The notes under the pieces are model-generated. The model searched no databases. It worked only from the letters and a program-made list of their open reading frames with translations, and was not told where the DNA came from. Shown here in pieces: positions 1 to 36,835 of a stretch of 36,835 nt of DNA. This DNA comes from a virus. The stretch is taken from IMG/VR virus record IMGVR_UViG_3300020162_002824, positions 1-36,835 of that record; one strand, given 5' to 3'. Positions within the stretch are counted from its first letter, which is position 1, and each line of letters opens with the position of its first letter. The translations under genes were made by a program, and so were the position numbers.

Positions 1-989
1 ATTTTTTTTAATTTATCTTCTTCTTCATTTCTTTTATCAATATAAGCTTGCATCTGTTTTTTAAATTCCTCGCTGATGTGAATTGTAACGTCTTTGCCGC
101 CGCCTTTATTATCGACTTTTTTCTTTCTCGCCGCACCTTTTAACTGAAGAAGCGTTTGCATTTGAATACTTCCTGTTTTAAAAGCTAAATCTAATGGCGC
201 GATTTCTCCTTTGAAGTCTGCTCCGTTAACGTTAGCGCCTAAACATATCAAAAACTCGACCATTTCTATGTCGTTAGCGTTAACGGCGTAGTGAATCGGC
301 ATCCATCCGTTCTTTTCATCTCTACCGTTTATGCGTCCATCAATGTCAAAATATTTTTGAACTCCTTCGAAATCTCCGGTTTCAGAACAAAAATGAATGT
401 TTGAACCGCCTGAAGATTTTGCGCCAGATTTAATTAGTATTCTTACTATTTCACCTCTGTTGCCTAAAGCTAATACATCTATAGGATTTGACTTACCTAA
501 AAAGTCTTTAGCGTTAACATCTGCTCCTCTTAATATTAAATATTCTACAAGATGTTTTTGTCCGTAGTGAGCTGCGTAATGTAGAGCAGTCCAACCTTTT
601 GCGGCATCAACTTCGTTTAAAGTGTGTCCTTTATTTAGCATTTCCTCTACGGAAACTATGTCTCCATTTTTAGCCGCTAAATGAAAGCTGCTGCCACTGC
701 CATATTTCGCGCCTCTCTTTTGCAGCGTTTCAACAATTGATAAAAACCCTTTTTGCTCGGCAATATCTAACGCTGTATTTTTACTTGTCCAATCCATTAA
801 ATTAATATCAGAACCATGATTTAATAATAATTCGACAATTTCTTTATTATTTTCTAAAACAGCAACAATAAGAGGAGGATTTCCCGTGTCTTCATCTCTT
901 TCATTTACATTAACTTTATCTTTAACTATACAATTGTAGACATTGTCGTATAAATTACGGCGGATATTGGTAAAAATATTTATTGCCAT
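1..989 (-). CDS. Ankyrin-repeat protein (C-terminus cut by window edge)
   Basis: At least 329 residues are visible with no stop before the window edge. The sequence shows several ankyrin-type repeats of about 33 residues, with motifs such as GWTALHYAAHYGQKHLVEYL, LLLNHGSDIN and LILRGADVNAKD, so it should be a protein-binding solenoid. The repeats occupy most of the visible part. A charged stretch (AARKKKVDNKGGGKDV) and a Lys/Glu-rich helical tail follow near the edge. I see no signal peptide, so it is probably cytoplasmic. The start codon follows directly on the stop codon of the holin-like gene (TAAATG), so the two are translationally coupled. The partner is unknown. The repeat assignment is firm; any role in host takeover is inference. 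Confidence 0.9.
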   Translation of the reverse strand, partial: MAINIFTNIRRNLYDNVYNCIVKDKVNVNERDEDTGNPPLIVAVLENNKEIVELLLNHGSDINLMDWTSKNTALDIAEQKGFLSIVETLQKRGAKYGSGSSFHLAAKNGDIVSVEEMLNKGHTLNEVDAAKGWTALHYAAHYGQKHLVEYLILRGADVNAKDFLGKSNPIDVLALGNRGEIVRILIKSGAKSSGGSNIHFCSETGDFEGVQKYFDIDGRINGRDEKNGWMPIHYAVNANDIEMVEFLICLGANVNGADFKGEIAPLDLAFKTGSIQMQTLLQLKGAARKKKVDNKGGGKDVTIHISEEFKKQMQAYIDKRNEEEDKLKK

Positions 990-1313
990 TTATCGTTTTT
1001 TTCTTTTAGTTGTTTTTTTTGGTTTTGTTTTATTACTTATCTTTTCTAAGAATTTTTCACTAACTATTTCTACTAATTTTAATCCTAAAAATCCTGCTAT
1101 AAAAGCTATACCATTTTGATGTTTAACGTTTGTTATATTTAACGTATCGACTAGAACGGGGGTAAGAAAGTTTGCGGCTGATATACCACCAATTAAAGAT
1201 AAAAATACAGACTTAACGTCTGTTTTTTCGTTTTTGGTAGCCATTAATATAGCTCCAAATAGTCCGCTGATTAAAAAACCAATTTGAATTCCCATTTTTT
1301 GAAGATAGTCCAT
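990..1313 (-). CDS. Putative holin (LydA / holin superfamily III-like)
   Basis: A 107-residue membrane protein. I see three hydrophobic segments (about residues 10-25, 36-58 and 67-84) and a strongly basic C-terminal tail (KKTTKRKKR). Small size, multiple membrane helices, glycines in the helices (GFLISGLFGA, IAGFLGLKLVE) and a charged tail fit phage holins, and the pattern resembles the LydA-type superfamily III. Holins form inner-membrane lesions that start lysis. Its neighbours are other small membrane proteins and a spanin-like lipoprotein, which supports a lysis function. No endolysin is recognisable in the window, so the assignment rests on architecture and context. It could instead be an unrelated small membrane protein. 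Confidence 0.5.
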   Translation of the reverse strand: MDYLQKMGIQIGFLISGLFGAILMATKNEKTDVKSVFLSLIGGISAANFLTPVLVDTLNITNVKHQNGIAFIAGFLGLKLVEIVSEKFLEKISNKTKPKKTTKRKKR

Positions 1314-1316
1314 AAA

Positions 1317-1934
1317 TTATTTCTTTTTCTTTTTTATGGTTTTCTTTTTAATGGGTTGGTTATCGCATTTAATTAAATAAACTAATAAAATAATAATTAA
1401 GCACAATATATATAGATATATATTTAGCGATTTAATTTCGTCTTTAACTATCTTTTCAGAGCTGTCATTAATTAAAATTCTAAAATTATTAATGTTGTCG
1501 TATATCTTTCTCTTGTAGTCTAAGTATTTGTCTCCGAAGAAGGCTTTGTTTTCCATCTTTTCAAACGCAGCGTTCTCTACGTCTTTGGCTAAATCATTAC
1601 TTATATCAAGACCTTTGCGGAATTCTTTTAATTCTTCTTTAGTTAATAGTTTACTTATAAATATTTCTTCGTTAAAGTATTTTTCCCGTTCTTTTAAATG
1701 ATTGTTAAATTGATCTAAGAATTTTTTATCAGATGTTGTTGTGTAAGCCGCGCCTAGATAAGTTAATAAATCTGTTGATTTTCTTAAATATAAAGTTATA
1801 TCTCTGCCAAATCTAAATCTGACATATGCTTGTTCTATATCTTTTAAACTAGAAATAGATAAAATAACTAATATAACAGTAGGTAAAAGTGCAAAAAATA
1901 AGTATTTCTTTATATTCGAAATAATATTATTCAT
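1317..1934 (-). CDS. Membrane-anchored four-helix-bundle sensor-like protein
   Basis: A 205-residue protein with a membrane helix near the N-terminus (about residues 11-29), a helical middle domain, a second membrane helix (about 172-189) and a Lys-rich tail (KKKTIKKKKK). This is the topology of a chemoreceptor periplasmic domain. The middle resembles the four-helix-bundle ligand-binding domains of methyl-accepting chemotaxis proteins: STDLLTYLGAAYTTTSDKKF, then EREKYF, LTKEELKEF, SNDLAKDVE and FGDKYLDYKRKI match the usual order of that family. There is no HAMP or signalling domain. Its start overlaps the end of the MscS-like gene by 8 bases, and the holin-like gene follows. A role in sensing the periplasm or in timing lysis (antiholin-like) is inference only. 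Confidence 0.55.
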   Translation of the reverse strand: MNNIISNIKKYLFFALLPTVILVILSISSLKDIEQAYVRFRFGRDITLYLRKSTDLLTYLGAAYTTTSDKKFLDQFNNHLKEREKYFNEEIFISKLLTKEELKEFRKGLDISNDLAKDVENAAFEKMENKAFFGDKYLDYKRKIYDNINNFRILINDSSEKIVKDEIKSLNIYLYILCLIIILLVYLIKCDNQPIKKKTIKKKKK

Positions 1935-2298
1935 TTTTCTTAAATCTGCTTAAATCTAAGTTAGCAAGAGGTTTTTCAATATTTAAACTGGCTAACCTTT
2001 CGTTTTGAACAACTAATTTACTGCCGCCAACTACTTTTCCGTCTACAATGTCATATATAAAAAATACAGTTTTAGTTAATCCAACTCTGACTATTCTTCC
2101 CGGCTTTCCATCAACATAAACTACGTCATCTTCTTTATAATCCGAACCAACAAACATAAATAAAGCTGCCGCTAGCTTTTCTATACTTGATTTAAACATT
2201 AAAGCTATAAGACCAACAATAAACAGCCAAACATATTTACCAGTTAGATCTTGGCCCGTTGCTTCTAAAACTTGTTGATGTATTATATTTGTATCCAT
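1927..2298 (-). CDS. Small MscS beta-domain-like membrane protein
   Basis: A 123-residue protein with one clear hydrophobic helix (about residues 22-46), followed by a beta-rich segment resembling the middle domain of MscS mechanosensitive channels. The key stretch is LAAALFMFVGSDYKEDDVVY followed by VDGKPGRIVRVGLTKTVFF and then KLVVQNERLASLNI. These match the family pattern of pore helix, 'VGD.V.vdG..G.V..IgL..T' and 'vPNs.L'. A full MscS has about 280 residues and three membrane helices, so this is a minimal version with only the pore-proximal helix and the beta domain. It lies between the sensor-like and spanin-like genes, separated from the latter by a single base. Whether it forms a channel is unknown. 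Confidence 0.55.
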   Translation of the reverse strand: MDTNIIHQQVLEATGQDLTGKYVWLFIVGLIALMFKSSIEKLAAALFMFVGSDYKEDDVVYVDGKPGRIVRVGLTKTVFFIYDIVDGKVVGGSKLVVQNERLASLNIEKPLANLDLSRFKKNE

Positions 2299-2299
2299 A

Positions 2300-3259
2300 T
2301 TATTTTGTCCACTTTTGTTCTTTTAATATTTCGTTTATTAAATCTTTTTCATGACTGTCCATTTCTTTATCGAAACGTTTTAATACTTCGGTTAATGGAT
2401 ATATTCTATCTGGAGATTCTTTTTGTTTTTCTTTAAGTTCTTGAATTACATCTATAATTTTAACAAGAGGAGATTTAAATTCATCGACTTTATCTTTTGT
2501 AGCAAAATTACTCATTTCAAAAGCTTTGGGAGTTAAAGCTTTTATAACAGAAATAACAGCCGATCCTAACATGTTGAAAATAGAGAAAGCTGCTCCAGCA
2601 GCAGGATGTACGGTTGCGAGAAGTCTGAGAAGAACGAATATTACTACAAATACAACTATTGCAGTTAACGCGCTAATAATAAACTTCTTTAATCCCCAGA
2701 ATACAGCATTAAGACCAAACATGCCGCTCATTGAATCTAATACAGCTTTGTTTTGATCCGCTTCTTTAGCGACCTCTTTAGCTTTGTCTGTTAATTGCCA
2801 AAGTTGATCGTCATATTTTTCATTTAATTCTGATTTTTCTTTTTGGAGTTTATTAATTATTTCGTCGCGTTGAGATAATAACTCTTCTCCTTTTTTACGT
2901 TCTTCGGCTACTTGAGAATTTAATAAATCAACAGTTGCTTTAATACGCTTAATTTCGTCAATATGAGGAGACCCAACAATAGAAATAACTCTTTCGTTAA
3001 GAGCTTTAGCCGTATCTACTTGAACAGGTGGATTTGATACTTGATTTAAAGAATGTTGAATACCGATTGAAAGACCAGACGTTTGAATCTTCTTGCCTTT
3101 ATCGTTTTTTTCTATTTCTACTAAAGTTGTGTCTACTTTTTTCTCTTCTTTAGCTATGGCTTTTTGATTGTCGTCTATTTGTTTCGCTGGTTTGATTGTA
3201 GACAAACATCCAGTTAATAAAAATAAACTTATAATAGCAAATGATTTATTTACGTTCAT
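2300..3259 (-). CDS. Spanin-like lipoprotein with coiled coil and membrane segment
   Basis: A 319-residue protein. The N-terminus is a lipoprotein signal with lipobox LLTGC (Cys18 would be lipidated). Residues about 100-170 are charged and heptad-like, suggesting a coiled coil. Residues 193-215 are a strong membrane helix and 219-243 are a second hydrophobic or amphipathic segment. About 75 hydrophilic residues follow. An outer-membrane lipid anchor, a periplasmic rod and an inner-membrane helix in one chain is the layout of unimolecular spanins, which disrupt the outer membrane in the last step of lysis. The long C-terminal extension is unusual for a spanin. It is the first gene of the membrane cluster and lies just downstream of a TATAAAT element. 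It could also be a structural lipoprotein unrelated to lysis. Confidence 0.45.
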   Translation of the reverse strand: MNVNKSFAIISLFLLTGCLSTIKPAKQIDDNQKAIAKEEKKVDTTLVEIEKNDKGKKIQTSGLSIGIQHSLNQVSNPPVQVDTAKALNERVISIVGSPHIDEIKRIKATVDLLNSQVAEERKKGEELLSQRDEIINKLQKEKSELNEKYDDQLWQLTDKAKEVAKEADQNKAVLDSMSGMFGLNAVFWGLKKFIISALTAIVVFVVIFVLLRLLATVHPAAGAAFSIFNMLGSAVISVIKALTPKAFEMSNFATKDKVDEFKSPLVKIIDVIQELKEKQKESPDRIYPLTEVLKRFDKEMDSHEKDLINEILKEQKWTK

Positions 3260-3266
3260 ATTTATA
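3260..3266 (-). promoter_or_regulatory. TATAAAT element abutting the lipoprotein start
   Basis: On the minus strand TATAAAT ends directly at the ATG of the spanin-like gene, in an AT-rich stretch behind a terminator. It resembles a T4-type late promoter core (TATAAATA). Transcription from it would be leaderless or start inside the gene, so it may instead be only an AT-rich initiation region. Confidence 0.25.
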
Positions 3267-3320
3267 TTTACACTTATAAGAGATAAATAGAACTATCCAT
3301 TCTTGGGGATATTTTTACAT

Positions 3321-3342
3321 AAAAAAACCGCCTTTCGGCGGG
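3321..3342 (-). terminator. Rho-independent terminator after the tail-collar gene
   Basis: On the minus strand a GC-only 5-bp stem (CCGCC/GGCGG on the plus strand) closes a GAAA tetraloop and is followed by seven Ts. It lies 10 bases past the stop of the tail-collar gene and about 60 bases before the next minus-strand gene. It therefore separates the tail-collar/cytochrome unit from the membrane/lysis-like unit. Confidence 0.85.
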
Positions 3343-3351
3343 TGAGTTTAA

Positions 3352-3603
3352 TTAGTCTTGTCTTGCAGGGAATATCCCTTGCGTACAGATTATGTATTTT
3401 AAATCAGTTCCTTGACAAAAAGATACTGTATTTAAATTGGGCAAGTTAAAAACTACCCTTCCATCTCCTCCGTATTGAGTTCCGAGGATGGCGTATAGTG
3501 CGTTGTATTGGCTAATTTGTAAAGATTGACCATTGCAGTACATATAGTTTTGAGGACAATATGTCCCTGCGAATAATTTAATAACTCCTAGATATTCTTC
3601 CAT
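3352..3603 (-). CDS. Minimal phage tail collar domain protein
   Basis: An 83-residue protein matching the phage tail collar family (microcystin-dependent MdpB-like proteins). It starts LGVIKLFAGTYCPQNYMYCN, followed by GQSLQISQYNALYAILGTQY and GGDGRVVFNLPNL. Conserved features seen are the F-A-G-x-x-x-P start, C-x-G-Q and the YGGDG...F-x-L-P-x-L strand. Family members are usually around 170 residues or are the tip of longer tail fibres. Here only the collar domain remains and the chain ends soon after it, so it is either a stand-alone adhesin or tip module, or a remnant. A terminator follows. It probably acts in the virion at the baseplate or fibre tip. Confidence 0.85.
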   Translation of the reverse strand: MEEYLGVIKLFAGTYCPQNYMYCNGQSLQISQYNALYAILGTQYGGDGRVVFNLPNLNTVSFCQGTDLKYIICTQGIFPARQD

Positions 3604-3612
3604 AATATTTTA

Positions 3613-4155
3613 TTACACTTTTTTATAAAGATTACTGGCTTTCCCTCGTTTATTTTTTCTATCACCATTTAACCTGATCTCTCTATTTGATATTAATAAC
3701 TTAATTTTTTGATAAGCTATAGAATAATTAAGTTTTGGATTAGCTTTAATGAATTCTTTAATAGTAAAATCTATCGTCGGAATTCTCACTTCTTCGTTTT
3801 TGATTTCTTCTTCTACTTCTTTTTTTTCTCCAGCCTTAACGATTTCTTCGTACCGATTTTCAGCCGCCTCTAATGAAATACAGTCAAAACCAAGTTTCCC
3901 AAAAGCGTTATCAGTTGGATAAAGCCATTTAGCTTCAATTTTCTTATCGTTAAATACGTAAGCTTCTTGTTGTCGTAATTTTACAAGCTCATATTTTTTA
4001 TGAGTATGCTTGTTTCTTGTTTTTACTCCAACATCTTCTTTTTTAATTTTCTCGTAAATGCACCAGCTATTTTTTAGCTGTTTTACAAATTTGAACCTAT
4101 ATCCACGAAGAGTGAATTCTTTTTCAACTAAAATATATCCGTCTTTGTCTTTCAT
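3613..4155 (-). CDS. Hypothetical protein with winged-helix-like C-terminus
   Basis: A 180-residue soluble, basic protein of unknown family. The N-terminal half is beta-rich and aromatic (EFTLRGYRFKFVKQLKNSWC, then YVFNDKKIEAKWLYP). A Glu/Lys-rich linker (about residues 110-122) leads to a C-terminal segment of about 55 residues, TIKEFIKANPKLNYSIAYQK followed by ISNREIRLNGDRKNKRGKAS, which looks like a small helix-turn-helix or winged-helix module ending in basic residues. A nucleic-acid-binding role is only suggested. Its ATG overlaps the TGA of the upstream cytochrome-like gene. Confidence 0.7.
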   Translation of the reverse strand: MKDKDGYILVEKEFTLRGYRFKFVKQLKNSWCIYEKIKKEDVGVKTRNKHTHKKYELVKLRQQEAYVFNDKKIEAKWLYPTDNAFGKLGFDCISLEAAENRYEEIVKAGEKKEVEEEIKNEEVRIPTIDFTIKEFIKANPKLNYSIAYQKIKLLISNREIRLNGDRKNKRGKASNLYKKV

Positions 4156-5510
4156 TTGTTTCTTCGGTCTACTGGGTAAACCTTGCCTTCTTTAAGATTA
4201 ACGCTTCCATCTTGGAGTTCAAGAAAATTATTAACAGATTTTACATAATCGCTTTGGAAAAGTCCTCCTTGTGCGCCCTTCCAGTTTACAAAGTTCTCAA
4301 GAGCTTCTGACATTTGAAGGCAAAAGTCTGTTGAATAATATTTTTGACTTGGAGTTGATTTGTCGAATGACACGGCGCATTTTTCGTTTCTAAACCAAAG
4401 CATCCAACCGTCACTGCCGGGAGGGTACTTATTAGAAAGAGTTGAATCAAATAATGGACTCAATGGAGATCCTTGAGGGTATTCTGCGGTGGAGTGGCAG
4501 CTATAACAAGAACTCATCGAGTTATCAAGAGGTCCATTTAACCGACCATTCCATCCAAGATGAGTAGGAGGAAGCTCATTGGCATCGGGATTAATAATAG
4601 TTTCTTTTAAAGATGCGTTAATAATAGTGTTTGTGGGATATGGGTTGGAAAAATCTACATTGTTTGTTGGATCTTGGCCCCACATCAAACCTACTGGAAC
4701 TAGATTATTCCATTTAATAGGACTATTTGCCGCGCCATTATATTGAAAATTACCAAATACCCATCCATTTGGAGAGTTTTCGTCGCGAACCATAATGTCC
4801 ATTTGAGTCAATACAACTTGAATTTTGGATCGATCTGAACTGTTAAAGTTATAAGTAGCGTAAGCGTCCCACCATAAACCGTTGCGAAAGAATGGAACTG
4901 TAGATTCAGCTACGTCTTTTGGAATAGAAGTAAATAGAAGCTTGAATAATACTGCGCCATGCTTAAAGCCACCTTTCATAAGTGCAGGATCTGGATTGTT
5001 GTGATCAGCCCAAACTTGGCCGATTGTATAACCAGCGACATCGTTAAAGAAGCCTACTGCCCATGCGCCAGAAGTGGCGTATTGTTGAGAAATAGCGAGT
5101 TGATGCGCCTTAACTGGCGCTTCCTTGGTTAAACCGTGAAACCCTTCTCGACCATTTGCAGAGTAATGCTGGAAAGGCATGTGATACCAATTTCGCAAAT
5201 TATTATTCTCAACTCGAAAATCTACATTTGTATTTCCCTCAAAACAGTAATCGCGAACAGAAATAAGATATTCGCGCCAATTTGTTTTATAATTTATGCT
5301 ATAAAATTTAGGAAGACTGTTTTTAGGAAGAGTTTGTGGATAATCTTGCCTTAGTTTAAATACCTCGTTCGCGTTTGTAACATCACTCGCGGGAACCATA
5401 TATCCAAAATCTGGAAATGGCTTTTGGGGCTTAATTTGATTTTTAACTTTTACGCTTATTGCGGTAAAGGCGACAAGAACACAAATAAAAATAACTGAAG
5501 CAGTTTTCAT
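4152..5510 (-). CDS. Exported protein with one c-type heme motif
   Basis: A 452-residue protein with an N-terminal hydrophobic signal (about residues 4-20, TASVIFICVLVAFTAISV) and no later membrane helix, so it is predicted to be exported. Residues 335-339 are C-Y-S-C-H, the CXXCH signature for covalent heme c attachment, in a context (GWNGRLNGPLDNSMSSCYSC, then HSTAEYP) resembling bacterial cytochrome c-like proteins of unknown function. Most of the chain is a large aromatic-rich domain (for example RNGLWWDAYATYNF and VGLMWGQDP) that I do not recognise. Cys89, Cys378 and Cys397 could form disulfides. A heme protein is unexpected in a phage. Maturation would need the host heme-lyase system, and its function is unknown. 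Confidence 0.65.
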   Translation of the reverse strand: MKTASVIFICVLVAFTAISVKVKNQIKPQKPFPDFGYMVPASDVTNANEVFKLRQDYPQTLPKNSLPKFYSINYKTNWREYLISVRDYCFEGNTNVDFRVENNNLRNWYHMPFQHYSANGREGFHGLTKEAPVKAHQLAISQQYATSGAWAVGFFNDVAGYTIGQVWADHNNPDPALMKGGFKHGAVLFKLLFTSIPKDVAESTVPFFRNGLWWDAYATYNFNSSDRSKIQVVLTQMDIMVRDENSPNGWVFGNFQYNGAANSPIKWNNLVPVGLMWGQDPTNNVDFSNPYPTNTIINASLKETIINPDANELPPTHLGWNGRLNGPLDNSMSSCYSCHSTAEYPQGSPLSPLFDSTLSNKYPPGSDGWMLWFRNEKCAVSFDKSTPSQKYYSTDFCLQMSEALENFVNWKGAQGGLFQSDYVKSVNNFLELQDGSVNLKEGKVYPVDRRNK

Positions 5511-5638
5511 TTAACTTTATTATTAGAAATTTTTTTCTTTTTTAAAGTCTTATTTTTGTCACGCCAATTTATATCGTCATATCTGTCTTTAAACTGTTTG
5601 CTGAAACAATTGCGAGGGGAGTCTCCTTTGCCATTCAT
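5507..5638 (-). CDS. Small KGD-PR motif phage protein (43 aa)
   Basis: A 43-residue ORF read as MNGKGDSPRNCFSKQFKDRY followed by DDINWRD and a Lys-rich tail. Small phage proteins that begin with (N)GKGD-x-PR and have an aromatic Y..NYD.I.W patch are widespread, though I know of no assigned function. Support for coding: the ATG lies one base after the upstream stop (TAACATG), the stop overlaps the next start as ATGA, and it fills an otherwise empty 130-base gap exactly. Confidence 0.7.
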   Translation of the reverse strand: MNGKGDSPRNCFSKQFKDRYDDINWRDKNKTLKKKKISNNKVK

Positions 5639-5639
5639 G

Positions 5640-5837
5640 TTAACTATTATATTTACTATACATGTTTTTATTTGGCTTTAATTCTTTCATCTTTGAAATT
5701 CTTTCATCTTCTGAATAAAAAGACCAATCTCTTATTTGAAACCAAGTTCTACCGCAAGAAACGCAATGATCATTAATTAATTTACAGTTTCTAGTACATG
5801 GAGTAGATATTTTAACAGCAGTGTCCTTTTTTATCAT
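5640..5837 (-). CDS. DUF1289-like small cysteine protein
   Basis: A 65-residue protein matching the DUF1289 pattern: C-T-R-N-C-K at the N-terminus, then C-V-S-C-G-R-T-W-F-Q-I-R-D-W and a following S-E-D-E-R. Four cysteines in two CxxC-like pairs suggest binding of zinc or another metal. The family is common in proteobacteria and phages, with no well-established role. The start overlaps the end of the upstream 64-residue gene by 26 bases. Confidence 0.75.
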   Translation of the reverse strand: MIKKDTAVKISTPCTRNCKLINDHCVSCGRTWFQIRDWSFYSEDERISKMKELKPNKNMYSKYNS

Positions 5838-6006
5838 AAACTAGAGAATTATACACTGTTTTTAACTCTCTAACTTTATAAATTTCAAAATAAGCTTTTT
5901 GAACATGCTTATCTATATCTTTAACTAAATATGGAGCGACCTTATTTGTGTCAACTGTTTTCAGCTTTTCAATTAAGTCATTTAATATAATTTCATGTTC
6001 TTGCAT
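5812..6006 (-). CDS. Hypothetical 64-aa helical protein
   Basis: The reading frame continues upstream, but residues before MQEHEII would be translated tRNA-Gln sequence, so I place the start at the ATG just after the tRNA (64 residues). The product is helical and charged (LNDLIEKLKTVDTNKVAPYL, then VKDIDKHVQKAYFEIYKV) and ends in Gly-His-Cys-Cys. Function unknown. Confidence 0.6.
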   Translation of the reverse strand: MQEHEIILNDLIEKLKTVDTNKVAPYLVKDIDKHVQKAYFEIYKVRELKTVYNSLVYDKKGHCC

Positions 6007-6014
6007 TTTAAAAT

Positions 6015-6088
6015 TGGTTGGGGATGATGGAATCGAACCACCACAAAGAGCTTCAAAGGCTCCCGCACTGCCATTATGCAAATCCCCA
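6015..6088 (-). tRNA. tRNA-Gln (UUG) with encoded CCA
   Basis: Read on the minus strand, TGGGGAT pairs perfectly with ATCCCCA (7-bp acceptor). The anticodon stem is GAGC/GCTC around loop CTTTGAA, so the anticodon is TTG. The T arm is GGTGG-TTCGATT-CCATC, the discriminator is A, and CCA is encoded. A U1-A72 first pair is typical of tRNA-Gln. It lies 9 bases from tRNA-Gly, so the two are probably cotranscribed. Confidence 0.95.
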
Positions 6089-6097
6089 GATAGAAGA

Positions 6098-6171
6098 TGG
6101 AGCGAGTAAAGGGAATCGAACCCTTATAACAAGTTTGGAAAACTCGGACTTTACCACTAAGCTATACTCGC
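6098..6171 (-). tRNA. tRNA-Gly (UCC) with encoded CCA
   Basis: On the minus strand the acceptor GCGAGTA pairs with TACTCGC, and the D arm contains TTAGTGGTAAAG. The anticodon stem CGAGT/ACTTG (one G-U pair) encloses TTTCCAA, so the anticodon is TCC. The T arm is AAGGG-TTCGATT-CCCTT, the discriminator is T (usual for tRNA-Gly) and CCA is encoded. It presumably supplements decoding of GGA codons in late genes. Confidence 0.95.
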
Positions 6172-6176
6172 GAAAT

Positions 6177-6461
6177 CTATTTTAATTTTTCTATTTCAAA
6201 ACATCCATATCCTGCTTGGTGTTCATTTGTAAGCAATCCGCACCTTTTGCTTTTTGGATTTGTGCAGACTCCGAAATCCAAATCTGCTCCTTTATACGAC
6301 TCATTGTATAAAGAAACAAAGTGCTTACACCCATCGCTACAATCGTTGTAGTTAGCATCAGGATCAAGCCAACGAGTAATTTTACCTCCATAATCTATAT
6401 AATCAGTATCTAGTACCTTACAAAGGCTAAGAAGCAAATCGCCTTTCCCTTGATCCTTCAT
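6177..6461 (-). CDS. Small Cys-rich protein, DUF3027-like core
   Basis: A 94-residue soluble protein with seven cysteines. The core DCSDGCKHFVSLYNESYKGA followed by DLDFGVCTNPKSKRCGLLTN and EHQAGYGCFE resembles a bacterial family pattern ('DWGVC.NP.SPR.GLLT.EHQGC..FE') that I associate with DUF3027-type proteins of unknown function. Cysteine placement suggests a metal site. It lies just upstream of the tRNA pair in the same transcription direction. Family resemblance is from memory; no role is claimed. Confidence 0.7.
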   Translation of the reverse strand: MKDQGKGDLLLSLCKVLDTDYIDYGGKITRWLDPDANYNDCSDGCKHFVSLYNESYKGADLDFGVCTNPKSKRCGLLTNEHQAGYGCFEIEKLK

Positions 6462-6476
6462 GTAATATATTAAGAT

Positions 6477-6977
6477 TTAATCTTGAACATCCAAATATAA
6501 TTTTTTAATATTTTCAGCTTCTTGTAATATTATTTTTTCTATATTAGAAAGATTACCGTTAGAAATTTGAAAAACTTTTATTCCATATAAATCGAAGATT
6601 TTGGCGTACTTCATGTCGGCTTCTGCGCCAGCTTTGTGATATTGTTTAATAAAATAAACTTCTTTGATTGATGTGGCGGCGATTGTTTTGGCGCAAGATA
6701 CGCAAGGACTTAATACTGAGAATAAATACCTTGCATTTTTTGAGCTATTAAGAATGGCATTAATTTCAGCATGACAAATGATATCAGACTTAAAAGAGCG
6801 ATCTTCAAAAACATCTTCGGTTGGAACGAATTTCGGCGCAAATCCGTTGAAGCCAGTGCCAATTGTGCGCCAGTTTTCATCAAAAAGTACGCATCCCGTT
6901 TGAGTTTGGCGATCTTCGGATCTTGCCCTAGCCGCAAGAGCAAGATAAAAACCGTATTCAATTTTATTAAGCCTCAT
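6477..6977 (-). CDS. Deoxycytidylate (dCMP) deaminase
   Basis: A 166-residue zinc-dependent deaminase that converts dCMP to dUMP, the precursor of dTMP. The zinc and catalytic motif is complete: His69-Ala-Glu71 (CHAEINAIL) and Pro-Cys92-x-x-Cys95 (LSPCVSCAKTI). RSEDRQTQTGCVLFDE near the N-terminus fits the substrate region. Length is typical of the phage and ComEB-like family. With dUTPase two genes upstream, it forms a dUMP-producing module. Thymidylate synthase itself is not in the window. The ATG starts one base before the stop of the upstream gene. Confidence 0.93.
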   Translation of the reverse strand: MRLNKIEYGFYLALAARARSEDRQTQTGCVLFDENWRTIGTGFNGFAPKFVPTEDVFEDRSFKSDIICHAEINAILNSSKNARYLFSVLSPCVSCAKTIAATSIKEVYFIKQYHKAGAEADMKYAKIFDLYGIKVFQISNGNLSNIEKIILQEAENIKKLYLDVQD

Positions 6978-7520
6978 TTATGAACCCCAATACACTTCTT
7001 CGTTTCGTTTATAAAACTTTAAATTACTTTTAGCTTCGTCTAAAATGAAATGTTTATCTTTAAAATAAAGATAGTTATTTGGATATAAAGCAAATTGACC
7101 ATTTTCTAATTCAATTAAATTTAAAGGTTTGTGTTCTTGCGGATATCTACTAAAACCATCTTTCCAATCGATGATTATTCCTGTGTGTCTAGCTGGAGTT
7201 TTTATTACTTCTATAGTTTCGCATTCAACGCCTTCTAAGTATTTAAAATGAACGCAGTCTATGTCTTCTCCCATAGTTGCCCAAGGCATTAACATGTTAG
7301 AAGAATAAGAATAATTATTTTTTGTAGATATCGCTTGAATTGGTAGTCCACTCCAATGCGCTCCGCTTTCCAATAAGACGTGACAAGATAGAACTTGATT
7401 GAGTCTTCCAAAAACTCCGTGCCAGATAGCTTCTGTATAGCCGTCTGGCATTTCAGCGCCAAGGTGTTTATTATTTACTTTAACGTAAAGGTGAAACGGA
7501 AGATTAGCGTGTCTTGACAT
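6978..7520 (-). CDS. Hypothetical protein between dUTPase and dCMP deaminase
   Basis: A 180-residue soluble protein I do not recognise. It is rich in His, Trp and Tyr (FHLYVKVNNKHLGAEMPDGY, then AIWHGVFGRLNQVLSCHVLL and GAHWSGLPI), with a mixed alpha/beta look and no signal or membrane helix. It is translationally coupled to dCMP deaminase downstream and is 3 bases from dUTPase upstream. That places it in the nucleotide-metabolism operon, but no motif supports an enzymatic assignment. Confidence 0.75.
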   Translation of the reverse strand: MSRHANLPFHLYVKVNNKHLGAEMPDGYTEAIWHGVFGRLNQVLSCHVLLESGAHWSGLPIQAISTKNNYSYSSNMLMPWATMGEDIDCVHFKYLEGVECETIEVIKTPARHTGIIIDWKDGFSRYPQEHKPLNLIELENGQFALYPNNYLYFKDKHFILDEAKSNLKFYKRNEEVYWGS

Positions 7521-7523
7521 CTT

Positions 7524-7949
7524 TTAAACTCCTGAACTTCCAAATCCGCTTTCAGATCGGATGGAAGAGTCAAGGGTTTCAATAACTTCCCAATTTACAG
7601 AATGGCATTTTTCAATAATAATTTGCGCGATTCTGTCTCCAGCATTAACTTCAAAATCGAAGTGTTGATCTGTGTTGTAGAGAATAACTCCAATGTCTCC
7701 ACGATAATCGGAATCAATAACCCCAGCCAATACGTCGATGCCGTTCTTGTAAGCAAGACCTGAACGAGGGGCAATTCGACCATAATATCCTTCAGGAATT
7801 GAAATGCAAATATTAGTCTTTACCAACTTTCTTCCTAACGTGTTTACAAGAACTTCTTCTGCCGCGTACAAATCATAACCAGCAGCAGACTTTGATCCTT
7901 GCGTTGGGATTTTGGCTTTATCAGATAACTTTTTAATTTGAATATTCAT
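7524..7949 (-). CDS. dut: dUTPase (dUTP diphosphatase)
   Basis: A trimeric-type dUTPase that hydrolyses dUTP to dUMP and pyrophosphate, keeping uracil out of phage DNA and feeding dTMP synthesis. All five motifs are seen in order: AAGYDLYA, PRSGL, GVIDSDYRGDIGVILYN, RIAQIII and the C-terminal RSESGFGSSGV. I start at the ATG giving MNIQIKKLSD (141 residues), one base past the upstream stop. A longer frame begins 51 bases upstream, but those 17 Lys/Thr-rich residues overlap the end of the neighbouring gene and lie outside the family alignment. Confidence 0.95.
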   Translation of the reverse strand: MNIQIKKLSDKAKIPTQGSKSAAGYDLYAAEEVLVNTLGRKLVKTNICISIPEGYYGRIAPRSGLAYKNGIDVLAGVIDSDYRGDIGVILYNTDQHFDFEVNAGDRIAQIIIEKCHSVNWEVIETLDSSIRSESGFGSSGV

Positions 7950-7950
7950 G

Positions 7951-8250
7951 TTATTCTTTTTCTTCTGGACCGTCGCCTTCGTCTTCGTCTTCTCCTCCAA
8001 ATTCAGAGTCGAATTCTATATCAGCGATATTCATCATTTTTCTCTCTTCTGTCAAGAGCCAGTTTCTGATTTGACCATAAATTGCAAATTTATTTCCTAG
8101 TCCAAAATGAAGGGATTCAGTGTCTTCAATATTCTTGCTTACATCGACATGCCTCGTTAAAAAAATTTGAACTGTGTCGTATCCTTCAGAAAGTTCTTTA
8201 ACGCATTTCATTATTTGTTTGTGAGATCTTTCTTGAGATTTATTGTTCAT
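7951..8250 (-). CDS. Hypothetical protein with acidic C-terminal tail
   Basis: A 99-residue protein of unknown function. The first 75 residues look helical and mixed (SHKQIMKCVKELSEGYDTVQ, then FGLGNKFAIYGQIRNWLL). The last 20 or so are almost all Asp, Glu and Gly (FGGEDEDEGDGPEEKE), like the disordered acidic tails of DNA-mimicking or protein-recruiting phage proteins. It sits between the HNH nuclease and dUTPase, overlapping the former by 11 bases. Confidence 0.7.
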   Translation of the reverse strand: MNNKSQERSHKQIMKCVKELSEGYDTVQIFLTRHVDVSKNIEDTESLHFGLGNKFAIYGQIRNWLLTEERKMMNIADIEFDSEFGGEDEDEGDGPEEKE

Positions 8251-8854
8251 TCTTTTGTATTATAAAATGTTTCCATGAATAATGATTAATATTTCTAATC
8301 GAAGATTGGTATGGAACTTTGTGCGGTTTTAAAGAAGGTTTTTTAATTAATTTAAGCCCCGCTTCTTCTGGAGTCTTGTTAGATTTCATTGAATTAATCT
8401 CTTTATCGCAAAGAACTAGATTGTCCCAAGAATCTTTTCCTCCTCTTGATCTTGGAATAATATGATCAATTGAAGCTTTCTTTTTCACTTCTTCTGGAGT
8501 AAATTTTCTGCCAGAATATTGGCAGGTGTAATTATCTCTTTCTGTAATTCTGTCGCTGTTTATTTTAACTTCAAGCATGGGAATTGCGTTGTAGTTTTTA
8601 CAAATAATAACCGTTGGAATTTTAATTGTTATTCTTACAGAAGAAATAGATAAGTCGTTTTCAGACACGGGAACGCGAATCCAGTCTTCCCAAGACAAAA
8701 CTTCAAAAATAGGGTCGCCATTATTTTCTTGAATATGAAGAGCTTGATAATCTCCTGAATACAAACAAGAAATTGCATCAGCTACAGATTTAGTGCCGAT
8801 TGGAATCCAGCTTTTATTAAGGCACAGAGTAATTACTTTGCTTGTGAAAAGCAT
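8240..8854 (-). CDS. HNH endonuclease
   Basis: A 204-residue protein. The C-terminal half carries the HNH core: RDNYTCQYSG at the first strand, the catalytic Asp-His of IDHIIPRSRGGKDSWDNLVL with the motif Asn in WDNL, then DKEINSMKSNKTPEEA. The N-terminal half (SKVITLCLNKSWIPIGTKSV) matches the common bacterial and phage HNH family that begins 'kvLvLN..w.Pi...sv..A..lly'. It is probably a DNA nicking or cleaving enzyme, either a mobile free-standing endonuclease or a packaging or defence nuclease. Only one CxxC-like cysteine is evident, so structural zinc is uncertain. Confidence 0.88.
   Translation of the reverse strand: MLFTSKVITLCLNKSWIPIGTKSVADAISCLYSGDYQALHIQENNGDPIFEVLSWEDWIRVPVSENDLSISSVRITIKIPTVIICKNYNAIPMLEVKINSDRITERDNYTCQYSGRKFTPEEVKKKASIDHIIPRSRGGKDSWDNLVLCDKEINSMKSNKTPEEAGLKLIKKPSLKPHKVPYQSSIRNINHYSWKHFIIQKNEQ
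8259..8264 (-). promoter_or_regulatory. TATAAT box 8 nt before a start codon
   Basis: A consensus -10 hexamer on the minus strand ends 8 bases before the ATG of the acidic-tailed gene, inside the C-terminal end of the HNH gene. No convincing -35 is seen. Initiation from it would give an almost leaderless message. Confidence 0.3.
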
Positions 8855-9066
8855 TAATACAATATATAACCTTTTTCCTGACTGTCAACCCAATTTACAT
8901 CTTCGTTTTCTGAAGCTTTAGCTTTCTTGGCGCGATCAAAAGCAGTTTTGCAGACGGCATATCTTTGTTTTTGATTAGGAAAATCTTTGGACATCTGCGA
9001 ATCCCCCATACAGTCTCCGATATATTTGTCTTCTTTTTCTTTCCTTAATGGTTTGGGGATAGGCAT
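8854..9066 (-). CDS. Small phage MPxPKP-type protein
   Basis: A 70-residue protein beginning MPIPKPLRKEKEDKYIGDCM, followed by SKDFPNQKQRYAVCKTAFDR. The 'MPxPKP...CM.D..M...FPdQKQR.AVC' signature is a widespread phage module. It is found alone or fused to head-maturation proteins, and its function is not settled. I chose this ATG because the signature starts there; an ATG six codons upstream would only add MCIICC. Two conserved cysteines may bind metal. The gene has its own TATAAT box and lies behind a terminator, so it may head a transcript running to the HNH nuclease. Confidence 0.75.
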   Translation of the reverse strand: MPIPKPLRKEKEDKYIGDCMGDSQMSKDFPNQKQRYAVCKTAFDRAKKAKASENEDVNWVDSQEKGYILY

Positions 9067-9073
9067 ACAACAT

Positions 9074-9079
9074 ATTATA
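9074..9079 (-). promoter_or_regulatory. TATAAT box 7 nt before a start codon
   Basis: A perfect -10 hexamer on the minus strand lies between the terminator that closes the Hsp20 transcript and the ATG of the MPxPKP gene. This position is right for restarting transcription. The expected -35 region falls in the terminator hairpin and shows no consensus. Confidence 0.4.
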
Positions 9080-9084
9080 CACAA

Positions 9085-9108
9085 AACCCCCGCCGTTTGG
9101 CGAGGGTT
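9085..9108 (-). terminator. Rho-independent terminator after Hsp20 gene
   Basis: A strong hairpin: CGCC/GGCG next to the loop, one C-A mismatch, then CCC/GGG and two A-T pairs, with a 4-base loop. On the minus strand it is followed by TTTTG; on the plus strand by a looser T-rich stretch. It lies 4 bases past the Hsp20 stop and before the next minus-strand gene. Confidence 0.75.
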
Positions 9109-9112
9109 ATTT

Positions 9113-9490
9113 TTATTCGATTTCTATTTTATGTTCTGTTGAAGCTTTTTCTTTCAGCTTCAGTTTTATTTTTAATACTCCTTCAGAAAGAGATGCCTTA
9201 ACTGATTTTTCATCGAACTTGCCAGACACTTTAAAATTTTGGCTGTAATTTCTATCTTTATTATTTGTTTTAATAGACAGAAGATTATTTTGCTCTTCTT
9301 TATTTATTGTGATTGACAGTTCTGATTTTTTAATTCCAGGCATATCAATGGAAACGACATAGTCTGATCCATCTTGCTTGAAGTAGTAGTTTTCTTTTGC
9401 GTCGTAATAATAGTTTAGTGTCATATTTTTATCCTTACAATTAAACTCTATAGCAAAATTCATGCCAACTTTTTCATGGTTATATTTCAT
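9113..9490 (-). CDS. Hsp20 / alpha-crystallin small heat-shock protein
   Basis: A small chaperone of 125 residues. The alpha-crystallin domain runs from about residue 33 to the end: DYVVSIDMPGIKKSELSITI, then FKVSGKFDEKSVKASLSEGV and LKIKLKLKE. It has the hallmark 'DMPGI', 'V.A.l..GvL.i' and the C-terminal I-E-I that resembles the I-x-I oligomerisation motif. Such proteins hold unfolding proteins and occur in T4-like and cyanophages. The start is uncertain: an ATG at residue 23 (position 9424) has AAGGA seven bases upstream, one of the few Shine-Dalgarno-like sites here. Terminators and short gaps suggest it ends its own transcript. Confidence 0.88.
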   Translation of the reverse strand: MKYNHEKVGMNFAIEFNCKDKNMTLNYYYDAKENYYFKQDGSDYVVSIDMPGIKKSELSITINKEEQNNLLSIKTNNKDRNYSQNFKVSGKFDEKSVKASLSEGVLKIKLKLKEKASTEHKIEIE

Positions 9491-9519
9491 GTTTTGCTAT
9501 TTTTTTGAGACTATGTGAC

Positions 9520-9720
9520 TCACTGCTGAGACAATTCCGCCAATAGTGCCATAAATTCTCTATCTAAAATTTCTTGTTTTCTTTTTTCTTCTTGTATTTG
9601 TTTATACAAGTAAAATAGATCTTTTTCAGATGTGGTGGATTCGATTTTTTCTTCTAGCCACGTCAGGCTTTCTTCTAGCCTGTTTAGTTCTTCGTAAAAA
9701 TAATTAATTTTTTTTATCAT
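9520..9720 (-). CDS. Hypothetical 66-aa coiled-coil protein
   Basis: An almost entirely helical, charged protein (NYFYEELNRLEESLTWLEEK, then LYKQIQEEKRKQEILDREFM) with heptad-like leucines, probably a short coiled coil. There is no family match I recognise. Its start overlaps the end of the next upstream small gene by 17 bases, which supports translation as part of the four-gene chain reaching back to the strand switch. Confidence 0.6.
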   Translation of the reverse strand: MIKKINYFYEELNRLEESLTWLEEKIESTTSEKDLFYLYKQIQEEKRKQEILDREFMALLAELSQQ

Positions 9721-9889
9721 TTTTCACCTGTACGTCTATGTTACTCTTTTTAAAAAACCCTTCGTTGTAAAGGTAATTGGCAATTAATAAAATTTCTTTG
9801 TCAGAAACGTCATTTACAGAGTCGTAGATAACTAATTTTTGACCTGTTACTTTCATTTTTAAATTATTTATTTTGAAAGTTTTCACCAC
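9704..9889 (-). CDS. Hypothetical 61-aa protein
   Basis: A small protein with an alternating hydrophobic pattern (FKINNLKMKVTGQKLVIYDS, then KEILLIANYLYNEGFFKK) suggesting two or three strands followed by a helix. Function unknown. It overlaps both neighbours, by 26 bases upstream and 17 downstream, as expected for a tightly coupled early-gene cluster. Confidence 0.55.
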   Translation of the reverse strand: MVKTFKINNLKMKVTGQKLVIYDSVNDVSDKEILLIANYLYNEGFFKKSNIDVQVKNDKKN

Positions 9890-10151
9890 AAGTATTTACA
9901 CCGAAATCTTCTATTTCTACATCATCATCTAGCAGATCTTTTGATTTGTCAAGAATCTTAATTCTGTTATTTTCTACGCATAATATACTTTTAAACTGAT
10001 CGAATGCTGTTTTTAACTGAGTTTTCGGAGTGCCGCAATTACAAGAAGAAAAGTTCCCATTGTAAAGTGCGGCTATTTCGTCGTTCAAAATAGAAAAGTG
10101 CGCTGGATTGTTTTTAACAAAATTAAAAAAATAGTCTAGTTTGATTTTCAT
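9864..10151 (-). CDS. Hypothetical 95-aa protein with Cys pairs
   Basis: An unknown soluble protein. The centre has C-N-C-G (GNFSSCNCGTPKTQLKTAFD), with further cysteines at ILCVENN and NTCGEN, so a metal site is possible. The segment FSILNDEIAALYNGNFSSCN followed by FDQFKSIL resembles a small helical treble-clef-like unit, but I cannot name a family. ATG overlaps the upstream TGA (ATGA). Confidence 0.6.
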   Translation of the reverse strand: MKIKLDYFFNFVKNNPAHFSILNDEIAALYNGNFSSCNCGTPKTQLKTAFDQFKSILCVENNRIKILDKSKDLLDDDVEIEDFGVNTCGENFQNK

Positions 10152-10465
10152 TTAATTAAAAGTTTGTATATCAAGTAAGAAAAGCATGCGGCACAAATCC
10201 CTTCAACAGACCTGTAGTACCCTATACTGATCCAAAATGAAAAGCAGATGGGGCATGTAATTAATTTCGACAAGAAAGTTTTTTTCTTTAATACAATATA
10301 GTCTGGAAAAGATAACGTCATTTGTTTTTGAATCGTAAACTCTTCGTATTCTTTAAATATTTTAGTTTTCTTCAATATCCAATATGTATAATCATATAAG
10401 GCGTTGGTTTTTAACCATATAAAAGTTAAATATCCTATCACTGTAGAAATTAATATTAAATCCAT
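10148..10465 (-). CDS. Small membrane protein, DUF1360-like
   Basis: A 105-residue protein with hydrophobic helices at about residues 2-18 (LILISTVIGYLTFIWL), 69-81 and 88-103. The centre has the motif TCPICFSFWIS, similar to the 'CP(F/W)CL.FW' hallmark of DUF1360 membrane proteins, which are common in phages and have no established function. It is the first gene of the minus-strand half, and its ATG lies only 9 bases from the divergent plus-strand start. Confidence 0.65.
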   Translation of the reverse strand: MDLILISTVIGYLTFIWLKTNALYDYTYWILKKTKIFKEYEEFTIQKQMTLSFPDYIVLKKKTFLSKLITCPICFSFWISIGYYRSVEGICAACFSYLIYKLLIK

Positions 10466-10474
10466 ATTTTTATT

Positions 10475-10897
10475 ATGACAACTTTAGAGGCATCTTTAAA
10501 ACTATTTAACTGGTTTTCTGAAAAAGATTATTTTAATTATCCGAAAGATCTGAATAAACTTTTAATTATCCACGAAAATGATAACGATAAGTTTCCTGTC
10601 GTCGCGGCTTTAAATAATTTTTTAACTGAAGATTTTATATCTTGCGAAGTTAATCTTATCGGGGAGAAAGTTTATTTTTTAAATAGAAAATTAGATCAAA
10701 TCGAGCAAGAAATTAAAATAAGCGGCTCTTTGGCTTGCAGTATCGCGGACAGAATCAACTGGTTTTGCCAAGAAGTTATCAAAGACGACTCGGAAATTTG
10801 CGACCCAAAAGACGTGAAAATGAAGGATTTATGGAACATTTTGAACATTTTAGATTTTTTGAAAAAAGAAGTTGACAAGTCTTCCAAGCAAGAGTAG
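10475..10897 (+). CDS. Hypothetical protein at the strand switch
   Basis: A 140-residue acidic, mostly helical protein without a recognisable family: TTLEASLKLFNWFSEKDYFN, then FPVVAALNNFLTEDFISCEV and WNILNILDFLKKEVDKSSK. There is no signal or membrane helix. It is the first plus-strand gene, and its stop codon touches the first helix of the structured RNA candidate, so the RNA is either its 3' UTR or processed from the same transcript. Position suggests an early gene; function unknown. Confidence 0.7.
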   Translation: MTTLEASLKLFNWFSEKDYFNYPKDLNKLLIIHENDNDKFPVVAALNNFLTEDFISCEVNLIGEKVYFLNRKLDQIEQEIKISGSLACSIADRINWFCQEVIKDDSEICDPKDVKMKDLWNILNILDFLKKEVDKSSKQE

Positions 10898-11188
10898 GTT
10901 CACGACAACCGATTACTAGCTTGCTGGGAATCCAGCGTGAACCGTAAGAGACATCAGACCCGTAAAAAGGCATCGATCAAGTGAAGCTAAGAACTTCAAC
11001 GTTATTTCGGGAAAAAGCGGCGTTCGTAAGACGAGATCGACAGGGCCACCTAGAAGGTGGCGCGAGCAATAAAAAAAGTTCAATCGGTTTTTTGGCGGTA
11101 CATATTTATTCAAGTTGATAGCTAGGCTCTCCGAAAGAGGGCTGAAAACCTACGAAATAGGCCGCGAAGAACTGATTTGGCTTGAATA
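10897..11188 (+). ncRNA. Structured RNA candidate with predicted pseudoknot (class unknown)
   Basis: About 350 bases without a credible protein, GC-richer than the flanks and dense in exact inverted pairs. Helices read by eye: GGTTCACG (10897-10904) with CGTGAACC (10936-10943), 8 bp; inside it CTGG-GAAT-CCAG (10924-10935); AACCGATT (10907-10914) with AATCGGTT (11082-11089), 8 bp, crossing the first helix as a pseudoknot; TCGATC (10973-10978) with GATCGA (11035-11040), enclosing TGAAG/CTTCA; GCCACC/GGTGGC (11045-11061). The 3' domain is closed by TATTCAAG (11107-11114) and CTTGAATA (11181-11188). It holds two hairpins, GCTCTC/GAGGGC and CCTA/TAGG, both with loop CGAAA. It does not match tmRNA, RNase P, 6S, group I or II introns, or riboswitches I know. 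Strand is inferred from the flanking genes and the GAAA-type loops. Confidence 0.7.
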
Positions 11189-11250
11189 ATGTCGTTTACG
11201 ATCTAATATAATTAAATATTAGAGATGGTTCATTTTTTAGCGGTGGTTTC

Positions 11251-11844
11251 ATGGTAACATTTAATAAATCATATCTCGGTTCTCGTACAATCCTTGGATT
11301 GTCCGGCGTAGCCGGAAGTGGGAAGGATACGTTCTTCTCTCTGCTATCGCAGAAACTGCCGTTCCAGAGATTCGCCTTAGCTGATGAATTAAAAATTCTT
11401 CTAAGAGAAGATATTATTAAGAAAACCAATATTGATATTCTTAATTGTACGCGAGAAGAGAAGGACTCGGTTAGAAACGACCTCGTCCTTTTTGCGAAGC
11501 AAAAGAGATTGGAGTCTTATGGAAAGTTTTGGACGAATCTTTTGTCAAAAAAGATAAACGAATCTTCATGTGAACACATTTGCATTACAGATATAAGGCA
11601 CAATTACTTTTCTAAAGACGAAGTTTATTGGTTGAAACAAACTTTAAATGGGCGCTTGATTGATGTTTCATGTTATTCGCCAATTGACGGAACGTTAACT
11701 CAACCTCCAAACGAAGAAGAAGAATTTCATTATCCAAAGGTTAAACAAGATGCTGATTATTATGTGATATGGCCTAAAGTTTCTGATATTAAAAGGCTTG
11801 ACTTGTTTGTAGATCAGTGTATTTTTGACTTACATTTAAAATGA
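11251..11844 (+). CDS. Deoxynucleoside monophosphate kinase-like P-loop kinase
   Basis: A 197-residue P-loop kinase. The N-terminus has ILGLSGVAGSGKDTFFSLLS, a Walker A of the GxxxSGKDT type used by phage T4 gp1-like dNMP kinases and adenylate-kinase relatives. Next come FQRFALADELKILLRE (the typical 'fA.aLK' element) and a later acidic strand, CITDIRHNYFSKDE. It would phosphorylate dNMPs to dNDPs for replication, fitting the dUTPase, dCMP deaminase and RNR elsewhere in the window. It starts about 60 bases after the structured RNA; TAATATAAT at 11205-11213 could serve as a -10. The sigma-factor ATG overlaps its stop. Confidence 0.82.
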   Translation: MVTFNKSYLGSRTILGLSGVAGSGKDTFFSLLSQKLPFQRFALADELKILLREDIIKKTNIDILNCTREEKDSVRNDLVLFAKQKRLESYGKFWTNLLSKKINESSCEHICITDIRHNYFSKDEVYWLKQTLNGRLIDVSCYSPIDGTLTQPPNEEEEFHYPKVKQDADYYVIWPKVSDIKRLDLFVDQCIFDLHLK

Positions 11845-12443
11845 AAGTCTTTACAAGTTTAACGGACATAGATTTAATAAAGTTAATCGCAGAAGAAAAC
11901 TGCGACGATTGTTTTCGAGAATTAGTTTCTAGGCATGAAAATTTATATTATAAAATATGCCACGGATACATGACCGCCTTGAAAAGGTCTGGAGTTTCGA
12001 GTGAAGACATCTTGTCTGATAAGATGTTTGTTTTTTACAATTCTCTTTCTTCATTTGACCCTAGTAAAAATGTTAAATTTTCTACTTGGCTGGCGAATCA
12101 AGCTAGATTTCATTGCCTCAACAAAATTTCCAACACGAAAAATAAATTCTTTGTTGACAATGAGGAAATTTCGCCTATTATAGATTCTGAAATCTCAATG
12201 GAAGCTTTTCGCAAGAAGCCGATTAAAGTAAATTTAGATAATATTTTAACGGCGTTCTCGGAGCTTTCAGACGAAAGAGTTTCATACGTTTTCAAGAGGA
12301 AGTATTCTGATTATAAAGTGAAGTGGAAAAACATTGCTGAAGAACTCGGTGTTACGACGCAAACAGTTTTGAACCTTCATAAAAAAGGGATAAGTCTTCT
12401 TAAAAGAAAAATCAAGAACCGTAAATTAGAAATATATGAGTGA
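11841..12443 (+). CDS. Phage sigma-70 family RNA polymerase sigma factor
   Basis: A 200-residue small sigma factor with two domains. Region 2 (about residues 15-105) contains FRELVSRHENLYYKICHGYM and the -10-recognition stretch FDPSKNVKFSTWLANQARFH. Region 4 (about 135-195) contains FSELSDERVSYVFKRKYSD and the helix-turn-helix WKNIAEELGVTTQTVLNLHK. Regions 1 and 3 are absent, as in ECF and phage late sigma factors. It would redirect host RNA polymerase to phage promoters. The TATAAT-type boxes close to several start codons here are candidate targets (inference). ATG overlaps the kinase stop, so it is expressed with nucleotide-metabolism genes. Confidence 0.88.
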   Translation: MKVFTSLTDIDLIKLIAEENCDDCFRELVSRHENLYYKICHGYMTALKRSGVSSEDILSDKMFVFYNSLSSFDPSKNVKFSTWLANQARFHCLNKISNTKNKFFVDNEEISPIIDSEISMEAFRKKPIKVNLDNILTAFSELSDERVSYVFKRKYSDYKVKWKNIAEELGVTTQTVLNLHKKGISLLKRKIKNRKLEIYE

Positions 12444-12786
12444 CCCAATCGCAAACGATACAACTAGCAACCCACAACGCGAAGAGCTTGGCGCTCTATG
12501 GAAGCGTCAAGGAAAGAACCAGACATATTTGGCTGGATATATTAACAAGGCAAATGGAGAGAAGGTAAAGATAGTAGTTTTCTCTTCTAAAAACAAGAAG
12601 TCTGAAAATCAACCTGATTTTCGAATCTATGAGTCGATTCCTATGGAAGGTCGCCCACCAGAATCAGCATCAACAACAAGCATTCCTAAAAGCGCAGCAC
12701 CTGCAACTAAAGCTCCCGCTTACGCAAGTAAGCCATTCGTAAAGAAGGCTCCGGTTGTTCAGGATGATGACGATGGACTCCTGTAA
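12436..12786 (+). CDS. DUF736-like small protein with acidic tail
   Basis: A 116-residue protein. Residues 16-66 (REELGALWKRQGKNQTYLAG, then KVKIVVFSSKNKKSENQPDF and RIYES) resemble DUF736-type small beta proteins that share 'G.lw....g..y..G.i......I....N..K.. ..PdyrIy'. A Pro/Ala/Ser-rich linker leads to an acidic C-terminus, QDDDDGLL, like the disordered acidic tails of single-strand DNA-binding proteins. A DNA-associated role is possible but unproven. It overlaps the sigma gene by 8 bases and shares one base with the glycosyltransferase start (TAATG). Confidence 0.65.
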   Translation: MSDPIANDTTSNPQREELGALWKRQGKNQTYLAGYINKANGEKVKIVVFSSKNKKSENQPDFRIYESIPMEGRPPESASTTSIPKSAAPATKAPAYASKPFVKKAPVVQDDDDGLL

Positions 12787-13862
12787 TGGATTTCGCGTTA
12801 AACATTCCAATTAATCCAGTCTCCTTTGGTCAGGTATCTCTAGCAATACTTAGAGAAATCTACCGAAGGGGGCTGGCTCCTTCTTTGCTTCCAATTGGAA
12901 ACGTTAATACTTCTTCTTGCGAAGACGATCCACAATTTTTAGAATGGATCAATAAATGTATTTCTAAATATAAGGAATCTCACGTTAGAGATATTCCCGT
13001 TATCAAACTTTGGCATCTTAATGGAAGTCATGAATCTATATCTAAAAAACAGATATTACTTTCATTCTACGAACTAGACTCTCCAACTACCTATGAAAAA
13101 AACGTCGCTAAAGGTAACATTACTGTATTTACAAATAAATATACAAAAGAAGTTTTTGATAAGCACGATATAGAAACTCATTTCGTTCCTCTCGGATTTG
13201 ACGCAAACACATTTTCTAATTTAAACAAGACATTCTTTGACGACGGAAGAATCACTTTTAATGTTTGCGGCAAAATAGAGCGCAGGAAAAATCAAGTTAG
13301 AGTTATCAAAAGCTGGCTAAAGAAATTTGGCAATGATAAAAAATATTCACTTCAAGCTTGCTGTTATAATTCTTTTATTTCTAAAGAGTTAAATGCGAAG
13401 ATTATAAACGACGCACTTGAAGGGAAAAGATATTTTAACTTCAATAATCTTGAATGGATGGAGAAGAATAAAACTTACAATGAATTTCTTAATTCTGCTG
13501 ATGTTGTTCTTGCTATGTCTAGTGGAGAAGGATGGGCTATTCCAGAATTTTCTTCTGTATCTATTGGCAAACATGCCGTAGTCTTAAACGCTCACGCTCA
13601 TACAACTTGGGCAAATGAAAAAAACTCAGTATTAATTAATTCATTAAAAGAGAAAATTGACTGTTACGATAATCTATTTTTTAAGAAAGGAATGGACACA
13701 AATCAAGGTCAATATTTTAATTATAATGAAGATGAATTTATTGCTGGGTGCGAAGAAGTTGTAAAACGAGTAGAAAGTAATAAAGTAAATGAAGAAGGCT
13801 TAAAACTTCAAACTGAATTTACTTATGAAAAAACAGTAGATCAGCTTTTAGCTTTAATTTAA
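12786..13862 (+). CDS. GT-B glycosyltransferase (GT1/GT4-like)
   Basis: A 358-residue glycosyltransferase that would transfer a sugar from a nucleotide donor. The C-terminal half has the typical GT4-like elements: TFNVCGKIERRKNQVRVIKS (start of the donor domain), FLNSADVVLAMSSGEGWAIP with the Glu of the 'EGWAIPEF' signature, and VVLNAHAHTTW. The N-terminal half begins NIPINPVSFGQVSLAILREI, with a Gly in the acceptor-domain loop. No membrane segment, so it is soluble. It is followed after one base by a small gene and then by GDP-mannose 4,6-dehydratase, so a deoxyhexose donor is plausible. Acceptor unknown. Confidence 0.85.
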   Translation: MDFALNIPINPVSFGQVSLAILREIYRRGLAPSLLPIGNVNTSSCEDDPQFLEWINKCISKYKESHVRDIPVIKLWHLNGSHESISKKQILLSFYELDSPTTYEKNVAKGNITVFTNKYTKEVFDKHDIETHFVPLGFDANTFSNLNKTFFDDGRITFNVCGKIERRKNQVRVIKSWLKKFGNDKKYSLQACCYNSFISKELNAKIINDALEGKRYFNFNNLEWMEKNKTYNEFLNSADVVLAMSSGEGWAIPEFSSVSIGKHAVVLNAHAHTTWANEKNSVLINSLKEKIDCYDNLFFKKGMDTNQGQYFNYNEDEFIAGCEEVVKRVESNKVNEEGLKLQTEFTYEKTVDQLLALI

Positions 13863-13863
13863 T

Positions 13864-14244
13864 ATGCCTATTTATTTATTTAAAAACCCTAAGACAGGTA
13901 AGATAAAAGAGGTTCTTCTTAGAATGAGTGAAGATCACGTTTATTCCGAAGAAGGAGTAAAGTGGGAAAGAGTTTTCACTATTCCTCAAGCGTCAATAGA
14001 CACTCAAATAGATGCATTTAGCGAAAGCGGGTTTAAAAATAAAACTTCAAACAAGAAAGAGACTCTTGGCGATTTAATGGACAGATCAAAAGAGCTTTCC
14101 GAAAAACGCAAAGATATTGCTGGAGAAGATCCAGTGCAAAAGAAATTTTTCGAAGATTACAGTAAAACTCGAAAAGGTAAAAAACACGCAAAAGACCCAT
14201 CTCGCGAAGTTAAATATAACAAGAAAATGTTCTCAATCGAATGA
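13864..14244 (+). CDS. FmdB-like N-terminus, cysteines lost; hypothetical
   Basis: A 126-residue protein. The first 30 residues, MPIYLFKNPKTGKIKEVLLR, align in spacing with FmdB-type zinc ribbons that begin 'MPiYeykC..CG..fe.lq', but both cysteine pairs are replaced (NPKTG), so it should not bind zinc. The rest is basic and helical (DLMDRSKELSEKRKDIAGED, then FFEDYSKTRKGKKHAKDPSR), probably nucleic-acid-contacting or disordered. Function unknown. The stop overlaps the gmd start as ATGA. Confidence 0.65.
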   Translation: MPIYLFKNPKTGKIKEVLLRMSEDHVYSEEGVKWERVFTIPQASIDTQIDAFSESGFKNKTSNKKETLGDLMDRSKELSEKRKDIAGEDPVQKKFFEDYSKTRKGKKHAKDPSREVKYNKKMFSIE

Positions 14245-15296
14245 AAATTTTATTAACTGGAATACTAGGTCAAGACGGGGCAAATATGGCGGAATATTTG
14301 CTAAAGAACACTGACGCTAAAATTTACGGCATGATTCGGAGGGCATCAAATCCGAATTTAATTAACTGCAAATCTTTTATTCATAACCCTAGAGTGGATT
14401 TAGTTTATGGAGATTTGTGCGATAGTGTAAGTATTCCAAGTTTAGTTCAAGATATTAAGCCTGATTATTTTATTAATTTTGGCGCACAAAGCTTTGTTGG
14501 TTGCAGTTGGGATATTCCTCTTCAAACATTTGACATCAACGCGACCGGAGTTGCTAGATGTCTTGAAGCAATTCGTCAACACCATCCAAAGTGTAGATTT
14601 TATTCTGCCGGAAGCAGCGAAGAATTTGGTGATGTAGTCTACTCTCCTCAAGATGAAAAGCACCCATTCAGACCTCGCAGTCCTTATGGAGCAAGTAAAG
14701 CCGCTGCTCATCACATAGTAAAAGTGTATCGCGAATCGTATAATTTATATGCTGTTCATGGAGTCTTGTTCAATCATGAAGGAACCAAGCGTGGAGCAGA
14801 ATTTGTTACTAGAAAAATATCTTTAGGAGCAGCACGAATTCATCATTCAATCAAAAATAATCTACCTTTTACTCCAATTGAATTGGGGAATTTAGATTCA
14901 AAGAGAGATTGGTCAGATTCAGAAGACTTCGTTGACGGCGTATGGAAGATGCTAAATCAAGAATCTCCAAAAGACTATGTTCTTTCCAGTAATGAAACGC
15001 ATACGATTAAAGAATTTGTAAATCTAGCATTCGTTTACGCAAACATCCCTTGCGCTTGGCACGGAGAAGGAGAACATAAAGAATTAAGTATTCAAACTAA
15101 TTTATTATCTCTTGGAGAAGCTCAGTCTTCAGTATTAGTTAAAATTAATCCTAAATTTTATAGACCAGCAGAAGTAGAAATTTTACTTGGCGATTCAAGC
15201 CTCGCCAGAAGAGAATTAGGATGGAAACCGAAAATTTCATTTGACAAGCTCGTCGAAAAAATGGTAAAGTTTGATATCGATAATTTTCAAAAGTAA
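14241..15296 (+). CDS. gmd: GDP-mannose 4,6-dehydratase
   Basis: A 351-residue extended short-chain dehydrogenase that converts GDP-D-mannose to GDP-4-keto-6-deoxy-D-mannose, the precursor of GDP-fucose, rhamnose and perosamine. The nucleotide-binding loop is LLTGILGQDGANMAEYLL. The catalytic centre is SAGSSEEFGD (Ser/Glu) plus Tyr149-Gly-Ala-Ser-Lys153 in RSPYGASKAAAHHIVKVYRE. GVLFNHEGTKRGAEFVTRKI and the RDWSDSEDFVDGVW strand are family hallmarks. Length is typical (about 350). No fucose synthase is in the window. Its product may go to the phage glycosyltransferases or be finished by host enzymes. Confidence 0.95.
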   Translation: MKILLTGILGQDGANMAEYLLKNTDAKIYGMIRRASNPNLINCKSFIHNPRVDLVYGDLCDSVSIPSLVQDIKPDYFINFGAQSFVGCSWDIPLQTFDINATGVARCLEAIRQHHPKCRFYSAGSSEEFGDVVYSPQDEKHPFRPRSPYGASKAAAHHIVKVYRESYNLYAVHGVLFNHEGTKRGAEFVTRKISLGAARIHHSIKNNLPFTPIELGNLDSKRDWSDSEDFVDGVWKMLNQESPKDYVLSSNETHTIKEFVNLAFVYANIPCAWHGEGEHKELSIQTNLLSLGEAQSSVLVKINPKFYRPAEVEILLGDSSLARRELGWKPKISFDKLVEKMVKFDIDNFQK

Positions 15297-15316
15297 ACGT
15301 AATATATAGTCCATCT

Positions 15317-17293
15317 ATGAGCGAATTAATTTTAACAGAAAGTTTTGTATCTAAATATAAAAATAAACAGCCTAATTGGGGCTTCAACGGTTTAGGGTAC
15401 ATCGTCTACAAGCGTACTTATGCGCGACTAAAGGATAACGGCAAAACAGAAGAATGGTTTGAAACTGTGCAACGATGCATTGAAGGCGCACAAAAAATTG
15501 GCGCACAATATACCCCAGAAGAAGCTGAACGTATTTATGATTATGTTTTTAATCTTAAGTGCAATTTTGCTGGTCGCATGCTTTGGCAACTTGGCACTTC
15601 TACTGTGGATCGTTTTGGTGCAAATTCTCTTCTCAATTGCTGGGCAACAGCAATGCGTGAGCCAAAGGCATTTCTTTTCTTATTTGAAAATCTCATGCTT
15701 GGCGGCGGAGTTGGTTATAGCATCCGTCGCGAAGATGTTCACGAACTTCCTAAAATCAAAAAAAGTGTAAATGTCATTCATGAAGCAACTAAAGACGCTG
15801 ATTATATTGTTCCAGATAAACGCGAAGGTTGGGTTAATCTGCTTTCAAAAGTTCTGGACGCTTTTTATGTTACAGGTAAATCTTTTTCGTATTCGACTAT
15901 TCTTATCAGAGGATACGGAGAACCAATCAAGGGTTTTGGCGGAAAGGCTTCTGGCCCACAAATCCTTATTGACGGAATCGATAAAATCACAAAAATCTTT
16001 CAGTCAAGAGAAAACAAGAAACTTCGCTCAATTGACGTTCTTGATATCTGTAACATTATTGGTAGTGTTGTTGTTGCTGGCAACGTTAGAAGGTCTGCTG
16101 AAATAGCCTTGGGAGATCCCGATGATATTCTTTATCTCCGCGCTAAGAATTGGGGAACAGGAAACGTCCCCAATTGGCGAGCGATGAGTAACAATACTAT
16201 CTACGTTGATAGCTATGATCATATTCTTGAAGAGATCTGGAAGAATGGTTACGAGATTAATAAAGACTCTGGCTATGCAAATGGTGAGCCTTACGGATTC
16301 TTTAACCTACCTCTCTCTCAAAAATTTGGACGAATCAAAGATGGTCCGATTTCAGAAAACCCAATGTATCCAACAGATATGGATAATTGCGAAATGACAA
16401 ATCCTTGTGCAGAAATTAGTCTTTCAAATTACGAATGCTGCAATCTTAGTGAACTTTATCTAAACAACATTGAAAGCAAAGAAGAGCTTATCGATTGCGC
16501 TCAACTTCTTTATAAGACTCAAAAAGCAATAGCTTCACTTCCGTTCATTCACGAAGAAACCAACAAGATCGTTCACAAGAACATGCGACTTGGACTTGGC
16601 ATCACTGGGGTTTGCCAGTCTTTGCACAAGCTTGATTGGCTCGACGATTGTTATACGTCTTTACGTTCTTTCGATAAGTCTTGGAGCAAGATTCGTGGTT
16701 GGCCTGAAAGCATTAAGCTTACCACTATCAAACCTTCTGGGACGTTGAGTCTTTTAGGTGGAGCAACTCCCGGTGTCCATCCAGCATTCAGTAAGTATTA
16801 TATGCGTACTGTTCGCATGTCTAGCTCTGACTCTTTGGTGCAAACATGCAAAGACATGGGATATTATGTTGAATTTTTAGTTAACTTTGATGGAACTGAA
16901 AATCGCGACACTGTAGTTGTTTATTTTCCATGCAAAACTCCTGAAGGATCTATTCTTACTAAAGATATGGATGTTCTTAAGCAGCTTGATATGGTCAAGA
17001 AGCTTCAAACCGTATGGTCCGACAACGCTGTTTCAGTAACAGCTTATTACAAGCCTGAAGAACTTGAGCCTCTAAAGGAGTGGCTAAAAGAAAACTATGA
17101 GCATAACATTAAGAGCGTTAGTTTTCTACTGTTTAAAGATCATGGATTCAAGCAAGCTCCATATCAGGAAATCGATGAATCCGCATACCTTGCCGCGAGC
17201 AGCAAGGTTAAGCCTTTATCAAATATGACTATCAATAGCAGCGAAATGCTAGATATGTCAGAATGCTCTTCTGGCGCATGTCCAATCAGGTAA
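15317..17293 (+). CDS. nrdJ: Monomeric class II (B12-dependent) ribonucleotide reductase
   Basis: A 658-residue adenosylcobalamin-dependent reductase of the monomeric Lactobacillus type, which reduces ribonucleoside triphosphates. Key residues are present: Cys364 in NPCAEISL (thiyl radical) with Glu366; the redox pair Cys108 (LLNCWATAM) and Cys375 (YECCNLSEL), spaced as in the L. leichmannii enzyme; and the C-terminal electron-relay pair Cys650/Cys655 (CSSGACPIR). GGGVGYSIRREDV and the radical-site loop IKPSGTLSLLGGATPGVHPA also fit. It is shorter than the 739-residue reference but shows no broken motif. Oxygen-independent chemistry would suit low-oxygen hosts and needs host B12. No cobalamin riboswitch is seen upstream; only an AT-rich TAATATATA (15300-15307) precedes it. 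Confidence 0.95.
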   Translation: MSELILTESFVSKYKNKQPNWGFNGLGYIVYKRTYARLKDNGKTEEWFETVQRCIEGAQKIGAQYTPEEAERIYDYVFNLKCNFAGRMLWQLGTSTVDRFGANSLLNCWATAMREPKAFLFLFENLMLGGGVGYSIRREDVHELPKIKKSVNVIHEATKDADYIVPDKREGWVNLLSKVLDAFYVTGKSFSYSTILIRGYGEPIKGFGGKASGPQILIDGIDKITKIFQSRENKKLRSIDVLDICNIIGSVVVAGNVRRSAEIALGDPDDILYLRAKNWGTGNVPNWRAMSNNTIYVDSYDHILEEIWKNGYEINKDSGYANGEPYGFFNLPLSQKFGRIKDGPISENPMYPTDMDNCEMTNPCAEISLSNYECCNLSELYLNNIESKEELIDCAQLLYKTQKAIASLPFIHEETNKIVHKNMRLGLGITGVCQSLHKLDWLDDCYTSLRSFDKSWSKIRGWPESIKLTTIKPSGTLSLLGGATPGVHPAFSKYYMRTVRMSSSDSLVQTCKDMGYYVEFLVNFDGTENRDTVVVYFPCKTPEGSILTKDMDVLKQLDMVKKLQTVWSDNAVSVTAYYKPEELEPLKEWLKENYEHNIKSVSFLLFKDHGFKQAPYQEIDESAYLAASSKVKPLSNMTINSSEMLDMSECSSGACPIR

Positions 17294-18054
17294 ATAAAAT
17301 ATTAATATCTGGCGGCATTGGAGACTTTCTGCAATGTATAGACGTTGCAGTTTGTCTTCCATCTACTTTTAAAGTTGTTGTTGTTACTCATTTTAAAGGC
17401 GCTGAGAAATTCTTCGCGCCTTTTTGTGACACAAAAAATTATGACTTTATTTATTTTGACGACTTATCTTCTTATTCAGAGGTTATGTCTTCTTTGGATA
17501 AATCTAATTTAATCAACTGCCCAAGATCTAAATTTATGGAGACCGCGTTTCCTTACGAAGTGCAGTCTCCTTTTGATAACGATAACGAAATAATTGGAAT
17601 ACATCCGTTTGGAAGCGGTTTTGCCAAGAACGCATACAATCAATTAAATTTTCCTGAAAAAAGAATCTCAAAAGAATGTGTTGAAAAAATAATAAAACCA
17701 GATAAGAATTATTTAATTTTTGGTAGCGAGAAAGAATCTTTAGAGTTTGACAACCTCAAAGATCTGACTAATGTATGTGTCGCAGCCCACCCAGATATAT
17801 GGGCAAGCTTAAGTCATATTCAACTTTGTAAAAAAGTAATCGCCGTTGATAGCTCAGTTAAAACGATGGCTTTAGTTAAAAAAATACCTACTTATCTAAT
17901 CGTAGGAGATTTTTCAGATGAAACTAGAGATAAGTTTTTTATTAATCCTTACTTAGACTCAGAATATTTGCAGGTTTTCAGAACCAAAGACCCTCAAAAG
18001 AATGACAAAGAAATCATTGAATTTATCGAAAAAGAAGTATATAAAAACAGTTAA
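17278..18054 (+). CDS. GT9-like glycosyltransferase
   Basis: A protein of about 258 residues resembling the heptosyltransferase family (GT9): NKILISGGIGDFLQCIDVAV matches the N-terminal 'kiLi...gigD.l...p.' loop. Later parts show IIGIHPFGSGFAKN, YLIFGSEKE and HPDIWASLSHIQLCKKVIAV followed by DSSVKTMALVKKIPTYLIVG, the 'D(S/T)...hla...g.p...lfG' donor site. Members transfer sugars onto lipid A core or related glycans. I start at the second ATG (MSNQVNK), which overlaps the RNR end by 16 bases; an ATG five codons earlier is possible. It sits between RNR and RecA, an odd place for a sugar gene. Confidence 0.78.
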   Translation: MSNQVNKILISGGIGDFLQCIDVAVCLPSTFKVVVVTHFKGAEKFFAPFCDTKNYDFIYFDDLSSYSEVMSSLDKSNLINCPRSKFMETAFPYEVQSPFDNDNEIIGIHPFGSGFAKNAYNQLNFPEKRISKECVEKIIKPDKNYLIFGSEKESLEFDNLKDLTNVCVAAHPDIWASLSHIQLCKKVIAVDSSVKTMALVKKIPTYLIVGDFSDETRDKFFINPYLDSEYLQVFRTKDPQKNDKEIIEFIEKEVYKNS

Positions 18055-18436
18055 TGGCGAAGAAGTAGTTTTTCAAAGTTTTGCCACTTATTTAATTGAT
18101 TTATTAATAGCTGATAAAAAAAACATCAGTTATCCCAGAGAGATAAAAATAGCGAAACAGCTTGGTCAAATTTGTTTAGATCAAAAATTTTGGGATTCTT
18201 TACCGGCAGAAAAAGTTAATTCTTTAAGCTTCTTTATAAAGAAGGATAATCAGGATATAATAAAGTATCAACACGATCTGTTTATTAAAAATAAATGGAC
18301 GGAATTCGTAAAAACCAAGAAAAACACCATTGACTTTACGAAGCAGGAAGTTATACTTTCTGAAACCAAAGTAGGCGAAGATATTAAAATAAAAAAGCCT
18401 ATTTTATCATTAAAAGATTTTATTAATTATGGCTAA
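18002..18436 (+). CDS. Hypothetical 144-aa basic protein upstream of RecA
   Basis: An unknown protein rich in Lys and Ile. Recognisable stretches are FQSFATYLIDLLIADKKNIS, REIKIAKQLGQICLDQKFWD and LSLKDFINYG; it is mostly helical with no signal or membrane helix. The ATG used lies 53 bases inside the upstream glycosyltransferase, and no later in-frame ATG exists; TTG five codons on is an alternative. The C-terminus overlaps the RecA start by 8 bases, so it may be a recombination or replication accessory protein, but that is context only. Confidence 0.65.
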   Translation: MTKKSLNLSKKKYIKTVNGEEVVFQSFATYLIDLLIADKKNISYPREIKIAKQLGQICLDQKFWDSLPAEKVNSLSFFIKKDNQDIIKYQHDLFIKNKWTEFVKTKKNTIDFTKQEVILSETKVGEDIKIKKPILSLKDFINYG

Positions 18437-19529
18437 GGCTCCAAAAAACCAAGATATAAACACTGTATCTTCAAAACTTTCTTCCCTAGATAAGTATCTA
18501 AAGGACAATTCAAATTACCATTTCGCTTTCGACAATCCTGTTGATTATGTAATTAGTAGCGGTAGTTTGGTTCTTGACATGGAAATGGGCGGCGGAATTC
18601 GCCCCGGTGTTACGCGATCAACAGGAATAACTGAAGGCGGAAAAACCTCAAACGCATTAGCGTTTGCTAGGAACTTTCAAAAAGCCCATCCTGACAATGG
18701 CGTTATAGTTTATATTAAAGGCGAAGGAAGACTTTCCAAGCAAATTATATCTAGGTCTGGAGTAGATACGAATCCGGCTAAGTGGAAGGTGATTCCTACA
18801 AATGATTTTGAATTTGTAATTGATATGATTAGGGATGTTACAAAGTTGAATCCTGATGGTCATTATTACATGTTCATTATCGATTCGCTAGACTCTCTAG
18901 TTCCTAGGAATGATATCGAAAAAGGAGCAAGCGAAGCTGACAGAACTGCTGGCGGCGCACTTCTTACTTCAAATTTCTTGAGGAAGATGGCTAATTATTT
19001 TTCCGCAAAGGGGCATATCTGCTTTTTGATTTCTCAAGTTCGCTCTACAATTAAAATTAATCCCTACGAAAAAGGAGATCCAAAGGTTACAAACGCTAGT
19101 GGCGGCAATGCTGCACTGCATTATTCCGACTGGATTCTTGAATTTCAACAACGTTTTCAAAAGGATATTATTTTTGGTGGGCCAGATAACAAGACTCCTA
19201 TTGGTCATTGGTGTAAAATCATGTTCCGAAAGACTCCCAATGAAAAGACTGGCATTGAAGTAAAATATCCAATTAAATATGGCCGCGACAATGGCAATAG
19301 TATTTGGGTAGAATATGAGGTTATCGAACAATTAAAGGCTTGGGAAATGATCGAAGCTAAAACTGCTTGGATTACTGTATGCGACGACTTGATAAAGGAG
19401 CTTTCTGAAAATGGGTTTACAGTTCCTAAGCAGGTTCAAGGAATGGATAATTTCAGGAAGATGCTTGAAGAAGATCAAAACCTAACTAATTATCTATTTG
19501 AAAAATTTATCCGAGTTTTCAAGAAATGA
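18429..19529 (+). CDS. RecA/UvsX-like recombinase
   Basis: A 366-residue strand-exchange ATPase. The Walker A is G-I-T-E-G-G-K-T (residues 66-73), and the Walker B strand is YYMFIIDSLDSLVPR. IEKGASEADRTAGGALLTSN and FLISQVRSTIKINPYE match the RecA core, and ASGGNAALHYSDWILEFQ the loop 2/core end. The usual E-S-S of RecA's GPESSGKT is changed to T-E-G, as in divergent phage versions. It acts in recombination-dependent replication and repair. Next in the operon, through ATGA overlaps, are a PD-(D/E)XK nuclease, DnaB helicase and primase, so it belongs to the replication block. Confidence 0.92.
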   Translation: MAKAPKNQDINTVSSKLSSLDKYLKDNSNYHFAFDNPVDYVISSGSLVLDMEMGGGIRPGVTRSTGITEGGKTSNALAFARNFQKAHPDNGVIVYIKGEGRLSKQIISRSGVDTNPAKWKVIPTNDFEFVIDMIRDVTKLNPDGHYYMFIIDSLDSLVPRNDIEKGASEADRTAGGALLTSNFLRKMANYFSAKGHICFLISQVRSTIKINPYEKGDPKVTNASGGNAALHYSDWILEFQQRFQKDIIFGGPDNKTPIGHWCKIMFRKTPNEKTGIEVKYPIKYGRDNGNSIWVEYEVIEQLKAWEMIEAKTAWITVCDDLIKELSENGFTVPKQVQGMDNFRKMLEEDQNLTNYLFEKFIRVFKK

Positions 19530-19942
19530 GATTGCTTTCATTATCAGGTAAACTTGTTAGTAAAAATGTTAATAAATATCGGGTAAATTGGTCTAAAAAA
19601 TCTAGATCAAATATTCAATTTGAAGTTAAACAATTTTTATTAAAGCACTGGGAGAACCACATCGTCTACGAAGAATTTCCCGTGTATGGCAGCAGAATGA
19701 AGGTTGACTTTCTCAACGCTACCCGTAAGATAGCTGTAGAGGTGAACGGCGCACAGCATACCTCTTTTAATAAATTCTTTCATCAAAACTCTCGCGCTAA
19801 ATATCTTTCGTCGATTCAAAGGGATTACGAAAAATATGAATGGCTTATAAAAAACGATTATAAGTTTATCGAGCTTGAACAAGGAGACATGAAGGAGCTT
19901 TCAGCAGTTTTTATTTTCAATAAATTCGGTATCGAAATATGA
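19526..19942 (+). CDS. PD-(D/E)XK-type small endonuclease (DUF559/VSR-like)
   Basis: A 138-residue protein with the core YGSRMKVDFLNATRKIAVEV followed by N-G-A-Q-H. Asp61, Glu72 and Gln77-His78 form the typical 'D-x(n)-E-x-N/D-G-x-Q/H' site of DUF559, Vsr-like and DUF2726 nucleases. FEVKQFLLKHWENHIVYEEF upstream supplies the first helix with Glu. It could resolve or trim recombination intermediates, given its place between RecA and the helicase with start and stop overlaps on both sides. Substrate specificity cannot be read from the sequence. Confidence 0.8.
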   Translation: MRLLSLSGKLVSKNVNKYRVNWSKKSRSNIQFEVKQFLLKHWENHIVYEEFPVYGSRMKVDFLNATRKIAVEVNGAQHTSFNKFFHQNSRAKYLSSIQRDYEKYEWLIKNDYKFIELEQGDMKELSAVFIFNKFGIEI

Positions 19943-21420
19943 CAATTTATTCACTACAAGTAGAAAAGCACGTTATTGCTGGTATCTTCAAAAATAAAGA
20001 TATTCTTTGCGAACTTGTAAACTTCGTCTCTGAAAAAGACTTCTACAATGAAGTTCATTCGACGATCTTTCTGGTATGTAAAAACCTATATCTTAACAAG
20101 CAAGAGATCGATAAAGTTCTTGTCGCTCAAAAGATAAAAGATCTTGGAGTTTCATTTAAAGATGAGATTAATATCTTTGATTATGTAGAAAGCATTACTT
20201 TTGCTCAATTAAACGAAAAAGCTACAGTTGAAGCGGCAAAAGAACTTATCAAATTCCGCGTTCGAAGGGAAATGTTTTATACAGGAGAAAAGATTAAAAA
20301 CACTGCTCAAAAAGCAGGTGACGAGTCTTTAAATGATTTTATTATTAACTGCGATAAGATTTATGCAGATAAAGTTTCTAGCATCGAAATAGACGAGAAG
20401 CCATGTAATCTATTTGAAACTATCGCAGAAAAAGTAGAAGATCGCGGTAATAACATTAAAGATGATACTGGATTAGTTACTCCTTATCCAGAATTTAATC
20501 GTCTTTATGGCGGTCTTCGTCCCGGTAATATTTATGCGATTGTATCTCGTCCCGGCCAAGGTAAAACGACTTGGATTAATGATATTTGTCTAAAAACTTC
20601 TCTTAAGAATAATGTTAAAGCCCTTATTTTGGATACCGAAATGAGTGCAGAAGAAATGCAATTTCGCATGATTTCTTCTATATCAGGAGTACCAATGTGG
20701 TATGTGGAAACTGGCAATTGGCGCAGGAACGTCGAAATGACAAAAAAAGTCAGAGAGGCTTTGAAAAAAGTTGCAGATTATAAATATTATCATTATAGAG
20801 TTGGTAGCAAAAACATTGATGAAATTTGCTCTCTAGTTAAACGGTGGTATTATAAAGAAGTAGGTCGCGGAAATCAATGTATTGTAGCTTACGACTATGT
20901 AAAATTAACTGGCGAAAAGATTGGGCAAAACTGGGCGGAACATCAAGTCATTGGCGAAAAAATTGATAAATTAAAAAGACTATCTGAAGAGATCAATTGC
21001 CCAATTATCACCGCGATGCAAATGAATCGAAGTGGTGAGAACTTTAATCGTAAAGGCGCGGCAGTAGTTGACGATAGCTCTGCAATCGCTCTTTCTGATC
21101 GTTTACAATGGTTCGCGTCATTTGTAGCCATCTTCCGCCGCAAAACTGTAGACGAAATCGCTGTTGATGGAGAAAATTTTGGCAGTCACAAATTGGTCCC
21201 AATTAAAACCAGATTCCAAGGTAAAGATGCTGCCGGTCATCATGACTTAGTAAAGCGTAGAAACGAACAAGGAGAAATAGCTTATCAGAATAATTTCCTT
21301 AATTTTAATGTTAATAGTTTTAACGTAGAAGAAAAAGGATCTCTCGACGATATCGTTAAGGTCGAAAATGAACAATTCGAACTAAAAGACCAAGAGAAAG
21401 AAGATAGTGGAACTCTATGA
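19939..21420 (+). CDS. DnaB-type replicative DNA helicase
   Basis: A 493-residue hexameric helicase. The N-terminal helical domain (residues 1-105) has the DnaB start SLQVEKHVIAGIFKNKDILC. The RecA-like ATPase domain carries Walker A at 203-211 (VSRPGQGKTTWINDI), the 'lLDTEMSAEEMQFRMIS' H1a-type element and Walker B CIVAYDYVKLTGE. The Gln/Arg finger region is ITAMQMNRSGENFNRKG, followed by the ALSDRLQW and RFQGKDAAGHHD parts. The last 30 residues are acidic, a possible docking tail. It works with the primase that follows through an ATGA overlap, as in the T4 gp41/gp61 pair. Confidence 0.93.
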   Translation: MTIYSLQVEKHVIAGIFKNKDILCELVNFVSEKDFYNEVHSTIFLVCKNLYLNKQEIDKVLVAQKIKDLGVSFKDEINIFDYVESITFAQLNEKATVEAAKELIKFRVRREMFYTGEKIKNTAQKAGDESLNDFIINCDKIYADKVSSIEIDEKPCNLFETIAEKVEDRGNNIKDDTGLVTPYPEFNRLYGGLRPGNIYAIVSRPGQGKTTWINDICLKTSLKNNVKALILDTEMSAEEMQFRMISSISGVPMWYVETGNWRRNVEMTKKVREALKKVADYKYYHYRVGSKNIDEICSLVKRWYYKEVGRGNQCIVAYDYVKLTGEKIGQNWAEHQVIGEKIDKLKRLSEEINCPIITAMQMNRSGENFNRKGAAVVDDSSAIALSDRLQWFASFVAIFRRKTVDEIAVDGENFGSHKLVPIKTRFQGKDAAGHHDLVKRRNEQGEIAYQNNFLNFNVNSFNVEEKGSLDDIVKVENEQFELKDQEKEDSGTL

Positions 21421-22316
21421 ACGTCAAAGAAATTTTGTGTGATTTGGGTTATTCTAACATTTCAGAAGGACCAAAAGAATATAGAATGCGCCCTATTTAT
21501 AGGGATTCAGACAACAACACAGTTCTATCGGTAAAAAAAGACTCCGGTAGATTCATTGATTTTAGCAAAGGAATCACTGGTTCTATCGAAGACTTGATTA
21601 AGTTATCGTTAAACCTTAAAAATGTAGAAGAAGTAAAGGTTTGGATTTCTAATAAAAATATATCTTTAGAACGTAAAGAAGAAGAGAAGCCAAAACTTAT
21701 TACTCAGAAAGTTTATGAAAAAGATATGCTTTTCAAACTTAAGAAGGATCATTCGTATTGGATTGAGAGAGGGGTTCCAGAAGAAACTCTTATTGAATTT
21801 GAAGGAGGAATAGCGGCTTCTGGAAAAATGGCAGGACGATACGTTTTTCCAATATTCAATAGCTCTGATCAAATAGTTGGATTCTCAGGTAGAGATATAT
21901 TAAACAGAAAAGAAGTTCCAAAATGGAAACACATCGGCAGCAAATCAACTTGGGTATTTCCAGCTAAAAAGAACTCTAAAATAATCAAAGAGTTAAAAGA
22001 AGTTTTTATTGTTGAAAGCATTGGAGATGCGCTATCCTTATATTCTGCTGATATAAAAAACATAATCGTATCTTTTGGGCTTGATATATCTACGTCAATA
22101 ATAAACTTTTTATTGAAATTGGACGTAACCATGATTAGAATATGTTTTAACAACGATTCTGAGAATAAATTCGCAGGAAATAATGCCGCTGAAAAAGGGT
22201 ATGAAAAACTAACGAAATTCTTCGACAGAAACCAAGTCGTCATAAATTTACCCTCTAAAAAAGATTTTGGAGAAATGAGTGCCGAAGAAATAACCCAGTG
22301 GAGAAAAAAGATTTAA
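21417..22316 (+). CDS. DNA primase, DnaG-like with Toprim domain
   Basis: A 299-residue primase-like protein. The N-terminal part (PKEYRMRPIYRDSDNNTVLS, then DSGRFIDFSKGITGSIEDLI) matches the zinc-binding domain fold of DnaG primases and T4 gp61-like proteins, but the four zinc cysteines are absent. A middle segment RYVFPIFNSSDQIVGFSGRD matches the RNA-polymerase domain 'grimfPi.d..G.vvgf.gR'. The Toprim motif is VFIVESIGDALSLY (Glu200, Gly203-Asp204) with a partly degenerate second acidic motif (CFNNDSEN). There is no helicase-binding domain, but the helicase gene is directly upstream. It overlaps the next gene by 19 bases. Confidence 0.85.
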   Translation: MNVKEILCDLGYSNISEGPKEYRMRPIYRDSDNNTVLSVKKDSGRFIDFSKGITGSIEDLIKLSLNLKNVEEVKVWISNKNISLERKEEEKPKLITQKVYEKDMLFKLKKDHSYWIERGVPEETLIEFEGGIAASGKMAGRYVFPIFNSSDQIVGFSGRDILNRKEVPKWKHIGSKSTWVFPAKKNSKIIKELKEVFIVESIGDALSLYSADIKNIIVSFGLDISTSIINFLLKLDVTMIRICFNNDSENKFAGNNAAEKGYEKLTKFFDRNQVVINLPSKKDFGEMSAEEITQWRKKI

Positions 22317-23278
22317 TACTATCAGCTTCCAGAATCAAAACTCTGGAAACTTGTTCTTGGACTTACTGGTGCAACTATCACCTTAAACTTCCAGACAAGT
22401 CAAATGATGGAGCAAATCGCGGAACCGTTTGTCATCTTATATTTGAACTTTTATTAAATAAAAAGCATAAGAGTCATTTTGTTAAAATTCAAAAACAAGC
22501 TTCAATTAAATCTAGTAAAGCTATTAATCGTTTAGTTATCAAGCACATGAAAAAGCTTGATATTTATACAGATGAGAATTACGAGATGGTTGACAAGATG
22601 ATCGTTGTTGGACTTAATCAAGATTTCTATTTGGACGGAGCAAAACTTGGAGAAGCTGAACAAGAATTTTTAATTGATAGCGAAAGTCCAAAATATAAGA
22701 TCAGAGGTTTTATCGACAAAAATGGATTTTATCCAAAAGATAAGTTATTTAAAATCGTCGATTACAAAAGCAGTAAAGTAAAATTTAAAGATGACGAGCT
22801 AACCGCTAACATTCAAGCTCTGACGTATACGCTTGCTACTAAAAAGTCTAATAAATTTAAAGAAATATCTGGGAAAATCAAGAGAGTCGTTGCTCAGTTT
22901 ATTTTTCTTCGATTCCCCAAACAGCCTGTTCAAGAAGTTGAAATAACTGAAGAGCAGTTGAATGGGTATGAAAAGTATTTAGAATACATATATGAAGTAG
23001 CATGTAAATTTAGTTCGAAAACTGCTATTTCAAATTTTGCCGCTGACTCTACTGAAAAGAAATGGTTGTGCAAAGCTGGCAAAACTTGGGTCTGCCCATA
23101 TTATCATCCGTATAAATATTATGAAGTGTACGATGAAAATGAAGTATTGAAAAAAACTTATTTTATAGATACCGTTCCGGCTAAGTTGCCAGATGGATAC
23201 GTTAAAAAATTAAAGCAGTACGATGGATGCCCCGCCCACAACAAGCCAAAAAAAAGCCAAGACGCTTTCGACTTTTGA
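22298..23278 (+). CDS. RecB/Cas4-like PD-(D/E)XK exonuclease
   Basis: A 326-residue nuclease of the RecB/AddB/Cas4 group. The start LSASRIKTLETCSWTYWCNY and GTVCHLIFELLL give the 'S.S.l..y..Cp..y' and His motifs. YKIRGFIDKNGFYPKDKLFK followed by IVDYKSSK supply the catalytic Asp and Asp-x-Lys. Cys19 with the C-terminal cysteines (WLCKAGKTWVCPYY and YDGCPAH) could bind an iron-sulfur cluster as in AddB and Cas4. The start is GTG, 19 bases inside the primase gene. The C-terminus ends SQDAFDF, like an SSB-type terminal acidic/Phe tip. It probably resects DNA ends for RecA-dependent recombination. Confidence 0.85.
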   Translation: MEKKDLILSASRIKTLETCSWTYWCNYHLKLPDKSNDGANRGTVCHLIFELLLNKKHKSHFVKIQKQASIKSSKAINRLVIKHMKKLDIYTDENYEMVDKMIVVGLNQDFYLDGAKLGEAEQEFLIDSESPKYKIRGFIDKNGFYPKDKLFKIVDYKSSKVKFKDDELTANIQALTYTLATKKSNKFKEISGKIKRVVAQFIFLRFPKQPVQEVEITEEQLNGYEKYLEYIYEVACKFSSKTAISNFAADSTEKKWLCKAGKTWVCPYYHPYKYYEVYDENEVLKKTYFIDTVPAKLPDGYVKKLKQYDGCPAHNKPKKSQDAFDF

Positions 23279-23307
23279 CTTGACTTCCTCCCCATTCCGT
23301 CTAAGAT
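23275..23307 (+). promoter_or_regulatory. Candidate sigma-70 promoter before the polymerase genes
   Basis: The nuclease gene ends in TTGACTTGACTT. Either TTGACT copy could be a -35 (23275-23280 or 23280-23285); the second lies 16 bases before TAAGAT (23302-23307), a fair -10. The GTG of the polymerase PHP gene follows 6 bases later, so the message would be nearly leaderless. This is one of the few gaps in the coupled replication operon, which supports a fresh start site. Confidence 0.4.
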
Positions 23308-23313
23308 TAGAGC

Positions 23314-24066
23314 GTGAGCATTATTCCTTTGTTTAAGAGTCATTACTCTATTGGGAAGTCCGTTCTAACTTTAGAAAAGGCGGCAGAAATTACCGACTCA
23401 AGTCCGATTTCAATTTTTTCAATTGCAAAAAAACATAGTTTAAAAGAAGTAACTCTTGTAGAAGACTCTATATCAGGCTTTATTCAGGCGTATTCTTATG
23501 CGAAGGAAATGGGCATTAAACTCATTTTTGGTCTTCGCGTTACAATTACTGAAGATATATCAGATAAAAGCGCACCTTCTTTAAAGAAAGAATCGAAAAT
23601 AATTATATTTCCGAAGAACAATATCGGATACAAGAAACTCATTAAGATATCCACTATAGCTTCTTCAACAGGATTTTATTACGTTCCTAGATTAGATTAT
23701 TCTACATTAAGAGAATATTGTGACGACAATTTGATGATTGCTATTCCTTTTTATGATAGCTTTCTATTTAATAACTCTTTATATGGACATCTTTGCGTTC
23801 CTGATTTTTCGTTTTTTAAGCCAATCTTCTTTATAGAGGAAAATTCGCTCCCTTTTGATAGCATCATTTTAGATAAAGTATATTCTTACACTAAAGATAA
23901 GTACGAAGTCCAAAAAACTCAAAGTGTTTTTTATTACGAAAAAGAAGACTTCTTATCTTATTTGACTTTCAGATGCATTAATAATCGCACAAATTTAAAT
24001 AAACCTAATTTATCTCACATGAGCAGTGATACATTTTGTTTTGAAAGCTATTTAAACGCTCAATAA
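23314..24066 (+). CDS. DNA polymerase III alpha, separate PHP-domain subunit
   Basis: A 250-residue protein resembling the N-terminal PHP domain of DnaE/PolC. It begins SIIPLFKSHYSIGKSVLTLE, then ISIFSIAKKHSLKEVTLVED and SISGFIQAYSYAKEMGIKLI followed by FGLRVTI, matching 'h.HS.yS.ldg...i..l...a...g..a.altD...lfG...fy..a...gikpI.G.E'. The metal-binding His and Asp positions are mostly replaced, so it is probably structural and inactive, as in E. coli DnaE. The start is GTG, since no ATG lies nearby and the domain begins at once. The gene ends where DnaE continues into its palm domain; the remaining domains are in the next two genes. Confidence 0.7.
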   Translation: MSIIPLFKSHYSIGKSVLTLEKAAEITDSSPISIFSIAKKHSLKEVTLVEDSISGFIQAYSYAKEMGIKLIFGLRVTITEDISDKSAPSLKKESKIIIFPKNNIGYKKLIKISTIASSTGFYYVPRLDYSTLREYCDDNLMIAIPFYDSFLFNNSLYGHLCVPDFSFFKPIFFIEENSLPFDSIILDKVYSYTKDKYEVQKTQSVFYYEKEDFLSYLTFRCINNRTNLNKPNLSHMSSDTFCFESYLNAQ

Positions 24067-24067
24067 T

Positions 24068-24706
24068 ATGGACGGCCATTTACTACGATTTAATAATAAA
24101 GATGAAATAGTCTTTATCGACTTGGAAACGTTTAATCTCTGTTTAAATGTATGCAATAATTTACCTTGGCAAATTTCAATGTTGAAAATTGTTGGAAATG
24201 AAATTGTTGATTACAAAGATATGTATATTAAATGGAATACTCATCTCAAAATCAGCAAAGGCGCTGCGGAAATTACTAGATTTGATCCTTCAAAACTCGA
24301 AAGACTTGGCATAGACCCCAAAGTTGCCGTTGAAACGATGGTCGAATGGCTTGACTCTTCGCATAAAATCATCGGACATAACATTTTAAATTTCGATATT
24401 TATCTAATTAAAGGTATTTGCGAGAAATTCGGTAAACCTTGGAAGCATTATACAGATAAAATAATTGATACAAACTGTATAGCAAGAGGCATTAAATACG
24501 GGGAACTTCCTAAGAAGGATGACAATTTAACTGAATATCAATATAGGCTCGCCAATTCACCAAGAAAAGGCGTGAAGACCAATCTGACCGCATTGGGCAA
24601 AGAGTTCTCTATTGAGCATGATTATGATAAACTACACGACGCTATCATCGACTTGAAGCTTAACCTTAAAGTCTGGAATAAACTAAAGTATATGATCGAC
24701 CTATGA
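24068..24706 (+). CDS. DEDDh proofreading exonuclease (DnaQ/epsilon-like)
   Basis: A 212-residue 3'-5' exonuclease. Motif I is FIDLETF (Asp18, Glu20), motif II IIGHNILNFDIYLIKGICEK, and motif III HDAIIDLKLNLKVW (His and Asp). These make the DEDDh catalytic set of the epsilon subunit and PolC exonuclease. It should edit errors for the polymerase encoded by the next gene (ATGA overlap). It lies between the PHP and polymerase genes. In the Gram-positive PolC enzyme the exonuclease is inserted inside the PHP domain at the same relative place, so the gene order mirrors that fused protein. Confidence 0.88.
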   Translation: MDGHLLRFNNKDEIVFIDLETFNLCLNVCNNLPWQISMLKIVGNEIVDYKDMYIKWNTHLKISKGAAEITRFDPSKLERLGIDPKVAVETMVEWLDSSHKIIGHNILNFDIYLIKGICEKFGKPWKHYTDKIIDTNCIARGIKYGELPKKDDNLTEYQYRLANSPRKGVKTNLTALGKEFSIEHDYDKLHDAIIDLKLNLKVWNKLKYMIDL

Positions 24707-27240
24707 ATTTCTCTGATAATTTTTCTGATTTAAAGCTTGAGCTACACGGAGTAAGACTACCTTCATTCAAAATTGAAGATAAATTTAAGCACAAGATCGA
24801 CGCAGATATTGACTGTTCGAATCTATCATTCTTAAAGTCTTTATGTGAACATGGATTAAAAGAAAAAAACCTGTTCTCTCAAGAATACGTAAATAGATTA
24901 AACTATGAACTTGAAATCGTCGAAGAACTTAGTTTTACAGATTATCTACTATTGGTCTGGGATGTTATTAATTTTTGCAAAGACAACAGTATTCCCACAG
25001 GAATTGGTCGTGGATCTGCCGCAGGAAGTTTAATTCTATATTCATGCGGAGTCACTCAAATTGATCCAATAAAATATGGATTATTTTTTGAACGATTTAT
25101 ATCGAGGTTTCGAGCTAAGAAAAATGTCGTCAATGGCATCACCTATCTCGATGGTTCTCTTATGTGTGACGTTGATCTTGATATATGTTATTATCAGCGG
25201 CATAGAGTTTTAGAGTACCTCGAAAAGAAGTTCGAAAACAAAACCGCTAAAATCTTAACTCTAAATACTCTCAGTAGTAAACTTCTAATTAAAGAATGCG
25301 GCAAGGTTATCGACGAGAAGCCTGAGTCTGAAATGACAGTGATTTCAGGTTTGATTCCTAAAGTCTTCGGTCAAGTCAAAGACGTAGAAGAAGCTTATGT
25401 GGAAGTGGCAGAGTTTAAGACTTGGTGCGACGAGAATCCTAGAATATATTCTGTAGCTAGAAAGTTAAAAGACTTAATCAAAAATAAAGGCGCACACCCT
25501 TCAGGAGTTCTTCTTTGTTATGATAATATTCTGGAAACTTGCCCAACAGAAAGATCTTCTGACGGTAGCATTGTATCATCATTTGATATGAATTGGGTCA
25601 CCCTGTTTAATATTAAACTTGATATTCTAGGTCTTCGCGGCGTTTCTGTTGTAGATGACGTATGCAAAAACATTGGCATTAATTTATTAGATATTGATGT
25701 AAATGATTCGTCTATTTATCAAAGCCTTCAAGACTTGAGAACTCCTCATGGATTGTTTCAAATTGAGGCTGATACCAACTTTAAAGTATTAAAGAAGGTA
25801 AAACCAAAGAATTTGGAAGAACTTAGCGGCGTTCTTGCTCTTGCTCGTCCCGGCGCACTTCAATTCGTCGATAAGTACGCTCTTTATACGAACACAGAGA
25901 CTTATGAGAGTATTCACTCTCTCTTCGATGACGTTCTGAAAGTTACCGGCGGCGTTGCTTTATATCAAGAGCAGCTTATGAAAATGGCTACAAAGATTGG
26001 CTTTTCTTTGGATGAAGCAGAAATTCTTCGCCGCATCGTAGGCAAAAAGAAAGTAGAAGAAGTAAAGAAGTGGCAGCAAAAAATTCAAGACAAGATAATT
26101 GAAAACAAACTACCTAAAGAAGCTGGCGATATTCTATGGAAGGTTCTTGAAGACTCTGCAAATTATTCGTTTAATAAATCGCATTCAGCCTGTTATGCCG
26201 CTCTAGCTGCAATTACAGTATATCTGAAGTTTAAATATCCGCAGCAGTTCTTCTTGTCATTGTTGAAAATGACTCGACATGAACCCGATCCAATTTCTGA
26301 GATTTCTAAGATTCATAAAGAAATGCGGCATTTTAACATAGAACTACTGCCGCCTCATTTACTTAAATCTCAAAAAGACTTTAGCATTCAAGAGCAAGAT
26401 ATTCGATTTGGCCTTCTTTCTATTAAAGGCATTTCAGATAAATCTATTGAGAAGCTCAATAACTTTATTGGTATATTTCAAAATAAGTTTGAGATCTTTA
26501 ATACCGCAAATGAAGCTGGATTGAATCTTGGTATATTGTGCGCCTTGATTCAGGCTGGAGCATTAGAGGGATTTAAACAAACTCGCGCTAAGGTTGTATA
26601 CGAAGCGCAGCTTTGGAACACGCTTACAGAAAAAGAGAAAAAGCATTGCATTAATTATGGCGCGGGATTTGATTATGATCTTGTTAAAACTATGCGATAT
26701 ATTTGCGAGAAGGTGGACGAAAAAGGAAAGCCTTTAATCAAGCCTTCAAGAATTGAAACTATTAAAAACAAGTCTCAAAGATATGCCGAGATTTACGATA
26801 AGAATAAAAAGTCTGAAAGATTTGCTAATTGGTTTTATGAAAACAAACTACTTGGTTACACATACGGCGCTAACTTGAAAGATATCGTTATGGATCAATC
26901 AGATGTGGTTTTAGAAATGATAGATGATATCAACGGTCTTCCTGAAAATTACGAAGTGCGATTTATTGGCAGATTACAAGACGACTCTGAAATTCGCACA
27001 TCTAAAGCTGGTAATAAGTACATGGGAATGGATATTTTCGATGAAACAAATATAATAAACGTTAAGATGTTCAATAAAAAATTGGAAGATTTTCTTGACA
27101 TCAACAAGAAAGCTCCCAAGAAGAACGACATCGTTGTAGTTAGAGGCAAGAAAAAAGACGGATGCGTATTCGCTGATGTAATCGCTGTCCAGACAAATAA
27201 AATTTATACAAAGTTATCGGAAATAAAGAAAGATGAATAA
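24703..27240 (+). CDS. dnaE: DNA polymerase III alpha core, lacking PHP domain
   Basis: An 845-residue family C polymerase catalytic subunit. The chain starts at the palm entry: LNYELEIVEELSFTDYLLLV, then the fingers/palm loop PTGIGRGSAAGSLILYSCGV. The catalytic aspartates lie in CDVDLDICY (Asp158, Asp160) and KLDILGLRG (Asp307). GVALYQEQLMKMATKIGFSL followed by EILRRIVGKKKVEEV and SANYSFNKSHSACYAALAAI is the conserved finger and thumb part. The C-terminus (about 745-835) holds an OB-fold (YEVRFIGRLQDDSEIRTSKA, then NKYMGMDIFD). Compared with E. coli DnaE (1160 residues), the PHP domain is in its own gene and there is a short insert (GITYLDGSL) before the first aspartates. It should replicate the phage genome. 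Confidence 0.93.
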   Translation: MNFSDNFSDLKLELHGVRLPSFKIEDKFKHKIDADIDCSNLSFLKSLCEHGLKEKNLFSQEYVNRLNYELEIVEELSFTDYLLLVWDVINFCKDNSIPTGIGRGSAAGSLILYSCGVTQIDPIKYGLFFERFISRFRAKKNVVNGITYLDGSLMCDVDLDICYYQRHRVLEYLEKKFENKTAKILTLNTLSSKLLIKECGKVIDEKPESEMTVISGLIPKVFGQVKDVEEAYVEVAEFKTWCDENPRIYSVARKLKDLIKNKGAHPSGVLLCYDNILETCPTERSSDGSIVSSFDMNWVTLFNIKLDILGLRGVSVVDDVCKNIGINLLDIDVNDSSIYQSLQDLRTPHGLFQIEADTNFKVLKKVKPKNLEELSGVLALARPGALQFVDKYALYTNTETYESIHSLFDDVLKVTGGVALYQEQLMKMATKIGFSLDEAEILRRIVGKKKVEEVKKWQQKIQDKIIENKLPKEAGDILWKVLEDSANYSFNKSHSACYAALAAITVYLKFKYPQQFFLSLLKMTRHEPDPISEISKIHKEMRHFNIELLPPHLLKSQKDFSIQEQDIRFGLLSIKGISDKSIEKLNNFIGIFQNKFEIFNTANEAGLNLGILCALIQAGALEGFKQTRAKVVYEAQLWNTLTEKEKKHCINYGAGFDYDLVKTMRYICEKVDEKGKPLIKPSRIETIKNKSQRYAEIYDKNKKSERFANWFYENKLLGYTYGANLKDIVMDQSDVVLEMIDDINGLPENYEVRFIGRLQDDSEIRTSKAGNKYMGMDIFDETNIINVKMFNKKLEDFLDINKKAPKKNDIVVVRGKKKDGCVFADVIAVQTNKIYTKLSEIKKDE

Positions 27241-27862
27241 TTTAAAATATCAAAAAGATTATTGGAAATCTTTCATAACTTCTTCTCAAGAAGACGTGTT
27301 AGCTAAAGATCTAAATTCTTCTTGGAATGAAAACAGCAAAAGCTATTCAACGCCTACAGAAATTCCAATTCCTTATCTTGATTATATAAAGCAAGATATA
27401 AAATTAGATAAAGTTATAGATTTCGGCGTTGGCCTAGGAAGAAATCAACAATATTTAAAATCAATATTTAATGAAGTTCATGGTTTCGATCTTCCAGAAA
27501 TGATTGAAAAATATAAAAAGATCGCGCCAAAAGACAATAAGCTAATTCACGACGTTTCTGAATTTGATAATAATTATTCATTATTATATGAAACAACGGT
27601 TTTTCAACACATGCCTCCTGATGAGGTATTATTCTATTTAACTTATTTATCTCATAGAACAAAATATTATTTTTCATGGACAAGGAGCTATAATGATTTT
27701 TTCAGAAATTTTAAAAATAATACAGGAGGAGTAAATATGTATCATTTAATAATGGCGACTAATTGTTGGGAGCCAATTTCTTTTTCTAATAATGAAATAA
27801 ATATATTAAATGACGAAACTCATTATTTTGCTTTATACAAATCAAAAAATAAAAAGATATGA
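27233..27862 (+). CDS. Class I SAM-dependent methyltransferase
   Basis: A 209-residue protein. LDKVIDFGVGLGRNQQYLKS is the SAM-binding motif I ('vlDfGcG.Gr...yl'), followed by FNEVHGFDLPEMIEKYKKIA (acidic motif II region) and TTVFQHMPPDEVLFYLTYLS, which fits a post-motif III helix. It probably methylates a sugar or glycan intermediate, as it heads the sugar cassette. It overlaps the polymerase gene by 8 bases, but base composition drops sharply here. The acceptor cannot be predicted. Confidence 0.8.
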   Translation: MNNLKYQKDYWKSFITSSQEDVLAKDLNSSWNENSKSYSTPTEIPIPYLDYIKQDIKLDKVIDFGVGLGRNQQYLKSIFNEVHGFDLPEMIEKYKKIAPKDNKLIHDVSEFDNNYSLLYETTVFQHMPPDEVLFYLTYLSHRTKYYFSWTRSYNDFFRNFKNNTGGVNMYHLIMATNCWEPISFSNNEINILNDETHYFALYKSKNKKI

Positions 27863-28569
27863 ATATTTTTATAGCTCATTGGGAACCGCTCACAGATAGA
27901 AAAAATTATTTAGATAGTTTTTTTTCTAATAATTCTATCCACAAACCTCTTTATTTTTGTAATTTTAACAGAAATAAAATTACTTCAAATAATATTGAAA
28001 GATATTATAGCGGATTTAATCTAGCTTATCTTGAAGAATCATTTATTTATGTAAAAAAAGGTTTTCCTAATTTTAATTTTGATATCTCTCAATGGAGACA
28101 ATTAACTCCAGCGCAAATATGCAATTTTTTAAATCATTTTTCAATATATGAATATATTATCGAAAATAAAATAGAAAATGCTTTAATTCTAGAAGATGAT
28201 TGTATTTTATCTCCTAATTTCGATAACGATATCAAAGAAATTCTTCTAGAAAAACCAGAAGATTGCGAACTTTTATTTTTAGGAGGAGGAGGAACCGGAT
28301 TAACTCCACAAATATACGGATCAGAAATTTTTCCAAATAAAAAGTTTTATAAAATACCAACTTCAAGAACTGTAGATGCTTATTGGTTGACTTGGAGAAC
28401 AGCTTTTTGTTTTTATAAATATATATTTTGGAAAAGGCATTTCCAATTACCTATAGACTGGGAAATGAACGCTATAATTCCTAAAGAAAATATTTCTACA
28501 TATCATCTATTTCCTTATTTTATAAAGCAAGGAAGCGTGACTAAACAATATCAAACTTCTGCTCAATAA
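27859..28569 (+). CDS. GT25-like glycosyltransferase (LPS type)
   Basis: A 236-residue glycosyltransferase. IENALILEDDCILSPNFDND is the GT25 core, 'al(I/L)lEDD..l...f', where the acidic cluster is linked to donor and metal binding. The segments CELLFLGGGGTGLTPQIYGS and PTSRTVDAYWLTWRTAFCFY, and the C-terminal LPIDWEMNAIIPKENISTYH followed by LFPYFIKQGS, match the family's later parts. Members usually add galactose or glucose to lipooligosaccharide. It lies in the AT-rich sugar cassette, with an ATGA overlap from the methyltransferase. Confidence 0.82.
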   Translation: MNIFIAHWEPLTDRKNYLDSFFSNNSIHKPLYFCNFNRNKITSNNIERYYSGFNLAYLEESFIYVKKGFPNFNFDISQWRQLTPAQICNFLNHFSIYEYIIENKIENALILEDDCILSPNFDNDIKEILLEKPEDCELLFLGGGGTGLTPQIYGSEIFPNKKFYKIPTSRTVDAYWLTWRTAFCFYKYIFWKRHFQLPIDWEMNAIIPKENISTYHLFPYFIKQGSVTKQYQTSAQ

Positions 28570-28570
28570 T

Positions 28571-28876
28571 ATGATATACTGTTTCGATTTAGATAATACT
28601 TTATGCAAGACTAATTCTAATAAATACGAAGATTCAATTCCGATACCAGAAAGAATAAAAAAAGTAAATGATCTTTATGATAAAGGTCATACGATCATTA
28701 TTGAAACTGCTAGAGGGTCAGTAAGTGGAAAAAGTTGGTTTTATTTTACTTTAAATCAACTAAAAACTTGGGGCCTTAAGTTTCATCACATAAGAACTAA
28801 TGTTAAATTTTATGCGGATTTTTATATTGACGATAAAGCCGTGAACGATAAGGAGTTTTTCAATGGGATCAATTAA
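28571..28876 (+). CDS. HAD-superfamily small phosphatase
   Basis: A 101-residue HAD hydrolase. It has the nucleophile motif MIYCFDLDNTLCKTNS (Asp6, Asp8), motif II Thr in IIIETARGS, and the Lys plus Asp-Asp of motifs III/IV in NVKFYADFYIDDKAVNDKEF. Small stand-alone HADs of this kind are found in capsule operons, where they remove phosphate from sugar phosphates. With no cap domain, substrate choice cannot be read. The start follows the upstream stop by one base, and the gene overlaps the CapK-like gene by 14 bases. Confidence 0.85.
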   Translation: MIYCFDLDNTLCKTNSNKYEDSIPIPERIKKVNDLYDKGHTIIIETARGSVSGKSWFYFTLNQLKTWGLKFHHIRTNVKFYADFYIDDKAVNDKEFFNGIN

Positions 28877-30215
28877 TTCAATAATAAAAAAAGCCCCCAA
28901 TTTCATACAAAAAGCATATTTTAATATAATACCTTTTGAAAAGCGATATGGGAAAGTATTTGCTGATACATTAAAATTTTTAAACGAATCAAAAAAATGG
29001 AGCAAAGAGCAAGCTTTAGAATATCAAAATTTAGAATTTAAAAAATTAATAAAACATTGCTATAACAATGTTCCTTATTATAACAAGCTATTTAAAAAAA
29101 ATAATTTAATTCCTGAAGATTTTAGAGAAACAAGTGATATTAAATTGCTACCTATTTTAACTAAAGCAATTATAAGAGAAAATATTGAAGAATTAAAAGC
29201 AGTAAACATTTTAAATCAAAAAATATATCAATTCAAGACAAGCGGATCTACAGGAGAAAAACTTGTCTTTTATGGAACTGACGAAGTTTATAAAAAAGAA
29301 GCAGCTTTTATATTAAGATCTTATCAACAACATGGCGCAGATTTATATAACAAATCTAGTATTTGGCTCAGGAGATATGTTCCTCTTGAAAGAAATCAAG
29401 ATTTATGGTATTTTGATTATGAATTAAAAAGACTATACATGTCTTCATATCATATTAATGAAAATACTATTTATTCTTACGTCGAAAAAATAAATTCAAT
29501 AGAAGCTCCTACTCTTGTCGGATATCCATCAAGTATTTATATATTAGCATGTTTATGCGCCAAATTTAATTTAAAATTAAAATATGTAAAAAAAATACAC
29601 GTTTCTTCAGAAATGATGCTTGACGAATGGAGAACAAAAATAATAGAAACTTTTAATATTATACCAATAGCTCATTATGGAGCAATAGAGAAAGTATCTT
29701 TCATGCATCAAACAGAAAATTCTTCAATGTATCATGAAAATTTAGAATATGGAATTAATGAATTTATTAATGAAAATGGATATTACACTATAGTTGGAAC
29801 TGGATTTTTAAATTATTATATGCCATTTTTAAGATATAAAACAGAAGATGCAGTTATTTTAAATAAAAATCCAAATAGTTCAAATTTTCCAAATACAGTA
29901 GAAAAAATTATTGGCAGATCTAGCGATATATTAATAGCAAAAGATGGATCTAGATTACCTGGGGTTAATTTTTATAGTTGGATAGATAAATCTATTTATG
30001 GAGTTCAAATGTTCCAAATAGTTCAAGAAGAAATAGAGCGTGTAAAATTTAATTTTATTAGAAGCGACAAATACTCCGATCAAACCTTGGACGATATTCG
30101 AAAAGGATTAATTTCTAGATTAGGAGATATAAAAATAGAAATAGAAGAAGTTGCGGAAATAAAAAGAAATATTAGAAATGGAAAAATAAGATGTATAATA
30201 AACAATATAAAATGA
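28863..30215 (+). CDS. CapK-like adenylate-forming enzyme
   Basis: A 450-residue protein of the CapK/phenylacetate-CoA ligase group within the ANL adenylating superfamily. The N-terminal LEFKKLIKHCYNNVPYYNKL followed by FKKNNLIPEDF is the family start. YQFKTSGSTGEKLVFYGT is the ATP loop, 'TSGSTG.p', with Lys following. TLVGYPSSIYILACLCAKFN, then IHVSSEMMLDEWRTKIIETF and AHYGAIEKVSF match the CapK core. FLRYKTEDAVIL supplies the motif with the catalytic Asp. CapK enzymes are common in capsule loci; the usual guess is activation of an acyl group for transfer to a sugar. That is inference here. Confidence 0.85.
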   Translation: MGSINSIIKKAPNFIQKAYFNIIPFEKRYGKVFADTLKFLNESKKWSKEQALEYQNLEFKKLIKHCYNNVPYYNKLFKKNNLIPEDFRETSDIKLLPILTKAIIRENIEELKAVNILNQKIYQFKTSGSTGEKLVFYGTDEVYKKEAAFILRSYQQHGADLYNKSSIWLRRYVPLERNQDLWYFDYELKRLYMSSYHINENTIYSYVEKINSIEAPTLVGYPSSIYILACLCAKFNLKLKYVKKIHVSSEMMLDEWRTKIIETFNIIPIAHYGAIEKVSFMHQTENSSMYHENLEYGINEFINENGYYTIVGTGFLNYYMPFLRYKTEDAVILNKNPNSSNFPNTVEKIIGRSSDILIAKDGSRLPGVNFYSWIDKSIYGVQMFQIVQEEIERVKFNFIRSDKYSDQTLDDIRKGLISRLGDIKIEIEEVAEIKRNIRNGKIRCIINNIK

Positions 30216-31468
30216 GAATTTCTTTTATAGGTCTTGGAAAACTAGGATTGCCATTAGCTACATGTTTTGCTAAAAATAAAATAAATGTGTTAGCTATAGA
30301 TAAAAACGAAAGTCTTATAAATAAGTTGAAAAAAAATATATGTCCTTGGATTGAAAATAATTTAGATCAGAATATAAATAAAGCATCAAAATATATTGAA
30401 TATACTTCGCAATATTCTAAAGTGGCAGAAACTGAAGCTACTATAATTTTAGTCAACACCCCTTCGGATAAAAAGACTAAATATTTCTCTAATCAATTTG
30501 TAAAAGATAGTTTAGAAAATGTGTGCATAGAATTAAAAAAAGCTAAGAAAAAAAACCATTTATTCATCCTATCTTCTACAGTAATGCCTCTTTCAATAAA
30601 TGAAGAATTAATTCCGCTGATAGAAAAAATAACAAATTTTAAATTAAATGAAGAATTTGGATTTGTTTATATTCCAGATTTTGTAGCTATTGGAGAAGTT
30701 ATTAATGGTTTTGAAAATCCTGATTTTGTTTTAATAGGTCAAAGCGATTCTAATTATGGAGGAATAGCTGAAAATTTATATTGTAGCATAATAAAAAACA
30801 ATGCTAAAATTAATAGAATGAATTTGCTAGAAGCAGAAGTCGCTAAAATATCTTTGAACACATACATTACAACAAAAATTTCTTTTAGTAATTTCTTAGG
30901 TCTTCTATGTAAAAAAATAGATTCAAGCATAAATATAGACAAAATAACGAATTGTATCGGGCAAGACAAAAGAATTGGAAATAAATATTTAAAAGCAGGA
31001 ATATCTTATGGAGGAACATGTTTTCCAAGAGATGCTAAAGCGATGATAAAACTTGCAGAAAAATTTAAATTAAAAGCTCATCAAATTATTGCTAATGAAA
31101 CAATTAATGAAGAATCTGATGAAGAAATTATTAAACTTATAAACAAAACTGGAAAAACAAAAGTAGCTATTTTAGGATTGAGCTTTAAAAATAACACTTC
31201 TGTTGTAGAAGAGTCACTAGCTTTTAAAATAATATCAAAAGTTAAGAATAAAAAATTAAAATTCAATTGCTATGACGTTTTAGGCGAAGCAATTCAAAAC
31301 TTTCAAAAAGTCATTAAAAATAATAATATTAAATATTATACCGATACTCAAACAATAATAGACGACTCTGAAGTTATTATTTTGTCTAATAATAATTCAG
31401 AATATAAAAAATTAATCTTTAAAGATAAAACAATAATAGATCCTTGGAGAATTTTAACAAATGAATAA
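30212..31468 (+). CDS. Nucleotide-sugar dehydrogenase (UDP-Glc/GDP-Man type)
   Basis: An NAD-dependent enzyme of 418 residues that oxidises C6 of a nucleotide sugar to a uronic acid. It has an N-terminal Rossmann loop RISFIGLGKLGLPLATCFAK and ATIILVNTPSDKKT ('vptP' motif). The helix with SLNTYITTKISFSNFLGLLC lies between domains. The catalytic Cys270 sits in SYGGTCFPRDAKAM, which has the GG-S/T-C-FP-KD signature. The C-terminal domain begins TKVAILGLSFKNNTSVVEES. The start is the ATG that overlaps the upstream stop as ATGA; a frame start seven codons earlier lies inside the CapK gene. The substrate is unknown; GDP-mannose is attractive given the neighbours. Confidence 0.88.
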   Translation: MRISFIGLGKLGLPLATCFAKNKINVLAIDKNESLINKLKKNICPWIENNLDQNINKASKYIEYTSQYSKVAETEATIILVNTPSDKKTKYFSNQFVKDSLENVCIELKKAKKKNHLFILSSTVMPLSINEELIPLIEKITNFKLNEEFGFVYIPDFVAIGEVINGFENPDFVLIGQSDSNYGGIAENLYCSIIKNNAKINRMNLLEAEVAKISLNTYITTKISFSNFLGLLCKKIDSSINIDKITNCIGQDKRIGNKYLKAGISYGGTCFPRDAKAMIKLAEKFKLKAHQIIANETINEESDEEIIKLINKTGKTKVAILGLSFKNNTSVVEESLAFKIISKVKNKKLKFNCYDVLGEAIQNFQKVIKNNNIKYYTDTQTIIDDSEVIILSNNNSEYKKLIFKDKTIIDPWRILTNE

Positions 31469-32429
31469 AATATTAATATGTGGCGCAGGAGGCTTCATCG
31501 GAGGCCATCTTGTTTCTCATTTTCTGAAGCAGGGGCATAAAAACATTAGAGCCGTAGATATAAAACCATTAAATCAATGGTATCAAAAATTTGATTCTAT
31601 AGAAAATCTTCAATTAGATTTAGAAAAAGAAGATAATTGCATGATCGCCGCAAATGACACAAAAATTATTTATAATTTAGCCGCAAACATGGGCGGCATG
31701 GGTTTTATAGAAAATAATAAAACTTTATGCATGTTGAGTGTGTTAATAAATACTCATTTGCTTTTAGCAGCAAAAAAGAATAATGCTGAAAAATTCTTTT
31801 TTTCATCTTCTGCTTGTGTTTATAATGGAGATAAACAAAAAGATCCGAATATAACTGCTTTAAAAGAAGAGGACGCATATCCTGCTTTGGCTGAAGATGG
31901 ATATGGATGGGAAAAACTTTTTGGAGAAAGAATGTGCAGACATTTTTACGAAGATTTTGGCTTAGAGACAAGAGTCGCTAGATATCATAATGTTTATGGG
32001 CCAAATGGTACTTGGAATGGAGGAAGAGAAAAAGCTCCTGCCGCAATTTGTAGAAAAGTAATTGAAGCTAAATTAAGCGGAAATCATGAAATTGAAATCT
32101 GGGGAGACGGTAGCCAAACAAGATCTTTTATGTATATCGATGATTGTATTAAAGGATCAACAATGTTGATAGAAAATAATTTTAGAAATCCAATTAATAT
32201 TGGAAGTTCTGAAAAAGTTACAATTAATCAATTAGTAGATATTGCAGAAAAAATAGCTGGCATCAATCTAAAAAGAAAATATAATCTTTCTGCTCCAAAA
32301 GGAGTAAATGGAAGAAATTCAGACAATACTTTAATTAAAAAAACATTTAATTGGGAACCTTCTATTTCTTTAGAAACAGGCATAGAAAAAACTTATAAAT
32401 GGATACATGAACAAATTACAAAAATATGA
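31461..32429 (+). CDS. GDP-mannose 3,5-epimerase
   Basis: A 322-residue extended SDR closely matching plant and bacterial GME, which turns GDP-D-mannose into GDP-L-galactose and GDP-L-gulose. The NAD loop is ICGAGGFIGGHLVSHFLK, and LAANMGGMGFIENN is a GME hallmark. Catalytic residues line up with Arabidopsis GME at a constant offset of 26: Cys119 (FFFSSSACVY), Tyr148 and Lys152 (DGYGWEKLFGERMCRHFY), Lys191 (GTWNGGREKAPAA). RVARYHNVYGPNGTW and IEIWGDGSQTRSFMYIDDCI are near-identical to the family. No residue is missing, so it should be active. It ends with an ATGA overlap to a methyltransferase. Confidence 0.92.
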   Translation: MNKILICGAGGFIGGHLVSHFLKQGHKNIRAVDIKPLNQWYQKFDSIENLQLDLEKEDNCMIAANDTKIIYNLAANMGGMGFIENNKTLCMLSVLINTHLLLAAKKNNAEKFFFSSSACVYNGDKQKDPNITALKEEDAYPALAEDGYGWEKLFGERMCRHFYEDFGLETRVARYHNVYGPNGTWNGGREKAPAAICRKVIEAKLSGNHEIEIWGDGSQTRSFMYIDDCIKGSTMLIENNFRNPINIGSSEKVTINQLVDIAEKIAGINLKRKYNLSAPKGVNGRNSDNTLIKKTFNWEPSISLETGIEKTYKWIHEQITKI

Positions 32430-32992
32430 TACAACCAGCATATTCCGATATAGAGTTATTTGAAACAACGATAGAACTATGTAAAAAATTTGATATAAAA
32501 AAGTTTATAGAAACTGGAACTTTTGAAGGAGGATCAGTTCTGCGAGCTTCTTCATTTTTTGAGGAAGTAATTTCTATTGAAGCTAATACTGTAAATTATA
32601 ATAAATCTATTGAAAACACGAAACATTTACAAAATGTAAAACTTCATCACGGAAACAGCCCTGAAGTTTTAGATAAAATTTTAAAGGAAAAAGATGATAA
32701 AATATTTTTTTTCTTGGATGCTCATTGGCATCATTATTGGCCTTTATTAGATGAGTTATCTATTATAAAAAATAAATGCATAAAACCAGTTATAGCAATT
32801 CATGATTTTTATGTTCCAAATGAAAATGGATCAGCTAAATTTCATTATGATTCTTACAATGGGCAAAAATTAAATTGGGAATATATTAAAAATAAAATAG
32901 TAGATATTTATGGCGTTGATGGTTTTATTAAAAAATTTAATGAAAAACCAAACGTTTTAAGTGGAGTAATTTTTATATATCCTAAAGATTGA
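32426..32992 (+). CDS. Class I SAM-dependent methyltransferase (second)
   Basis: A 188-residue methyltransferase. FIETGTFEGGSVLRASSFFE is SAM motif I ('iEtGtf.GgS'), FEEVISIEANTVNYNKSIEN gives the acidic motif II, and KIFFFLDAHWHHYWPLLDEL is the motif III-like strand with Asp-Ala-His-Trp. That resembles small-molecule and sugar methyltransferases encoded in polysaccharide loci. It ends the AT-rich sugar cassette; 55 AT-rich bases separate it from the SSB-like gene. The substrate is unknown, and O-methylation of a glycan is a guess from context. Confidence 0.78.
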   Translation: MIQPAYSDIELFETTIELCKKFDIKKFIETGTFEGGSVLRASSFFEEVISIEANTVNYNKSIENTKHLQNVKLHHGNSPEVLDKILKEKDDKIFFFLDAHWHHYWPLLDELSIIKNKCIKPVIAIHDFYVPNENGSAKFHYDSYNGQKLNWEYIKNKIVDIYGVDGFIKKFNEKPNVLSGVIFIYPKD

Positions 32993-33031
32993 AATTTCAA
33001 AAGTAAAACTTCATAATCTCCCTTTATTTCT

Positions 33032-33037
33032 TATAAT
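33032..33037 (+). promoter_or_regulatory. TATAAT box 10 nt before the SSB-like start
   Basis: TATAATAAA starts in the only sizeable plus-strand gap after 23313, between the sugar cassette and the SSB-like gene. TTCATA lies 16 bases upstream (33010-33015), a weak -35. The box may start a separate transcript for the SSB-like gene and the following glycosyltransferases. Confidence 0.45.
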
Positions 33038-33047
33038 AAATCGAAAT

Positions 33048-33617
33048 ATGGTTCAATTCTATAAGCCAAATCCTCGCAATTCTGGTTCCGCATGCTCGTT
33101 TTACAAGACCCGCGATGGAGCCATCATGTTCAGCATCATCAAGCAAGCTTCTTGGGACGAATCTAGGAAGACTGGCTCGTTTCAAAAGAACAAGACAGAT
33201 CCAAAGGGCAATGTAAAAGTAAAGTTGTCTTTAGCTGAAGCCGCAGGTATTCTTGAAACAGTAGATAAGGATGTAGAATTCAAAGAATATCATAATAGTC
33301 AAAATCAATCTATCCAGATTAGATTCGCTCCTTATGTAGACAAGAACACAAATGAAAGAAAAGGGTTTTCTCTTTCAGTAAATAAAACTGGCAAGGATTC
33401 TCAAGAAAAGCTTTCTTTTATTATTGGTCTCACTTTTAAGGAAGCTCGATTACTAAGAGAGTATATGGTTTATATTATTCATGATTTGTTTGCTAACCCA
33501 ATTAAGCAGAATCCAGAATCTGAATCTTCAGGAGAAGAAGCCTCAACAGAAATCGCCACCCCGACTCCAGCTCCTAAACAAATTCAACAATCAAACGGCG
33601 ACGATATCGACTTTTGA
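33048..33617 (+). CDS. SSB-like protein with acidic C-terminal tip
   Basis: A 189-residue protein. The first 145 residues are a beta-rich domain with basic and aromatic patches (SACSFYKTRDGAIMFSIIKQ, then VKVKLSLAEAAGILETVDKD and SIQIRFAPYV) and a C-terminal helix (GLTFKEARLLREYMVYIIHD), like PC4/whirly-type single-strand DNA-binding proteins. A Ser/Glu/Pro-rich disordered linker leads to the tip SNGDDIDF, which closely mimics the DDDIPF end of bacterial SSB and the terminal Phe of T7 gp2.5. I infer a phage ssDNA-binding protein that recruits replication partners. Base composition is back to that of the replication genes. Its stop overlaps the TTG start of the next gene. Confidence 0.65.
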   Translation: MVQFYKPNPRNSGSACSFYKTRDGAIMFSIIKQASWDESRKTGSFQKNKTDPKGNVKVKLSLAEAAGILETVDKDVEFKEYHNSQNQSIQIRFAPYVDKNTNERKGFSLSVNKTGKDSQEKLSFIIGLTFKEARLLREYMVYIIHDLFANPIKQNPESESSGEEASTEIATPTPAPKQIQQSNGDDIDF

Positions 33618-35527
33618 AAAAGAAGATTCTCTTTCAGAGCGACTGCGCCACTTCTAAGACTGGCTTTGGCAGAAATGCCAAGGCCATTCTTTCGTATTTA
33701 TATAAAACCAATAAATATGATTTAGTTCAATATTGCGTATCTCAAAGAGAAGAAGACTCCGTACTTAAGCGTCTTCCTTGGAAGAGCTATGGAGCTTATC
33801 CAACAGAAGTCAACGCACAAAAAGCAATAGAAAATCTTGAGCCTCAAGAAGCTGAAAATAGAAAAAAACTTTTTGGCTATGGAGAAGCTTTACTTGATTC
33901 AGTTATAGAAAAAGAAAAGCCTGATGTATACTTTGCCGTTCAAGACATTTGGGGCATAGATTTTGCAATTGATCGTCATTGGTTTTCCAAGATAGATTCA
34001 GTATTATGGACGACTTTAGATTCAGTCCCGATTCTTGAAGGCGCAGTTAAAGCCGCTAAGAAAGTAAAAAACTTCTGGGTATGGAGTGAATTCGCCGAAA
34101 GAGAGCTTCATAAGATGGGTCATACTCACGTCAAAACGTATCATGGATCAATTGATGACAGTAAATTTTACAGAAAATCAGATGAAGAGAAACGCGCTTT
34201 AAGAGAAAAACACAGCATTAATCAAAATGATTTTATCGTAGGATTTGTATTTAGAAATCAATTAAGAAAATCTGTATTTGCGCTTCTTAAAGGATTGTTC
34301 TTATTTAAACAAAATAATCCTGAAGTTAATATTAAAGTATTACTTCACACCAGTTGGGATGAAAGCTGGGATATCAAAAAGTTCATGAAGGAATTTTCGT
34401 TAAAAGACGAAGATGTACTAACTACTTTTGTTTGTAAATCATGCGGCCATTTTAAAGTAGAACATCCCACTTCAAAATTAAAAAAGTGCGACAAATGTCA
34501 AAGAGATTCTTTTGTAACAACATCTCCAAGTCATGGAATTGACGAAGAAGAATTAAATGATGTTTATAATTTAATGGACGTTTATTGTCATCCATTTACT
34601 AGCGGCGGACAAGAGATGCCAATTCAAGAAGCTAAATTCGCAGAATTAATTACTCTTGTTACTAACTATAGTTGCGGAGAAGATAATTGTGCTAAAGATT
34701 CTGGATCACTTCCTTTGAAGTGGGAAGAGTATAGAGAGCCGGGAACTCAATTTATTAAAGCCGCCACATCCGCAATAAGTATTAGTGACGAACTTCAAAA
34801 AGTTTATCTAATGAGTAAAGAAGAAAGAAAAGAGCGCGGCATTATTTCTAGAGAATGGGCTTATAAGAATTATTCTATTGAATCAACTTGTAAAAAGATA
34901 GAAAATTTCATTGATAATGAATGCAATAAAAAATTTGATTATAAAGAAATAACCACAACAAAATATCCATACGCGGCAATTCCTAAAATAGAAGATAATG
35001 CGACTTGGGTAAAAACTTTGTATTCTAATATATTAAATTGCGAAGTATTCGATGACGACGAAGGATTGTCTCACTGGGTAGACAGGTTAAACAAAGGAGA
35101 AAACAGGCAGGGAGTTGAAAATTTCTTTAGAAACGCAGCTTTAAAAGAAGAACAAAAAAAAGCTCCAAATAAAACATTAGAATTTTTAAAATCAATAAAA
35201 GAAAAAAAGGTATTGGTTATAGTTAAAAATGGTGAGAGAGAAGCTTTTTATGCCAATTGTTTATTAAAAAATTTAAAAGAAACGTATAAAGATCATAAAA
35301 TAATCGTAGCGTCAAAAAATGATATTTTTCATATCTTTGAAGGTAATGAAAATCTCGATTATATAGTTGAGTATATAGATAAAATGGCTATTCCATTCTT
35401 CTTAGAAGGAAAAGGGAACGAAATTAAATATTGTGATATAGTTATTCAATTATCAGATATATTTCCTAATTATTCGTATATCAGAAATTCTGAAGATATA
35501 ATAAACTTTGATATCGTATGCACATAG
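33614..35527 (+). CDS. Multidomain glycosyltransferase: GT4-like, zinc ribbon, DUF4214, GT9 N-half
   Basis: A 637-residue protein, TTG start overlapping the upstream TGA. Residues 1-440 are a GT-B glycosyltransferase: ILFQSDCATSKTGFGRNAKA (acceptor loop), VGFVFRNQLRKSVFALLKGL (donor domain) and HPFTSGGQEMPIQEAKFAEL with the catalytic Glu motif. Inside this domain, C274-x2-C277 and C292-x2-C295 form a zinc ribbon. Residues 465-515 (WVKTLYSNILNCEVFDDDEG, then LSHWVDRLNKG) match DUF4214, often found in glycan-associated proteins. Residues 530-637 (KKVLVIVKNGEREAFYANCL) look like the N-terminal half of a GT9 domain that stops abruptly; the next gene continues it. It may be a dual glycosyltransferase for phage or host-surface glycans. 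Confidence 0.75.
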   Translation: MKKKILFQSDCATSKTGFGRNAKAILSYLYKTNKYDLVQYCVSQREEDSVLKRLPWKSYGAYPTEVNAQKAIENLEPQEAENRKKLFGYGEALLDSVIEKEKPDVYFAVQDIWGIDFAIDRHWFSKIDSVLWTTLDSVPILEGAVKAAKKVKNFWVWSEFAERELHKMGHTHVKTYHGSIDDSKFYRKSDEEKRALREKHSINQNDFIVGFVFRNQLRKSVFALLKGLFLFKQNNPEVNIKVLLHTSWDESWDIKKFMKEFSLKDEDVLTTFVCKSCGHFKVEHPTSKLKKCDKCQRDSFVTTSPSHGIDEEELNDVYNLMDVYCHPFTSGGQEMPIQEAKFAELITLVTNYSCGEDNCAKDSGSLPLKWEEYREPGTQFIKAATSAISISDELQKVYLMSKEERKERGIISREWAYKNYSIESTCKKIENFIDNECNKKFDYKEITTTKYPYAAIPKIEDNATWVKTLYSNILNCEVFDDDEGLSHWVDRLNKGENRQGVENFFRNAALKEEQKKAPNKTLEFLKSIKEKKVLVIVKNGEREAFYANCLLKNLKETYKDHKIIVASKNDIFHIFEGNENLDYIVEYIDKMAIPFFLEGKGNEIKYCDIVIQLSDIFPNYSYIRNSEDIINFDIVCT

Positions 35528-36675
35528 CTGAAAGTTTCGCTCTAGCTTCAGGAGCCAAATTAAAAAACCAACGGTTATACGAAAGATTTACTCCGACAGG
35601 ATCAAGTCGATATATTTCTTTTCATAAAATACATTACGATCAATTTCAAGAAGTTTTAAATTTAATTCAGCCTGTATTAAAAAATTATGGAATCGATATC
35701 GTTCAAATCGGCGGCGCAAATTATCCAAAAATTTTATCTATTCCTAAAGTTAAAGATTATGGATCTGCAAGTTATATTCTCAGGAACTCACTTCTTCATT
35801 TTGGAGAATATTCTATACTTTTTGATTTATGCTCTTCTGTCAATACAAAAAGCTTAATTCTTAATTCTATTGGGTATGAAAAGATAATTTGTCCATTCTT
35901 TTTAAATAAAGACACTCAAAGAGTAATTAATAAATACTCCAAGGATAACAGCCTTCCATTGTTTGATTCTAAAAACTCAAAAGACTTATTAAATGAAATT
36001 AAGCCTGAAGATGTCGCAGCGAATATTTTAAATCTTCTTGAACTTGAATTCCACAAACCTTACGACACCTTATATCGTGGAGAGTATTATAAAGAGAACT
36101 TTTTTGAAATTAACGTATACCCAATTAAAGATTATGTTTACGATCTTAGTCAAATTTCAGAACCAGTTTTAAGGCTTGATTATAATTTTGACTTGGTGTT
36201 TTTAGAAAATCATTTAAAAAATAAAAAATGCCGAATTAGGACGAATAAAGAAATTCCAATTTCAATTATAGAAAAGCATTCGGATAAAATTATAGGTATC
36301 GATTTAGAAGTTAAAAGCAAAGAAAATTTTTCTCAATTTATTAAATTGGTAAAAAAACTTAAAGTAGAATTATTGTTGTTTTCTTTTTTAGATGAAGAGG
36401 CAAGCGGCGATTTAAAAATGCAATATTTGGACGCAGAGCCTGTTAATTTCCAAAGAAACAAAGTTCCAATTATCAATTTTAATACGAACGATGAAAATTT
36501 GTATTTTAAATGCGACGAGGTTATTTTGTATAAAAATAAGTTTTATATTTCAAAAGAAGATATTATAAACGATAATTTTTACGATCCGATTAAATTCAAC
36601 AAGCTTTCCTCGTTTAACCTTTCTGAAAGTTTCTCAAATATTTTGATCGTCAAAAGCTTGACAAATCAAAACTAG
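35518..36675 (+). CDS. GT9-like C-terminal half plus unknown domain
   Basis: A 385-residue protein starting MHIAESFALASGAKLKNQRL, which fits the middle of a GT9 heptosyltransferase ('Hia...a...lG'). It continues with RYISFHKIHYDQFQEVLNLI and YGIDIVQIGGAN, then SASYILRNSLLHFGEYSILF followed by DLCSSVNTKSLILNSIGYEK, the donor half with the 'D.....h.a.a.g' site partly degenerate. The rest (about residues 180-385) is unrecognised and may be a further glycan-related domain. It overlaps the upstream gene by 10 bases in another frame, so the two chains could together form one GT9 domain. Confidence 0.65.
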   Translation: MHIAESFALASGAKLKNQRLYERFTPTGSSRYISFHKIHYDQFQEVLNLIQPVLKNYGIDIVQIGGANYPKILSIPKVKDYGSASYILRNSLLHFGEYSILFDLCSSVNTKSLILNSIGYEKIICPFFLNKDTQRVINKYSKDNSLPLFDSKNSKDLLNEIKPEDVAANILNLLELEFHKPYDTLYRGEYYKENFFEINVYPIKDYVYDLSQISEPVLRLDYNFDLVFLENHLKNKKCRIRTNKEIPISIIEKHSDKIIGIDLEVKSKENFSQFIKLVKKLKVELLLFSFLDEEASGDLKMQYLDAEPVNFQRNKVPIINFNTNDENLYFKCDEVILYKNKFYISKEDIINDNFYDPIKFNKLSSFNLSESFSNILIVKSLTNQN

Positions 36676-36691
36676 AGAGTAAGATGTTTTT

Positions 36692-36835
36692 GTGAGTGAA
36701 TTAAAGATAATCGAAAATTTTAAACGAGACGAGAATGGTCTCTTAACTAAGCCTATAACTCCATACAGATTCAATGAAGATGGATCGATAGATTGGCGCT
36801 CAATGGTCCGCAAGGAGTTCCTTGTTTCCAACAAA
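36692..36835 (+). CDS. Hypothetical protein, cut by window edge
   Basis: An open frame of 48 codons from a GTG to the window edge: MSELKIIENFKRDENGLLTK, then YRFNEDGSIDWRSMVRKEFL and VSNK. AGAGAG about 12 bases upstream could be a weak ribosome site. The 'dGSIDWR.MV..EFLV.N' stretch has the look of phage proteins of the recombination/ssDNA-annealing type, but that is only an impression. The stop of the upstream gene is 16 bases before the start, so coupling is likely. Confidence 0.6.
   Translation, partial: MSELKIIENFKRDENGLLTKPITPYRFNEDGSIDWRSMVRKEFLVSNK

Follow-up and report, generated by a model that had tools for sequence, protein, structure and literature searches.

What does a phage gain from four near-abutting genes for membrane proteins, and do these genes act together in a regulated lysis of the host? 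The window (the whole stretch of DNA that was analyzed) is a linear virus fragment of 36,835 bases, AT-rich with a GC content of 33%. RecA-, DnaB-, and DnaE-like proteins, named by reading translations, are encoded in it, and the DnaE-like gene was 26%–28% identical to phage DNA polymerase III alpha genes with 90%–94% of the length covered. The source of the window is probably a large uncultured freshwater phage with a Gram-negative host. Also encoded in the window, at 4152–5510, is a 452-aa protein that looks secreted and has a weak Cytochrome_P460 match and a haem-binding-like CYSCH motif, which is unusual in a phage.

All genes of the locus lie on the minus strand, and the four membrane genes are complete ORFs. 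In the order of transcription, these are lip (2300–3259; 319 aa), a spanin-like lipoprotein candidate with an LTGC lipobox and a central transmembrane (TM) segment; mini-MscS (1927–2298; 123 aa), with one pore-type TM helix and an MscS beta domain; sen (1317–1934; 205 aa), a sensor-like protein with two TM segments and the proposed regulator of the holin; and hol (990–1313; 107 aa), a protein of holin family phrog_2359 with three TM segments. A 1-nt gap separates lip from mini-MscS, mini-MscS and sen overlap by 8 nt, and sen and hol are 3 nt apart. Just upstream of the locus, a hairpin resembling an intrinsic terminator (CCGCCGAAAGGCGG-T7; 3328–3341, minus strand) stands between lip and its upstream neighbor, a gene for a small tail-collar-domain protein (3352–3603, minus strand) that belongs to the context and is not a lysis gene. 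The first-pass annotation had described four nearly abutting one-strand genes behind a terminator, and its coordinates were exact. The run does not end with these four, however: it continues past hol into an ankyrin gene (3–989, minus strand), which begins directly after hol (0 nt) at the left end of the window and is cut by the contig end. Compared with their relatives, all four genes showed pN/pS values of 0.09–0.25, and since they are thus under purifying selection, they are real genes. No endolysin was seen across the 36.8-kb window, as had been noted for the surroundings of the locus.

The holin label of hol held up with a match to phrog_2359 (2.5e-12), which was also found with distant relatives of hol (5.8e-13 and 9.2e-14); three other lysis families were matched by hol more weakly. 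Its hydrophobic segments are at residues 7–25, 36–54, and 67–85, followed by a basic, K/R-rich C-terminal tail. In size, three TM segments, basic tail, and PHROG match, hol therefore resembles phrog_2359 and lambda-S-like class I holins. It differs from these in that a sensor-type partner gene lies alongside in every contig found. The predicted role of hol is a timed permeabilization of the inner membrane.

A profile search for sen yielded 17 contigs, and together with the window, hol was directly beside sen in 18 of 18. Nine of these contigs are of freshwater origin, with sen 70%–85% identical to that of the window, and eight are distant (42%–47%); a distant hol and sen were 41% and 47% identical, respectively, to the window proteins. 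In six of the eight distant contigs, the gene order was hol, sen, a small gene with two TM segments, and an M15 endolysin (M15 peptidase, phrog_894, 4.4e-37), and in the other two, hol and sen were followed by a GH19 endolysin (phrog_181, 6.4e-64; endolysins in the PDB, 5e-32). An M15 or GH19 endolysin was thus located within 0.2–1.6 kb of hol-sen in the distant, unrelated phages. In the freshwater contigs L008, L009, and L314, hol was followed by a coiled-coil/TM protein weakly matching XhlA and, at a distance of 3–4 kb, by a GH24-like lysozyme that narrowly missed the Pfam cut-off. Most freshwater relatives were devoid of sen-hol, and no other holin was recognized there. Because hol and sen are always adjacent, even in unrelated phages with an M15 or GH19 endolysin nearby, gene order indicates that they are a lysis-cassette pair, and this linkage is the strongest evidence on the two genes.

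An Ala/Gly-rich repeat protein of ~310–335 aa without a family match adjoins sen-hol in unrelated phages (L008:10947–11951, L064:10917–11840, and L355:5614–6558). In L355, it lies between hol-sen and the GH19 endolysin, adjoining the latter as well. This protein is possibly a further component of the lysis cassette.

No significant family match was obtained for sen, and searches of the PDB with sequence profiles of sen and mini-MscS gave no match; both proteins were therefore compared by fold. The predicted topology of sen is a TM1 with the N terminus inside, an extracytoplasmic four-helix bundle of ~140 aa, a TM2, and a lysine-rich tail. The AlphaFold (AF2) model (pLDDT 78.6) displayed the same TM-four-helix bundle-TM arrangement and aligned over its full length with the sensor and TM parts of NarQ (Z 12.7, 182 residues). 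The sensors LytS, PilJ, and MCP also aligned at Z of about 13, which for helical bundles is no more than suggestive, and the second match in BFVD was a 4HB_MCP-domain protein. Z-scores near 13 are common among helical bundles, and a four-helix bundle will align with many proteins to which it is unrelated; the modeled fold thus supports, without proving, the identity of sen as a sensor, and the sensor-like label given to 1317–1934 stands at this level. The predicted TM1-bundle-TM2 plan is that of NarQ/MCP-type sensors over the full length, whereas the HAMP, kinase, or methyl-accepting output domains of such sensors are missing. Recombination of the sensor domain between L008 and L313 was considered and rejected, as identity was patchy with no clear breakpoint.

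From its constant pairing with hol, its topology, and the precedent of RI and T in phage T4 (PMC8385771), we infer that sen regulates hol. Most likely, sen would be a sensor-type antiholin (or co-holin) that binds hol and brings its triggering forward or holds it back in response to an external ligand or the state of the envelope. In T4, RI does the same for the holin T as a periplasmic antiholin in lysis inhibition (PMC8385771). The likeness is one of function, namely, a holin and a dedicated partner with an extracytoplasmic signal-receiving domain (PMC8385771); structurally, hol has three TM segments and lacks a large periplasmic domain, and the sensing domain of sen, unlike RI, is a four-helix bundle between two TMs. 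That sen truly senses a signal and gates hol is a tentative proposal, which we rate somewhat below even. For the locus as a whole, the best explanation is a modular, probably late lysis locus of the phage with sen as a sensor-type regulator of the holin, and we assign this reading a probability of ~0.62. Points that weigh against it are the lack of an endolysin in the window, the 108 residues behind the TM of lip, and the many freshwater relatives without sen-hol or another recognized holin.

We examined lip as the candidate link to the outer membrane. The Cys of the lipobox is followed by Leu, not Asp, and is the sole cysteine of the protein; these features fit an outer-membrane lipoprotein. 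A periplasmic segment (residues ~18–190) precedes a strong TM at 193–211, a second hydrophobic stretch lies at 221–239, and 108 residues follow the TM, including a conserved C-terminal tail of ~80 aa. Unimolecular spanins combine a lipobox and an inner-membrane TM without periplasmic Cys, and those described end in the TM (PMC6139136). As in T1 gp11, lip carries the outer-membrane lipoprotein signal, is predicted to reach both membranes, and has no periplasmic cysteine. Its TM is central in the 319 residues, however, whereas that of the described u-spanins is C-terminal; lip was therefore filed as spanin-like only. The corresponding label of the first-pass annotation holds in part, given the central position of the TM. 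Anchored in the outer membrane as a lipoprotein and reaching into the inner membrane as well, lip would most likely bridge the two in the manner of a unimolecular spanin.

All 19 of the freshwater contigs tested carry lip, which is thus a core lipoprotein of the freshwater phages; both marine contigs lack it. Searches for an endolysin with the GH24 profile on the large contigs gave nothing above the cut-off, and the SLT and M15_4 profiles gave nothing; the Hydrolase_2 profile matched beside lip. There, in G010, G019, and G020, a cell-wall hydrolase is encoded two small genes upstream of lip (PF07486 above cut-off; phrog_938 endolysin, 1.2e-10), and in L069, the same position is occupied by a protein whose C terminus resembles the marine GH24 lysozyme. 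For the contig G001, the only endolysin candidate was a weak Destabilase-like match. In addition, lip and sen-hol lay near each other in the window and six further contigs; in G019 and G020, the two are about 18 kb apart. These endolysin or holin neighbors make a role of lip in lysis likely. Two proteins whose genes occupy the same place upstream of lip (L065:7384–9084 and L069:6687–8744) have similar N-terminal parts with a Hydrolase_2 versus a GH24-like C-terminal domain, which, from their sequences, is endolysin domain swapping. A small secreted EF-hand protein was also observed near lip or sen-hol (L003:9632–9916, L064:9233–9493, and L315:6357–6698).

The first-pass annotation had proposed that the four genes form one module, possibly for regulated lysis, and had set their co-occurrence in related phages as a test. 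Among the other related contigs read, only L003 carried all four genes together; the quartet is not conserved, whereas the sen-hol pair is. One conserved four-gene system was thus ruled out, as pairs and singles move separately. Regulated lysis drew support from hol-sen beside endolysins in unrelated phages and from the neighbors of lip; the idea of a single module did not survive. The slot behind lip held mini-MscS with the ankyrin-cyclase in most contigs, sen-hol with the XhlA-like gene in others, and both sets in the window and L003. Its other contents were a TM-anchored PAS protein with an outer-membrane barrel, the XhlA-like gene alone, or a helicase-like gene. A TM-anchored PAS protein followed by an outer-membrane barrel was located behind lip or the cyclase at L001:13198–14535, L004:13222–14546, and L075:11073–12434, and such proteins are further sensor-like phage proteins in this slot. 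Judged by gene content, the quartet is a local combination of parts, of which hol-sen, lip, and mini-MscS with the ankyrin-cyclase are the conserved units.

We also inspected the sequences upstream of the genes. A putative late-promoter-like motif, AGTGTAAA (3267–3274, minus strand), lies 14 nt before the start of lip, and GTGTAAT (3612–3618) lies 15 nt before that of the tail-collar gene. In the 174-kb contig G001 (= L003), GTGTAA[A/T] was found 14–18 nt before 15 ORF starts (pieces L216–L225), and the genes bearing AGTGTAAT include lip, mini-MscS, the XhlA-like gene, and likely virion genes. GTGTAAT occurred at 29 sites in G001, of which 14 are next to ORF starts. In the related contig G002 (230 kb), hardly any copies of the motif were found. 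A late promoter of the T4 type, TATAAATA, was dismissed for G001, as it was not placed before genes, whereas AGTGTAAT was. No obvious Shine-Dalgarno sequence was seen at the G001 gene starts looked at. In G001, AGTGTAAT probably represents an unusual kind of late promoter; this count of motifs, as distinct from a mapped promoter, suggests that lip and mini-MscS are expressed late with virion genes. The genes described here would then supply the membrane proteins of a lysis locus that is modular and probably expressed late.

Judging from relatives, the ankyrin gene that follows hol encodes the repeats of a fusion of ankyrin and class III nucleotide cyclase, and the contig ends before the cyclase domain. 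In L001, L004, and L005, the ankyrin part was 92%–93% identical to that of the window (92% in L001), and the gene continued into the cyclase, which matched Guanylate_cyc in L001 and L003 (PF00211, 22.9–25.2 bits versus a cut-off of 21.9). The aligned relatives retain the metal-binding Asp pair and the transition-state Asn/Arg (FMDIV, TGDGM, and GIN.AQR), and the Lys/Asp pair that determines purine specificity is replaced by Leu/Asn. In class III cyclases, this Lys/Asp pair reads purines; its replacement is compatible with a non-adenylyl product. A 39% identical ankyrin-cyclase was found alone in an otherwise unrelated phage (L206:3146–4597). By sequence, such fusions make up a separate phage family, and because one also stands alone in L206, the ankyrin-cyclase need not belong to lysis.

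The cyclase raises the possibility of superinfection exclusion or abortive infection, in which a rival phage is sensed, the ankyrin-cyclase produces a cyclic nucleotide, and hol (as a YLATT-like protein), mini-MscS, and lip form an effector pore comparable to those of Pycsar or CBASS systems with TM effectors. The conserved catalytic residues with an altered substrate-defining pair would agree with this, as would a sub-threshold YLATT match of hol (3.4e-5) and a weak match of one lip homologue to the Cor exclusion lipoprotein family (0.0014). Pycsar, too, has a class III cyclase domain encoded close to membrane proteins. By contrast, the N-terminal ankyrin part sets the locus apart from Pycsar; padloc returned only ankyrin matches plus PycC at 0.055, with no significant match for the membrane proteins of the locus, and no cyclic-nucleotide-binding domain, as expected of such an effector, was recognized in any of the five genes. 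Moreover, hol-sen is found beside endolysins without the cyclase, and the cyclase without the membrane genes in L206. We therefore consider exclusion improbable as an account of the locus.

The MscS-like label of 1927–2298 was upheld. The window mini-MscS as a single sequence matched Pfam MscS weakly (PF00924, 13.4 bits, 0.089), and its marine relatives (63%–68% identity) reached 20.2 bits in L138, at the cut-off, and 19.3 bits in L137. The model was of low confidence (pLDDT 64), and its Foldseek matches were mostly of the MscS superfamily with MscS on top, including HpMscS, MSL10, and FLYC1 in the PDB; it aligned to MscS residues 87–185, which comprise the pore helix (TM3) and the beta domain. 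According to this model, mini-MscS is a minimal MscS, a channel reduced to pore helix and beta domain. It departs from canonical MscS in having one TM region, without TM1/TM2 or the C-terminal cage, and in being phage-encoded, beside holin and lysozyme genes in marine relatives. In the marine contigs read, mini-MscS and a Phage_holin_10 gene (9.8e-15 in L137) are arranged head to head; beyond the latter, L137 encodes a LysM-bearing GH24 lysozyme. Wherever a freshwater locus extends far enough, mini-MscS is followed by the ankyrin-cyclase, either directly or after sen-hol (window and L003). A scan of prokaryote genomes gave one match (57% identity) on a contig of the Pelagibacter MAG MED605 (L335), where the surrounding genes look phage-like; L335 is probably a phage contig in a Pelagibacter bin, a possible hint at a SAR11-type host for the marine relatives. 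No relevant literature on phage MscS or ankyrin-cyclases was found.

These features bear on another explanation, envelope homeostasis, in which mini-MscS, the sensor, and the lipoprotein (in relatives, the TM-PAS protein and outer-membrane barrel) adjust osmotic balance and the envelope of the infected cell during a long infection while lysis is handled elsewhere. The extreme conservation of the mini-MscS core speaks for it, as does the TM-PAS protein (PF13426, 1.3e-7) with the OMP-barrel protein in the same run of L001 and L004, but it leaves the holin family assignment and the constant linkage of hol-sen to endolysins unexplained, and its probability is low. Exclusion and envelope homeostasis are less likely as wholes than lysis; either may be correct for the cyclase or mini-MscS. 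That the genes are independent accessories without a common function in one slot behind the core gene lip, as the strongly varying content of the slot and the separate upstream motifs of lip, mini-MscS, and the XhlA-like gene in G001 might indicate, is very improbable given the operon-like packing in the window, the strict sen-hol pairing, and the recurrence of envelope and lysis genes in the slot.

We therefore return to the modular lysis locus, in which mini-MscS would be a small pore encoded next to the ankyrin-nucleotide cyclase, and the two may serve lysis timing or osmotic or signaling control of the infected cell. The pairing of hol with sen, beside an endolysin in the distant relatives, suggests, short of proof, that the phage monitors conditions beyond the inner membrane before it lyses the cell. 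A further-reaching version, which we hold to be doubtful, is that a chemoreceptor-type sensor of the phage, wired to the holin, times lysis by an extracellular or periplasmic cue and that, in the lineage of the window, the mini-MscS pore and a cyclase under ankyrin control, whose substrate pocket is unusual, complete a sensory lysis decision module. Very few phages are known to time lysis in response to outside signals, with T4 lysis inhibition as the classic case. In tblastn searches of 50,697 phage records, neither hol, lip, sen, mini-MscS, and the cyclase nor the distant sen and hol gave a match; no cultured phage among these records thus carries the genes. Two other phage-encoded proteins of note emerged with the locus: a minimal MscS and a fusion of ankyrin repeats to a nucleotide cyclase. 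The holin and its invariable partner, with a predicted chemoreceptor architecture, occur in several unrelated groups of uncultured phages and in none of the records searched; with them, it would become possible to test whether signal-responsive lysis is a general strategy.

Follow-up and report, generated by a model that had tools for sequence, protein, structure and literature searches.

A structured RNA family with two covarying pseudoknots at the head of a phage sigma factor operon

Phages have yielded only few large structured RNAs so far, and for the most familiar ones, GOLLD and ROOL, no function is known (PMC12286853). ROOL occurs in phages and prophages; it is large, contains multiple pseudoknots and has no known protein partner. 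GOLLD is a large, ornate phage RNA (PMC12286853). The RNA described here resembles both. It is located in a stretch of 36,835 nucleotides from the genome of an uncultured virus, which was analysed as a whole and is called the window (IMG/VR record IMGVR_UViG_3300020162_002824). The RNA is ~315-470 nt long across its family, compared with 659 nt for the ROOL studied in PMC12286853 and more than 800 nt for many GOLLD RNAs. Unlike ROOL, the family is not found in a tRNA island, barring one tRNA at locus L075, where a tRNA-Gly gene (3426-3501) lies directly 3' of the RNA. A homo-oligomeric nanocage is a further mark of ROOL. GOLLD differs in location and architecture. The GOLLD-like position in a tRNA array is not observed here, since the window tRNAs lie ~4.7 kb away on the other strand and an adjacent tRNA is present only in L075. 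The Rfam covariance models of ROOL and GOLLD have no match in the window, in the scanned members, or in L151 and L042.

Rfam 15 was used as the reference RNA library. A scan of the window returned two tRNAs only, and a permissive scan of the region gave chance-level scores well under the gathering thresholds. No family match was obtained in scans of the members or in sensitive scans of L151 and L042. Models of group I and II introns, RNase P, 6S RNA and known riboswitches are without a match in the window, L151 and L042, and ARAGORN finds no tmRNA (tRNA-like domain, tag ORF) in the window or 22 loci. The sequence-only reading that drew attention to the stretch had recognized no known family in it, and the Rfam models and ARAGORN agree. 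HEARO, the IscB-type guide RNA, is structured and a few hundred nucleotides long, as is the window RNA. The latter, however, has no Rfam match and no adjacent gene combining RuvC and HNH (IscB-like); its neighbours are a 140-aa ORF, a kinase and a sigma factor, so that an IscB-type partner is absent, as had been stated. An HNH protein encoded elsewhere in the window (8240-8854) has only 204 aa and no RuvC match. HK022 put and other processive antitermination leaders are RNA elements at the start of a long phage operon. They differ from the window RNA, which is far larger and contains two pseudoknots, and such an activity is predicted at most here. For viruses, candidate structured RNAs have been compiled in a large catalogue. 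Literature searches directed at other catalogues, those of phage structured RNAs, turned up no description of the family. Judged by comparative sequence analysis, the RNA is a member of a structured family without Rfam match.

The RNA heads a rightward operon of deoxynucleoside monophosphate (dNMP) kinase, sigma factor and replication genes. The locus comprises the following features:
10475-10897, plus strand: conserved upstream ORF, 140 aa, with a winged-helix-like model; its stop codon lies in the RNA promoter
10872-10877, plus strand: -35 hexamer TTGACA of the likely RNA promoter (TTGACA-17-TAGGTT, p=0.02 vs base shuffles)
10895-10900, plus strand: -10 hexamer TAGGTT, overlapping the upstream ORF stop codon and the 5' arm of the discarded helix 1 (see below)
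10907-11222, plus strand: structured RNA gene, 5' end set by the likely promoter, 3' end uncertain
11251-11844, plus strand: dNMP kinase (phrog_139, E=2.5e-10)
11841-12443, plus strand: phage RNA polymerase sigma factor (phrog_351, E=9.6e-11; Sigma70_r2, E=3.7e-9)

Across the members a dNMP kinase is located downstream of the RNA, usually followed by the sigma factor. Glycosyltransferase-like genes (named by eye) are inserted between RNA and kinase in L042, L057, L066 and L168. In L164 no kinase was flagged, and in L057 and L066 the sigma gene is not directly downstream. The upstream ORF shows that the RNA, contrary to what had been assumed, does not adjoin the first plus-strand gene: this conserved plus-strand ORF (10475-10897) comes before it. 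It has ~135-200 aa in most members, with a lysine-rich tail in some; it is missing immediately upstream of the RNA in L057 and L066, and in some members other genes displace it. It is also present at loci without the window-type RNA. No match below 0.001 was found in PHROG or Pfam. The AlphaFold model is confident (pLDDT 91.8) and its fold matches are weak, the best being an extended winged-helix domain (E=0.014). In L110, L133 and L146, ORFs resembling FKBP-type prolyl isomerases (by eye) occupy the usual place of this ORF. The window additionally encodes a phage Hsp20 family protein (9113-9490, E=5e-12). Its cumulative GC skew has a minimum at the strand switch (~10000), reflecting either a replication origin or coding-strand bias.

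If the promoter TTGACA-17-TAGGTT is used, transcription would start at ~10907, the first base of helix P1. A stricter consensus promoter scan does not report this site. For the earlier suggestion that the RNA may be early and abundant, the evidence consists of this sigma-70-like promoter sequence. Most members have hexamers resembling TTGAC(A/T) in the corresponding position, and the distance from the end of the -10 element to the core is usually 55-77 nt; by a simple promoter score, several members have no significant site upstream of the RNA. Promoter-like sites are also found between the RNA and the first gene in L075, L078 and L151 (p<0.02) and in L042 (p=0.05). Scans of members for an intrinsic terminator after the RNA gave no convincing one. 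The window RNA is homologous to those of L001 (92%) and L002 (80%) over ~280 aligned positions, and related RNAs reach ~200 nt 3' of the core, to the second copy of a repeated word.

On its own, the window sequence makes only a weak, suggestive case for an RNA. The stretch of 292 nt first noticed (10897-11188) is indeed richer in GC than its surroundings (0.46 vs 0.33 in the whole window), and the three perfect 8-bp helices described in it are all present. Dinucleotide shuffles of the stretch, however, contain 0.50 such helices on average and at least three in 16 of 1000 cases, and the z-score of the minimum free energy (MFE) is only -1.7 (-0.2 for the minus strand). Two of the three helices were retained, 10907-10914/11082-11089 as P1 and 11107-11114/11181-11188 within P9. 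Helix 1 (10897-10904/10936-10943), together with the pseudoknot that it was thought to form with P1, was rejected. It overlaps the -10 box and is not kept in the closest relatives: 8/8, 6/8 and 2/8 positions pair in the window, L001 and L002. Its 5' arm is therefore probably outside the transcript. The proposal of an unclassified pseudoknotted RNA at the strand switch is borne out by homologues and covariation, but with other pseudoknots than the one named. Covariation supports two that had been missed, 10959-10962/11008-11011 and 11077-11081/11169-11173.

The neighbouring sigma factor served as the starting point for the collection of relatives and yielded the close relatives L001 and L002 and a weak syntenic match, L005. 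The intergenic regions of relatives found in this way have a common core. A first degenerate pattern retrieved L042 and a looser one L057 and L066, and a core profile applied to 80 further sigma loci identified 16 more (E-values 6e-18 to 7e-12). The final pattern matched 30 stretches of viral contigs. Removal of duplicates left 27 distinct RNAs, window included; L163, L164, L168, L169 and L156 were found by the final pattern alone, with no use of the sigma gene. The final pattern matched no contig among 84,980 bacterial and archaeal genomes of GTDB, and no relative of the window sigma protein was found in GTDB genomes. Of the collections searched, those of cultured phages gave only short, chance-like RNA matches and those of plasmids none.

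The conserved core consists of helices P3 (a pseudoknot), P4, P5 and P6. In the window these are:
10959-10962, plus strand: P3 5' strand CCCG, 100% paired; CCCG/CGGG is changed to UCCG/CGGA in three members
10973-10978, plus strand: P5 5' strand TCGATC, pairing with 11035-11040; double changes in 6/6 pairs, 99.3% paired
10983-10997, plus strand: P4 hairpin GAAG-CTAAGAA-CTTC; double changes in 4/4 pairs, 100% paired
10999-11023, plus strand: P6, ACG (10999-11001) with CGT (11021-11023); double changes in 2/3 pairs, 98.6% paired
11008-11011, plus strand: P3 3' strand CGGG, pseudoknot partner of 10959-10962
11035-11040, plus strand: P5 3' strand GATCGA, partner of 10973-10978

The core was aligned for 24 members, leaving out the window, L001 and L002. 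Standard pairs occupy 99.5% of 391 pair cells, compared with 79.8% in shuffles. Double changes occur in 13 of 17 pairs, with 84 double-change cells vs 22.1 in shuffles, a control that is inflated by the relatedness of the sequences. When the structure was slid along the alignment, at most 44% of cells were paired; this control is free of that inflation but favours a structure read from the same sequences. Since each control has a weakness, the hold-out test is important. The model R2, built from the 24 members, matches the window with 75.2 bits (E=9.1e-16) at 10939-11042 and also recovers L001 and L002. In searches of entire contigs, R2 finds one copy each in ten contigs of members, whereas twenty other contigs of the group, often fragments, contain none. 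In the P3 pseudoknot, one pair covaries (CG to UA in three distinct sequences) and the other three are invariant; its 3' strand is enclosed by P6. The 7-nt loop of P4 is mostly CUAAUAA across the family. Unpaired core bases are nearly invariant across members.

Outside the core, the window contains the following elements:
10907-10914, plus strand: P1 5' strand AACCGATT, pairing with 11082-11089
10922-10937, plus strand: P2 hairpin TGCTGG[GAAT]CCAGCG; many members have a hairpin of differing sequence here
11045-11061, plus strand: variable hairpin GCCACCT[AGA]AGGTGGC between P5 and P1, with a GNRA loop in many members
11077-11081, plus strand: PK2 5' strand AGUUC, pairing with 11169-11173 and crossing P1
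11082-11089, plus strand: P1 3' strand AATCGGTT, partner of 10907-10914
11106-11118, plus strand: P9 5' strand, pairing with 11177-11189 and including the 5' arm of the third helix noticed first
11127-11139 and 11149-11161, plus strand: two hairpins inside P9, only in the window's subgroup
11169-11173, plus strand: PK2 3' strand GAACU, partner of 11077-11081
11177-11189, plus strand: P9 3' strand, partner of 11106-11118
11203-11222, plus strand: 3' hairpin CTAATATAATTAAATATTAG, its stem kept in L001 and L002

In the 6-bp core of P1, 98.4% of cells are paired and four of the six pairs show double changes. PK2 is present in the window and paired in 99% of cells across the family, with double changes in 3/5 pairs: AGUUC/GAACU in the window is replaced by AGUCC/GGACU in most members, AAUCC/GGAUU in L076 and AACCC/GGGUU in L066. 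P1, PK2 and P11 together are 99% paired with double changes in 10/15 pairs, although this count is partly conditioned on the motifs by which the strings were cut from each member. None of 500 shuffles reached as high a value for paired cells or double-change cells. P2 is weak or absent in L005, L042, L057, L066, L112 and L168. The P9 domain is closed by a helix of unrelated sequence in nearly every member. Taken together, the sequence comparison shows a predicted fold with a conserved core (P3-P6) containing the first pseudoknot, P1, a P9 domain, and PK2 joining the domains.

In most members a word of 12-16 nt occurs twice without mismatch, first 5' of the P1 3' strand and again ~200 nt later. 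This word is identical within one phage, differs between distant members and is mostly longer than in shuffles. There is no long exact repeat in the window. Elsewhere in the examined loci the word has only one weak match (L078), and its complement was not found within two mismatches. A conserved strand, X, lies between the two copies. Pairing of X with the word of its own phage has a mean energy of -9.1 kcal/mol vs -7.6 kcal/mol for permuted partners (p=0.006, 11 representatives). This suggests that in most members X can pair with the short word, of which each half of the RNA carries a copy. The evidence is only suggestive because X was noticed after the complement search and several possibilities were looked at. 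The arrangement would allow X to pair with copy 1, copy 2 or another molecule; we read it either as a change of partners within one RNA or as a contact that joins RNA molecules. The second copy of the word in L002 (5429-5442) falls within the start of the kinase coding sequence, so that RNA element and mRNA overlap there.

The locus is best read as encoding a large, structured non-coding RNA whose family has not been described before. Its own promoter, at the operon head and ahead of the phage sigma factor gene, would be used by host sigma-70 RNA polymerase. The product may adopt a compact and stable fold and act in trans, either by itself or together with a protein; we give this reading a probability of about 0.5. 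It is favoured by the size of the RNA, the two pseudoknots, the near-invariance of unpaired core bases and the change of downstream genes. The glycosyltransferase genes of L042, L057, L066 and L168, the lack of a flagged kinase in L164 and the tRNA-Gly gene of L075 argue for independence from the next gene.

Somewhat less probable, but a serious competitor, is a leader that acts in cis on the rightward operon. As a nascent transcript, the RNA would control the kinase, sigma and replication genes, either through a ligand-sensing switch or by modifying its own polymerase, as processive antitermination elements do. Such a leader is supported by the fixed position of the RNA at the operon head, by the overlap with the kinase start in L002 and by the members scanned, none of which has a convincing terminator between RNA and first gene. 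Also in its favour are the length of the operon, its nucleotide and replication enzymes, and the repeated word, either copy of which might pair with X. On the other hand, the first downstream gene varies among members and is separated from the RNA by a tRNA gene in L075, candidate second promoters follow the RNA in some members, and no Rfam riboswitch family matches. Furthermore, the RNA is much larger than put or typical riboswitches.

A primer or origin RNA for replication initiation, made at the divergent strand switch, is improbable. The cumulative GC skew minimum at ~10 kb adjoins the RNA and genes diverge from the switch, but coding-strand bias by itself yields the same skew. Unpaired core bases are so strongly conserved that a role beyond priming is suggested, and relatives with the same sigma locus lack a match to the window-type RNA. 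Chance hairpins in an ordinary intergenic region, with which the mildly low MFE of the window (z=-1.7) would agree, can practically be dismissed in view of the covariation in the core and P1/PK2 across 27 members and the recovery of the window by the hold-out model.

Other RNA types are present at the same locus in some relatives. A second highly conserved structured RNA candidate is found in L006 (4640-4950), L015 (2890-3205), L019 (4625-4940) and L023 (4640-4950). It has a promoter-like TTGACA upstream and a possible 5' H-type pseudoknot (GCAGCA/TGCTGC and TCGCCC/GGGCGA), which is co-changing in L023. A third candidate occurs in L080 (3440-3860), L082, L085, L092, L105 and L118, perhaps also in L090 and L101. 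Double changes affect 30 of the 63 RNAalifold consensus pairs (five sequences), a GC-rich 3' hairpin is flanked by a similar word, and the upstream ORF lies directly upstream. Neither type has an Rfam match. Searches with a pattern for the L080 type and with a longer exact one for the L006 type brought up no contigs beyond those already known. Homology with the window type was considered but not detected, R2 being silent at these loci even with filters off; both types may be remote homologues of the window RNA. At this position L007 (4823-5292, contig shared with L106) has an intergenic gap of ~470 nt unlike all three RNA types.

The RNA is distinguished by its compact core, by the two covarying pseudoknots and by a constant location beside a phage sigma factor operon. 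The core of ~100 nt could be made in vitro, which makes it directly accessible to structure determination and to pull-down of ligands or proteins. Since other RNAs apparently replace it at this locus, nature provides a comparison that may help to find its function. That a locus common to one group of uncultured phages has been occupied, depending on the lineage, by three or more large structured RNAs that do not detect one another (the window, L006 and L080 types) is a tentative and rather unlikely proposal. If true, it would imply a viral function that needs a large folded RNA yet tolerates its rapid replacement, for example counter-defence or a decoy for host machinery.
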